From Bacteroidaceae bacterium (lineage in GTDB: Bacteria; Bacteroidota; Bacteroidia; Bacteroidales; Bacteroidaceae), in assembly GCA_017617575.1 (NCBI GenBank), contig JAFZVY010000144.1:1-43605 (forward strand): a stretch of 43,605 bases of DNA, written 5' to 3'. The position numbers were made by a program, and so were the translations under genes. Positions 1 to 43,605 of this stretch are shown here, in pieces (within the stretch, counting starts at the first letter, position 1; the number at the start of each line of letters is the position of its first letter). The notes under the pieces are model-generated. The model saw nothing but the letters and a program-made list of their open reading frames with translations. It ran no database searches and had not been told where the DNA came from.

Positions 1-81
1 GAAGGCTTCTACAACAACAACAAAAACTATGACAACAAAAATTGTGTTGTTATTACCTCCAAATACGAAGGCTTCTACAAC
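1..81 (-). CRISPR. End of a type VI-B-like CRISPR array
   Basis: A 36-nt unit at 46-81 begins GTTG and ends CAAC. Its last 15 nt (GAAGGCTTCTACAAC) also stand at 1-15, exactly one 30-nt spacer (16-45) to the left, so the window opens inside a repeat-spacer-repeat array. Read on the minus strand, the repeat closely resembles published Cas13b (type VI-B) repeats as I remember them: GTTG start, TTTGGAGGTAA near the middle and ACAAC end, at the family's 36-nt repeat and 30-nt spacer sizes. Its terminal GTTGT/ACAAC can pair and an inner CCTTC/GGAGG stem is possible, as in VI-B repeats. No further repeat follows to the right. If the minus orientation is right, 46-81 is the promoter-proximal repeat and 16-45 the first spacer. 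Only 1.4 repeats are visible, so the type is an inference; no cas gene is inside the window. Confidence 0.78.
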
Positions 82-189
82 CCAATGTTAAATCTTTCCT
101 GACAAATAAGTATGTAAAAACATACTTCCACATAAAAAAGTTGTCATAATTGTGTATTTATTTGATTTAACACTCAGATTTTTTCGATG

Positions 190-197
190 CAAATATA
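190..197 (-). promoter_or_regulatory. Candidate leader promoter of the CRISPR array (-7 box)
   Basis: CAAATATA on the plus strand is TATATTTG on the minus strand, a match to the Bacteroidota -7 consensus TAnnTTTG. It sits about 110 bp to the right of the last repeat and points into the array. No good -33 box is seen, so support is partial. The surrounding CGATGCAAATATA is also found at the GH3 promoter near 22913. The rest of 82-374 is AT-rich leader and intergenic sequence with no gene. Confidence 0.45.
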
Positions 198-334
198 CAA
201 AAATATGTCTTAATGAAGATACACATGTTTTTATATTATTAAATTTTAGTATAATTTTAGGGCTACGTATGCTTATAATATAACCTTATATGAAAGAAAA
301 AATAAAAATGCCATTGTTTTTTGAGTGTTTTTTG

Positions 335-342
335 TACTTTTG
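335..342 (+). promoter_or_regulatory. Promoter of the WYL gene (-7 box)
   Basis: TACTTTTG fits TAnnTTTG, with a TTG-containing -33 region at about 314-316. Transcription would start near 349, some 25 nt before the ATG at 375. It faces away from the CRISPR leader, so the two units are divergent. Confidence 0.6.
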
Positions 343-374
343 CCTATTAAACAAATAATGCCAAAAAATCAAAT

Positions 375-1472
375 ATGGAAAATCGTCGAAAATTATTTAA
401 TAAAGATAGTGATTTTGGTAAACTAACCATATTAGTTTATAATGAACTCATGACAAGGAAACCTGTCACGTATGGAGATATAATTGAAAAGTTTGATGGA
501 AAAAAGAAAGATTCCAATCTAAAACAAACAGCTTGGAAGCACTACCATAGCTTGAAAATTGCTTTTAATACAGTAAAAATAGAAATAAAAAACAAAATTA
601 AGGAAAAATACGGTTACGATGGTGTTTGCATTAAAGAACATAAACGTGGGAAAGAAGTTACATATACATATATCTTTGAGAAGGATAACAATCCTCTTTC
701 CGAAGAAATAAAGGAACCAAAGCCAAATATTCCTAAGGAACTATATAGAAAAATCTGCTGGGCATGCGTTTGTATGGCTCCGAAAGACTTACTTAGTTAT
801 CTTTTTGAGGGACAAAAGATTTCTATCGACCATTTTATAAGCAAAGAAAACAAGCACATCCTTTTTACAAGTGCAAACAGAATAAAACAAACTCACATAG
901 ACTTATTTCCTAATTTATACAAATATATAGAAAACAAAAAAGTGTTATCTTTTATTTACGAACCATTTGACGAGCCAGAGAAAAAAATAACATTGCATCC
1001 CTACGGCTTGAAGGAATACAACGAGCGTTGGTTTTTGTGTGGCTGCCATGGTTGTAAAGATGAAAGAATGCGAGTGTACCCTCTTGATAGGATAAAAAGC
1101 GACTCTGTACGAGTAAAAGAGGATGTCACATACATAGAACCCGCAGAAAATCTTTGTGAAGATTATTTCAAGGACATAATAGGCGTGACCAAGAAAAAAC
1201 ATGACCAGAAATGCGAGATAATCTTACGTGCATACTCAAAGTATATGTTTATGTTGATGAAGACTAAACCTCTTCACCAGAGTCAACAGGTCAAAATAGA
1301 ATACAATGATGAAAATAAATATGGAGAGTTTACCATCATGATTATGCCTAACAACGAATTCTATGGCAGAATACTTCAAATGGGCGAAAATCTTGAAATA
1401 ATATCTCCCGAAGAAGTTAGAAACGAGATAAAAAAACGCACGAATGAAATGGCAAAACGCTATAATCAATAG
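375..1472 (+). CDS. WYL-domain transcriptional regulator
   Basis: A 365-residue protein whose central region (about 189-242) is a WYL domain: a short strand, then HPYGLKEYNERWFLCG and the RVYPLDRI segment, with the W-Y-L position read as R-W-F. About residues 290-365 match the WCX-type C-terminal region that follows WYL domains. Residues 1-100 are basic and probably the DNA-binding part, but do not show a textbook helix-turn-helix. WYL proteins are ligand-sensing regulators often found in defence islands and beside CRISPR loci, where some repress or modulate the system. This one starts about 290 bp from the CRISPR repeat and is divergently transcribed. Cytoplasmic, no signal peptide. The start at 375 follows the -7 box at 335 by a normal distance. 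Regulation of the array is inferred from position only. Confidence 0.85.
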   Translation: MENRRKLFNKDSDFGKLTILVYNELMTRKPVTYGDIIEKFDGKKKDSNLKQTAWKHYHSLKIAFNTVKIEIKNKIKEKYGYDGVCIKEHKRGKEVTYTYIFEKDNNPLSEEIKEPKPNIPKELYRKICWACVCMAPKDLLSYLFEGQKISIDHFISKENKHILFTSANRIKQTHIDLFPNLYKYIENKKVLSFIYEPFDEPEKKITLHPYGLKEYNERWFLCGCHGCKDERMRVYPLDRIKSDSVRVKEDVTYIEPAENLCEDYFKDIIGVTKKKHDQKCEIILRAYSKYMFMLMKTKPLHQSQQVKIEYNDENKYGEFTIMIMPNNEFYGRILQMGENLEIISPEEVRNEIKKRTNEMAKRYNQ

Positions 1473-1565
1473 GATGTTATCTCTTCTATTAAAGAAAAAA
1501 AGGTAACAAAAAAAAGTGTCACCACCCTTGCCAGTGAAATACTTTGTGATGTAAAAATAACGCCG

Positions 1566-1573
1566 TATTTTTG
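1566..1573 (+). promoter_or_regulatory. Promoter of the YkvA-family gene (-7 box)
   Basis: TATTTTTG fits TAnnTTTG about 80 nt before the ATG at 1649, giving a leader of roughly 65-70 nt that contains the hairpins at 1592-1632. Confidence 0.6.
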
Positions 1574-1591
1574 CATTGCAATAAACAAAAA

Positions 1592-1632
1592 GCCTCTTGT
1601 TGTTTTGCCCTCCAAGGAGGTATTATTGAGGC
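1592..1632 (+). promoter_or_regulatory. Nested hairpin in the YkvA leader
   Basis: GCCTC (1592-1596) can pair with GAGGC (1628-1632), enclosing CCTCCAAGGAGG (1609-1620), itself a tight hairpin. It lies just upstream of the start codon, so it could affect translation; it fits no riboswitch class I recognise. Confidence 0.35.
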
Positions 1633-1648
1633 AAAAAATTAATATATT

Positions 1649-1984
1649 ATGCTGAACACAATAGCAAAATATCAGGATGCTTTCACAGAGGAAGGCATGT
1701 GGGACAAACTTTCTAAGTTCGCAAAAAAAGGTGGACGTAAGTTTATTGAGAACGTTTTGATCTTATGGTATGCATTTCCCGATGCATCTGCAAAAGACAA
1801 AGCGATTATAATTGGTGCAATTGGATATTTCATCTCACCATTAGATGTAATTCCAGATTTTGTCATAGGCGGATTGTCTGATGACATTGGGGTCGTTGCA
1901 TGGGCTGTAGCTCGTGTTAGAATGAATGCTTCAGCTTCTGCGATACAGAAAGCAAAGCAGAAAACCAATGAATATTTCCAGTAA
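1649..1984 (+). CDS. YkvA family (DUF1232) small membrane protein
   Basis: A 111-residue protein with the DUF1232 signature around residues 50-75: a hydrophobic stretch reading IGYFISPLDVIPDFVIGG, followed by a second short hydrophobic stretch (LSDDIGVVAWAVARV). The SPxDxIPDF core is the family hallmark. These are small inner-membrane proteins of unknown role in many bacteria. The N-terminal 45 residues are soluble and basic (FAKKGGRKF). It stands alone between its own promoter (1566) and a strong terminator (2048), so it is a single-gene unit. Function is unknown beyond the family name. Confidence 0.88.
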   Translation: MLNTIAKYQDAFTEEGMWDKLSKFAKKGGRKFIENVLILWYAFPDASAKDKAIIIGAIGYFISPLDVIPDFVIGGLSDDIGVVAWAVARVRMNASASAIQKAKQKTNEYFQ

Positions 1985-2047
1985 ATATAGAATTGGCACC
2001 TACACTTAGAATCTACAATTAGAGATAATTGTCATTCTAATGTGAGA

Positions 2048-2084
2048 AAGCAAATCGAAATGTTACTTTCGATTTGCTTTTATT
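2048..2084 (+). terminator. Rho-independent terminator after the YkvA gene
   Basis: AAGCAAATCGAAA (2048-2060) is exactly complementary to TTTCGATTTGCTT (2067-2079), with a 6-nt loop and a following T-rich tail. The arms are symmetrical. Confidence 0.8.
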
Positions 2085-2161
2085 TATATATGCAAGATTA
2101 CTTCCATACTGTTAGATACCAACAAAGAGCCAATCCGCCTAATTCAACAAATAATCCATTT

Positions 2162-3316
2162 TTACTTCACAATCGCATCTGCGAGTGCTTCGAGTTGTGC
2201 AAGGTCTGTGGTCTTCATCGAGCTCTTGAGCGTTACGACTGGCTCGACAATCTCGATGTCCTTCATGCCTTCGAGCATTCCGCGCATGATGCGTGCTGCC
2301 TGAGGTGCCCAGCTTCCGTTCTCAATGATACCGATGCGACGACGCTGGTAGCCCTTAATCTTGAGCTTGTGCAGGAAGAAGTGCATTGGTGGGAAGATGT
2401 CACCATCGTATGTGGCACATGCGAGGACAACGGAGCCCATGCGGAAGGCATCCTCTATCACCTCTGCCATGTCATCACGTGAGAGGTCAGCTACTGCCAC
2501 CTTTGAAGCACCCTTTGCTTCAAGCATCTCTGCCAACTTCTCGGCAGCCTTGCGTGTGTTACCGTGGATTGATGCGTAGGCAACGAGCACTCCGCCCGGA
2601 GTCTCCACGTCGTACGCACTCCATATCTTATAGAGGCGAAGAGCCTCAGCCATCTTCTCTCCCTCAAGTACAGGACCGTGAAGAGGAGCAATCTTGCTCA
2701 CCTTTAGACCAGCCACCTTCTTGAGTACGTTTGACACATTGTTGCCATACTTGCCACAGATGTTGAAGTAATAGCGACGTGCCTCACATGCCCAGTCATC
2801 CTCATCGGCAGAATAAACGCCGAACTTACCAAAGCCGTCTGCGCTGAAGAGCGTATCCTCACTTGCAAGGTAAGTCATGATAACCTCTGGCCAGTGTACC
2901 ATAGGTGCAGCGATGAAGCTGAGCACCATGCCTGCGCCGAGGTCGAGCGTGTCACCTTCCTTGACTGTTGCGATATTCACCTGAAGATTCTCGTTGAACT
3001 GTCCCATGAACTTCTTGGCATTGTCCGAGCACACGATGGTGATGTCTGGGAACTTTGCCACGAGTGAAGCCACCGAACCGCTGTGGTCTGGCTCCATGTG
3101 CTGAACCACGAGATAGTCAGGAGTGCGACCGCCGAGAGCAGCCTCAAGGTTAGCCATCCACTCGTTCTTCTTGCGCAAGTCAACGCTATCCATAATGGCT
3201 ATCTTGTCGCCCTCGATGAGGTAACTGTTGTAGCACATTCCGTCTGGCACTACGTACTGACTCTCAAAAAGGTCTATATCATGGTCATCCACTCCGATGT
3301 ATTTTACTTTGCTCAT
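2162..3316 (-). CDS. Flavodiiron protein (A-type flavoprotein, FprA/ROO-like)
   Basis: A 384-residue cytoplasmic enzyme that reduces O2 to water and/or NO to N2O. Residues 1-240 are a metallo-beta-lactamase-like diiron domain with the ligand motif HMEPDH (His73, Glu75, Asp77, His78), His141, Asp160 in LFSADGFGKFG and His213 in PLHG. Residues 243-384 are a flavodoxin-like FMN domain starting VAYASIHGNTRKAAEK. I place the start at the internal Met (MSKVKYIG, codon ending at 3316) because the longer reading frame, starting at 3367, begins inside the -7 box at 3365. Electrons usually come from rubredoxin, and a rubredoxin gene lies directly upstream on the same strand (3471-3629). The pair would protect an anaerobe against oxygen or nitrosative stress. 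Whether O2 or NO is preferred cannot be read from sequence. Confidence 0.93.
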   Translation of the reverse strand: MSKVKYIGVDDHDIDLFESQYVVPDGMCYNSYLIEGDKIAIMDSVDLRKKNEWMANLEAALGGRTPDYLVVQHMEPDHSGSVASLVAKFPDITIVCSDNAKKFMGQFNENLQVNIATVKEGDTLDLGAGMVLSFIAAPMVHWPEVIMTYLASEDTLFSADGFGKFGVYSADEDDWACEARRYYFNICGKYGNNVSNVLKKVAGLKVSKIAPLHGPVLEGEKMAEALRLYKIWSAYDVETPGGVLVAYASIHGNTRKAAEKLAEMLEAKGASKVAVADLSRDDMAEVIEDAFRMGSVVLACATYDGDIFPPMHFFLHKLKIKGYQRRRIGIIENGSWAPQAARIMRGMLEGMKDIEIVEPVVTLKSSMKTTDLAQLEALADAIVK

Positions 3317-3364
3317 AATAGATTGTTTTGTGACGTTGTTAATATTATTGTATTTTTCCGCTTG

Positions 3365-3395
3365 CAAAGATAGCGTTTCAATTCATAATATCAAA
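3365..3395 (-). promoter_or_regulatory. Promoter of the flavodiiron gene
   Basis: CAAAGATA (3365-3372; TATCTTTG on the coding strand) is a -7 box, and CAAA at 3392-3395 is a -33 box at 19-bp spacing. This gives the gene its own promoter and excludes the upstream ATG as start. Confidence 0.7.
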
Positions 3396-3406
3396 TAAAA
3401 ACATGC

Positions 3407-3446
3407 AAAAAGACCGTGCTTGCATCAATTATGCAGCACAGTCCTC
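3407..3446 (-). terminator. Terminator after rubredoxin
   Basis: On the minus strand an imperfect stem (GACTGTGCTGCAT with ATGCAAGCACGGTC) is followed by five T residues. It lies between the rubredoxin stop and the flavodiiron promoter, so the two genes are probably separate transcripts. Confidence 0.6.
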
Positions 3447-3470
3447 TTGTTATTGCTTACGATTCCTTCC

Positions 3471-3629
3471 CTATCCCACTGGTGAGAACTCGTCCTTGCC
3501 TACACTACACATAGGACAGAGGAAATCATCTGGAAGGTCCTCGAATGCTGTTCCTGGTGCTATACCGTTATCTGGGTCACCTACTGCTGGGTCATACTCC
3601 CAACCACATACATCACATACGTACTTCAT
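3471..3629 (-). CDS. Rubredoxin
   Basis: A 52-residue protein with two CxxC iron-binding motifs: [12 protein letters not shown] (Cys5, Cys8) and [12 protein letters not shown] (Cys38, Cys41), ending FSPVG. The spacing, the aromatic residues and the GxxPGTxFxDLPDDFxCP segment are diagnostic of rubredoxin. It carries single electrons in the cytoplasm, and the flavodiiron protein encoded next downstream is the classic acceptor. It has its own terminator at 3407. No clear TAnnTTTG box lies between it and the small gene at 3714-3959, 85 bp upstream, so the two may be co-transcribed. Confidence 0.95.
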
Positions 3630-3713
3630 AGTCTTTATGGTTTTTAATAGTGAATAATCGCTAAGACCGAGGAAGGTCTTAACCCTTTATTATGCTTTCT
3701 GTCTCTGTTCCCC

Positions 3714-3959
3714 TTAGTAGCTCATGCCCTTGCCTTCGCTCCATTCCTTCAGGAGATAGCCGTGGGCATCAGTACAATGGTCGTGAATCCTCTGCTGTAG
3801 CTCCGGCGTAAGGCTTGACCACAAGCGCGTGCAAGCAGGATAAGTGATTGTGTCGTTCCACTCCACTGCCTTCTTGTCAACTATCTTGCAGGCAATGCGC
3901 TCTTTCTGGGCTATTGTCAGCGAAGACCACCATACGTTCATGTCTTTATTCATATTCAT
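3714..3959 (-). CDS. Small conserved-looking hypothetical protein
   Basis: I do not recognise this protein. It is about 81 residues, starting MNMNKDMNVWWSSL, with no signal peptide or membrane segment, rich in Trp, His and charged residues; two WSSLT segments (near residues 10 and 50) suggest a short internal repeat. The start is placed at 3959 because an in-frame upstream ATG at 4001 lies inside the -7 promoter box (3995-4002); a second ATG at 3953 is equally possible. It precedes rubredoxin and the flavodiiron protein on the same strand, so a role in redox stress is possible but unproven. Confidence 0.7.
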   Translation of the reverse strand: MNMNKDMNVWWSSLTIAQKERIACKIVDKKAVEWNDTITYPACTRLWSSLTPELQQRIHDHCTDAHGYLLKEWSEGKGMSY

Positions 3960-3994
3960 ATAGTTTTTCAAAGTGCTTCTTTTGTATTCGCGTG

Positions 3995-4002
3995 CAAACA
4001 TA
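3995..4002 (-). promoter_or_regulatory. Promoter of the small hypothetical gene (-7 box)
   Basis: CAAACATA (TATGTTTG on the coding strand) fits TAnnTTTG. It overlaps the first in-frame ATG, which therefore cannot be the start. Confidence 0.55.
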
Positions 4003-4104
4003 CGAAACTTCTTTTAATTGTCCAAGGATTTTGTTACTTTTATTTCCAACTAATCCTCCTCACATTGCTTCGTACCGAGGAACATGGCCAACCGTCACGG
4101 GACA

Positions 4105-5244
4105 TCACAAGCAGAATCCCATGGATATGATTAGGCTGTTGCGTCCCTTTGGCTCCTTGCTGCCAGTGAAGAACTGGTATTCGTAGCCAACGCCCAAGGA
4201 TATGCGCTCACGCATCATGTACTGCACCTTGAGTCCCAAGCCGAGGAGCGTATGATTCTTGTTCTGCACCTCTTTATATCCTCGGCGCACAGGTCCATGC
4301 TGACGCAAGGCGAGATACGAAGCCGTGGCATAAGGTGCAAAGTTCCACACGTCATAGCCGTTCTGAACTGGGAGGTTGAATCCAAGCCTTCCCGTCATGT
4401 CCCACGAATGAACAGGACCTATAACTCGGATGAATGGGTCGAAGTCCTCGTCATAATAGATATAGAGCAACTCATGGCAAGGAGTATAGCCCAATCCAGC
4501 ATATAAGTACTTATATGTGAAGTCAACGTAGGCGCCATTAGACTGGCACACCTCGCCCCACGCATCGCCGTCAATCCAGTTGGTGGTGAATCCCACGGAA
4601 ACGGACGACAAGGCATCCCTCCACGACACTATCTTATTGGAAGGATATGCCTGCCTCCAGTCGTCAGCAAGGTTGTCAAGATACTTGTCGTTGTCTATGG
4701 TCATCATGCGCCAAGGTAGCACCTTGTCACCCTCGAACGTACCCAATATGGCATTAGGCTTGTCATTAGGAAAGACGTTGCACACGTTCAGTATCTTGTA
4801 TTCATCCTCCATGCCCGAAACGGAATAGCGGTAAGCCACGCCATCATCAAACACCCTTATCTCAAGCACGGCACCCGTGACGGATTCCAAGATAAGGCTG
4901 TTGTATCTGTCGCCCAATATTGACAGCACATCATAGTCCTCGCCCGCAAGCCTGACGGGAACAGACGTAGTGCGACTGGTTGCCACGTCCGCCTTGCCAA
5001 AGGACATACGCTTGCCACCTGAGTACAGTTCTAGTCCCACCTCACGATTCTTGACAACAGTCTTGCCGTCGGCAGTAACATTAATCCTCATTCCGTCGGC
5101 TACCATCATCTTCGTGTTCACGTTGCGTCTCCTCACCATATTAATGCTTACGTTCACATTATTGTCAGGAGAGGAAACGGTATATTGTGCGTTTGCAATG
5201 AAAGGGGAACACACACACAAGAGCAGTAAAACGTATTTTTTCAT
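4105..5244 (-). CDS. Exported protein: GH97 N-terminal-like domain plus barrel-like C-terminus
   Basis: A 379-residue exported protein with signal peptide MKKYVLLLLCVCSPFIANA. Residues 21-185 resemble the N-terminal beta-sandwich of GH97 glycosidases (SusB-type): SSPDNNVNVSI, then LGDRYNSLILE and EIRVFDDGVAYRY. The GH97 catalytic barrel that should follow is absent. Instead residues 210-379 alternate short amphipathic strands with turns (VSVGFTTNWI, GAYVDFTYKYLYAGLGY, LLGLGLKVQYMM, ISLGVGYEYQF) and end NSLIISMGFCL, the look of a small outer-membrane beta-barrel. It could be a surface glycan-binding protein or a decayed enzyme with a new C-terminus. There is no SusC/SusD pair nearby. The domain calls are by eye; the combination is unusual. 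Confidence 0.7.
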   Translation of the reverse strand: MKKYVLLLLCVCSPFIANAQYTVSSPDNNVNVSINMVRRRNVNTKMMVADGMRINVTADGKTVVKNREVGLELYSGGKRMSFGKADVATSRTTSVPVRLAGEDYDVLSILGDRYNSLILESVTGAVLEIRVFDDGVAYRYSVSGMEDEYKILNVCNVFPNDKPNAILGTFEGDKVLPWRMMTIDNDKYLDNLADDWRQAYPSNKIVSWRDALSSVSVGFTTNWIDGDAWGEVCQSNGAYVDFTYKYLYAGLGYTPCHELLYIYYDEDFDPFIRVIGPVHSWDMTGRLGFNLPVQNGYDVWNFAPYATASYLALRQHGPVRRGYKEVQNKNHTLLGLGLKVQYMMRERISLGVGYEYQFFTGSKEPKGRNSLIISMGFCL

Positions 5245-5317
5245 ACTGGTATTTGTTTTTCAAACCTGACGTACACTTTTCAAAGCAAACATCAGGGTCG
5301 GGTTCAACATTACGCTA

Positions 5318-5325
5318 CAAAAGTA
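5318..5325 (-). promoter_or_regulatory. Promoter of the GH97-N/barrel gene (-7 box)
   Basis: CAAAAGTA (TACTTTTG on the coding strand) lies about 75 nt upstream of the start at 5244. A purine-rich stretch with CAACAAAA follows near 5354. Confidence 0.55.
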
Positions 5326-5398
5326 AGTTTTCTATCTGAAACAGAAAAGAAAACAACAAAAAAAGCGCACATTAGCGAATGTATTATCGCTTTTTTAC

Positions 5399-5406
5399 TA
5401 CCTTTG
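5399..5406 (+). promoter_or_regulatory. Promoter of the DUF2147 gene (-7 box)
   Basis: TACCTTTG fits TAnnTTTG, giving a leader of about 45 nt before 5458. It is divergent from the promoter at 5318; no clear -33 box is seen. Confidence 0.6.
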
Positions 5407-5457
5407 CACGCAGAAAACAACAAACATATATAAATCACAAACTAAAACAAAACAAAT

Positions 5458-5898
5458 ATGATGAAGAAAGTGCTTCTCACACTTATCGTATGTCTCATGG
5501 CAGGAATAAGTGCAGTTGCCCAAAGTGACGGCGACAAGATTATCGGTACGTACAAGGCTGTACAGGAAGGTAACGTAAGCAAGGTAAAGATTTCAAAGAA
5601 TGGCGATGGCTACAAGGCACAGATTATATGGCTTGAGCATCCTAACAATCCTGACGGAACGCCAAAGCTTGACAAGAAGAATCCAGACAAGGCAAAGCGC
5701 AACGTTCATGCCGACAAGATTGTCCTTGTGGATAAGATAAAGTACAAGGGGGGCGTGTGGAAGGACGCAAAGATATACGACCCAACAAAGGGCAAGAGCT
5801 TCGACGTGGAGATGAAGTTCAAGGACTCAAAGACCCTTCAGGTAAAGGGCTCGCTCCTTATCTTCTCCCAAACCGTGGAATGGATAAAGCTTGACTAA
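5458..5898 (+). CDS. DUF2147 family exported protein
   Basis: A 146-residue protein with signal peptide MMKKVLLTLIVCLMAGISAVAQ. The mature part reads DKIIGTYKAVQEGNVSKVKISKNGDGYKAQIIWLE, then a lysine-rich loop, then KGGVWKDAKIYDPTKGKSFDVEMKFKDSKTLQVKGS. This is the DUF2147 lipocalin-like beta-sheet pattern, with the usual G-x-W/Y start and the IYDPxxGK motif. The family is periplasmic, common in Bacteroidota and Proteobacteria, and of unknown function. The second ATG (5461) is an equally good start. It is a single-gene unit with its own promoter and terminator. Confidence 0.88.
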   Translation: MMKKVLLTLIVCLMAGISAVAQSDGDKIIGTYKAVQEGNVSKVKISKNGDGYKAQIIWLEHPNNPDGTPKLDKKNPDKAKRNVHADKIVLVDKIKYKGGVWKDAKIYDPTKGKSFDVEMKFKDSKTLQVKGSLLIFSQTVEWIKLD

Positions 5899-5929
5899 GC
5901 TATAATGCTTTTAGCAAGACAATCAGAAA

Positions 5930-5965
5930 AGCCGTTCGGAACAAGTGACCGAACGGCTAATTTCA
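5930..5965 (+). terminator. Terminator after the DUF2147 gene
   Basis: AGCCGTTCGG (5930-5939) pairs with CCGAACGGCT (5949-5958) across a 9-nt loop. The T tract is short (AATTT). Confidence 0.65.
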
Positions 5966-6033
5966 TATATGGTGAGTATGTAAACATATCAGAAGAATGA
6001 TATAGACGCATAAGACTGATGGAGACATAAAAG

Positions 6034-6065
6034 AAAAGGTCTTGCAGAAATCTGCAAGACCTTTT
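6034..6065 (-). terminator. Terminator after tRNA-His
   Basis: AAAAGGTCTTGCAGA (6034-6048) and TCTGCAAGACCTTTT (6051-6065) form a 15-bp perfect stem. On the minus strand it is followed by T-rich sequence, just downstream of the tRNA. Confidence 0.75.
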
Positions 6066-6071
6066 ACTGAG

Positions 6072-6146
6072 GGTGGAGGGTGGGACTCGAACCCACGACA
6101 TTCAGAACCACAATCTGACGCTCTAACCAACTGAACTACATCCACC
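6072..6146 (-). tRNA. tRNA-His (GTG)
   Basis: The minus strand folds as a tRNA: acceptor GTGGATG with an extra G at -1, the histidine identity element; D arm GTTC...GAGC; anticodon arm CAGA-TTGTGGT-TCTG with anticodon GTG; T arm GTGGG-TTCGAGT-CCCAC; 3' end CCTCCAC plus C opposite G-1. One acceptor pair (T6 with C67) is a mismatch. CCA is not encoded. A promoter (6199-6230) and a terminator (6034-6065) frame it. Confidence 0.93.
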
Positions 6147-6198
6147 ATGTTAGTGCTTATCGGGCGTTACCACTGGGGTGTCTCCCGTTTTGCGAGTG

Positions 6199-6230
6199 CA
6201 AAGGTACAATAATCTTTTGAACTGACAAAA
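6199..6230 (-). promoter_or_regulatory. Promoter of tRNA-His
   Basis: CAAAGGTA (6199-6206; TACCTTTG on the coding strand) is a -7 box, with CAAAA at 6226-6230 as -33 box at 19-bp spacing. Confidence 0.7.
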
Positions 6231-6317
6231 CTTTTTTGAAAAATTTCAAATGTATTATTTCAAATTTAGCTTTCAAAAGCAAGCTTTCTCATATCCCAAA
6301 TGTCAAATCTCAAAATT

Positions 6318-6348
6318 ATGCCTCCGGAACGCTTATTCCCGGAGGCAT
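6318..6348 (-). terminator. Terminator after the CE1-like esterase
   Basis: ATGCCTCCGG (6318-6327) pairs with CCGGAGGCAT (6339-6348). On the minus strand the stem is followed by AATTTTG. It lies about 30 bp after the esterase stop. Confidence 0.7.
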
Positions 6349-6380
6349 AGATTTGAAATTATAGAGTTGACTTTTACTTC

Positions 6381-7361
6381 TTATTTTCCATAAATAAGAG
6401 GAAGCGCCCAGTACAGATACTCGTTAATGTGTCCGTAGAAGTGCTGTCCACCTTCCTTCATCTCGAAACGGAGGTTTGCGTTAGGCTTATTGTAACGGAA
6501 CAAGGAAGCGTTCTTAGAGAGAGCCTCCACGAGATTCTTCTGTGGATTACCTGCTATGTCCTTTGTACCCGTGTAGCCATACACCTCGAAGTCGTTGCCA
6601 TAAGGTGACTTCTCCAGCTGCTCGTTAAGCCATATAGCAGCTGTCTTTGCATCCTGACGCTCACCCTTGTCATTGTGAATCCAGAGGTCGCCACTAAGTG
6701 GGAGGAAATACTTCACGGCATTCACTCCGTATGCAAGCTGGAACCAAGTGGAAAGAGCGCCCATAGAGAAACCTCCATATGCACGATGGCTGCGTGAACG
6801 TGTTACAGCCATGCTGTCAGTACCCTCAAGGAACGTGTTGTAGGCATTCTCAACGGCAGGGATAAGGTCATTCTGAAGCTCCGTATGGAAGTTGCGTGTA
6901 CGAGCAATACCGTCGTTCATACCATTTGAGCCTATGTTCTCGTCGTCATCATAGAATGTAGGAGTAACCACGATGATTGGTCTCATCTTGCCGTCTGCAA
7001 TAAGGTGGTCGAGCACCTGACGAAGAGGAAGCCAGTCCTGTGGAGGAGTGAGGAACGAAGTAGTCTTGTCGCCACCACCGTGCATGAGATAGAGCACGTC
7101 ATACTTAGTCTTCTTGTCGCCTGCGTTGTAGTTGTAAGGGAGATACACCCTCGCATGCTTCTTCAACGTCTTACCGTTTGAATGGGCTGTGTAAGTAAAC
7201 TCCTCAATCTTACCCTGCTTGCTTGCAGGCTGACGAATAGCGTCAGGAATTGGTTGAATCTGTTTGATTGTCTTTTCAAACTCTGAATCTCCTACCTGTG
7301 CCATACTTGACATTGACACGAGGAATGCAGCGATAAATGCTGGCAAAGTCTTTTTAAACAT
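6381..7361 (-). CDS. Secreted CE1-like esterase (feruloyl/acetyl-xylan esterase family)
   Basis: A 326-residue protein with signal peptide MFKKTLPAFIAAFLVSMSSMAQ. The alpha/beta-hydrolase fold shows KYDVLYLMHGGGDKTTSF (oxyanion-hole region, about 87-103), the nucleophile elbow YGGFSMGALS with Ser199, and the C-terminal GGQHFYGH region containing the likely catalytic His (His307 or His311). This matches the putative esterase/CE1 group, whose members remove feruloyl or acetyl groups from xylan side chains, often as esterase domains in xylanase systems. The GH3 enzyme at 20310-22886 would suit the same plant-polysaccharide diet. Its promoter is not clear: GCGAAGATA near 7420 is one base from the usual GCAAAGATA. 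Confidence 0.85.
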   Translation of the reverse strand: MFKKTLPAFIAAFLVSMSSMAQVGDSEFEKTIKQIQPIPDAIRQPASKQGKIEEFTYTAHSNGKTLKKHARVYLPYNYNAGDKKTKYDVLYLMHGGGDKTTSFLTPPQDWLPLRQVLDHLIADGKMRPIIVVTPTFYDDDENIGSNGMNDGIARTRNFHTELQNDLIPAVENAYNTFLEGTDSMAVTRSRSHRAYGGFSMGALSTWFQLAYGVNAVKYFLPLSGDLWIHNDKGERQDAKTAAIWLNEQLEKSPYGNDFEVYGYTGTKDIAGNPQKNLVEALSKNASLFRYNKPNANLRFEMKEGGQHFYGHINEYLYWALPLIYGK

Positions 7362-7974
7362 AATTTTTAAGAATTAGTTTTAGTATTAGTTATTACGATA
7401 TTAAATTCACTAAACGCTGCGAAGATACGAGTATTTTTCGGAATAACGAACATTTAGCCAACTATTATTTCCATACGCCCCTCTATATTAACTAAAATCC
7501 GAGTTAATATATAAAGTCACATATAGTTAATCCAGATGCTTACATATAACTAACATATCAGCTTCCCTCACCTCCTTTTGTCCTATATGTACGGAAGCTA
7601 TCCATCCCCCATCATGGGTGCTTATCGTAAATATTGCCAGCAAGATTTCCTTGCATAACGAGGAAAACAAAAAACGCACGCGAAAAAAAAATATTTGCGT
7701 CCCGATAAAGAATGATTTTGTACGCGTACAAAAATTTTTTTCTACGCGCACAAAAAATCGGCCATTTCCAGCTAATTTTAAAGAACAATTGCGTATGTAT
7801 TCACGCACACATGACTTATCGTAATTATACGACTACAAATCAAAAACGCACAGAATGTAGCATAAGTCAAAATAGGAGTAGGAATTGACATTAAGCAAGC
7901 TTCACAAGATACTTCTCTCAAATGTTAACTTGTTAATTTGTTAACATCGCAAAAACGAGACATTATAGTACAAA
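7362..7974. other. Gene-free intergenic region
   Basis: I see no credible gene. It holds the palindromic TACGCG repeat at 7716-7757, with a degenerate relative just to the left (CGCACGCG...ATATTTGCGT, 7675-7700), and an inverted repeat ATGTTAAC...GTTAACAT (about 7922-7946). The short open frames here are repeat-encoded (TRTKN-type peptides). Confidence 0.6.
7716..7757 (-). repeat. Palindromic TACGCG dispersed repeat, copy 1
   Basis: It contains the 10-bp palindrome GTACGCGTAC (7720-7729), an A5/T7 stretch, then CTACGCGCACAAAAAAT. Read on the minus strand it closely matches the copy at 43382-43428 on the plus strand, so the two are inverted copies of one element of about 45 bp. Confidence 0.75.
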
Positions 7975-8006
7975 AAAAGCCATCGAACAAAAGTTCGATG
8001 GCTTTT
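7975..8006 (-). terminator. Terminator after pgi
   Basis: AAAAGCCATCGAAC and GTTCGATGGCTTTT form a perfect 14-bp stem with loop AAAA. On the minus strand it is followed by a T run, about 30 bp after the pgi stop. Confidence 0.85.
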
Positions 8007-8036
8007 AACTTATATATTCCTAATGATGATAGGATA

Positions 8037-9371
8037 TTACTTCAACTTTGCACGGATAGCTTCGCTCTCCTTCTCGTAGCCTGGCTTGTTGAGGAGGGCA
8101 AACATGTTCTTCTTGTATGCCTCTACACCTGGCTGGTTGAATGGGTTAACTCCAAGGATAAGACCTGAGATACCGCAAGCCTTCTCGAAGAAGTAGATGA
8201 GCTGACCGAGGTTGTACTCGTCAAGCTTCTCGATAGATACCTTGATGTTTGGAACGCCACCGTCAACGTGTGCAAGCTGTGTTCCAAGCTCTGCCATCTT
8301 GTTTACCTCGTCGATGCGCTTGCCTGCGAGGAAGTTGAGACCGTCAAGGTTCTCTGCGTCTGATGGAACTTCGAGCTTAGTGTTTGGCTTCTCTACAGAG
8401 ATAACTGTCTCGAAGATTGTGCGCTCACCGTCCTGAATCCACTGACCCATAGAGTGAAGGTCTGTTGTGAGATCAACAGCTGCTGGGAAGATACCCTTTC
8501 CGTCCTTACCCTCAGACTCTCCATAGAGCTGCTTCCACCACTCACCGAAGTTGTGAAGCTTTGGCTGGTAGTTACAGAGAATCTCAATCTTCTTACCGCT
8601 CTGGTAGATTGCGTTACGTACTGCTGCATATACTGCTGCTGGGTTTGAAGCGTATGGAGCGTTGATGTCGCACTCCTTCTCCATGTCCTGAGCACCCTTA
8701 ACGAGAGCTGCGATATCGAATCCTGCAACTGCGATTGGGAGAAGACCTACTGGAGTGAGTACAGAGAAACGTCCACCTACGTTGTCAGGGATGATGAATG
8801 ACTTGTAGCCTTCCTTGTCTGCTGTTGTACGTGCAGCACCCTTCTTAGCGTCTGTAACGGCAACGATAACCTTCTTTGCCACTTCCTTACCGCGCTGCTC
8901 CTCACACATCTTCTTGAGAAGACGGAATGTGATGGCTGTCTCAGTAGTAGTACCAGACTTAGAGATGTTGATTACACCGAACTTAACGCCCTTGAGGTAG
9001 TCGATAAGCTCTGAGAGGTAATCCTCACCGATGTTGTTACCAGCAAAGAGGATGCGTGGCATATTTGATGGCTGAAGCCAACCGAATGAGCTTGAGAGAG
9101 AGTCGATGACCATGCGTGCACCGAGGTAAGAACCACCGATACCAGCAACTACGACAGCTTCACAGTTCTCCTGAAGAGTCTTAGCTGTAGCGTTAATCTC
9201 AGCGATGAACTCTGGAGTGATTGAGCTTGGGAGGTGAAGCCAACCAAGGAAATCATTACCTGGACATGTAGCATTTTCAAGAGCAGCCTGTGCGCTCTTT
9301 ACCTGAGGCTCAAGTGCCTCAATAGCACCAGCAGCCAAGAACTGGCTTGCTGCAGAAATATTAAGTTTCAT
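8037..9371 (-). CDS. pgi: Glucose-6-phosphate isomerase
   Basis: A 444-residue cytoplasmic enzyme that interconverts glucose 6-phosphate and fructose 6-phosphate. Signature segments are in order: [13 protein letters not shown] (about 75-88), [15 protein letters not shown] (phosphate binding), [19 protein letters not shown], then [16 protein letters not shown] with the catalytic Glu, [12 protein letters not shown], and the C-terminal [15 protein letters not shown] carrying the conserved Lys. The length fits the shorter bacterial class (about 450 residues). It is the last gene of lysS-gpsA-pgi on the minus strand, 142 bp after gpsA, with a strong terminator. I see no separate -7 box in the gap, so it is probably read from upstream. 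Confidence 0.97.
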
Positions 9372-9390
9372 AATGATTTATTGATATTTT

Positions 9391-9507
9391 AAGTTTGTGA
9401 GTTTTTTTAACTTTGTAAGCTTTTAGTTTTTTTAAGTTTGTGAGTTTTTAAGTTTTTGCTGATAGCGATAATCGCAAGAACTAATAAACTTAAAAATTCA
9501 CAAACTC
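9391..9507. repeat. Inverted repeat in the gpsA-pgi gap
   Basis: Arms 9434-9455 (AAGTTTGTGAGTTTTTAAG...) and 9486-9507 are complementary at 20 of 22 positions, and the loop holds GCGATAATCGC. A third, direct copy of AAGTTTGTGAGTTTTT starts at 9391. The right arm ends only a few bases from the gpsA stop. It could act as an intercistronic stability or termination element. Confidence 0.7.
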
Positions 9508-9513
9508 AAAAAC

Positions 9514-10515
9514 TTATCTAAACGAATCGCTGAGTATCTTTATTTCTACCTGAGGATTTATCTTCTCATATAGTATGTTATACACAGCATCGAGGATAGG
9601 CATATTAACGTGATACATCTTGTTTATCTGCTTCATACACTCCGTACCGTAGTAACCCTCAGCAATCATCTCCATCTCAAGCTGGGCAGACTTAACGGAA
9701 TAGCCCTGACCAATCATCGTACCGAACACTCGGTTACGTGAGAAGTTGGAGTACATCGTAACGAGAAGGTCACCCATGTAGGCAGTATTGATGACACGTC
9801 TGTCCTCTGGCTGAACGGCCGTGAGGAAACGTTCCATCTCCTGCAAGGCGTTGGCAACAAGTACAGCCTGGAAGTTGTCACCGCACTTCAGTCCATGACA
9901 GATACCTGCACAGATAGCATACACATTCTTGAGAACGGAACTGTATTCTATGCCCTCAATATCCGTTGAGACAGATGTCTTGACAAACTTATTAGTCAAG
10001 AGGTCGGCAACGACCTGTGCGTTGTCGAGGTCGCGACATCCTACCGTGAGGTAGCAAAGACGGTCAAGAGCAACTTCCTCTGCATGAGAAGGTCCACCTA
10101 TAGTACATACCTGCTCCTCTGGCACACCATAAATCTTTTCAAAGAAACGACTCACGGTGCATCCCTCGTCTGCCACAATACCCTTGATGGCTGTCACCAC
10201 AAGCTTCTCGCGCATACTCGTCTTGAGTTTCTTAAGATGACTCTTGAGATAAGGCGAAGGTGTGACGAACACAAGAGTGTCCGAATTCTTCACGACATCA
10301 TTAATGTCACTTGAGAAATTGATTCTATCTACATCGAAATGCAGACCTGTGAGATAAGCAGGATTATGACCGAGACGCTTGAATTCTTCTATTCTGTCGT
10401 CTCGGCGCATATACCAATTTATGCTTTCTTCATGATGTAGCAATATCTTTGCGATTGCAGTTGCCCAACTACCACCACCAAGGACTGCTACCCTGCCTGT
10501 ATTTGTAAATTTCAT
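9514..10515 (-). CDS. gpsA: NAD(P)H-dependent glycerol-3-phosphate dehydrogenase
   Basis: A 333-residue cytoplasmic enzyme that reduces dihydroxyacetone phosphate to sn-glycerol 3-phosphate for phospholipid synthesis. An N-terminal Rossmann fold begins VAVLGGGSWATAIAKIL; then FVTPSPYLKSHL, TAIKGI, IGGPSHAEEV, SSVLKNVYAICAGICHGLKCGDN (catalytic Lys and helix) and YMGDLLVTMYSNFSRNR follow. I start it at MKFTNTGR (10515); the longer frame, from 10548, begins inside the GC-rich repeat and adds a non-conserved MAAPSGGRGSI. It lies between lysS and pgi on the same strand, supplying lipid precursor from the glycolytic intermediate next to pgi. Confidence 0.95.
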   Translation of the reverse strand: MKFTNTGRVAVLGGGSWATAIAKILLHHEESINWYMRRDDRIEEFKRLGHNPAYLTGLHFDVDRINFSSDINDVVKNSDTLVFVTPSPYLKSHLKKLKTSMREKLVVTAIKGIVADEGCTVSRFFEKIYGVPEEQVCTIGGPSHAEEVALDRLCYLTVGCRDLDNAQVVADLLTNKFVKTSVSTDIEGIEYSSVLKNVYAICAGICHGLKCGDNFQAVLVANALQEMERFLTAVQPEDRRVINTAYMGDLLVTMYSNFSRNRVFGTMIGQGYSVKSAQLEMEMIAEGYYGTECMKQINKMYHVNMPILDAVYNILYEKINPQVEIKILSDSFR

Positions 10516-10520
10516 AATAG

Positions 10521-10657
10521 ACCCCCGACCCCCAGAGGGGGCGGCCATCCGTAACTGGGGGGAGGATGGCGTTAATAGTTGCTTTTCCCCGATTGCATCC
10601 GTCGGAACAATACATCTGTATGTTCCGAACGGCTGCCCCCTTCGGGGGTTAGGGGGC
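10521..10657. repeat. GC-rich inverted-repeat element (REP/BIME-like) between lysS and gpsA
   Basis: Two similar GC-rich blocks face each other: CCCCC-AGA-GGGGG (10529-10541) in a block from 10521 to 10545, and CCCCC-TTC-GGGGG (10636-10648) in a block to 10657. Each is a hairpin and they are near reverse complements. Between them GGAACA...TGTTCC forms a further stem. The base composition contrasts with the AT-rich gaps around it. It may terminate or protect the lysS transcript. Confidence 0.65.
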
Positions 10658-12409
10658 TTATAACTTTGAGATTATAGCGTTAAGTTCGTCAACGCTTGGC
10701 TTTGTAATCTCAAGCTTGTATTTCTTGATTATTTCACCAATCTGCTGCTGTACCTTCTGAGCATTTGCTCCTGCGAGTGACTCAACAAGGTTGTAACCAG
10801 CCTTCTGGAGTACAGGAACAATCTCCTCGCTGAAACCGATCTCCACATACTTGCTTACAGCATCCTTTGGAGCCTTAACCTCTGGCTTCATTGTTGGGAA
10901 GAGAAGTACCTCCTGAATTGTTGGCTGGCCAGTCATAAGGATTGCGAGACGGTCGATACCGATACCGATACCTGATGTAGGAGGCATACCGTACTGGAGG
11001 GCACGGAGGAAGTCGTGGTCAATTACCATCGCCTCGTCATCACCCTTGTCAGCAAGCTTCATCTGCTCGATGAAACGCTCCTCCTGGTCGATAGGGTCGT
11101 TAAGCTCAGAGTATGCGTTTGCAAGCTCCTTACCATTAACCATAAGCTCGAAACGCTCTGTAAGTCCTGGCTTGCTGCGGTGCATCTTAGTAAGTGGTGA
11201 CATCTCGACTGGGTAGTCTGTGATGAATGTTGGCTGGATGAATGTGCCCTCGCATGTCTCACCGAAGATTTCGTCGATAAGCTTGCCGCGACCCATTGTG
11301 TCATCAACCTCTACGCCACACTTCTTTGCAGCCTCACGCATCTCGTCCTCTGTCATGTTCTCAAGGTCGTAACCAGTCTTCTCCTTAATTGCCTCAAGGA
11401 TAGGAAGACGACGGTAAGGAGCCTTGAAAGATACGATATTGTCGCCAATCTTAACCTCTGTAGTGCCGTTTACTGCAATACAAATCTTCTCAAGCAACTG
11501 CTCTGTGAATGTCATCATCCAGTTGTAGTCCTTGTAGCTTACATAAAGCTCCATACATGTGAACTCTGGGTTGTGGCTACGGTCCATACCCTCGTTACGG
11601 AAGTTACGGCCAATCTCGTAAACACCCTCGAAACCACCTACGATAAGACGCTTGAGGTAAAGCTCAGTAGCGATACGGAGGTAGAGGTCAACGTTAAGTG
11701 CATTATGATGAGTGATGAATGGACGTGCACTTGCACCACCTGCAATCTGCTGAAGTATTGGAGTCTCAACCTCTGTGAAACCTGCCTCGTCAAATACCTG
11801 ACGCATAGTGCGGAGGATTGTGGCACGCTTGAGGAATGTGTCCTTAACGCCATTGTTGACGATAAGGTCAACATAACGCTGGCGGTAGCGAAGCTCTGGG
11901 TCCTCAAATGCGTCGAACACCTGTCCGTCCTTCTCCTTCACGATTGGAAGTGGCTTGAGTGACTTAGCAAGAACAGTAAGAGACTTAGCGTGAACAGAAA
12001 TCTCACCTGTCTGAGTACGGAACACAAATCCCTTTACTCCGATGAAGTCGCCAAGGTCAAGAAGCTTCTTGAAGACTGTGTTGTAAAGTTCCTTGTCCTC
12101 TCCTGGACAGATATCGTCACGAGTGATATATACCTGAACACGGCCTTTTGAATCCTGAAGCTCAACAAAGCTTGCCTTACCCATAACACGGCGGCTCATC
12201 ATACGACCAGCGATGCACACCTCACGGAGAGGCTCTGTTGGGTTGCCCTCTGCATCTACGGCAGGGTCCTTGAACTCTGCGATGATGTCTGTAGAGTAAG
12301 CATTTGTTGGATATTCAGCAGCAGGATATGCATCGATGCCCATATCCTTCAACGCCTGAAGATTGTTTCTACGGTTAATCTCCTGTTCAGATAATTCTAA
12401 TACGTTCAT
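10658..12409 (-). CDS. lysS: Lysyl-tRNA synthetase (class II)
   Basis: A 583-residue class II synthetase that charges tRNA-Lys. An N-terminal OB-fold anticodon-binding domain (about 60-150; AGRMMSRRVMGKASFVELQD) precedes the catalytic core: motif 2 FRNEGMDRSHNPEFTCMELY and motif 3 GIGIGIDRLAILMTG. It is about 75 residues longer than the E. coli enzyme; the extra C-terminal tail (KYVEIGFSEEIVPVLQKAGYNLVESL to the end) looks like the extension found in Bacteroidota LysS. It is the first gene of lysS-gpsA-pgi, with its own promoter at 12455. Confidence 0.97.
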   Translation of the reverse strand: MNVLELSEQEINRRNNLQALKDMGIDAYPAAEYPTNAYSTDIIAEFKDPAVDAEGNPTEPLREVCIAGRMMSRRVMGKASFVELQDSKGRVQVYITRDDICPGEDKELYNTVFKKLLDLGDFIGVKGFVFRTQTGEISVHAKSLTVLAKSLKPLPIVKEKDGQVFDAFEDPELRYRQRYVDLIVNNGVKDTFLKRATILRTMRQVFDEAGFTEVETPILQQIAGGASARPFITHHNALNVDLYLRIATELYLKRLIVGGFEGVYEIGRNFRNEGMDRSHNPEFTCMELYVSYKDYNWMMTFTEQLLEKICIAVNGTTEVKIGDNIVSFKAPYRRLPILEAIKEKTGYDLENMTEDEMREAAKKCGVEVDDTMGRGKLIDEIFGETCEGTFIQPTFITDYPVEMSPLTKMHRSKPGLTERFELMVNGKELANAYSELNDPIDQEERFIEQMKLADKGDDEAMVIDHDFLRALQYGMPPTSGIGIGIDRLAILMTGQPTIQEVLLFPTMKPEVKAPKDAVSKYVEIGFSEEIVPVLQKAGYNLVESLAGANAQKVQQQIGEIIKKYKLEITKPSVDELNAIISKL

Positions 12410-12454
12410 TTTTACCTATATCTTTCTTTATAATTACAAATTCATTTTACCTTG

Positions 12455-12462
12455 CAAAGGTA
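12455..12462 (-). promoter_or_regulatory. Promoter of lysS (-7 box)
   Basis: CAAAGGTA (TACCTTTG on the coding strand) lies about 45 nt upstream of the lysS start. It is divergent from the mscS promoter at 12535. Confidence 0.65.
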
Positions 12463-12534
12463 CAAATAATAATTGACACAATGAAGACAACCGTTTTTTT
12501 TCTTTGCTTTGCACAAATATAATTCGTTTTTGAT

Positions 12535-12542
12535 TATCTTTG
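12535..12542 (+). promoter_or_regulatory. Promoter of the MscS gene (-7 box)
   Basis: TATCTTTG fits TAnnTTTG. Transcription would start near 12549, leaving a leader of about 170 nt before the ATG at 12718. Confidence 0.65.
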
Positions 12543-12548
12543 CACGAC

Positions 12549-12717
12549 TTTTTGAAAGTTCAAAGCAAGAATAAGCCTAGGTAAACTAGATTATCCAGAG
12601 TCTCTAGCAAATAAAACAAACAAAGCAATGCGGTCGTCTTGCATTAGTCATCCCTCTCGCCATATAGAGGAAGAAATGGGACGCAGGTAAGAGGGTCCGC
12701 TTAAATCAAACTCATAT
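12549..12717 (+). promoter_or_regulatory. Long, possibly structured leader of the MscS gene
   Basis: The leader is long for this genome and unusually hairpin-prone. CTAGA...TCTAG lies in its first half; AATGC...GCATT, CCTCT...AGAGG (just past TCGCCATAT) and GGAC...GTCC lie in its second half, the last ending some 20 nt before the start codon. It matches no riboswitch I recognise. Regulation of the channel by this leader is a hypothesis. Confidence 0.4.
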
Positions 12718-13575
12718 ATGGATATACCACAGACAAGTTTAACAAAAGAGCTCTCTCAGATATTTGGAGAGAGAGCCATCAACAACATCACGGACTACGT
12801 CATGGAGTTCAGTTCACGCATCCTCATGGCGCTGTTAGTCTATTTCGTAGGAAAGTTCATCATTGAGAAAGTACTCAAACTGGTACGTGCTATGATGAAC
12901 AAGCGACAGATAGAACCATCGTTACGTTCATTTACGGATAGTGCACTCAGCATAGGACTCTACTTTGTCCTTGGCTTCTCAATAGTCACCATCCTCGGCA
13001 TACAAACTACGGAGTTTGCCGCTCTCTTTGCTGCCGTCGGTATGGCTATCGGTATGGCAATGTCGGGTACGCTCCAGAATTTTGCAGGTGGAGTAATGAT
13101 TCTCCTATTCAAGCCATACAAGGTAGGTGATGTCATCGACGCACAAGGATTCTGCGGAAAGGTGGAACAGATACAGATATTCCACACAATCATTATGACT
13201 GCCGACAAACAGACAATCATCATTCCTAATGGCGGACTTGCAACGGGTTCTCTCAAGAATCTTACGAAATCTCCACATCGTCGTGTGGATATAAACGTGG
13301 AAGTTGCATACGGTACAAAGCCAGAGGATGTGCGTGTCATCCTTCGCAAAATTATTGACGAGGACGAGCGCATCATCAAGGAATCCGGCTTAGAACCAGC
13401 ACTTCCAATGGCCGCCATGTCGGCATCAAGCATCGTGTTCTCTTTCCGCGTATGGGTTGAGTCCGCAAACTACTGGCCAGTACTTTTCGACTGCACAGAA
13501 AGGATTTACACAGACCTCACAGCCGCAGGCATAGAGATACCATTCCAGCAGATAGACGTACATGTCAAGAACTAA
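12718..13575 (+). CDS. Small-conductance mechanosensitive channel, MscS family
   Basis: A 285-residue inner-membrane channel that opens on hypo-osmotic shock. It has three transmembrane helices: about 33-50 (ILMALLVYFVGKFIIEKV), 78-95 (SIGLYFVLGFSIVTILG) and the pore helix about 100-128 with the Gly/Ala-rich AAVGMAIGMAMSGTLQNFAGG. The beta domain follows with FKPYKVGDVIDAQG and IIIPNGGLATGSLKN, both family hallmarks, then the alpha/beta C-terminal domain. The length matches E. coli MscS (286). A 170-nt leader precedes it and a two-way terminator follows. Confidence 0.95.
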   Translation: MDIPQTSLTKELSQIFGERAINNITDYVMEFSSRILMALLVYFVGKFIIEKVLKLVRAMMNKRQIEPSLRSFTDSALSIGLYFVLGFSIVTILGIQTTEFAALFAAVGMAIGMAMSGTLQNFAGGVMILLFKPYKVGDVIDAQGFCGKVEQIQIFHTIIMTADKQTIIIPNGGLATGSLKNLTKSPHRRVDINVEVAYGTKPEDVRVILRKIIDEDERIIKESGLEPALPMAAMSASSIVFSFRVWVESANYWPVLFDCTERIYTDLTAAGIEIPFQQIDVHVKN

Positions 13576-13598
13576 GTAACAACTAAATCAAGAACTAT

Positions 13599-13640
13599 AC
13601 AAAGAGGGCGTGCACCAAGTATGGCGCACGCCCTCTTTGT
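13599..13640. terminator. Bidirectional terminator between mscS and the NTPase gene
   Basis: ACAAAGAGGGCGTGC (13599-13613) is exactly complementary to GCACGCCCTCTTTGT (13626-13640). It stands between two convergent genes and can serve both. Confidence 0.8.
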
Positions 13641-13664
13641 ATCCTTTCTCTACGAGACATCGCC

Positions 13665-14291
13665 CTACTGCAGCTTGAGCAGAGTCTCTATTTCTTCCAC
13701 TACCTTCTGCGCTTTCTGCGCAAAGTATTCTTGGTTATCAATCACCTTGAGGTAAGGGTGACCTATCCAAGCCTCATAAACCTTACGGTCGAGCTCTCGG
13801 GCTATACGCATACCCTCCTCATTTGCCTGCTCATATCTCTGAGCATTAGTGCTTGTAGTATAGAACTCCTCACTACCACAAGCTGTAGTAGTAAGATGTA
13901 GCACAGCATCATAACGGCGACGAAGTCCCTCAGATGATGTTCCTGCAAGCTCCATAAGATGACCCCACATCTCTGCTGTCATATATGCAGAGATATCCAT
14001 TGTGCCACGGTCACAGATGATAAGACAAGGCATATCGAGAGTTTGTGCCATAAGCGTAAAGCGTTCCTCAAATGCAAGCTGCATTTCAAGGGTAGCCTTT
14101 TCACCCTCATAGAAGAAATCCTTGTTCTTAGTAAGATAGTTCATTCCCGACTGCGTAAAAAGCGTTGGCATCTCTGGAATAGTAAAAACCTTATACCCCT
14201 TACGTGAAAAATGCTCAACAATAAGCTCCAAGGCACTTGTCTTACCAGCACAAGGTCCTCCTGTCAGAACTATACGAGTGATTTTGTTCAT
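13665..14291 (-). CDS. AAA_28-type P-loop NTPase
   Basis: A 208-residue cytoplasmic protein. Walker A is LTGGPCAGKTSALE (residues 9-22); the Walker-B-like LIICDRGTMDISAY lies around 90-103; a conserved RYEQANEEG segment sits near 150. This pattern fits the AAA_28 family (NadR-kinase-like/TTD14-like), usually annotated as an ATPase. Its substrate is not known. It follows tRNA-Arg on the same strand but is separated from it by a terminator at 14430. Confidence 0.82.
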   Translation of the reverse strand: MNKITRIVLTGGPCAGKTSALELIVEHFSRKGYKVFTIPEMPTLFTQSGMNYLTKNKDFFYEGEKATLEMQLAFEERFTLMAQTLDMPCLIICDRGTMDISAYMTAEMWGHLMELAGTSSEGLRRRYDAVLHLTTTACGSEEFYTTSTNAQRYEQANEEGMRIARELDRKVYEAWIGHPYLKVIDNQEYFAQKAQKVVEEIETLLKLQ

Positions 14292-14429
14292 TTGATGTTG
14301 TTATTTCTTCGCATTAACCGCCCACTTAACGGTTTTGCTGATAATATCAAAGCAACGTTTCTTAAATGCCGCCTAATCTCCACATTTCTCGCATCCAAAT
14401 GCAAAGAATTAAGAACACAAAAGAAAAAA

Positions 14430-14463
14430 AGGAAATGAATTGAACTTGTCGTATTCATTTCCT
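14430..14463 (-). terminator. Terminator after tRNA-Arg
   Basis: AGGAAATGAAT (14430-14440) pairs with ATTCATTTCCT (14453-14463), followed on the minus strand by a seven-T run. Confidence 0.75.
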
Positions 14464-14493
14464 CTTTTAGTTAGTAGCTTCAACAAATAATAG

Positions 14494-14568
14494 TGATCCG
14501 GAAGGGATTCGAACCCTTGACCCACAGCTTAGAAGGCTGTTGCTCTAATCCAACTGAGCTACCGGACC
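14494..14568 (-). tRNA. tRNA-Arg (TCT)
   Basis: The minus strand folds with acceptor GGTCCGG/CCGGATC, D arm GCTC...GAGC, anticodon arm ACAGC-CTTCTAA-GCTGT with anticodon TCT (reads AGA), T arm AGGG-TTCGAAT-CCCT and discriminator A. CCA is not encoded. It has its own promoter at 14591 and terminator at 14430. Confidence 0.93.
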
Positions 14569-14590
14569 ATCCTTTTTGCGTTAGCGGGTG

Positions 14591-14622
14591 CAAAGGTAGG
14601 TACTTTTTCGCAAAGTACCAAA
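14591..14622 (-). promoter_or_regulatory. Promoter of tRNA-Arg
   Basis: CAAAGGTA (14591-14598; TACCTTTG on the coding strand) is a -7 box, with CAAAA starting at 14619 as -33 box at 20-bp spacing. Confidence 0.7.
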
Positions 14623-14916
14623 AGAAAAGCAAACATTTTTATCCGAGCGCACAAAATTAACATTTTATGCGCAAAACATCAATCGTTTTTTTTAGAATTC
14701 GTCGCCTGTGGCAATGGACTCTTTTAAAAAATGAGTTTACGTGTTTTTAGTCCTCATAAAAGGGTGGGTTCAAAAAGATGCGTCCGACCTTCTGCGGAAA
14801 CTAAAAAACTTAAAAAACTCAAGACCCCCAAAAACCTTAAAACGTCTACAAACCATCAATGCGTAGGTGATTTCACTCACCTACGCTATATGATAGTGCT
14901 GTTATGTTTCTGTTTA
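14623..14916. other. Gene-free region with a strong hairpin
   Basis: I see no gene. GCGTAGGTGA (14861-14870) and TCACCTACGC (14877-14886) form a perfect 10-bp stem about 30 bp past the stop of the short peptide gene. It may end that transcript, although no T run follows on either strand. AT-rich sequence with AAACTTAAAAAACTC-type motifs lies near 14800-14825. Confidence 0.5.
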
Positions 14917-15102
14917 TTACCAGAGTGAGCCAAAGTCGCCACCACGCTGACGTGCATCCATTTCGTCAGAGTAGCCTTCGTCATCAGGATCTGGAGCAGT
15001 AGTACGTCCATCGTTATAGATATCACTTGGAGACGTACATACCATTGAGGCGATCTCAACAGAAGTTACATTAACATTAGGAATAATATAACACTTTTTC
15101 AT
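14917..15102 (-). CDS. Short Bacteroidota peptide, MKKxYxxPxV type (A)
   Basis: A 61-residue protein of unknown function. It starts MKKCYIIPNVNVTSVEIASMVCTSPS, has an acidic, Asp/Pro-rich middle (TTAPDPDDEGYSDEMD) and ends DARQRGGDFGSLW. The N-terminus is not a normal signal peptide. The layout (MKK, Tyr, Ile-Pro, short hydrophobic segment, acidic linker, DAR-x-R then an aromatic end) is shared with the peptide at 17362-17547. I recall many similar unannotated peptides in Prevotella genomes. It starts 11 nt after the stop of the secreted-protein gene 15114-17279, so the two are almost certainly co-transcribed. It could be a secreted or processed peptide, or a partner of that protein. Confidence 0.7.
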   Translation of the reverse strand: MKKCYIIPNVNVTSVEIASMVCTSPSDIYNDGRTTAPDPDDEGYSDEMDARQRGGDFGSLW

Positions 15103-15113
15103 ACAAGATAGAA

Positions 15114-17279
15114 TTATTTATTTACTACTACTTTCTTTCCGTTCACAACGTAAACACCAGGATTAACTTCCTTAGTCAAAGAACCATTAACCTTGCCGTT
15201 GAAGAGAACAGCACCATTAACAGAAGCAATAACTACGTTTTCACCAGATGCTATTACACTAATTACACCATTCTGTGCCTTAACAGCAAAGATAGACTCT
15301 GAAGAATCAACACCAGTTGTTGCGTCTGAAACGAAACGGAACTTAGCTTCATTAGCTGCTGGTACGCTATTATCACATACGAAGTAACCAGTGAATGGCT
15401 TGAATGTTGCACCATTTGATTTTCTAAGCTTATTGCTAGCAAAACCATAAATAGTACAATTAGAATTACCATCATTAGTAACAGTAAGATAAGTACCATT
15501 CATAGCCCAACCATTACTAAATGAAGTTGCATCAGCAGTTGGAGTTTGTTTTACTGTCACATTAGATGCAGTAATCTTCTGAGAAGCAGAAACGCCCTCC
15601 CTTGTACAAGTAAGGAATGGAGTATTAGCCAAAACCTCTGTTACCGCATTGTTGAACTCGAGATATCCTTCGTTGTATCCATTAAATGTTGCAAAGAACA
15701 AGTTACCATTTGAATAATCAAATGGAAGGACAAGACCAACCATGTTGCCACCAACTGAGTAATCCACTGAGACTTCAGTAGCAGTAAACTCGTAAGGATT
15801 TGCGAATGAAACTCCGCTCTGACGCACTAATTTGAGTTTTGCACAAGAACGAACTCCATTAGACATAGTAATGATATTGTCACCTGTTGCAGTTACACCT
15901 TCTGGCAAGAACAAAAGACAATTTGCATTAATACCAGACAAGTCAACCGAACCCAAGTTATTTGTATTGAATGTACAATTAGACAAATCAATATAGCTAA
16001 GTTCACTTGTATTAGCCAACTCAGACAAATACTTCTTAAACTCATCAACTTTTACAGACTGAGCACTTGAAGAGATGAAACCAAAAGAAGATTTTTCAGC
16101 CTTTTGCTTCATATAGCTTGCAAGAACAGACAAAGGACTCTTAGTCAAAGTCAAAGGAATATCTTTTTTGAGAGAGTTAACATCATTATTCTCGCCTTCA
16201 ATCCAATCCACAAGATTTGATTCATTATTATCTAAATCCGCATTTGGAGTAACGACCTTTACGCCCAACACTCCATCAGGAAGAGCACCTTCATTTATAG
16301 AAGAGACCTCATAAGGCAAAGTGATTGTATTATTCTGGAGCTTTGGCAAAGCAACAACACTCACAGGCTTTCCATCTGCATCCTTTGCACAAAGAACACT
16401 ATTATTTCCACCATTCACATATACAGAAGTATAATTAGCATTCTGTTCATCAACAATGAACTTATTCACATTTGACTGTGTAAACGAAGGCAAAACAGAA
16501 ACGCTAGCCCCTACATTTACCTCTTGGAAACCACGACCATTAAGGAGATCGGCAGGATACTCATTCACAACAAACTTCTTAGTACTGCCGACAAACTGAA
16601 TCGGATATGCTGTACCGTTAAGACCCTCCAAATAAACAAGAGTTACAGGATAATAATTGCCTCCTATTTTTTCATAGAACAACTCATCCTGATACTTATC
16701 ATGAGAAATTGGAGTCGAATTAGCATCTACATCAACGTCAATCTCAGAGCCTCTGCAAAATTCATGACCATCATAACGGAGTGCTATATTATAAAAAGCC
16801 CAATACATTCTATAAGGGTCATTCACCTCATAGCGCCCACTTTCTGTGTTAAAAGTAACGATTTCATCTGACAATTCCACGCCACCACTACTTTCTGGGA
16901 CTTCAAAATTTCCAAGATGCACAGCACTACTTACCGAAGCATTGTCATCCACAGTAATCCCAGTTGGTTTGTAGCATACTTGCCTGCCAGTAATACGTAT
17001 GAATCCATCAGCATAGATAGTCATAAATATTTCTGACGCACCTGATTTTACAGGAGACTCTCCCAAATCCCCAGAAATATCTCCGGTTTCAGATTCTTCC
17101 CCATCAAGTTCAAAATCGACCACCTCCAATGTACCCATGGCATCTGCGTTCGTAAAATATCCATCGTTAATGCTATAAGTATATTTCAAGCCTTGATATA
17201 TTTCTGACTTTTCCTGAGCATAAGAAGCTAATCCAAGCATCCAAGCAAGTCCAAGTGACAATATATGTATTTTTTTCAT
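15114..17279 (-). CDS. Large secreted protein with C-terminal sorting-like domain
   Basis: A 721-residue exported protein (signal MKKIHILSLGLAWMLGLASYAQ). The body is beta-rich, low in Cys and Asn/Ser/Thr-rich, with no catalytic motif I recognise. Around residues 365-480 comes a leucine-rich helical and strand part (SYIDLSNCTFNTNNLGSVDLSG), then a VGLVLPFDYSNGNLFFATFNG block that recalls the LCLPF block of the protein at 17926. The last 60 residues (NGVISVIASGENVVIASVNGAVLFNG...VNPGVYVVNGKKVVVNK) look like the beta-sandwich tail of type IX secretion/por-sorting cargo or related Bacteroidota tails. No T9SS machinery is in the window. Probably surface-exposed or released. It is framed by two look-alike short peptides. 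Confidence 0.8.
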   Translation of the reverse strand: MKKIHILSLGLAWMLGLASYAQEKSEIYQGLKYTYSINDGYFTNADAMGTLEVVDFELDGEESETGDISGDLGESPVKSGASEIFMTIYADGFIRITGRQVCYKPTGITVDDNASVSSAVHLGNFEVPESSGGVELSDEIVTFNTESGRYEVNDPYRMYWAFYNIALRYDGHEFCRGSEIDVDVDANSTPISHDKYQDELFYEKIGGNYYPVTLVYLEGLNGTAYPIQFVGSTKKFVVNEYPADLLNGRGFQEVNVGASVSVLPSFTQSNVNKFIVDEQNANYTSVYVNGGNNSVLCAKDADGKPVSVVALPKLQNNTITLPYEVSSINEGALPDGVLGVKVVTPNADLDNNESNLVDWIEGENNDVNSLKKDIPLTLTKSPLSVLASYMKQKAEKSSFGFISSSAQSVKVDEFKKYLSELANTSELSYIDLSNCTFNTNNLGSVDLSGINANCLLFLPEGVTATGDNIITMSNGVRSCAKLKLVRQSGVSFANPYEFTATEVSVDYSVGGNMVGLVLPFDYSNGNLFFATFNGYNEGYLEFNNAVTEVLANTPFLTCTREGVSASQKITASNVTVKQTPTADATSFSNGWAMNGTYLTVTNDGNSNCTIYGFASNKLRKSNGATFKPFTGYFVCDNSVPAANEAKFRFVSDATTGVDSSESIFAVKAQNGVISVIASGENVVIASVNGAVLFNGKVNGSLTKEVNPGVYVVNGKKVVVNK

Positions 17280-17361
17280 ATTTAAGCGAAATAAAAATTA
17301 CACAAACAAAAATCCAATCGTGGTAAGCACAACGCCCACCACAAAAGAATTTTTCAACCGA

Positions 17362-17547
17362 TTAATATTCCAAAAGATTTACATTTCGGCGTCTTGCATC
17401 TCCTTCAATTGGTTCTGGTTCATTTGGATCCACTTCATGAACATCGCCATTAGGAGTATTTCCGCTCTCACCAGTAATAGAGCCACAAATAAGACTTGTT
17501 CTTAAGAACTTGCTTTCACTTTCAGGAATCTGATATTTTTTCTTCAT
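17362..17547 (-). CDS. Short Bacteroidota peptide, MKKxYxxPxV type (B)
   Basis: About 61 residues from MKKKYQIPESESKFLRTSLICGS, through an acidic, Pro-rich linker (NTPNGDVHEVDPNEPEPIEGD), to DARRRNVNLLEY. It has the same plan and near-identical length as peptide A (14917-15102): MKK-x-Y-x-IP, a short non-polar segment, an acidic Pro/Asp linker, then DARxR near the end. The start at 17547 is preferred over one at 17571 because it restores the shared MKK start. It lies 82 bp upstream of the secreted-protein gene and is the first gene of that group, with a promoter near 17663. Function is unknown. Confidence 0.65.
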   Translation of the reverse strand: MKKKYQIPESESKFLRTSLICGSITGESGNTPNGDVHEVDPNEPEPIEGDARRRNVNLLEY

Positions 17548-17662
17548 AGCTATATGTAATTTTTTCACCACGGCAACTATAATAATAGCTGTACCTTGAT
17601 ATTGTTTATACTACTTTTTAATTAATATTTAACCTTGTTTTGAATTACCTCCAAAATTATTG

Positions 17663-17670
17663 CAAAAGTA
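17663..17670 (-). promoter_or_regulatory. Promoter of the peptide/secreted-protein unit (-7 box)
   Basis: CAAAAGTA (TACTTTTG on the coding strand) lies about 115 nt upstream of peptide B. A second match, CAAAGCTA at 17751-17758, could be an alternative. The remainder of 17572-17925 is AT-rich with no gene. Confidence 0.55.
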
Positions 17671-17840
17671 TGCAATAGTTTTTAAACCCACAACTTATGC
17701 TTGCACCAAAGCATCAATTTAACGGAATTTTAACATAATTTCACATTTAGCAAAGCTAAAACATCATGTTTGAAACGCACACAATACATTTTATATGTAC
17801 ATAACGATGATGTTACAACACAAATATTTTAGAAAGTCAT

Positions 17841-17864
17841 AGGGAGACTGTCACCAGCCTCCCT
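17841..17864 (-). terminator. Probable terminator after the 17926-19182 gene
   Basis: AGGGAG (17841-17846) pairs with CTCCCT (17859-17864), about 60 bp downstream of the stop at 17926. The T tract on the minus strand is interrupted. Confidence 0.45.
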
Positions 17865-17925
17865 AATCCCTTTTAGTAGTATCTCTCGGTAAAGACACAC
17901 TAAAAAACATCGTATCAAAAAATAT

Positions 17926-19182
17926 TTATCTTATGTATATCTTCTTTGTTCCTTTAGTTGTCTTTACGATATTGAGTCCCTTCTGGAGCTCGTCAACCTT
18001 CTTGCCGTCTGCTGTGAAGATGCCAAGAATTGTTGGTTCAGCCTCCTCTGTCTCTACAGACTCAACGGCCGTTGTTTCGTTGTTGTCGTTGAACATATTC
18101 TCTTCTGACTCTGCAAGAAGCTCATCCATAGAGATACCACTTCTCATTCTTACGTTATAGTCTTCTCCGAAATCAGGGATGTATGCCCTGAAAGGCTTAA
18201 GATTAATTGCCTTTGTTGTTGTATGATAGATTGTATTTTTTGAAACAAAATATCCATTTGTAAATGATATATTCTTTATTGTTCCAACAATCTTATATAT
18301 TTTCTTAGTTTCATATGTCAAACCTTCATATTCTGACATACCATTGTCATCAAAGCCATCAAGAGAAACAAGGGCATCATTAACAGAAATCACAAGGTTC
18401 TTCTGAGTGCAATAGAACACAACTGCCTCGCCAGCCTTAATTGTAGAACCTGCAGACACCTTGTCAAAAAACAAAGTATTCTTACCATCTACATCCTTCT
18501 TATCATAGATGCGGTATATGTTTGCGTTTGATTCGCTCACCTTGAATGCAAAAGGAAGACACAATGTACCCCATCTCAAATCATTCATTGCGCGAGTATA
18601 AGTCACCTTCTTAGCAAACAAATGAGAGTCTTCAATGGTATAACCGGCTGCGTCGTCAATAGTAACATTCTCTGCAAAAGTTCCAAAAGAAACAGAAATA
18701 CTTACTATATTGAGGTCAGAGTTCATCAATGCTGCCAAATCAACCTCTGAGATTGCGCCATAATTGTTAGTTATAGTATAATAAACTCCATTTGTAGAAA
18801 CTGTCAACTCCGGATTCAAGCCTGAGTTAATAACAGCATTAGCAAGAGGGGAAACGTTCTCGGTTTCGATTACGATCTGCTTTATATACCTGTGAGCTGC
18901 AACCTTTTCTGCGTCCAAAGAGACATTCATTGAAAAGTTTCCTTGCTTACATACAAGACTCTCGTTTCTCGTCAAACCAAGATATATCTTTGTCGAAGTC
19001 CTCTTCTTTCGATAGTCATCGCTGAAGGAAATAGCGACATGACCCTTCTCAATTGTAAAAGAAGAAACTCCCATGTTATTTGGAACATGCTCCAATAACT
19101 CAGTATAATCAAACTTAACTGTGTGTGCGTTAATACCGATGAATACAAATAACGCTACGATAATTGATACGACCTTTTTCAT
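17926..19182 (-). CDS. Secreted protein with C-terminal sorting-like tail
   Basis: A 418-residue exported protein (signal MKKVVSIIVALFVFIGINAH). The first 200 residues are beta-rich (TVKFDYTELLEHVPNNMG...). Near residue 205 stands MNDLRWGTLCLPFAFKVSESN, a WGTLCLPF motif I recall from many Prevotella secreted proteins, followed by GSTIKAGEAVVFYC and a FKPFRAYIP segment. The end (EPTILGIFTADGKKVDELQKGLNIVKTTKGTKKIYIR) is the typical Bacteroidota pattern GIF/YxxDGKKV...KGLxIVK. Likely surface-attached or secreted; no enzymatic motif seen. It is on the same strand as, but about 380 bp upstream of, the peptide B unit. Its promoter is unclear: CAAATGTA at 19524-19531 is about 340 nt upstream. Confidence 0.78.
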   Translation of the reverse strand: MKKVVSIIVALFVFIGINAHTVKFDYTELLEHVPNNMGVSSFTIEKGHVAISFSDDYRKKRTSTKIYLGLTRNESLVCKQGNFSMNVSLDAEKVAAHRYIKQIVIETENVSPLANAVINSGLNPELTVSTNGVYYTITNNYGAISEVDLAALMNSDLNIVSISVSFGTFAENVTIDDAAGYTIEDSHLFAKKVTYTRAMNDLRWGTLCLPFAFKVSESNANIYRIYDKKDVDGKNTLFFDKVSAGSTIKAGEAVVFYCTQKNLVISVNDALVSLDGFDDNGMSEYEGLTYETKKIYKIVGTIKNISFTNGYFVSKNTIYHTTTKAINLKPFRAYIPDFGEDYNVRMRSGISMDELLAESEENMFNDNNETTAVESVETEEAEPTILGIFTADGKKVDELQKGLNIVKTTKGTKKIYIR

Positions 19183-19730
19183 AATTCAAAAATTTTTCCC
19201 GATTAATAACTTTTGTTCACTACTCATTCCGTAGACTATAAAAATAGTCCTTGATAAAGAAATAATAGAAAATCTTGAAATAGGCTTGTTCTATATAACT
19301 TATAAGATATACATGACCTTTAAGAATACTAAAGATGATTATTGTTATTCTTTATTGCTCTTCACGTTCGAAATAAATATATACATATATAAATATACTA
19401 TGCGTGACTCGCAAATACGAGTTTCAAAAATCTTCTTTTTGGTATCTAAAGTAATTAAATAAAACTTACCTTAAGAATGTTCTAAGTTTGTTACTTTCTT
19501 TTCTTTTTCTTTAATTGTTCGCTGCAAATGTATGGAGTATTTTTTAATCCACCAAATGTTTTTAAAGTTTTTTTACAAGAATTTTTCGTTTCTTACAAAA
19601 CCAATAAGTTAGCGCTCTGTGCACCCCTGATTTTGTCAAGTCGAGTTTACAAAAACGTCCCTTATAGCGGTAAGAGTATCAAACATTTAAGGCGCATTTT
19701 TAGAGTGTGTATTTGACACAAATTATGAAG
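19183..19730. other. AT-rich gene-free region
   Basis: No coding frame is credible. CAAATGTA at 19524-19531 is a -7-like box facing left, toward the secreted-protein gene. GTGTATTTG near 19708-19716 is a weak -7-like sequence facing right, toward the hairpin-rich region. Confidence 0.4.
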
Positions 19731-19731
19731 T

Positions 19732-20160
19732 CTTGCGCAGCGAAATGTGCAAGTGTGCAAAAAAGACGAGGGGAATGGGCGTGCCGTTCACGGCACTTAA
19801 ACTAGGAGCGCAAGAAGAAGGAAAGGAATAGTTACCTATATTATATAGTGAGAGTGCTATATAGAGAGAAGAGAGGAGGGGAAATACGGAGGTCAGCCTA
19901 AGACGACAGATGTGAGACCAGCCAAAGACGGCTGGGATAACGAAGTGAATAAGAAGGCCAAGTCTGGCCGAAAGGAGAGGATGCAACAACAAGATACGAA
20001 GCATGAAGAAGACATAACAGCTGAAGCGGAGCGATAAGAGACGAAAAAAAAGAAACAAAACAACGAGAAAGGGATGCTGCCTGTCATTTTTTTAGATGAA
20101 GAAAGAAGAAGCGGAGTAACAAGAAACGAAACAAGAAGAAACGGAAGCATAAGAAATGAA
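19732..20160 (+). ncRNA. Candidate structured RNA / unexplained hairpin-rich purine-rich region
   Basis: This stretch is strongly purine-rich on the plus strand and less AT-rich than its surroundings, and stops interrupt all plus frames. It carries five closely spaced hairpins: CTTGCGCA/TGTGCAAG (19732-19753, one G-T pair), GTGCCG/CGGCAC with loop TTCA (19781-19796), TATATAG/CTATATA (19842-19863), CCAGCC/GGCTGG (19918-19935) and GGCCA/TGGCC (19956-19969). Further right an imperfect 24-nt repeat (GAAGCGGAG..A.AAGA.ACGAAA) occurs at 20023-20046 and 20108-20131. Two minus-strand open frames of 85 and 111 residues here are Phe/Ser/Leu-rich and look like chance. The strand, the ends and the promoter are uncertain. 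Confidence 0.4.
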
Positions 20161-20161
20161 A

Positions 20162-20188
20162 GCAGCCAGTCAAAAAGAGACTGGCTGC
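20162..20188 (-). terminator. Terminator, probably of the GH3 gene
   Basis: GCAGCCAGTC (20162-20171) pairs with GACTGGCTGC (20179-20188). On the minus strand a T-rich tail (TTTCATTTCTT) follows; on the plus strand there is none. It is about 120 bp past the GH3 stop. Confidence 0.6.
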
Positions 20189-20309
20189 TAATTCGAGAGG
20201 CGAAAGTATAGACTATATTGTAAATCCATACTTAGTACCTAATAATGACCTATACAATAGCATTCTGTTCCAAATGACGAGCTATCTGGGATAATTATTA
20301 AACTCCCAT

Positions 20310-22886
20310 TTAGTTCTTGATAACGACCTTGACATGCTGGAGGGCGGAGTCATCACTTGAGTTACCGACCATGATGTCGTATGTACCTGCGACGATACGC
20401 ATGGAGTTGGTTGAGGCATCCCACGTCTCGAACTGTGCATCGGTGAGTGGAAGGGCAACCTTCACTGTCTTGCCTGCTGGAACGTGAACACGCTTGAAGG
20501 CACGGAGGGTCTTCAATGGTCCCTCATCATCCCCATCACGACGGAGATAGACCTGAACGACCTCATCGGCATCACGTGTGCTGACGTTCTTGACATCAAC
20601 AAGGACGTTACCTTTCTTATATTTAGGCTTGCCAAACTCTATCTTTGAATAGCTGAGACCGTAGCCGAATGGGAAGAGTGGCTTCTCCGTCATATAGCGG
20701 TATGTGCGTCCCTTCATAGTGTAGTCGAGGAAATCAGGCAGCTGTTCTACATTCTTATAGAAAGTGACAGGCAACTTACCCGAAGGGTTGACGTCGCCAA
20801 AGAGGATGTCGGCAAGAGCCTGTCCTCCCTTCTCGCCAGCATACCACGCCTGTACGATGGCGTCAGCATTCTGTGTCTCAGGAACAAGTCCCATGGCACT
20901 ACCAGAACAGTTGACGTAAACCATCTTCTTGCCTGCCTTACGGAGGAGGGCAATCATGTCACGCTGAACCTGTGGAAGCTCGATGGATGTGCGGTCACCA
21001 CCCTTGAATCCTGGGTAGTCAACCTTCATTTCCTCACCTTCAAGACGTGGGGAAATACCACCCACATACACGATAGCATCTGCCTTCTTGGCTGCATTCA
21101 GTAGTTCCTCGTCGGAATAGTAGAGTGAGTGACCGAGGTCGAAGTTAAGAACGGCAGCACCCTTGTTCTGGGCGTAGCAAAGTTCAAGCTTATACTTCTT
21201 GCCTGCCTTGACCGTGAACTCCACAGTCTTCTCGCGGATGGAATCCTCATTCTCACCCGACCAGTCGTTAAGGAGCGTGTCATTATCAATCACGAGGCGG
21301 AGACGGTCAGAGTACTTGAACCACATACTTATCTTATCTGTCTTGTCAGAGAAGAGCTGGGCATCATACCTCACAGAGAAGTTCTCGATGTTCACGCCAG
21401 AGCCGAAAGCCGTGGCACCACCATTATCGAAGTTGAGCTTCTGCTGGTAGTAATCCATACATACGGCATTACCCTCAAAATTCTGATTATTGTAATAGTG
21501 AGAGCCAAGTCCCACATACTGACCGTCAAAGCAACGGAGATTATTGAACCAACTGTCCGTGATGCGTCTCTCCACGAGTCCGCAACCTGCCATATACGTT
21601 ACGTTGGCGCACTTATCCTTTATACCCTGAAGGATGGTAGTCGTAGATTTAGGGAAACCGTTGTAGTTACCCCAGAGCATAACAGAGTCGGCAGCATTAG
21701 GACCTACGACGAGCACCTTCATATCCTTGCTGAGAGGAAGCACGTTGTCCTTGTTCTGAAGAAGCACGATACCCTCCTTGGCAAGCCTATAGGAGAGTTC
21801 ACGATGCTCGTCGCTCGCAATAACATCTGGTGTGATGCTTCGCCAAGACACCTCATTGTCGTCATCAAAGTCGCCAAGTTCAAAGCGTCCCTTAAGCAGG
21901 CGCTTGAGGCTTAGGTCAATCTGTGCCTCTGTCGTCTTGCCAGCATCAATAGCTTCCTTGAGCGAACTGTAAGAATTACCGCACTCCACGTCCGTACCAG
22001 CAATAAGCGCCTTGGCTATGCCGTCGGCACGTGTAGGCGAGACATTATGACGGTTCTTCTCCCAGAAGTCGTTAAGTGCCCAGCAGTCACTTGTCACGAT
22101 ACCCTTGAAGCCCCACTCGTCACGCAAAATGTGCTGAAGATAACGGGTGCTTCCGCAGCAAGGCTCGCCATCCATGCGTTGGTAGGCACACATCACCTCG
22201 CGCACCTTACCTTCCTGCACAAGAGCCTTGAAGGCAGGGAGGTAAGTCTCCCAAAGGTCACGCTCTGGCAATAGCTCTATGTTGAACGTGTGGCGGTTCC
22301 ACTCAGGGCCGCTATGTACGGCAAAGTGCTTGGCACAAGCAAAGAGCTTGCGGTACTTCGTGTCCTCAGGACCTTGAAGACCACGCACTACGGCAAGTCC
22401 CATACGACTTGTTAGGTAAGGGTCCTCGCCATAAGTCTCCTGTCCACGTCCCCAACGAGGGTCGCGGAAGATATTTATGTTTGGTGTCCAGAATGACAAT
22501 CCTTCATAAATCTTGCATCTGCCAGCCTTACGGGCAATGTTGTTCTTGGCTCTCGCCTCGTCGCTCACGGCATCGTACGCTTTCTGCACAAGGGCATCGT
22601 CAAACGTACTCGCCATTGCCATGGTGATTGGCAGGACGGTAGCCGTACCGTTACGTCCCACACCATGCAAAGCCTCGTTCCACCAGTTGAACTGAGGAAT
22701 ACCGAGACGAGGAATGGCAGGCGAGCCGTGCTCCATGAGTTTCACCTTCTCATCAAGTGTGAGGAGTGAGCACAGGTTGGCAGCCCTCTCTTCTGCCGAA
22801 AGATGAGGATTCTGAAACGGATATTGTTGAGCAAAGGCTCCTATGGAGCCGAGGAAAGTCAACAGGACAGTTAGGTGTTTCTTCAT
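20310..22886 (-). CDS. Secreted GH3 glycosidase, beta-xylosidase/beta-glucosidase type
   Basis: An 858-residue exported enzyme (signal MKKHLTVLLTFLGSIGAFAQ). The GH3 N-terminal barrel shows WWNEALHGVGR, FWTPNINIFRDPRWGRGQETYGEDP, KHFAVHSGPEWNRH and the nucleophile region GIVTSDCWALNDF with Asp267. The second domain starts near KEGIVLLQNKDNVLPL and includes VVGPNAADSVM, then a PA14-like insertion of roughly 130 residues (about 480-610), then PRLEGEEMKVDYPGFKGGDR. A fibronectin-III-like domain ends the protein. The WNEALHG/EWNRH pattern resembles the Prevotella xylan beta-xylosidases. The start at 22886 is set by the signal peptide and by the -7 box at 22913, which excludes the upstream Met at 22964. 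The substrate is probably xylo- or gluco-oligosaccharide; it cannot be fixed from sequence. Confidence 0.93.
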   Translation of the reverse strand: MKKHLTVLLTFLGSIGAFAQQYPFQNPHLSAEERAANLCSLLTLDEKVKLMEHGSPAIPRLGIPQFNWWNEALHGVGRNGTATVLPITMAMASTFDDALVQKAYDAVSDEARAKNNIARKAGRCKIYEGLSFWTPNINIFRDPRWGRGQETYGEDPYLTSRMGLAVVRGLQGPEDTKYRKLFACAKHFAVHSGPEWNRHTFNIELLPERDLWETYLPAFKALVQEGKVREVMCAYQRMDGEPCCGSTRYLQHILRDEWGFKGIVTSDCWALNDFWEKNRHNVSPTRADGIAKALIAGTDVECGNSYSSLKEAIDAGKTTEAQIDLSLKRLLKGRFELGDFDDDNEVSWRSITPDVIASDEHRELSYRLAKEGIVLLQNKDNVLPLSKDMKVLVVGPNAADSVMLWGNYNGFPKSTTTILQGIKDKCANVTYMAGCGLVERRITDSWFNNLRCFDGQYVGLGSHYYNNQNFEGNAVCMDYYQQKLNFDNGGATAFGSGVNIENFSVRYDAQLFSDKTDKISMWFKYSDRLRLVIDNDTLLNDWSGENEDSIREKTVEFTVKAGKKYKLELCYAQNKGAAVLNFDLGHSLYYSDEELLNAAKKADAIVYVGGISPRLEGEEMKVDYPGFKGGDRTSIELPQVQRDMIALLRKAGKKMVYVNCSGSAMGLVPETQNADAIVQAWYAGEKGGQALADILFGDVNPSGKLPVTFYKNVEQLPDFLDYTMKGRTYRYMTEKPLFPFGYGLSYSKIEFGKPKYKKGNVLVDVKNVSTRDADEVVQVYLRRDGDDEGPLKTLRAFKRVHVPAGKTVKVALPLTDAQFETWDASTNSMRIVAGTYDIMVGNSSDDSALQHVKVVIKN

Positions 22887-22912
22887 ACTGATTAAAATAA
22901 TTGTTTTCGATG

Positions 22913-22943
22913 CAAATATAGAGAAATAATTTATACGCACAAA
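22913..22943 (-). promoter_or_regulatory. Promoter of the GH3 gene
   Basis: CAAATATA (22913-22920; TATATTTG on the coding strand) is a -7 box, with CAAAA starting at 22940 as -33 box at 19-bp spacing. Confidence 0.7.
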
Positions 22944-23373
22944 ATATTCATGACGATAAATCATTCTTCTTATGTCATTCGTATTCCCTACGTTTCCTCT
23001 ACGATTCTCTTAGGATTTGTAGAGGATAGTAAGAGAAACATAAGGGAAACATATGGTATTGTAGCCATAGGCTTGCTACAAAGTTGCCTCTTCCTATTCA
23101 CTTATAGCCAACCACAGCAGCACTTTGGCAACAGGTAGAGAAGAATGGTTGATATTGCCATTTTGCCACATTCATACGAAGGACGTACTTTCCTTTTGTC
23201 ACTCGGCAAATGAGGGGAAAAATACGAAGGACTCACGAGACATTAGCGAAGGATTAGTGAAAGATGAACGAGTAACATTTTGATAGAATTTGATTTCAAG
23301 GAAAGAGACTTTGGCAAAACCGAAAATTTTCAAGGAAGCATTTTAGTTATCCGACATCCGTAGGAGCAGCTAC
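22944..23373. other. Gene-free region with repeat-like sequence
   Basis: No credible gene. Around 22988-23052 it holds TACGTTTCCTCTACGATTCTCTT and GTAGAGGATAGTAAGAGAAAC, two partly complementary blocks that recall the inverted repeat at 43142-43231. Confidence 0.4.
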
Positions 23374-23402
23374 ATGACAAGTTGTCATACTGATTGTGAC
23401 AA
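23374..23402 (+). promoter_or_regulatory. Palindromic sites upstream of the hsp20 promoter
   Basis: ATGACAAGTTGTCAT (23374-23388) is a near-perfect palindrome, followed by TTGTGACAA (23394-23402), which shares TGACAA. They lie about 130-160 bp upstream of the sigma-54-type promoter, the usual distance for activator (enhancer-binding protein) sites. A third palindrome, CAATATGTCATATTG (23518-23532), overlaps the -24 element. Confidence 0.45.
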
Positions 23403-23530
23403 TTTTAGCATACTCAAAAAAGCAAGTAAAGTTTAACAAATATTAAAAAAGGATGGGAAAGTTTAAATTCTGGAATGCAAAGTTTAAAATGGTTTAACAA
23501 AGTTAAAAAGAGCAAGACAATATGTCATAT

Positions 23531-23546
23531 TGGCATTTGGCTTGCA
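23531..23546 (+). promoter_or_regulatory. Sigma-54-type promoter of hsp20
   Basis: TGGCA (23531-23535) and TTGCA (23542-23546) give GG-N10-GC, the -24/-12 spacing of RpoN promoters. No TAnnTTTG box is seen near the gene, unlike nearly all other genes here. The leader would be about 100 nt. Confidence 0.5.
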
Positions 23547-23647
23547 ACTATAAGGGCGTAACGCCGAAAGGAGGTCTTTACATCCCAGAGGCATAAATTT
23601 GAGATATAGATTTGAAATTCTAATTATATTATAAACAATTAAAATAT

Positions 23648-23653
23648 AGGAGG
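23648..23653 (+). promoter_or_regulatory. Shine-Dalgarno site of hsp20
   Basis: AGGAGG ends 7 nt before the ATG at 23661. Full Shine-Dalgarno sequences are rare in Bacteroidota, so it marks a strongly translated gene and fixes the start. Confidence 0.7.
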
Positions 23654-23660
23654 TTTTATT

Positions 23661-24116
23661 ATGTTACCATCTATTTACACTCGTAATCAGGGTTGGCTTC
23701 CAACCATTTTTAATGATTTCTTCGATGACAATGCATGGATGCCTACTAAAGCCTACGGCACCACACCAGCCATCAACGTGTCTGAGGACGACAAGGAGTA
23801 CAAGGTAGAAGTTGCTGCTCCAGGAATGAAGAAGGAGAACTTCAACGTTCACGTAACTCAAGACGGCGACCTCGTTATCAGTATGGAGGCAAAGTCTGAC
23901 ACTACCAATAACGATGGTCAGGAGACTAAGGACGCCAAGAAGTATCTACGTCGCGAGTTCTCTTACTCTAAGTTTGAGCAGGTTCTTACTTTGCCTGAAC
24001 ACGTAGAGAGAGAAAACATCTCTGCCAGCGTCAACGACGGTATTCTCACCATCGACATCCCTAAGATGACCGAGGAGGAGAAAGAGAAAGAAAACAAGGT
24101 CATAGAGATTCAATAG
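23661..24116 (+). CDS. Small heat-shock protein, Hsp20/alpha-crystallin family
   Basis: A 151-residue cytoplasmic chaperone that holds unfolding proteins. The alpha-crystallin domain spans about residues 33-140: PAINVSEDDKEYKVEVAAPGMKKENF, then LVISMEAKSD, YLRREFSYSKFEQVLTLPEHVERENI (the conserved F-R-F-type strand) and ASVNDGILTIDIPK. The C-terminal tail is highly charged (EEEKEKENKVIEIQ) and ends with the I-x-I-type motif (VIEIQ) used in oligomer assembly. It is a single-gene unit with an unusual sigma-54-like promoter, an AGGAGG ribosome site and a strong terminator. Confidence 0.96.
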   Translation: MLPSIYTRNQGWLPTIFNDFFDDNAWMPTKAYGTTPAINVSEDDKEYKVEVAAPGMKKENFNVHVTQDGDLVISMEAKSDTTNNDGQETKDAKKYLRREFSYSKFEQVLTLPEHVERENISASVNDGILTIDIPKMTEEEKEKENKVIEIQ

Positions 24117-24142
24117 CACTTTACAACAAGAATCATAACGCT

Positions 24143-24175
24143 AAGGGGTACGCCATATCGGCATACCCCTTTTTC
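24143..24175 (+). terminator. Terminator after hsp20
   Basis: AGGGGTACGCC pairs with GGCATACCCCT (one mismatch), followed by five T residues. The rest of 24117-24499 is AT-rich and gene-free. Confidence 0.85.
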
Positions 24176-24410
24176 GTGTCCTATAGTTTTTCTTCAGCAT
24201 AAACTGAAAATACAATAATTGACGGGAATTTGCATTCAAAATACAAATATGAGACAAAAGCGAGGGTTTTAAAGTGCTCACAAAAGAGCAAAATTGACAA
24301 TTCTTTACTATGTTCCACTTTTATGTCTCAATAGACAATTTTTTACAATAAAACGCAAAAATAGAAACCACTATGGCGTAATTGTTAAAACTTTTACGAA
24401 GAAAACATTC

Positions 24411-24418
24411 TACCTTTG
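24411..24418 (+). promoter_or_regulatory. Promoter of the LEA-like gene (-7 box)
   Basis: TACCTTTG fits TAnnTTTG. Transcription would start near 24425, about 75 nt before the ATG. Confidence 0.65.
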
Positions 24419-24499
24419 CAACGTCAAAACGGAAAATGCGATAGTAAAATATTGCGTAAATTAATATTCAACATTATTATTAACTAATTTAAATTCATT

Positions 24500-25015
24500 A
24501 TGAAAAAATCAATCATCATCTCAATTTTCGCACTTGGTATGTTCTGCGTTTCTAACAACGCTAACGCACAGTTGGGTTCACTCAAGAAGCTCGGTAAGGA
24601 GCAGGTAAACAAGGTAAAGGACGATGCCAAGAAACAGGCTGAAGCTGCTAAGGCAGAGGCAGAAGCAAAGGTGGACGAAGCTAAGAAACAAGCAGAAGAT
24701 CAAGCAAATGCTGTTAAGGCTGAAGCTGAGGCAAAAGCTAATGAAGCAAAGGCACAGGCTGATGCTAAAGTTAATGAGGCAAAGGGTAAGGTAGATGCTG
24801 CTAAAGCTGAAGCAGAAGCTAAAGTAAACGAAGCTAAGCAACAGGCTGAGGACGCTAAGGCACAAGCAGAAGCTAAGGTGGACGATGCAAAGGCTCAGGC
24901 TGATGCTGCCAAGGCAGAAGCTGATGCAAAGGCTAATGAGGCAAAGAAGAAAGCTGAGGAAGCTAAAGCTTTGCAGAACAAGAAGCCAAGCCTCGGCAAG
25001 AGTCTCAAGAAATAA
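24500..25015 (+). CDS. Exported Ala/Lys/Glu-rich helical repeat protein (LEA-like)
   Basis: A 171-residue protein with signal peptide MKKSIIISIFALGMFCVSNNANA, then about 130 residues made almost only of A, K, E, D, Q, N and V in a repeating 11-residue-like pattern (AKAEAEAKVDEAKKQAED and close variants, at least seven times), ending KKPSLGKSLKK. Helical 11-mer repeats of this type are typical of group 3 LEA and related stress-protection proteins, and also of coiled-coil spacer proteins. There are no Cys or aromatic residues in the repeat. It would be a long, charged, periplasmic helix that might bind envelope or protect against drying or freezing. No domain name is certain. Single-gene unit with strong promoter and terminator. 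Confidence 0.82.
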   Translation: MKKSIIISIFALGMFCVSNNANAQLGSLKKLGKEQVNKVKDDAKKQAEAAKAEAEAKVDEAKKQAEDQANAVKAEAEAKANEAKAQADAKVNEAKGKVDAAKAEAEAKVNEAKQQAEDAKAQAEAKVDDAKAQADAAKAEADAKANEAKKKAEEAKALQNKKPSLGKSLKK

Positions 25016-25062
25016 TACACCCAAACATCATAAACAAAGTGTTTTATCCCCCAAAATGGAAG

Positions 25063-25095
25063 GTGCATCATCATTCAGTTGATGATGCACTTTTT
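25063..25095 (+). terminator. Terminator after the LEA-like gene
   Basis: GTGCATCATCA (25063-25073) pairs with TGATGATGCAC (25080-25090), followed by five T residues. Confidence 0.85.
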
Positions 25096-25182
25096 CTGTT
25101 GTACAAGCCAAATGACTATAAAAAACACATGAAGAGGAAATAAAAATCCACATTTTTCGTTTTATTATGTAGGAATTATCCT

Positions 25183-25190
25183 TACTTTTG
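25183..25190 (+). promoter_or_regulatory. Promoter of the beta-helix lipoprotein gene (-7 box)
   Basis: TACTTTTG fits TAnnTTTG, 20 nt before the start at 25210, so the leader is very short. Confidence 0.6.
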
Positions 25191-25209
25191 CAGATGCAAA
25201 GATGAATAT

Positions 25210-26661
25210 ATGAAAAAGGAAATAACATACATACTCTCAATCGTGCTTTCGGTCATGATGCTCTCGTGCAACGACACAGAGACATTTAGCACAAATAAAG
25301 CACTACGACTCACATTCAGCGAGGACACAGTATCATTTGATACCGTGATTAGCACCATACCTTCAAGCACAAAGCGAGTGCTGGTATTCAACAATAACAA
25401 CGACGGCATACGCCTCACAAGCGTGCGTCTCGCAAGCGGAGGGGAAAGCGGATTCCGCATCAACGTGAACGGAAGCAAGGGACCTGTGGTCAATAACCTT
25501 GAGATACTCAAGAACGACAGCATCTTCATGTTTGTAGAGCTAACCACAGACCTGACAAACAGTACGGAGCCTGTACTCATACGCGACTCCATAATGTTCA
25601 TGCTCGAATCAGGCGTGGAGCAAAAGCTCATATTAGAGGCACATGGTCAGGATGCCATCATTCTCCATGCCCCAGTATGCAAGAAGGGCGAAGTGATGAC
25701 CCTCACCGGAGACAAGCCCTACCTCATATACGACAGCCTTGTGGTTGACTCCAACGCAACACTCAACATAGAGGCTGGTGCAACACTCATGCTACATTCT
25801 GGCGCGAGCATACTTGTACATGGAATGCTGAACATCAATGGCGAAGAAGGCAAGATGGTGACAATAAGGGGCGACCGCACGGACAGGATGTTCACATACC
25901 TGCCATACGACCGTATTGACGCACAATGGGGTGGAATACGCCTATACGGCTCCAGCAAGGGAAATACCATCCGATATGCAGACATCCACGGAGGCAACTA
26001 CGGCATAATATGCGACAGCACGGGAGTGGACTACTCAAAGCTGGACATTCACAACAGCATCATAACCAATGTATGCGGACATGGATTGCAAGCCGTGAGT
26101 TGCAAGATAAACGTATTCAACAGCATCATCAGCAACGCCCGTCAGGATTGCGTAAACGTGACAGGTGGAGAGTACAACTTCATCCATTGCACCATAGCAC
26201 AGTTTTACGCCATAGGAGCACTTAGCGATGGCAACGCACTCCGTCTCTCCAACGTGAAAGACCTTGACCCATACGACCTGTCATTCCACGTTGACAACTC
26301 TATCGTCACTGGCTTTGCTTCCGACGAGATTTTTGCAAATCGATTTAACGGAAACAATGAGAAAAGCAAAGACGAAGTTTTATTCGACCTTGTTTTCCAC
26401 AACTGCCTTGTGACAACTGACACAATTGGCGCAGGCAGGTATTTCGAGGACTGCATCATAGATGACGTGAAGGGTGACATAAACAGGAAGAAGCACTTCA
26501 AGCGTATTGACACCCACGATTTCCTCTTCGACTACCACCTCGACAGTCTCTCCACGGCTCGCGCCAAAGCCACATCCGACTACATACGCATCCTGCCAAA
26601 GGATATGCTCGGCACGGAACGCAAGAACGGAAACGTGGATATTGGAGCTTTACAGAATTAA
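25210..26661 (+). CDS. Lipoprotein with right-handed beta-helix
   Basis: A 483-residue lipoprotein: lipobox VMMLSC with Cys20, so lipid-anchored in the envelope, probably the outer membrane. Residues 30-150 are a beta-sandwich-like part (FSEDTVSFDTVISTIPSSTKRVLVFNN). From about 175 a parallel beta-helix runs to about 400, visible as short repeating strands with Asn/Gly turns: LNIEAGATLMLHSGASILVHGMLNING, then WGGIRLYGSSKGNTIRYADIHGGNYGI, HNSIITNVCGHGLQAVSC, NVFNSIISNARQDCVNVTGG. The end, KDMLGTERKNGNVDIGALQN, is the common 'D.xG..R.....DIGA.E' close of such proteins. No catalytic motif was found; glycan or surface binding is a guess. Confidence 0.85.
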   Translation: MKKEITYILSIVLSVMMLSCNDTETFSTNKALRLTFSEDTVSFDTVISTIPSSTKRVLVFNNNNDGIRLTSVRLASGGESGFRINVNGSKGPVVNNLEILKNDSIFMFVELTTDLTNSTEPVLIRDSIMFMLESGVEQKLILEAHGQDAIILHAPVCKKGEVMTLTGDKPYLIYDSLVVDSNATLNIEAGATLMLHSGASILVHGMLNINGEEGKMVTIRGDRTDRMFTYLPYDRIDAQWGGIRLYGSSKGNTIRYADIHGGNYGIICDSTGVDYSKLDIHNSIITNVCGHGLQAVSCKINVFNSIISNARQDCVNVTGGEYNFIHCTIAQFYAIGALSDGNALRLSNVKDLDPYDLSFHVDNSIVTGFASDEIFANRFNGNNEKSKDEVLFDLVFHNCLVTTDTIGAGRYFEDCIIDDVKGDINRKKHFKRIDTHDFLFDYHLDSLSTARAKATSDYIRILPKDMLGTERKNGNVDIGALQN

Positions 26662-26740
26662 AGCCACATATTCCTATACGGAAGTGAGTAGTTAACACAT
26701 TATATTTACATAGGTCCGTTTGACTCTATTATATTAAAAC

Positions 26741-26787
26741 AATTATGCCCACCAATGGATTTCTATTCCATATTAGTGGGCATAATT
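26741..26787. terminator. Two-way terminator between the lipoprotein and TPR genes
   Basis: AATTATGCCCAC (26741-26752) is exactly complementary to GTGGGCATAATT (26776-26787), between convergent genes. Confidence 0.75.
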
Positions 26788-26809
26788 ATGAATTACCAAT
26801 TAAGAGTTC

Positions 26810-28390
26810 TCATTCATCACTATTCTTTGGTGTCTCACCATCTTTTTCCTCTTGCTCATTGCGCTCACGCTCCTTTCTTTCCAGTATTTCATTAGCCTTG
26901 CTAATCATGTGGTCAAAGAATTTTTCAGGAGCAACGCCCTCTGGTATCTGATCTACAAAGAGATTGCCAACCATGTCCGGGCACACTACACAAGCTTCAT
27001 GTAGCGCAGGCAGGAACTCCTCAAGCGATTGTTTCTTGAAGTATATTGCGGCACGATACGCCGGAATTATATGTTTGCGGTATTCATCATCCGGGAACTT
27101 AGGTTCATACGAATCGGCTTCTTCAAGATACATTATTGCCCTGTCAAGCGCACCAACGAAAAGCAAGCGTATGGCAGCACCCAATGATGCATCCAACTTG
27201 TTGTCCGACATCTCGATGCTCTCACGAATATAGGCATCCGACATCTCTGTCTCAATGCCCTTGTGCGAAAGGATAATACCCTTCTCCACTAAGAATGTTG
27301 GTTCGTCAGGAGCCATCTCAAGTGCCTCGTCTATACATTCGAGAGCCTCATCATCATGATTTGCCATCATAAACATGTCTGCCATCTCCCAACACAAATC
27401 CGCATAGTAGGTAGGTATGCTCTTCTTGAAAGTCTCTGCATACTCCCTTGCATTCCTCAACTGCTCACATCCTTCCTCAGGCTTGTCGCTAAGAACAAGG
27501 CACTTGCCATAGAGCAAGCTCTGCGAATAGTCGCCCAATTCCTTCACAACCTCCTCTATATGCTTGAGTGCTTCCTTGAAGTTACACAAGAGGAAGTAAT
27601 CGTTGGCAAGGACTGCCTTTGCATCCCAGTCGCGAGAGTCGATGGCAAGGGCAAAGTTACATGACTCTATTGACTCCTCATACTTACCTAATGCCTGCTG
27701 AGCGGTGGCAAGTATGGTGTAACCCATGTTGTTGTAAGGGTCGTTCTCAAGAATCTTGAGATAAACCTTTTCCACCATATCAAGAAGATGCTCCTCACGT
27801 ACAATCTCCGACAATACCACATCTGAGTTGCTTGTGCCATTGAAAGGGAACGTGACAAGGTATTCCTCCACCCATCTCTTGACAAGCTCCTCGTCAAACT
27901 GGCGATGCTCAGTCAACTCAATGAAAGAGGTAATGACGTGAATGTACGATTCGCGTATGTACTCATCATCCTTCTCGCCCTTCCTTTCTCCATCTGTCTT
28001 TTGTAACTCTATCCACTCACGGAACAGCTCCTCAGCCGTGTCGGCATCCCCATCAAGGGCATAAACCAACTGTGCACGCTGGTAGAAGACGTCAAGGTTT
28101 GACTTCTCGTCAGGAATACTATCGAGAATCTCCCTTGCCTCCTGATAACGATGATAAAATATGAGCAGTCCGCTTTTGACCGACTGCATAAGCACGCTTT
28201 CTGGATGAGTGTCGAGTCCTAACTCAGCACACTCCATGGCTTCCTCCGCATTGCCCTTGTTCATATAATAGTCAGAGAGGTCTGCGTAGTCATCCTCATC
28301 AAGGTAACAAGGATAGCCCTGTTTCCTTGCCTCCTCATAGTTGTTCAGAAGTTCCTTGAACTCATCTGACTCAAAATAATCATCTTTCAT
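26810..28390 (-). CDS. TPR-repeat protein
   Basis: A 526-residue soluble protein with no signal peptide, acidic overall, made of tetratricopeptide-like helix pairs. Clear repeat units include NKGNAEEAMECAELGLDTHPES (about 44-65), MGYTILATAQQALGKYEESIESCNFALAID (about 225-255), LANDYFLLCNFKEALKHIEEVV and MMANHDDEALECIDEALEMAPDEP. The C-terminus (ERKERERNEQEEKDGETPKNSDE) is charged and disordered. It is probably a protein-protein interaction scaffold; no partner is evident. It follows glnS on the same strand by about 105 bp, with a hairpin (28427-28472) between them, and may be partly co-transcribed with it. Confidence 0.85.
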   Translation of the reverse strand: MKDDYFESDEFKELLNNYEEARKQGYPCYLDEDDYADLSDYYMNKGNAEEAMECAELGLDTHPESVLMQSVKSGLLIFYHRYQEAREILDSIPDEKSNLDVFYQRAQLVYALDGDADTAEELFREWIELQKTDGERKGEKDDEYIRESYIHVITSFIELTEHRQFDEELVKRWVEEYLVTFPFNGTSNSDVVLSEIVREEHLLDMVEKVYLKILENDPYNNMGYTILATAQQALGKYEESIESCNFALAIDSRDWDAKAVLANDYFLLCNFKEALKHIEEVVKELGDYSQSLLYGKCLVLSDKPEEGCEQLRNAREYAETFKKSIPTYYADLCWEMADMFMMANHDDEALECIDEALEMAPDEPTFLVEKGIILSHKGIETEMSDAYIRESIEMSDNKLDASLGAAIRLLFVGALDRAIMYLEEADSYEPKFPDDEYRKHIIPAYRAAIYFKKQSLEEFLPALHEACVVCPDMVGNLFVDQIPEGVAPEKFFDHMISKANEILERKERERNEQEEKDGETPKNSDE

Positions 28391-28426
28391 TGCCGTTACG
28401 GTTATGAGGTTTTACTATTATGAGGT

Positions 28427-28472
28427 TAGCCGTCCTATATTCCCTTCATAGACAGAGATTATAGGACGGCTA
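28427..28472 (-). terminator. Hairpin between glnS and the TPR gene
   Basis: TAGCCGTCCTATA (28427-28439) is exactly complementary to TATAGGACGGCTA (28460-28472). It lacks a T tract, so it may protect or attenuate rather than fully stop the glnS transcript. Confidence 0.55.
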
Positions 28473-28495
28473 AATCAATAAAGTGTAGGTCAGTC

Positions 28496-30256
28496 CTACT
28501 TGTTTATCTTTGCCCAAGTGTCCTTGAGTCCTACGGTACGGTTGAATACAAGGTGCTCAGGAGTAGAATCTGTATCCACGTTGTAGTAACCGATACGCTG
28601 GAACTGGAGGTAGTCGAGAGGCTTGGCATTCTGAAGCCACTTCTCCACGTAAGCCTTCTTGATTTCGAGGCTTGCAGGGTTGATGAACTTGCGCATGTCG
28701 TCGATGTCGATACGCTCCTTACCCTGTTCCTTGCTGTAGTTAGCCACCTCGTCACGTGGGTTCTCAACCATCCAGAGACGGTCGTAGTTGCGTACCTCTG
28801 CTTCAAGGCAATGCTTGCAACTAACCCAGTGGATTGTCTTACCCTTAATCTTCATGTCGGCATTTGCCTGTCCTGTCTTAGTGTCAGGAATAACCTCGGC
28901 ATATACCTCGATGATGTTGCCGTCAGCATCCTTCTTGCAGCAGTTCTCCTCTGGACAACGTACGATGTATGAATTCTTGAGGCGTACCTCCTTGCCTGGG
29001 CCGAGACGGAAGAACTTCTTAGGAGCATCCTCCATGAAGTCGTCACGCTCAATCCAAAGCTCACGGCTGAACTCTATCGTGTGAGTTCCGTCCTCTGGAT
29101 TCTCTGGGTTGTTGACTGCCTCATACTCCTCAACGGCATCCTCAGGGATGTTTGTGAGCACGAGCTTTATTGGGTCGAGCACGGCACTTACACGCTGTGC
29201 ACGCTTGTTGAGGTCATCACGAACGGCACTCTCAAAGAGTGACATCTGGTTGAGTGCATCAAACTTAGTGTAGCCAATCTTGTCGATGAAGTTGATGATT
29301 GACTCAGGGCTGTAGCCACGACGGCGGAAACCGCTTATGGTTGGCATACGTGGGTCGTCCCATCCGTTTACCACGCCTTCCTTCACGAGAATGAGAAGGT
29401 TACGCTTAGAAAGCAAGATGTGAGTAAGGTTAAGCTTGTTGAACTCTGTCTGACGTGGACGGTTGTCATCAAGTGGCTTGTCATCGCCAGCAACCTCCTT
29501 TGCCCAGTCAACGAACAAGTCGTAGAGTGGACGGTGGCTCACGAACTCAAGTGTACACCATGAGTGGGTAACACCCTCCCAGTAGTCACACTGACCGTGA
29601 GTATAGTCGTACATTGGATAAGCATTCCACTTGTTGCCTGTACGCCAGTGTGGCATGTTGAGCACACGATACATGATTGGGTCGCGGAAGTGCATATTGT
29701 CACTCGCCATGTCAATCTTTGCACGGAGAACCATCTTACCAGGCTCAACATTACCTGAGTTCATCTCCTCAAAGAGACGGAGGCTCTCCTCCACAGGGCG
29801 GTTGCGGTAAGGTGACTCAATACCAGGCTGTGTAGGAGTACCCTTCTGCTTGGCAATCTCCTCAGCCGACTGCTCATCAACGTAAGCCTTGCCAACCTTG
29901 ATAAGCTCAACGGCAAGGTCCCAGAGCTTCTGGAAATAGTCGGAAGCATAGTAGATGTTGCCCCACTTGAAACCGAGCCACTCGATGTCACGCTTGATGG
30001 CATTAACGTACTCTATATCCTCCTTCTGTGGGTTTGTGTCGTCAAGACGGAGGTTGCACACGCCATTATATTTCTTTGCCAAACCGAAGTCGATAGCAAT
30101 GGCCTTGGCATGGCCAATATGTAGATAGCCATTTGGCTCTGGAGGGAAACGTGTCTGTACCCTTCCACCGTTCTTACCTTCTGCCAAATCATTCTTCAGT
30201 ATCTCTTCTACGAAACTTACTGACTCCTTTACCTCTTCTGGCTTTTCAATATCCAT
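28496..30256 (-). CDS. glnS: Glutaminyl-tRNA synthetase
   Basis: A 586-residue class I synthetase that charges tRNA-Gln. FPPEPNGYLHIGHAKAI (residues 38-54) carries the HIGH motif; the KMSKS-equivalent is LSKRNLLILV (about 283-292). GVTHSWCTLEFVSHRPLYD is the family's specificity region, and the C-terminal anticodon-binding beta-barrels follow from about 340. A Cys-containing segment (RCPEENCCKKDADG and SCKHC, about 435-500) sits within the C-terminal domain. Its presence means glutamine is charged directly rather than through the Glu-tRNA(Gln) amidotransferase route. Its promoter is at 30289. Confidence 0.97.
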   Translation of the reverse strand: MDIEKPEEVKESVSFVEEILKNDLAEGKNGGRVQTRFPPEPNGYLHIGHAKAIAIDFGLAKKYNGVCNLRLDDTNPQKEDIEYVNAIKRDIEWLGFKWGNIYYASDYFQKLWDLAVELIKVGKAYVDEQSAEEIAKQKGTPTQPGIESPYRNRPVEESLRLFEEMNSGNVEPGKMVLRAKIDMASDNMHFRDPIMYRVLNMPHWRTGNKWNAYPMYDYTHGQCDYWEGVTHSWCTLEFVSHRPLYDLFVDWAKEVAGDDKPLDDNRPRQTEFNKLNLTHILLSKRNLLILVKEGVVNGWDDPRMPTISGFRRRGYSPESIINFIDKIGYTKFDALNQMSLFESAVRDDLNKRAQRVSAVLDPIKLVLTNIPEDAVEEYEAVNNPENPEDGTHTIEFSRELWIERDDFMEDAPKKFFRLGPGKEVRLKNSYIVRCPEENCCKKDADGNIIEVYAEVIPDTKTGQANADMKIKGKTIHWVSCKHCLEAEVRNYDRLWMVENPRDEVANYSKEQGKERIDIDDMRKFINPASLEIKKAYVEKWLQNAKPLDYLQFQRIGYYNVDTDSTPEHLVFNRTVGLKDTWAKINK

Positions 30257-30288
30257 AATCTTTCTCTTTATTTTTTGTTATTTTGGTG

Positions 30289-30296
30289 CAAAGATA
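30289..30296 (-). promoter_or_regulatory. Promoter of glnS (-7 box)
   Basis: CAAAGATA (TATCTTTG on the coding strand) lies about 33 nt before the glnS start. Confidence 0.65.
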
Positions 30297-30544
30297 GTTA
30301 ATTTATGTGATATGAAAACAACTCTTTGATAGTTTAGTGATGATGAAACAACAAATACCCACCTATTCAAGTATTTACGCCCCCGTCTTTCCTCGTTTTG
30401 GGAAACACACTTTTTAGACATCCCCATTTTTTACCAACACACATTTCTGAGCCTCTCAGAATACCCAATTATCTTATTTTCTATTCTTTTGAAATCAAAA
30501 TAAACGGATAAGCCCCAATAATGGCAATTATTTTTCATTTCCAT

Positions 30545-30575
30545 TTTGTTATTATACGTAATAGTCATAAATTTG
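30545..30575 (+). promoter_or_regulatory. Orphan promoter facing the intergenic region
   Basis: TTTG at 30545-30548 and TAAATTTG at 30568-30575 are a full -33/-7 pair at 19-bp spacing. It points right into sequence with no credible gene, toward the terminator at 30819. Confidence 0.55.
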
Positions 30576-30581
30576 CAAGCG

Positions 30582-30857
30582 TAATTAAAGTACAACGGGA
30601 ATTATTGCAAAAAGGTACAGAAGCTAACGGGAACAAGAAAAAGATTATTTTCCATTTTAGTATTTCGCATTATATGCGATTCTGTATTGTTTGGGTATTC
30701 TCTACCTGAATGCAATAACTTGTGTACCGACATTACACAGGGATTTGATTGTTTTTCATGCATAAATAAAAATTCACCTAGTAGCGCAAGACGCTACAAT
30801 TAATCGTTATCTAAACAGAGGAAGCCTGACAGTGATGTTCGGCTTTCTCACTTTTTA
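30582..30857 (+). ncRNA. Candidate intergenic small RNA
   Basis: This stretch is framed by a full Bacteroidota promoter (30545-30575) and a terminator, giving a transcript of about 275 nt. The terminator is GAGGAAGCC (about 30818-30826) pairing with GGCTTTCTC (30841-30849, one G-T pair), followed by ACTTTTT. Internal hairpins are CGCAT/ATGCG near 30666-30678 and GTAGCG/CGCTAC (30781-30797). The only open frame that fits (30521-30709) starts upstream of the promoter and has no homologous look. The target and function are unknown. Confidence 0.5.
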
Positions 30858-30921
30858 AAGGGTATCTTCCGTAACAAAAAACGAATGGGCGTCAAAAAAC
30901 ACACTTCTTCCATCTTCACAA

Positions 30922-33912
30922 CTACCTCTCACGCTTCATCATCATTGGGAGCACGAAAACCAAGGCAACAATAGAGAATATCAATCCGCTTATTGAACCA
31001 ACTGCAAATGAGAACCAGAATTCTTCCTCAGGTCCGTCAATAAGGAACGGAATCAATCCACATACAGTTGAAAGTACGGTTAGGAAAATTGGAATAATTT
31101 TGTGGTTGTATGCCTTGACGAAGCGATGTCCATTGTTGTTGTATTCATTCATAAGATAAATACCAGCATTTACAGTAAGGCCACACAGCATTACCATGGC
31201 TGCAAATCCTCCTGTGCCAAATGCAACACCACCCCAATGGTACGTAAAGAACATTCCAATCATGGAGAACGGAATGAGCAATATGATGACAAGCGCTTGA
31301 TACAGGCTCTCAAACATGATGCTACACACAAAGAAGATGATGACAACCACAAGGCCGATAAGCCAGTATTGCTGTCCCTCATCTTGATTCCAATAATAGT
31401 CACGATTAACGCAACGGAAACCAACAGGGAACTTGGCATCAAACTTATCCATTATGCCTTTCACATACTTGCTGGTATAAGTATATGAACCAAGTACATT
31501 AAATGCAACACGTAACACATATTCCTGATTTCTACGAGGAATACAGTTCTTGGCTTCACGACGTCCTATCTTCATAAGGTCAGACACACGTATATCACGA
31601 CCTCCAACCTTGACAAAGGAATTTTCAAGTTGCCACAGGTCAAAGTCATCCATATTATCAGAGTGAAGCACAATATCCTTACGCACATTCTCATTACGGC
31701 AATAGCCCATGTTCGATTCTGATAGAATGCTTCGCAAGGCATTGTGAACGTCACCTATGCGCACACTATCGTTGGCAAGCATCTCATAGTCATATTCCAT
31801 GTACAGTTCCTCCTCTTGTTCCTCATGTCCTGGTGTCTGTATGCACAAATCCTGGACACGTGGATTCTTGCTCATTATACGACACATATCCTCTGCAAAA
31901 CGATATAGACGGTCGTAGTCATAGCCTGCAATCTCGATGCTGTTGCTACGATATTGAAGGTTAAGCGAATTGCTGAATCCACGCTCACTCACTCCATAAG
32001 TACTCCAATCAGCACCACCAATAGTGATAAGTTTACCAATGACCTTATTCTCAAGATAATATGGGAACGAAGTCTTTTGGTACTCAGGTTTAAACTCTAT
32101 GGTGATGCTTGCTCCACCCCACTGACTAAGGTTTGCATCAAAGCGTTTTATCTCTTTGAACTTTGTCAGGAACGCCTCGATAGTACGAACTTTCTCATTG
32201 AGTTCCTGCACACTACCACCCAAAGGCATCTGACCACGAATATGAAGCGTAGGAGGTTCCTTCTCACGATGGTAATCACTCGTATTGATTGTCTGAATGA
32301 AAAGGTACAACGACCATGCAAATACACCTGTTACCAATATCAGCATCGGCCATCGCCATATACGATGTTGCACAATGCGTAAGTATCCATTATAGAAACT
32401 GCCCCATGCATGAACAAACCTATAGTTACGAATATGCCCTGTTTGACGGCACTCATATTTCATCCTGCTCACGAGTGCAGGAGCAAACAAAGCAGACACA
32501 AGTATGGCAATACCAAGATTGATAATTATCATCCATGAGAAGTCATAAAGCTCCTTTTTGAGTGCCTCTGGCAACCAGAATATGATAATAAGCGAACCTA
32601 TAGTCGTAAGCATTGCTCCGAGAATACCATAGAAAGCCTTGTAATCCTTATGATAGCTGTAATGATCCACCATCACGATAGTAGAGTCGATTATAAGTCC
32701 GAACGACACGGTAATGCCAGCCATAGAGAAAGGGTGCAAACGTATATCGAAGACGCAATAGCAAATGACTGCCATAAGGATATTGGCAAGAAGCGTGATG
32801 GTTATAATGGAGAAATACTTGATGCTTCTACGCGACAAGTACACAAACAGCAACAGTATAACCAAAGACATAGCACTACGAGTGATGAGCGTACGGAACT
32901 CCGCATACTCGTCCTCTGCAACGTCCTGTACCATATTGAAATGCAAATCCGAAAGTCCAGTGCCATTAACCTTCACATGCCCATCATCGCCAAACAAAGC
33001 CTTGACATCGGCACTCACTGTATTAATGTTCACGTCAGGTTCTGCAAACACATTAAGATATATGGTGCTCTGTCCGTTAATTCTGTAGTAACTGCTTGGC
33101 TTATGGTCCTTCAGTTCGCATCGTGCAAGATTATTAAGATAGACAATCTTACCATCAATAGACTTTATTGGAATCGTTTCAAGCGACTTGCCTTCCTCTG
33201 CAAGAAACAATGATATACGTGACCTCTCACCATTCTCATCCGTATGCATCACATCACCAATGATGACGTTCCTACCCATAAACACACGGATAGCTTCTTC
33301 TATGTCGTATGCCGTGATTCCATAGAGCGACAGAGTACGTGCATCATAGCTAATCTCCATATACTTCCACGTACCACCTTGTACATCGACACGCCCCACA
33401 CCATCAATACGCTCCAGTTTAGGTTTTAACTCAGACTCAATGATTTTACGAATCTCATTGTCCGACTTGTTACCATTGATTGTGTATGAAAGTATCTGGC
33501 GTGTCTGCGACTTCTCCGATTTGCTCGTTATGACCTCACCACCCGACACGTCTGGATATGACACCCCCTTAGGCAACTTACCATATATCTGACGGATGAG
33601 TGATGCAATCTCGAATTTGACGGCAGAGACAGATGCCTGTTTCTTCAACTGAATGCTAACATGTCCAGAACCAAAGTATGATTCTGACGATACACTCTCA
33701 ACACCGTTGACAGAAGCACACAATCCCTCTATACGCGAAGTAACGTTCTGTTCTATCACCTTGGCAGAAGCACCACTCCACGAATACGACACGTTAAGTG
33801 TCTTTCCCTGTCTCGGACGAGGCTTGTTACTTATGTCGAGACGGGGAATCAATGCAATACCGATAATCATCAGTATGCACATCGTCAGTATTACGCTGAA
33901 TGAGTGTTTCAT
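30922..33912 (-). CDS. RND-family efflux transporter, second subunit
   Basis: A 996-residue inner-membrane proton-driven pump subunit with twelve predicted membrane helices and two large periplasmic loops. It starts MKHSFSVILTMCILMIIGIALIPRLD; the TM4 relay region reads SFGLIIDSTIVMVDH, keeping only the first of the two acidic residues of AcrB (D407 equivalent; the second is Ser), and the TM10 region is GLTVNAGIYLMNEY, with Asn where AcrB has Lys940. The ATG overlaps the stop of the upstream RND gene by 4 nt (ATGA), so the two are translationally coupled and probably form a mixed trimer, as in MdtBC-type pumps. Last gene of the series; substrate unknown. Confidence 0.92.
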   Translation of the reverse strand: MKHSFSVILTMCILMIIGIALIPRLDISNKPRPRQGKTLNVSYSWSGASAKVIEQNVTSRIEGLCASVNGVESVSSESYFGSGHVSIQLKKQASVSAVKFEIASLIRQIYGKLPKGVSYPDVSGGEVITSKSEKSQTRQILSYTINGNKSDNEIRKIIESELKPKLERIDGVGRVDVQGGTWKYMEISYDARTLSLYGITAYDIEEAIRVFMGRNVIIGDVMHTDENGERSRISLFLAEEGKSLETIPIKSIDGKIVYLNNLARCELKDHKPSSYYRINGQSTIYLNVFAEPDVNINTVSADVKALFGDDGHVKVNGTGLSDLHFNMVQDVAEDEYAEFRTLITRSAMSLVILLLFVYLSRRSIKYFSIITITLLANILMAVICYCVFDIRLHPFSMAGITVSFGLIIDSTIVMVDHYSYHKDYKAFYGILGAMLTTIGSLIIIFWLPEALKKELYDFSWMIIINLGIAILVSALFAPALVSRMKYECRQTGHIRNYRFVHAWGSFYNGYLRIVQHRIWRWPMLILVTGVFAWSLYLFIQTINTSDYHREKEPPTLHIRGQMPLGGSVQELNEKVRTIEAFLTKFKEIKRFDANLSQWGGASITIEFKPEYQKTSFPYYLENKVIGKLITIGGADWSTYGVSERGFSNSLNLQYRSNSIEIAGYDYDRLYRFAEDMCRIMSKNPRVQDLCIQTPGHEEQEEELYMEYDYEMLANDSVRIGDVHNALRSILSESNMGYCRNENVRKDIVLHSDNMDDFDLWQLENSFVKVGGRDIRVSDLMKIGRREAKNCIPRRNQEYVLRVAFNVLGSYTYTSKYVKGIMDKFDAKFPVGFRCVNRDYYWNQDEGQQYWLIGLVVVIIFFVCSIMFESLYQALVIILLIPFSMIGMFFTYHWGGVAFGTGGFAAMVMLCGLTVNAGIYLMNEYNNNGHRFVKAYNHKIIPIFLTVLSTVCGLIPFLIDGPEEEFWFSFAVGSISGLIFSIVALVFVLPMMMKRER

Positions 33913-36900
33913 GCCTTTTTCCTATAGATTAAGAAATACACCAATGGAACAAAGAAAAGGCTCACCATTGTACCCACCGTCATTCCGATAATAAGCGAGA
34001 GTGACAACGGATACTGAAGGGCTGAACCCATGTCACCTTTATGCAAGAAAGGAAGAAGGGCCAAAATTGTTGTAAGAGAAGTCATAACAATAGGAGTGAG
34101 ACGTCTTTGACCCGCTATCATTATTGACTTAATCAAGGCATAATTCTTCATGCTTCGTTCTTCATTCTTCATTCTAAGCTCCCTGTTGATCGTGTCCACC
34201 TTGAGAATAGAGTCATTGATAATGATACCGCTCATAACCACAATACCAATCATCGACATGATATTGAGTGATTCACCAAGAATCCATAATATAAACATCA
34301 CGACACTAACGTCAAGGATAACCTCAGAAAGGATGATGAGAGGTTGCACAAGACTCTCAAACTGTGCAGCAAGGATGAAGTAGAGCAACATGACAGCCAC
34401 AAGGAGAATCATTGACAATTCGCCAATCATCTCACGGGAATCAAAATAATCACCATGGAAGGCAGAGCGCAAGGACGACAATTCCTCACATCTATCCATT
34501 ATTTCTTCAGCCTTGTCATCATCAATATCATCTATCTTGACAGGATAATACTCACCTTCCGTACCAGCATACAGACGTTTGAAGTTCTCCACCTTTGTCA
34601 CATCAACAAGATAAGAGATAGGCACATCCACACCATTCCTATTCCTGACATAGCCAGCAAGAACATCTTCCGCATCTGCCTTGACATCCGAACCGACAAC
34701 AACCGGAACACTCTGTGCACCACTGGCAATCTCATACACCTGACTCTTACCCACCATCTCGCTTAGACGTGTAGAAAGTTGGCCGTATGACACATCATGA
34801 TATGCCATATTCTCAGGATTTGCCACATACTGAAGATTATTCTCCGTTGGTACTGTAAGGAAAGACACTTCTCGAAACATCCTTCGCAACGAATCTGTAT
34901 ATAGGCCTGCCTCAGTCACGCCAGGACGTCCACCATCCTTATGCGAAAGACGAATCTCAAGTGCAGGCTTGTCCGTCTGGAAGATAAGATCAAAGATATT
35001 TCCTGAAATCTCATACTCAACCTTTGCCTGTGGATAATGCTTTGTAACGTAAGCATCCATTTCCTCCTTCAAGGAGTCTATACCATCCTCAGAGTAACCC
35101 TTAAGATATAGTACAGCCTCACTACTCGTTATATCCTTGGTATGCGAAAGGATAAACTCTTGAGCTCCCACCATTGACGTTGAAGTGACAACATGGCTCT
35201 TCACCACATCAAGTATCTCTGCCACCCTGCGCATATTCTCATCCACAGATATGCCTGCGTTCCAATCCACATTAACTAGCACATCATCATGTGCTACCTC
35301 TGGCATCTTTTCCTTCTTAATGAATTGGAAGACAACTGCAATCAGCATCAATGCACCTGCAAACATGCCAATGCACAATCTGCCATGACGCAACGTCCAC
35401 TTTTCGCACTTCGAATGCCATGTCTCCAGAGACGAGTGAAGACGTGGTTGGAATGAAAAAAGCAAAACAAGGGATGACGCATAACGCTTACACGCTTTAA
35501 GTCTTGAACTTAACCATTTAAATCTTAGTCTTCGGTTTCTGCATTTCACATTCTCCTTCTGCGACTTCTTTTTGAACAAAGCATAGTAGTACACCGGAAC
35601 CACCCATGATGCCACGACAAGGGACGCAAAGAGGGCAATTGTAACACCCATTGCCTGATCATAGAAAAGAGCACCAGCCGTTCCACTAATAAAGATAAGC
35701 GGAAGGAACACAGAACATGTAGTAAGAACAGAACTAAGCATCGGGAAGAACACTTCCTTGACACGCTTAACGATAAAATCATCAAAACGGATGTTATCTT
35801 CCTTATGAACATAATCCTTCATGTTGTCTATGACGATAATGGCATTGTCCACAATCATTCCCACACCAAGGATCAAGCCTGAGAGAGAAATGATATTAAG
35901 CGAGATGCCAAGCACATAGAAGCAAAGCAATGTAAGGATAAGAGACAACGGAATAGATATTACTATAAGCAATGGCGTCCTCCAACTCCTGTTGAATAAG
36001 AACAAAATGGCACATGCCAGCACAGCAGCAAGTATCAAGTTCCATTCAAGGTTATCAATGGAATATGTCAACAACTGCGTCTGGTCACGTGTTATGGAAA
36101 AATCCACATCAGGGTAATCCGTCTTCATACTTTCCAAAAGCGTCTTCATACCATTCTGGAGGTCTTCCATCTGAGCATCATTCTGCTTTATTACAGCCAC
36201 AGAGATAGCATCAAAATCATCGTGACGAACAACGCCATTACGCACAGCAGGCTTCTCTATTACCTGACACACATCCTTAAGTTGCATCATACGTCCCTGA
36301 TGACGGAAATATATGTTCTCAATATCTTCCTTATTCAGAATCTGAGCATCGAAATGGATGGTATAACGATATATGCCACTCACAACATTGAGAGCACCAA
36401 GCACAATATTGTTTTCCTTTATGGCATTCTCTATGTCATGAATACTCATTCCCATTGCCTCCAGCTTCTCCACATCCGGAATGCATTGTATTTCAGAACC
36501 TACCGTACCGCTAATATCCACCATAGCGACCTCTGACAACTGCTCTATTCTCTTGGAAATAACATTACGTACCAACTTCGACAACTGGGCAAGTTCCATA
36601 TTATTGGCATCTTGTCTTTCCGTCTCAAACTGCTCATCACGAGATTCTATCTTCTTATCACTATTTTTACTCGTTTTATCCTTATAGAACACATCCACAT
36701 AGAATGCAGGTATGTCCATGGCACTTGCCTTGATAATCTTCGGACGATCAATATCCTTAGGCAATCCATTCATGGCACGATCAATCTTCTCGTTCACCTC
36801 AATGAACAAGATATCCATATCCGCACCAGGCTCGAATGTCATGGTTATAGTACCAGCATCAATCCTCGACTGCGACTCGATATCCTTCAGTCCTGCCACT

Positions 36901-37112
36901 TGAGACAACTGACTACGAAGCGGAGCAATCATCTGCTGTTCTATTTCAGTTACAGACGCCCCAGTCTTCACGCATTGTACAGTAATCTTCGGGATATCTA
37001 TCTGTGGCATCAATGACACAGGTATGTATGTCAACGACAATATACCTATTGCCACAATGGCAATAAGTATCATCGTCACCGCAATCGGTCTATGTAGTAA
37101 GTTCTTTAACAT
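33909..37112 (-). CDS. RND-family efflux transporter, first subunit
   Basis: A pump subunit of about 1067 residues. It starts MLKNLLHRPIAVTMILIAIVAIG; I set the start at 37112 because the earlier ATG (37133) adds seven non-family residues. Typical RND segments follow: TGASVTEIEQQMIAPLRSQL, TMTFEPGADMD, GVGMIVDNAIIVIDN in TM4 (first relay Asp kept, second is Asn) and VMSGIIINDSILKVD in TM10. The middle contains a soluble basic stretch (RNRRLRFKWLSSRLKACKRYASS) before the second transmembrane half. It belongs to the same series as the membrane-fusion protein (37328-38407), the TolC-like factor and the second RND gene, which together make a complete tripartite efflux system. Confidence 0.93.
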   Translation of the reverse strand: MLKNLLHRPIAVTMILIAIVAIGILSLTYIPVSLMPQIDIPKITVQCVKTGASVTEIEQQMIAPLRSQLSQVAGLKDIESQSRIDAGTITMTFEPGADMDILFIEVNEKIDRAMNGLPKDIDRPKIIKASAMDIPAFYVDVFYKDKTSKNSDKKIESRDEQFETERQDANNMELAQLSKLVRNVISKRIEQLSEVAMVDISGTVGSEIQCIPDVEKLEAMGMSIHDIENAIKENNIVLGALNVVSGIYRYTIHFDAQILNKEDIENIYFRHQGRMMQLKDVCQVIEKPAVRNGVVRHDDFDAISVAVIKQNDAQMEDLQNGMKTLLESMKTDYPDVDFSITRDQTQLLTYSIDNLEWNLILAAVLACAILFLFNRSWRTPLLIVISIPLSLILTLLCFYVLGISLNIISLSGLILGVGMIVDNAIIVIDNMKDYVHKEDNIRFDDFIVKRVKEVFFPMLSSVLTTCSVFLPLIFISGTAGALFYDQAMGVTIALFASLVVASWVVPVYYYALFKKKSQKENVKCRNRRLRFKWLSSRLKACKRYASSLVLLFSFQPRLHSSLETWHSKCEKWTLRHGRLCIGMFAGALMLIAVVFQFIKKEKMPEVAHDDVLVNVDWNAGISVDENMRRVAEILDVVKSHVVTSTSMVGAQEFILSHTKDITSSEAVLYLKGYSEDGIDSLKEEMDAYVTKHYPQAKVEYEISGNIFDLIFQTDKPALEIRLSHKDGGRPGVTEAGLYTDSLRRMFREVSFLTVPTENNLQYVANPENMAYHDVSYGQLSTRLSEMVGKSQVYEIASGAQSVPVVVGSDVKADAEDVLAGYVRNRNGVDVPISYLVDVTKVENFKRLYAGTEGEYYPVKIDDIDDDKAEEIMDRCEELSSLRSAFHGDYFDSREMIGELSMILLVAVMLLYFILAAQFESLVQPLIILSEVILDVSVVMFILWILGESLNIMSMIGIVVMSGIIINDSILKVDTINRELRMKNEERSMKNYALIKSIMIAGQRRLTPIVMTSLTTILALLPFLHKGDMGSALQYPLSLSLIIGMTVGTMVSLFFVPLVYFLIYRKKA

Positions 37113-37327
37113 AACACAAAATTCAAAAACCATTCACCACGCAACATGATGAGTATTATTCGCCTAAAGAATCACACGATTAAAATTAACAAGTTTGTCT
37201 CTTCAAGATTCACAGAACACTTCATATGATAATGCACATGCCCTTTTTGAACATTTGAGCCATTGAACTTTTGAACCTTGTCGTGCCAAGCGTACTACTC
37301 ATTACTAATTGCTCATTACTAATTCGT

Positions 37328-38407
37328 CTATCGTTCATTCTCCCCAGACGCTCTCACCTGTGTATCATCAGCAAGATTCTGGTTACCGGATGTTATGACA
37401 ATGTCACCCTCATGAATCTCCGTTTCCTTGCGCTCACAACCTGTAATGGCATATTCGTTGAGATTGCTGTACATTATGTCAACGTATGTCCATACGGCAC
37501 GTTGTGTCTGTTTGTCGTACATAAACACAACATGATAGCCATCACGTTCAACAACAGCTTCCTTTGGAACGACAAACATCTTAGGAACAGCACTTTCAAC
37601 GATGACACGTACATTCATACCATCTATGAGTTTTGCAGAACTATTCTTCATCCTTGCCTTTATCTTGACAAGTCCCTTGTCGTCAATCGTTGGGTTTATT
37701 TCCTCTACCACACCTTCATATTCGTTGTCCTTGTTGACGAATGGAGAAATCTTTACCTTCTGCCCTTTGCTCACAAATGACAGTTCCGCTTCAAGAATCT
37801 TAAATTCAACATCGAAAGACGAATCGTCAATAAGTGTGCAGAACTTAGAGCCATTCTGGAAAGCATGAGCCTCAAGGTTTGCTATCCTTCCACCAAAAGG
37901 AGCAATCAACTTACAATCTGCCAAGGCTTTCTTGGCAGATTCCAATTGGAACTTTGCACTATAGAAACCACTTGTAATCTCCATACGTTTAAGTACATCA
38001 GCTGGAACATTACTGAGGTTACCATCATAGCCAAGCCCAATCAATTTATCTTGTAATTCAACCTTCGAACGTTCCAAGTCATGTTTTGCCTTATCAAGGT
38101 CTTGCGACTTTGTATGCATGTCAGCAATGGCAAGAACAGTTCCTTTTGCCACATGCTGTCCATTCACCACAAGCACCTTTTCGAGCATGGTGCCTTGGTT
38201 TGGGCATACCAATTCTGCTTTCTGAACGGCTTCAAGTTTACCGTTACATAATAGTTGTTTTTGAAAAGTCTGTAGTCTCATGGACATAGTGTCAACATCC
38301 ACAATTGCCTCTTCCTGAATGTCGATTGACTCTTCCTCTTTGTTTTCTTCTCCACCCTTACATGCCATAAGTGACATAAGGACTACAAACATATATGTAT
38401 ATTTCAT
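37328..38407 (-). CDS. Periplasmic adaptor (membrane-fusion) lipoprotein of the RND pump
   Basis: A 359-residue lipoprotein with lipobox SLMAC (Cys16), so anchored in the membrane. The order of parts is that of HlyD/AcrA adaptors: an acidic linker, a biotinyl-lipoyl half-motif (VVNGQHVAKGTVLAIAD, about 80-97), an alpha-helical hairpin (DLDKAKHDLERSKVELQDKL..., about 105-175), a second lipoyl half (IAPFGGRIANLEAHAFQNGS), a beta-barrel (SKGQKVKISPFVNKDNEYEGVVEEI) and a membrane-proximal domain (VVPKEAVVERDGYHVVFMYD). It links the two RND subunits encoded downstream to the outer-membrane factor encoded upstream. Confidence 0.93.
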   Translation of the reverse strand: MKYTYMFVVLMSLMACKGGEENKEEESIDIQEEAIVDVDTMSMRLQTFQKQLLCNGKLEAVQKAELVCPNQGTMLEKVLVVNGQHVAKGTVLAIADMHTKSQDLDKAKHDLERSKVELQDKLIGLGYDGNLSNVPADVLKRMEITSGFYSAKFQLESAKKALADCKLIAPFGGRIANLEAHAFQNGSKFCTLIDDSSFDVEFKILEAELSFVSKGQKVKISPFVNKDNEYEGVVEEINPTIDDKGLVKIKARMKNSSAKLIDGMNVRVIVESAVPKMFVVPKEAVVERDGYHVVFMYDKQTQRAVWTYVDIMYSNLNEYAITGCERKETEIHEGDIVITSGNQNLADDTQVRASGENER

Positions 38408-38474
38408 ATTTTTCTTGAGTTTTTATGTTCTCGAGTATATTTGGACTATTGAACCTTTGAACCTTTTGAACTTT

Positions 38475-39950
38475 CTACTTAACCAGTTTTTCGTATTCAA
38501 ACTCAATGTCTCGTTTTTGAATCCAATCATACAACGTGGATTTCTGCAATGAGTAATAGTCATTCCAGAAAGTGTTTAGCTGACTTATATACTGGTATTT
38601 CGCAGATTCCATTTCTTGCTGAGCTGTATTAAGGTCTGTCACAGATACTGAACCTGTTTCAAATCTCTTTCGCATAATCTCATATCGCTCTTCTGCTATT
38701 TCCTGTGCTCGTTGCGCATCACGACATTGTATTGGCTGAAGATTGAATTGAAGAACCTTTTTCCTCAATGCCTGTACATAATCGAGATGTGCTTGTTCCT
38801 GCTGAGTACGCACAACCTCAAGGCGAGCCTGAGCCATCTTCACACGTCCACGACTCACACCCCAGTCGAAGATTGGCAAAGAAAGAGTCAGTCCTACAAT
38901 TTCATTATCCATGGGCTTCTTATATGCATCGGCAAAGGCATTTGCTGTTTGAGTGAAACCAACCTCGCCCCTTATTGTCATCTGCACTCCTTTGTTTGAC
39001 TTTGCCTGAGCAAGGCTCTTTTCGGCTTCAAGCATTTGCTGTTTCTGTTCCAAAGTGTGCGAAGAATTCGATATCGCTTTTTGGATGACCTCATCTACAT
39101 TTAGCAGGATGTCTGGAACAGAATAAGGGGGAACAAGTTCTGCCCCATTATAGTCTGAAACCCTAAGATAAGAGAAAAGGTTATACATCACATCGTCAAG
39201 GTTCAGTTTATTTTTATTCACAGACATCCTTGCATTGAGTACAGACAATTCCATCTGTAAAACTTCGCTCTTGGTCGTTGTTCCAAGATTTAGACGAGCC
39301 TTGGCAATATCAAGTAACGCCTCTCTATCCTTCAATGTTGATACACTCTGTTTATAGTCTGACTGGGCAGAAAGCACGCTAAAGAACAGGCTCGTCACTC
39401 TAATCGTCACATCTTGCATAGACGATGCGTATGATTTCTGAGCTATTTGATACTCTATAGGTGCGGTCTTCTTTTCCCATTTAAGTGAATTGAACGCCCT
39501 AAGCGGTTGTGTGTAACTTACACGAAGTGGTTGTGAATTGTATGTCGTCTGGTTATAGTCAAACTGATCCAACCTATATAAGTATGACTGGAGTGATATA
39601 GAACCTCCTGTTGCAGCAATCTGCTGGTCAACAGACAACGTTAAATAGTTGTTCATAGAGTTATTATTGACATACGCCACCTGACCATCCTCATAATTGC
39701 GGACAGACACAAGCGAATGGTCAAAATTAAGCAAACTTCCATTAAGGTTCATTGAAGGCAATAGTTCTGCCTTGAATGACCTATACGTCCAATAGCTTGC
39801 CATAAAAGAGAACTTTGCCATCATGGCATCATACGAATTCTCCTGTGCTATTTTTATTGCATTGGCAAGTGTCAACTTCTGTGCATTGATATTTGAGACT
39901 GCACATAGCCCAAGGACTAAAACTGTATTTCTAAATATCTTCATTGGCAT
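38475..39950 (-). CDS. TolC-like outer-membrane efflux protein
   Basis: A 491-residue exported protein (signal MPMKIFRNTVLVLGLCAVSNINA). It has the TolC-family pattern of two long coiled-coil helical blocks (LTLANAIKIAQENSYDAMMAKFSF at the start; AQEIAEERYEIMRKRFETGSVSVTDLNTAQQEMESAKYQY near the end), with barrel strands between them and the family's LPIFDWGVSRGRVKMAQ segment. The ATG overlaps the stop of the ligase-like gene by one base (TAATG), showing translational coupling; MKIF two codons later is an alternative start. It forms the outer-membrane channel of the RND system. Confidence 0.93.
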   Translation of the reverse strand: MPMKIFRNTVLVLGLCAVSNINAQKLTLANAIKIAQENSYDAMMAKFSFMASYWTYRSFKAELLPSMNLNGSLLNFDHSLVSVRNYEDGQVAYVNNNSMNNYLTLSVDQQIAATGGSISLQSYLYRLDQFDYNQTTYNSQPLRVSYTQPLRAFNSLKWEKKTAPIEYQIAQKSYASSMQDVTIRVTSLFFSVLSAQSDYKQSVSTLKDREALLDIAKARLNLGTTTKSEVLQMELSVLNARMSVNKNKLNLDDVMYNLFSYLRVSDYNGAELVPPYSVPDILLNVDEVIQKAISNSSHTLEQKQQMLEAEKSLAQAKSNKGVQMTIRGEVGFTQTANAFADAYKKPMDNEIVGLTLSLPIFDWGVSRGRVKMAQARLEVVRTQQEQAHLDYVQALRKKVLQFNLQPIQCRDAQRAQEIAEERYEIMRKRFETGSVSVTDLNTAQQEMESAKYQYISQLNTFWNDYYSLQKSTLYDWIQKRDIEFEYEKLVK

Positions 39951-41806
39951 TATCTTTTATATCCTCCATGCATGCTTCTGTATTGCGCATTGTCGGATAC
40001 GTTCTTTCTTAATATGCTATCAGCTTTTTCTCGCATCTGTTCTGTGGCATTTGATTCAATCTTTACGTATGAGTTTCTTATGCAAGAAGCCATGTCGATA
40101 GCCTTTGACTTGTCTCCATTTTCAGAATACATCATCATTAGCTGATACAATGGATAAAGCCTGTTTGGCATAATGTCGTATGCCTTCTTGTAAGCCTCTT
40201 CTGCCAAATCATATAACCTTTCATCACGATAATTGTTTCCCATGATAATATAGAACATTGGATCTGCACTTACGATGATGCCTTTACGCAAGATAGCATT
40301 ACTATCCTCATATCGCTTTTCCTCTCTGAGTGTTTTTGCAAAGTCAAAAAGGTACTGGGGATTATCTGTCTCGTATGGTAGCAGTTCGTAATAGTCGGAC
40401 AAAAAAGCGGAGTTACGCATTCCCGCAAAGAGGTTTGCATCCTTGTCTTGGGTGATGCGTTCTGTTATTTTCGCTTTCAAGAACCAGCTAAAGGCTATAA
40501 TTATAATGCATACAAAAGTACACATTATTTTATTCACATGCAAACAAAAACTATTTTTTCTTTCTGATTCGCTCCAAGCAATCACCATTACAGCAATTAT
40601 TCGATAAGGGAGCAACTCAAAAGGATATGAAAACATAGAGAAGATGAGCAATGACATCATAGCCATAAACAGAGCCTGACTTTTAAAGTACAGCCTCCAC
40701 ATAGCAACAACCGTAATGGCAATCCACAACAAAGCACCAACCAATCCCTGTTCTACAAGAATCTTCACAAACGCATTATATGCATAATCCGTCACACCAG
40801 CCGAAGCAAACATGCCTGTTTCATGCTTTGTCCTCCACATCTCTGCTATACCCTCGGCACAAGCATGACGAAATCCACCAATGCCAACGCCAAGCCACAT
40901 ATCATGCATCCATGTGGTGAGCGATGCCATCCAGATCAACGACCGTCCATCTGCCGACCCACGCTTGATGAAGTAAAAAGCCACGGCAACAGCAGCCAAT
41001 GCACCCCAAACTATCCATCTGTACTTTTTATATCTATTACGGAATATCCACAGAGCACACACGCCAATTCCCACAAATGCAGCACGACTCCATGTTGCAG
41101 GTAGAATCAATAAAGGCAAAGAGATAATAATGAATAATATATACTGTAAAACATCCTTTAGCACACACCTTAGACGTTCCCCCTTCACCACATCATACAA
41201 TTTGTACTTTGTATATGGAATCTTACTTTTTATTAATACCAAACGGAAGATGCCATTCAAATTGTTCCTTGTATTTTGCAGCCCGTAAATAACAATGGTT
41301 CCCGCCATCATAAGATATGCCGAATATGGGCCAGGATTTTGGAACGTTCCCGTAAGCACGAAAATATGATGACGGCCATTGCCTGACATCAACTGTCCAG
41401 CACCTACCATAGCTTCATAGCATGCAAACAACACAATACCAACACAAAGCCACCACGATTGTACCCTTGTGTCATGAAACATCATTCTTAGTACGACATA
41501 CATCGCCACCATTTCCATTACTTGTAGCCATTCCATCCCACAAGGGTATTCTGCACCAAGCCACACCCTTCCGATATAGTATATTGTCCATACACTCAGT
41601 AGTCCATCTAAAATGGTTAATTTACCACCACCTCTTGTGAATAGAACAAACATCCCTCCAATCACCCCAAGCACAGGTATGGCATAAGACAGGATGCCAT
41701 CTGCATCAGACCATCTCTGCTCCACAGGCAGAATGGTAACCCACAGAAGGAACACAAGTGTCATCACCTGTAACAATGGAATAATGTATGTCTTTATCTT
41801 TATCAT
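39950..41806 (-). CDS. O-antigen-ligase-like membrane protein with C-terminal TPR
   Basis: A 618-residue polytopic inner-membrane protein. The first about 430 residues contain ten or more membrane helices with the Wzy_C/O-antigen-ligase region: LTGTFQNPGPYSAYLMMAG (about 150-168), the large periplasmic part WLGVGIGGFRHACAEGIAEMW and DYAYNAFVKILVEQGLVGALLW. The last about 170 residues are soluble TPR-like (FDFAKTLREEKRYEDSNAILRKG, GNNYRDERLYDLAEEAYKKAYDIMPNRLYPLYQLMMM). The family joins glycan chains to lipid or protein acceptors in the periplasm, or polymerises them. Its place in the same coupled series as a signal peptidase and an efflux pump is unusual; it might glycosylate or help export something moved by the series. 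Its substrate is unknown. Confidence 0.87.
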   Translation of the reverse strand: MIKIKTYIIPLLQVMTLVFLLWVTILPVEQRWSDADGILSYAIPVLGVIGGMFVLFTRGGGKLTILDGLLSVWTIYYIGRVWLGAEYPCGMEWLQVMEMVAMYVVLRMMFHDTRVQSWWLCVGIVLFACYEAMVGAGQLMSGNGRHHIFVLTGTFQNPGPYSAYLMMAGTIVIYGLQNTRNNLNGIFRLVLIKSKIPYTKYKLYDVVKGERLRCVLKDVLQYILFIIISLPLLILPATWSRAAFVGIGVCALWIFRNRYKKYRWIVWGALAAVAVAFYFIKRGSADGRSLIWMASLTTWMHDMWLGVGIGGFRHACAEGIAEMWRTKHETGMFASAGVTDYAYNAFVKILVEQGLVGALLWIAITVVAMWRLYFKSQALFMAMMSLLIFSMFSYPFELLPYRIIAVMVIAWSESERKNSFCLHVNKIMCTFVCIIIIAFSWFLKAKITERITQDKDANLFAGMRNSAFLSDYYELLPYETDNPQYLFDFAKTLREEKRYEDSNAILRKGIIVSADPMFYIIMGNNYRDERLYDLAEEAYKKAYDIMPNRLYPLYQLMMMYSENGDKSKAIDMASCIRNSYVKIESNATEQMREKADSILRKNVSDNAQYRSMHGGYKR

Positions 41807-41816
41807 ATAAAACGAT

Positions 41817-41995
41817 TTTAGATATTCAAAAATTCAAGGGATTGAAGATTCAAGAGTTCAAAAGTTCAATTGGTTCAAAAGTTAGTTCAATTGGTTCAAG
41901 AGTTCAAATGTTCAATGGCTTGAAGGTTCAAGAGTTCAACCCAACAATAACATAAAAAAACAAGAACTCACAAACTCACAAACTTCCCAACTCCA
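41817..41995. repeat. GTTCAA-type repeat spacer between the signal peptidase and ligase genes
   Basis: It is filled with overlapping copies of (AA)GTTCAA, GGTTCAA and GATTCAA (e.g. AAAAGTTCAATTGGTTCAAA), ending with AACTCACAAACTCACAAACTT. The same words occur in the gaps at 38408-38474 and 37113-37327. Confidence 0.65.
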
Positions 41996-42005
41996 CTTTT
42001 AATTT

Positions 42006-42839
42006 TTAATTCAGAATGTGTGTTACTACTCCCACAATATACTCCTCTGGCACTACGCCCCAGTATCGAGAATCACATGAGTTCAGCACGTTATCACCAG
42101 CCATAAAGTAGTAATTATGCTGGAAACGATGTTGCGTTATGCGCTTACCATTGGCATACGATTCATTCTTCTCCCAATCCCAAGTGATTTCCTTACCAAG
42201 TTCCCATTCCAGTATCACCTTGTAAACAGAAGCTTCAAGAGCATTTATATTAACCACATCATCCTTACGAGGAATATACATAGGACCAAAATTCTTAATG
42301 TTCCATCCATTGACATACGGTGGAACCCAGAAACCTTGTATTATTGAATCTGGCATATTCTCTAATCGTGTTTGTTCTTCCTCAAGACCGAGCATCTCAT
42401 CATAGTTATTATTCTGATAGTGACCATTTACGGCACTAATGCTATCACCAGGAAGAGCTATGCAACGCTTGCAAAACACGTTGTTTATTCTGAAGAATAA
42501 CTTTCCCCAATGGTTGGCTTCATTAAACACCACTATGTCGTTATGCTTCACGCCACTGTAACCCTTCATTCGGAAAGCCTTCAGTTCCTGTCCCTCAAGA
42601 TTGAAGTTCAAATCCGTATATATCCTTGCTCCCATCTTTAGCTTATTCACTATGACTTTGTCACCAGGCTTCAGAGTCGGATACATCGACTCCGTCGGTA
42701 TCGTGAAATAGTCAAACACAAGCATTCGTGCCAGTAACCATGCTCCATATAGCAATGGTACTGACAAAAATGAAGCCAATAGATATTTAACAAAAGTTGT
42801 AAACCGTATTTTCATCATATACCAAGTCATATTTTTCAA
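42006..42839 (-). CDS. lepB: Signal peptidase I
   Basis: A 277-residue inner-membrane serine protease (S26) that removes signal peptides. An N-terminal membrane anchor (about 17-42) is followed by the catalytic Ser51 in IPTESMYPTLKPGD and the general-base Lys124 in NVFCKRCIALPGDS, and the conserved GDNVLNSCDSRYWGVVPEEYIVG near the end. It has a longer periplasmic region than the minimal family, with a NGHYQNNNYDEML insert, as is common in Bacteroidota. It is first in the minus-strand series leading to the O-antigen-ligase-like gene and the RND pump; the gap of 199 bp holds repeats. Starts at 42839, 42830 or 42815 cannot be told apart. I use the symbol for family identity. Confidence 0.92.
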   Translation of the reverse strand: MKNMTWYMMKIRFTTFVKYLLASFLSVPLLYGAWLLARMLVFDYFTIPTESMYPTLKPGDKVIVNKLKMGARIYTDLNFNLEGQELKAFRMKGYSGVKHNDIVVFNEANHWGKLFFRINNVFCKRCIALPGDSISAVNGHYQNNNYDEMLGLEEEQTRLENMPDSIIQGFWVPPYVNGWNIKNFGPMYIPRKDDVVNINALEASVYKVILEWELGKEITWDWEKNESYANGKRITQHRFQHNYYFMAGDNVLNSCDSRYWGVVPEEYIVGVVTHILN

Positions 42840-43381
42840 GTTTCAGAAGTTAACTTTGTGGAGTTAAAAGGAAGTTATCGCTTCGCTCAGGACGATGCTC
42901 TTTAGCCCCAAAAACGTATCCGCGAACAGTCATTCGTCCGTTAACTTCATGAAACGTAGCAAGCATTTATAATTTTTAACTATTAATTTTTAATTCCCGA
43001 AGGGGTGCTTCCTTTAACTTCAAGCAAGTGAAGCGCATGCGGAACTTGCGAAAGTTGAATAATTGTCGTCATTTGTCATAATTGTCGTCAAAACAAGATG
43101 CTGAATTGACGTAAACATACAAACGACATTCGTGTTAGGTGTACCTTACGTTTCCCTTAGGTTCTCCTTAGTTTCCCTTACATTCCGAAGGGACACCTAA
43201 GGAACACATAAGGGGAAGGTAAGGGAAGCTTCGCTTACTTCGTTGGGCATTCTGGAGTCATTATTAACTGCGTTGAGCCCTTCGGGGTTCTTCATTTAGT
43301 TGTTTCGTTTTGTCCTATATCAGGCTACCACATCCACAGCCCATTTGAGCAACGTAATAAACAGCCCTCACGACACAGATA
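42840..43381. other. Gene-free region with an inverted repeat
   Basis: There is no credible gene. About 43142-43231 forms a long imperfect inverted repeat built of CCCTTAG/CTAAGG words (GTTTCCCTTAGGTTCTCC facing GGAAGGTAAGGGAAGC). ATAATTGTCGTCA occurs twice (about 43060 and 43079). TAACTTTG near 42850 is a lone -7-like box facing right with no gene after it. Confidence 0.45.
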
Positions 43382-43440
43382 TTTTTTGTACGCGCAGAAA
43401 AAAAAATTTTTGTACGCGTACAAAAAATATTTTCTGCGCG
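43382..43440 (+). repeat. Palindromic TACGCG dispersed repeat, copy 2
   Basis: TTTTTGTACGCGCAGAAAA is followed by TTTTTGTACGCGTACAAAA and then TTTTCTGCGCG. The span 43391-43440 is a near-perfect 50-bp palindrome centred on GTACGCGTAC (43412-43421). The left 45 bp match copy 1 at 7716-7757 in inverted orientation. Confidence 0.75.
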
Positions 43441-43470
43441 TCAGTTATGAACCAGCATCATTCATTGTTG

Positions 43471-43605
43471 TGTCCTGAAATTAGTTGACAGTTATGTTCG
43501 TTAGGACTAATTTGGTTTGCACTTTACTTTTTTATTCCTAACATGGTTGTCAAAACTCATCCTTTGTCCTAAGGTGGTTGACGTTTTTTTGTGCGTTTCG
43601 CTGGC
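43471..43605. mobile_element. Probable insertion-sequence terminus (IS21-like), continuing past the window
   Basis: Three related blocks occur in direct orientation: TGTCCTGAAATTAGTTGACA (43471-43490), TTCCTAACATGGTTGTCA (43535-43552) and TGTCCTAAGGTGGTTGACG (43565-43583). A terminus starting with TG and carrying several internal repeats of itself is the mark of IS21-family ends, where they bind the transposase. The transposase genes would lie to the right of the window; none of their coding sequence is visible. The family is inferred. Confidence 0.5.

What the first reader, a model, noticed from the sequence alone, without database searches (positions are those of the whole stretch)
1..81. 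Promoter-proximal end of a type VI-B-like (Cas13b) CRISPR array at the left edge
A 36-nt repeat with GTTG/CAAC ends, a 30-nt spacer and strong similarity on the minus strand to published Cas13b repeats point to an RNA-targeting CRISPR system just outside the window. The repeat sequence differs from those I remember, so it could belong to an undescribed Cas13b or a related effector.
Basis: partly seen in the sequence, partly recalled or inferred. Interest (0 to 1): 0.75.

Follow-up and report, generated by a model that had tools for sequence, protein, structure and literature searches.

The report
Truncated end of Cas13b-type CRISPR array
The left edge of this contig holds the first repeat and first spacer of a bacterial CRISPR memory array of the RNA-targeting (Cas13b) kind, an ordinary find whose enzyme gene is not in the available assembly.

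Summary
Observation confirmed. On the minus strand, 81-46 is a complete 36-nt repeat (GTTG...CAAC), 45-16 a 30-nt spacer and 15-1 the start of a second copy (15 of 15 bases identical, 66-nt period), cut by the contig end. The repeat is of the type VI-B kind: it aligns without gaps to 22 repeats from loci found here, 21 with a Cas13b over the curated cut-off, at up to 27 of 36 identical. Their profile scores it 31.0 bits, against at most 13.1 for 32 repeats from Cas1-bearing loci of the order and 24.7 in 20,000 end-preserving shuffles. Its RNA fold is the VI-B stem / internal loop / stem. The array should be transcribed leftwards, so an effector is expected left of the contig end, as in a Bacteroidales MAG with one of the two closest repeats (array-csx27-cas13b). 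No Cas13b, Cas1 or further repeat copy was found in the 86%-complete assembly, and no Cas13b in 36 congeners. The effector is therefore inferred; an unassembled gene, an orphan array or a divergent Cas13 remain open. The spacer has no convincing target. The neighbouring WYL gene has no relative in the Cas13b loci. Probably an ordinary member of a known kind.

The parts
46..81 (-). first complete 36-nt CRISPR repeat of type VI-B kind, at the upstream end of the array
16..45 (-). 30-nt spacer, low complexity (GTTGTT-rich), no convincing target found
1..15 (-). first 15 nt (5' end on the minus strand) of the second repeat, cut by the contig end
82..374 (-). upstream (leader) side of the array, inferred from its direction; no further repeat copies
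189..197 (-). candidate -7 box TATATTTGC pointing at the array (Bacteroidetes-type consensus recalled, not from a call); no matching -33 element found
375..1472 (+). WYL-WCX regulator gene, divergent from the array; a neighbour, not shown to belong to the system

Best explanation
This is the upstream (leader-proximal) end of a type VI-B CRISPR array, read on the minus strand and running off the left end of the contig. Most likely the array is transcribed leftwards from a promoter in 82-374. A Cas13b encoded further left, perhaps after a csx27-like gene, would cut the transcript into crRNAs of spacer followed by repeat, recognising the repeat by its stem / internal loop / stem. The crRNA would guide the HEPN RNase to complementary phage transcripts. 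Shown here: the repeat, the spacer and the truncated second repeat, the predicted fold, the VI-B class of the repeat. Inferred: direction of transcription, promoter, effector and its position, crRNA processing and RNA targeting.
For: Repeat, spacer and period as in VI-B (arrays at Cas13b loci mostly have a 66-nt period). Profile of 22 repeats, 21 from loci with a Cas13b over the NF038190 cut-off (6, 15 of 15 tested) and one below it (L018): query 31.0 bits; leave-one-out members 19.9-51.4 (the query exceeds 3 of 22); best of 32 control repeats 13.1; 0 of 20,000 shuffles reach it. Two stems with an internal loop, as in the six members folded beside it, z -3.89. Array and cas13b on the same strand in 25 of 26 loci with a known cas13b strand. 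One of the two closest repeats (L057/L008, 27 of 36) belongs to an array-csx27-cas13b locus with the array upstream of the effector, which would place our effector left of the window; in the other (L018, 27 of 36) the array also precedes its 728-738-aa Cas13b-like frame.
Against: No Cas13b found in the host assembly, no other repeat copy there, no Cas13b in 36 other genomes of the genus and no repeat within 3 mismatches in 44 others. In most compared loci the array follows the effector (19 of 27); here that would put cas13b inside the window, where none is found. Degenerate copies, often a mark of the far end, sit at the 3' end in some compared arrays (L029, L030, L086) and at the 5' end in others (L080, L060, L009), so they do not confirm the leader side. 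Only one full repeat is visible. One search had no positive control of its own. The two-way test against repeats did not include type VI-A, VI-D or V repeats.
Confidence: 0.7

Rival explanations
1. Orphan remnant: a real VI-B array end whose cas13b has been lost from this lineage, so it no longer works, or works only with an effector supplied in trans.
For: No Cas13b found in the assembly, none in 36 congeners, no Cas1 in the assembly, and no other repeat copy.
Against: The assembly is 86% complete in 162 contigs and the contig breaks inside the array, so the missing gene would be exactly where sequence is missing. The two visible repeat stretches are identical over their 15 shared bases.
Confidence: 0.17
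2. The array serves a divergent Cas13 (of the Cas13e-i clades, a compact Cas13b, or the L175/L176 kind) that the Cas13b HMM does not see.
For: One of the two closest repeats (L018, 27 of 36) precedes a 728-738-aa frame with a Cas13b match below the cut-off (91 of 150 bits). Passages of PMC9554183 describe Cas13e-i with repeats and spacers of 36 and 30 nt on average. L175/L176 proteins give only 27 and 24 bits with the Cas13b HMM, and this kind was not searched for in the host assembly.
Against: The repeat ends in GTTG/CAAC like those of the Cas13b loci, not in GCTG/CAG[CT] like L175/L176; the L018 frame ends near a contig end and may simply be truncated.
Confidence: 0.09
3. A repeat of another CRISPR type (II-C, V, I or III) that resembles VI-B by chance.
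For: Some arrays near Cas1 in the order share the 66-nt period, 36-nt length and GTTG/CAAC ends (L133; probably II-C, a recalled label).
Against: Best of 32 control repeats scores 13.1 against 31.0 for the query; no Cas1 in the assembly. Cas9 and Cas12 themselves were not searched.
Confidence: 0.03

Closest known systems
Type VI-B CRISPR-Cas (Cas13b with Csx27), e.g. L057, JAIOSH010000176.1, Bacteroidales MAG SMBSF39 bin_16
   Same: 36-nt repeat, 27 of 36 identical, 66-nt period, array on the cas13b strand and upstream of csx27-cas13b
   Different: in the window csx27 and cas13b are not seen; the repeat differs at 9 of 36 positions
Bergeyella zoohelcum ATCC 43767 VI-B array (L064)
   Same: repeat 24 of 36 identical, gap-free; Cas13b over the cut-off
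   Different: array follows cas13b there and has 118-nt spacings in part
Arrays of Cas1-bearing loci of the same order (some probably type II-C, recalled label)
   Same: some share GTTG/CAAC ends and a 66-nt period
   Different: internal sequence does not fit the VI-B profile (best control 13.1 bits against 31.0)

Membership tests
Type VI-B CRISPR-Cas | 36-nt repeats of conserved sequence and predicted fold | tested here: met
   feature as stated in passages of PMC8209922
Type VI-B CRISPR-Cas | about 30-nt spacers in a regular array | tested here: inconclusive
   one 30-nt spacer and one 66-nt period visible before the contig ends
Type VI-B CRISPR-Cas | Cas13b effector with two RxxxxH motifs | tested here: inconclusive
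   none found in the available assembly; the expected place is outside the contig and the assembly is 86% complete, so the feature is unmet so far and membership as a complete system is not claimed
Type VI-B CRISPR-Cas | Csx27 or Csx28 accessory gene | not tested
   not searched in the host assembly; of the window's left part 10 proteins went to PADLOC, whose library holds Csx27 models, and none matched them; Csx27 is inconsistently present in VI-B1 according to passages of PMC8209922
Type VI-B CRISPR-Cas | no adaptation module (cas1/cas2) in the locus | tested here: inconclusive
   no Cas1 in the assembly, but the locus is cut and Cas2 was not searched
Type VI-B CRISPR-Cas | crRNA of spacer followed by repeat, RNA targeting | not testable with these tools
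   needs RNA-seq and an interference assay
Type VI-D (WYL accessory) | Cas13d effector and VI-D repeat | not tested
   no Cas13d search and no VI-D repeats for comparison; considered only because a WYL gene lies beside the array. The repeat fits the VI-B profile

The most novel reading that the evidence does not exclude
The array belongs to a divergent Cas13 effector, new to its genus, that current Cas13b models miss and that may be controlled by the divergent WYL gene beside the leader.
Probability: 0.05. Interest if true: 0.55.

Novelty: new member of a known kind. Interest (0 to 1): 0.17.

Why it matters
If the continuation were recovered it would add one VI-B system to a genus in which 0 of 37 genomes searched, the host included, show Cas13b. 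By itself the fragment adds one more VI-B repeat and nothing mechanistically new.

Tried and rejected
Exact repeat in genome contigs and viral contigs: 0. Exact spacer in viral contigs: 0. Spacer against phages: 158 records at E up to 10, best E 0.05, 89% over 28 nt, Escherichia phages; taken as low-complexity chance. Spacer with up to 3 mismatches in 45 genus genomes: only itself. Window 1-2500 against phages: none. The Cas13b of L008 in viral contigs: none. WYL gene as a VI-B partner: not supported; best E 3.8 in 67 overlapping records of Cas13b or Cas13b-like loci, while all 20 WYL loci in the same kind of database match (E 2.3e-14 or better). DUF1232 neighbour: relatives 39% identical in L089 and L090, on the contig of a Cas13b match, but DUF1232 matches occur in 23 of 45 genus genomes, so not pursued. 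Empty-site comparison in the genus: given up; outside the host the WYL relatives are at most 41% and the DUF1232 relatives at most 45% identical. The sigma-70 scan of 1-400 is no better than shuffles. Rfam on the window: two tRNAs only.

Rows dropped before the count. From the Cas13b side: repeats that were not 36 nt or were incomplete (L028, L080, L086, L030, L072, L061, L031, L068, L070), the near-duplicate L090, repeats of another pattern (L087, L088, L019-L021), and second records of the same contig. Not every Cas13b locus showed such an array: of the 14 regions fetched, five (L032, L035, L013, L014, L033) showed none of this kind. Of 36 control arrays (repeats of 24 nt or more, from 40 regions), 3 duplicates and one 105-nt irregular repeat were dropped, leaving 32. 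In one search the query file held two proteins; one search repeated the WYL test with it alone.

Full report
What is there. The window is contig C55 of a 3.38-Mb assembly in 162 contigs, 86% complete. At its left edge, minus strand, lie a complete 36-nt repeat (81-46), a 30-nt spacer (45-16) and the first 15 nt of a second repeat (15-1), with a period of 66. No other copy of the repeat was found in the assembly: up to 3 mismatches for the 36-mer, up to 1 for either 18-nt half. None within 3 mismatches is in 44 other genomes of the genus, and no exact copy in the genome or viral collections. In the rest of the window the next best 36-mer has 15 mismatches.

Which kind of repeat. I collected Cas13b loci with the NCBIfam model NF038190 (21 of 393 genomes of the order with a match, 14 of them over the cut-off) and with an alignment of ten Cas13b proteins in named genomes (34 loci, among them Bergeyella zoohelcum ATCC 43767, Prevotella pallens and Hoylesella pleuritidis). 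Many of their arrays have GTTG...CAAC repeats, mostly of 36 nt with a 66-nt period; five of the 14 regions fetched showed no such array. As a control I took arrays near Cas1 genes of the same order (40 regions, 36 arrays, 32 distinct repeats used). A profile of 22 repeats of the Cas13b set scores the window's repeat 31.0 bits; left-out members score 19.9-51.4; the best control scores 13.1; 20,000 shuffles that keep both ends reach at most 24.7. Of the 22 loci, 6 have a Cas13b over the cut-off, 15 more (15 of 15 tested), and one, L018, is below it. The best matches are 27 of 36 (L057 and L018). The window's repeat sits in the lower part of the family's range, above 3 of the 22 left-out members. 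Repeats of types VI-A, VI-D and V were not compared.

Fold. The repeat RNA is predicted to form a 5-bp stem, a 4 x 4 internal loop and a 7-bp stem with a 4-nt loop (-11.2 kcal/mol, z -3.89, 0 of 200 shuffles as good). The six family members folded beside it also give two stems with an internal loop, with stems of slightly different length. [quoted passage not shown]

Orientation. In 25 of 26 loci with a known cas13b strand the array is on the same strand as cas13b, the exception being L086; with L018 included, the array is downstream of the effector in 19 of 27 loci, upstream in 7 and on the other strand in 1. The window's array is on the minus strand, so a downstream-array layout would place cas13b inside the window, where none is found. 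The upstream layout places it left of base 1. One of the two closest repeats, in L057/L008, has that layout: array, csx27 (NF040557, 109.7 bits), cas13b (NF038190, 727 bits; RxxxxH at 106 and 1017), one strand. Its Cas13b matches the solved B. zoohelcum Cas13b (6aay, E 3.7e-80). The other, in L018, also lies upstream of its 728-738-aa Cas13b-like frame. Degenerate copies in the compared arrays lie at either end and do not settle which end is the leader; I infer the leader side from the strand alone.

What is missing. Neither NF038190 nor the ten-protein alignment finds a Cas13b in the assembly (without a positive control), nor is there a Cas1 (73 of 149 genomes searched there have one). In the genus, 0 of 37 genomes, the host included, have Cas13b. 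Because the contig breaks inside the array and the assembly is incomplete, this does not separate an unassembled system from an orphan array. Csx27, Csx28, Cas9, Cas12 and a divergent effector of the L175/L176 kind were not searched for in the host assembly.

Neighbours. Right of the array lie a divergent WYL-WCX gene (375-1472) and a DUF1232 gene (1649-1984), then, among the ten next proteins scanned, an ODP-family flavoprotein, a GH97 N-terminal domain, DUF2147, an esterase, phosphoglucose isomerase, glycerol-3-phosphate dehydrogenase, a class II aminoacyl-tRNA synthetase, a mechanosensitive channel, an AAA protein and one without a match. The WYL protein hits PADLOC's generic CRISPR-associated WYL models, but none of 67 overlapping records of Cas13b or Cas13b-like loci carries a relative (best E 3.8), while all 20 WYL loci match. 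I do not count it as a part. A TATATTTGC box at 197-189 on the minus strand fits the Bacteroidetes -7 consensus as I recall it; TAnnTTTG is expected 0.23 times per 293 nt of one strand here and no -33 element was found, so it is a weak lead.

Spacer. Low complexity; no exact match in viral contigs, only chance-level phage matches (best E 0.05) and no second site within 3 mismatches in the genus.

Verdict. A real, truncated VI-B-type array end; an ordinary member of a known kind whose effector is unseen.

Noticed in passing
L175:4158-7397 (-) with array about 1935-4090; L176:1758-5009 (+) with array 5136-7250; L021: Proteins of 1079 and 1083 aa, 31% identical to each other, each with RxxxxH motifs near both ends, beside 36-nt GCTG...CAG[CT] repeat arrays mostly of 66-nt period. 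Only a weak Cas13b C-terminal match (27 and 24 bits), no NCBIfam or PADLOC match, Pfam only below cut-off, no PDB match for the L176 protein. Possibly a Cas13 clade beyond Cas13b, or one of the roughly 1100-aa Cas13f-i clades of PMC9554183 (passages seen; sequences not compared). L021 is a third candidate by its HMM hit and repeats.
   Followed up: partly
L173:4710-6896 (L018): A 728-738-aa Cas13b-like frame whose best match is to the N-terminal part of Cas13b, ending near the contig end, preceded by an array whose repeat is 27 of 36 identical to the window's: a truncated gene or a compact effector.
   Followed up: partly
L089:2653-2970 and L090:2654-2971: DUF1232 genes 39% identical to window 1649-1984 on the contig of a Cas13b match in two Prevotellaceae MAGs; the host also has a second copy, 72% identical, at G000:C37:16402.
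   Followed up: no
L032 and L035 (both G101): Cas13b matches over the cut-off whose regions show no GTTG...CAAC array but other short repeats of about 61-68-nt spacing, one of them GCTGTCTC...AACAGC.
   Followed up: no
window 7716-7757 and 43384-43425: AT-rich palindromic TTTTGTACGCG repeats, 86% complementary over 42 nt, 35.6 kb apart.
   Followed up: no
window 181-205 and 22904-22928: 25-nt near-repeat (92%) holding TATATTTGCATCGAAAA on the minus strand, perhaps a shared promoter form.
   Followed up: no
window 41825-41956: Cluster of TTCAAGAGTTCAA direct repeats.
   Followed up: no
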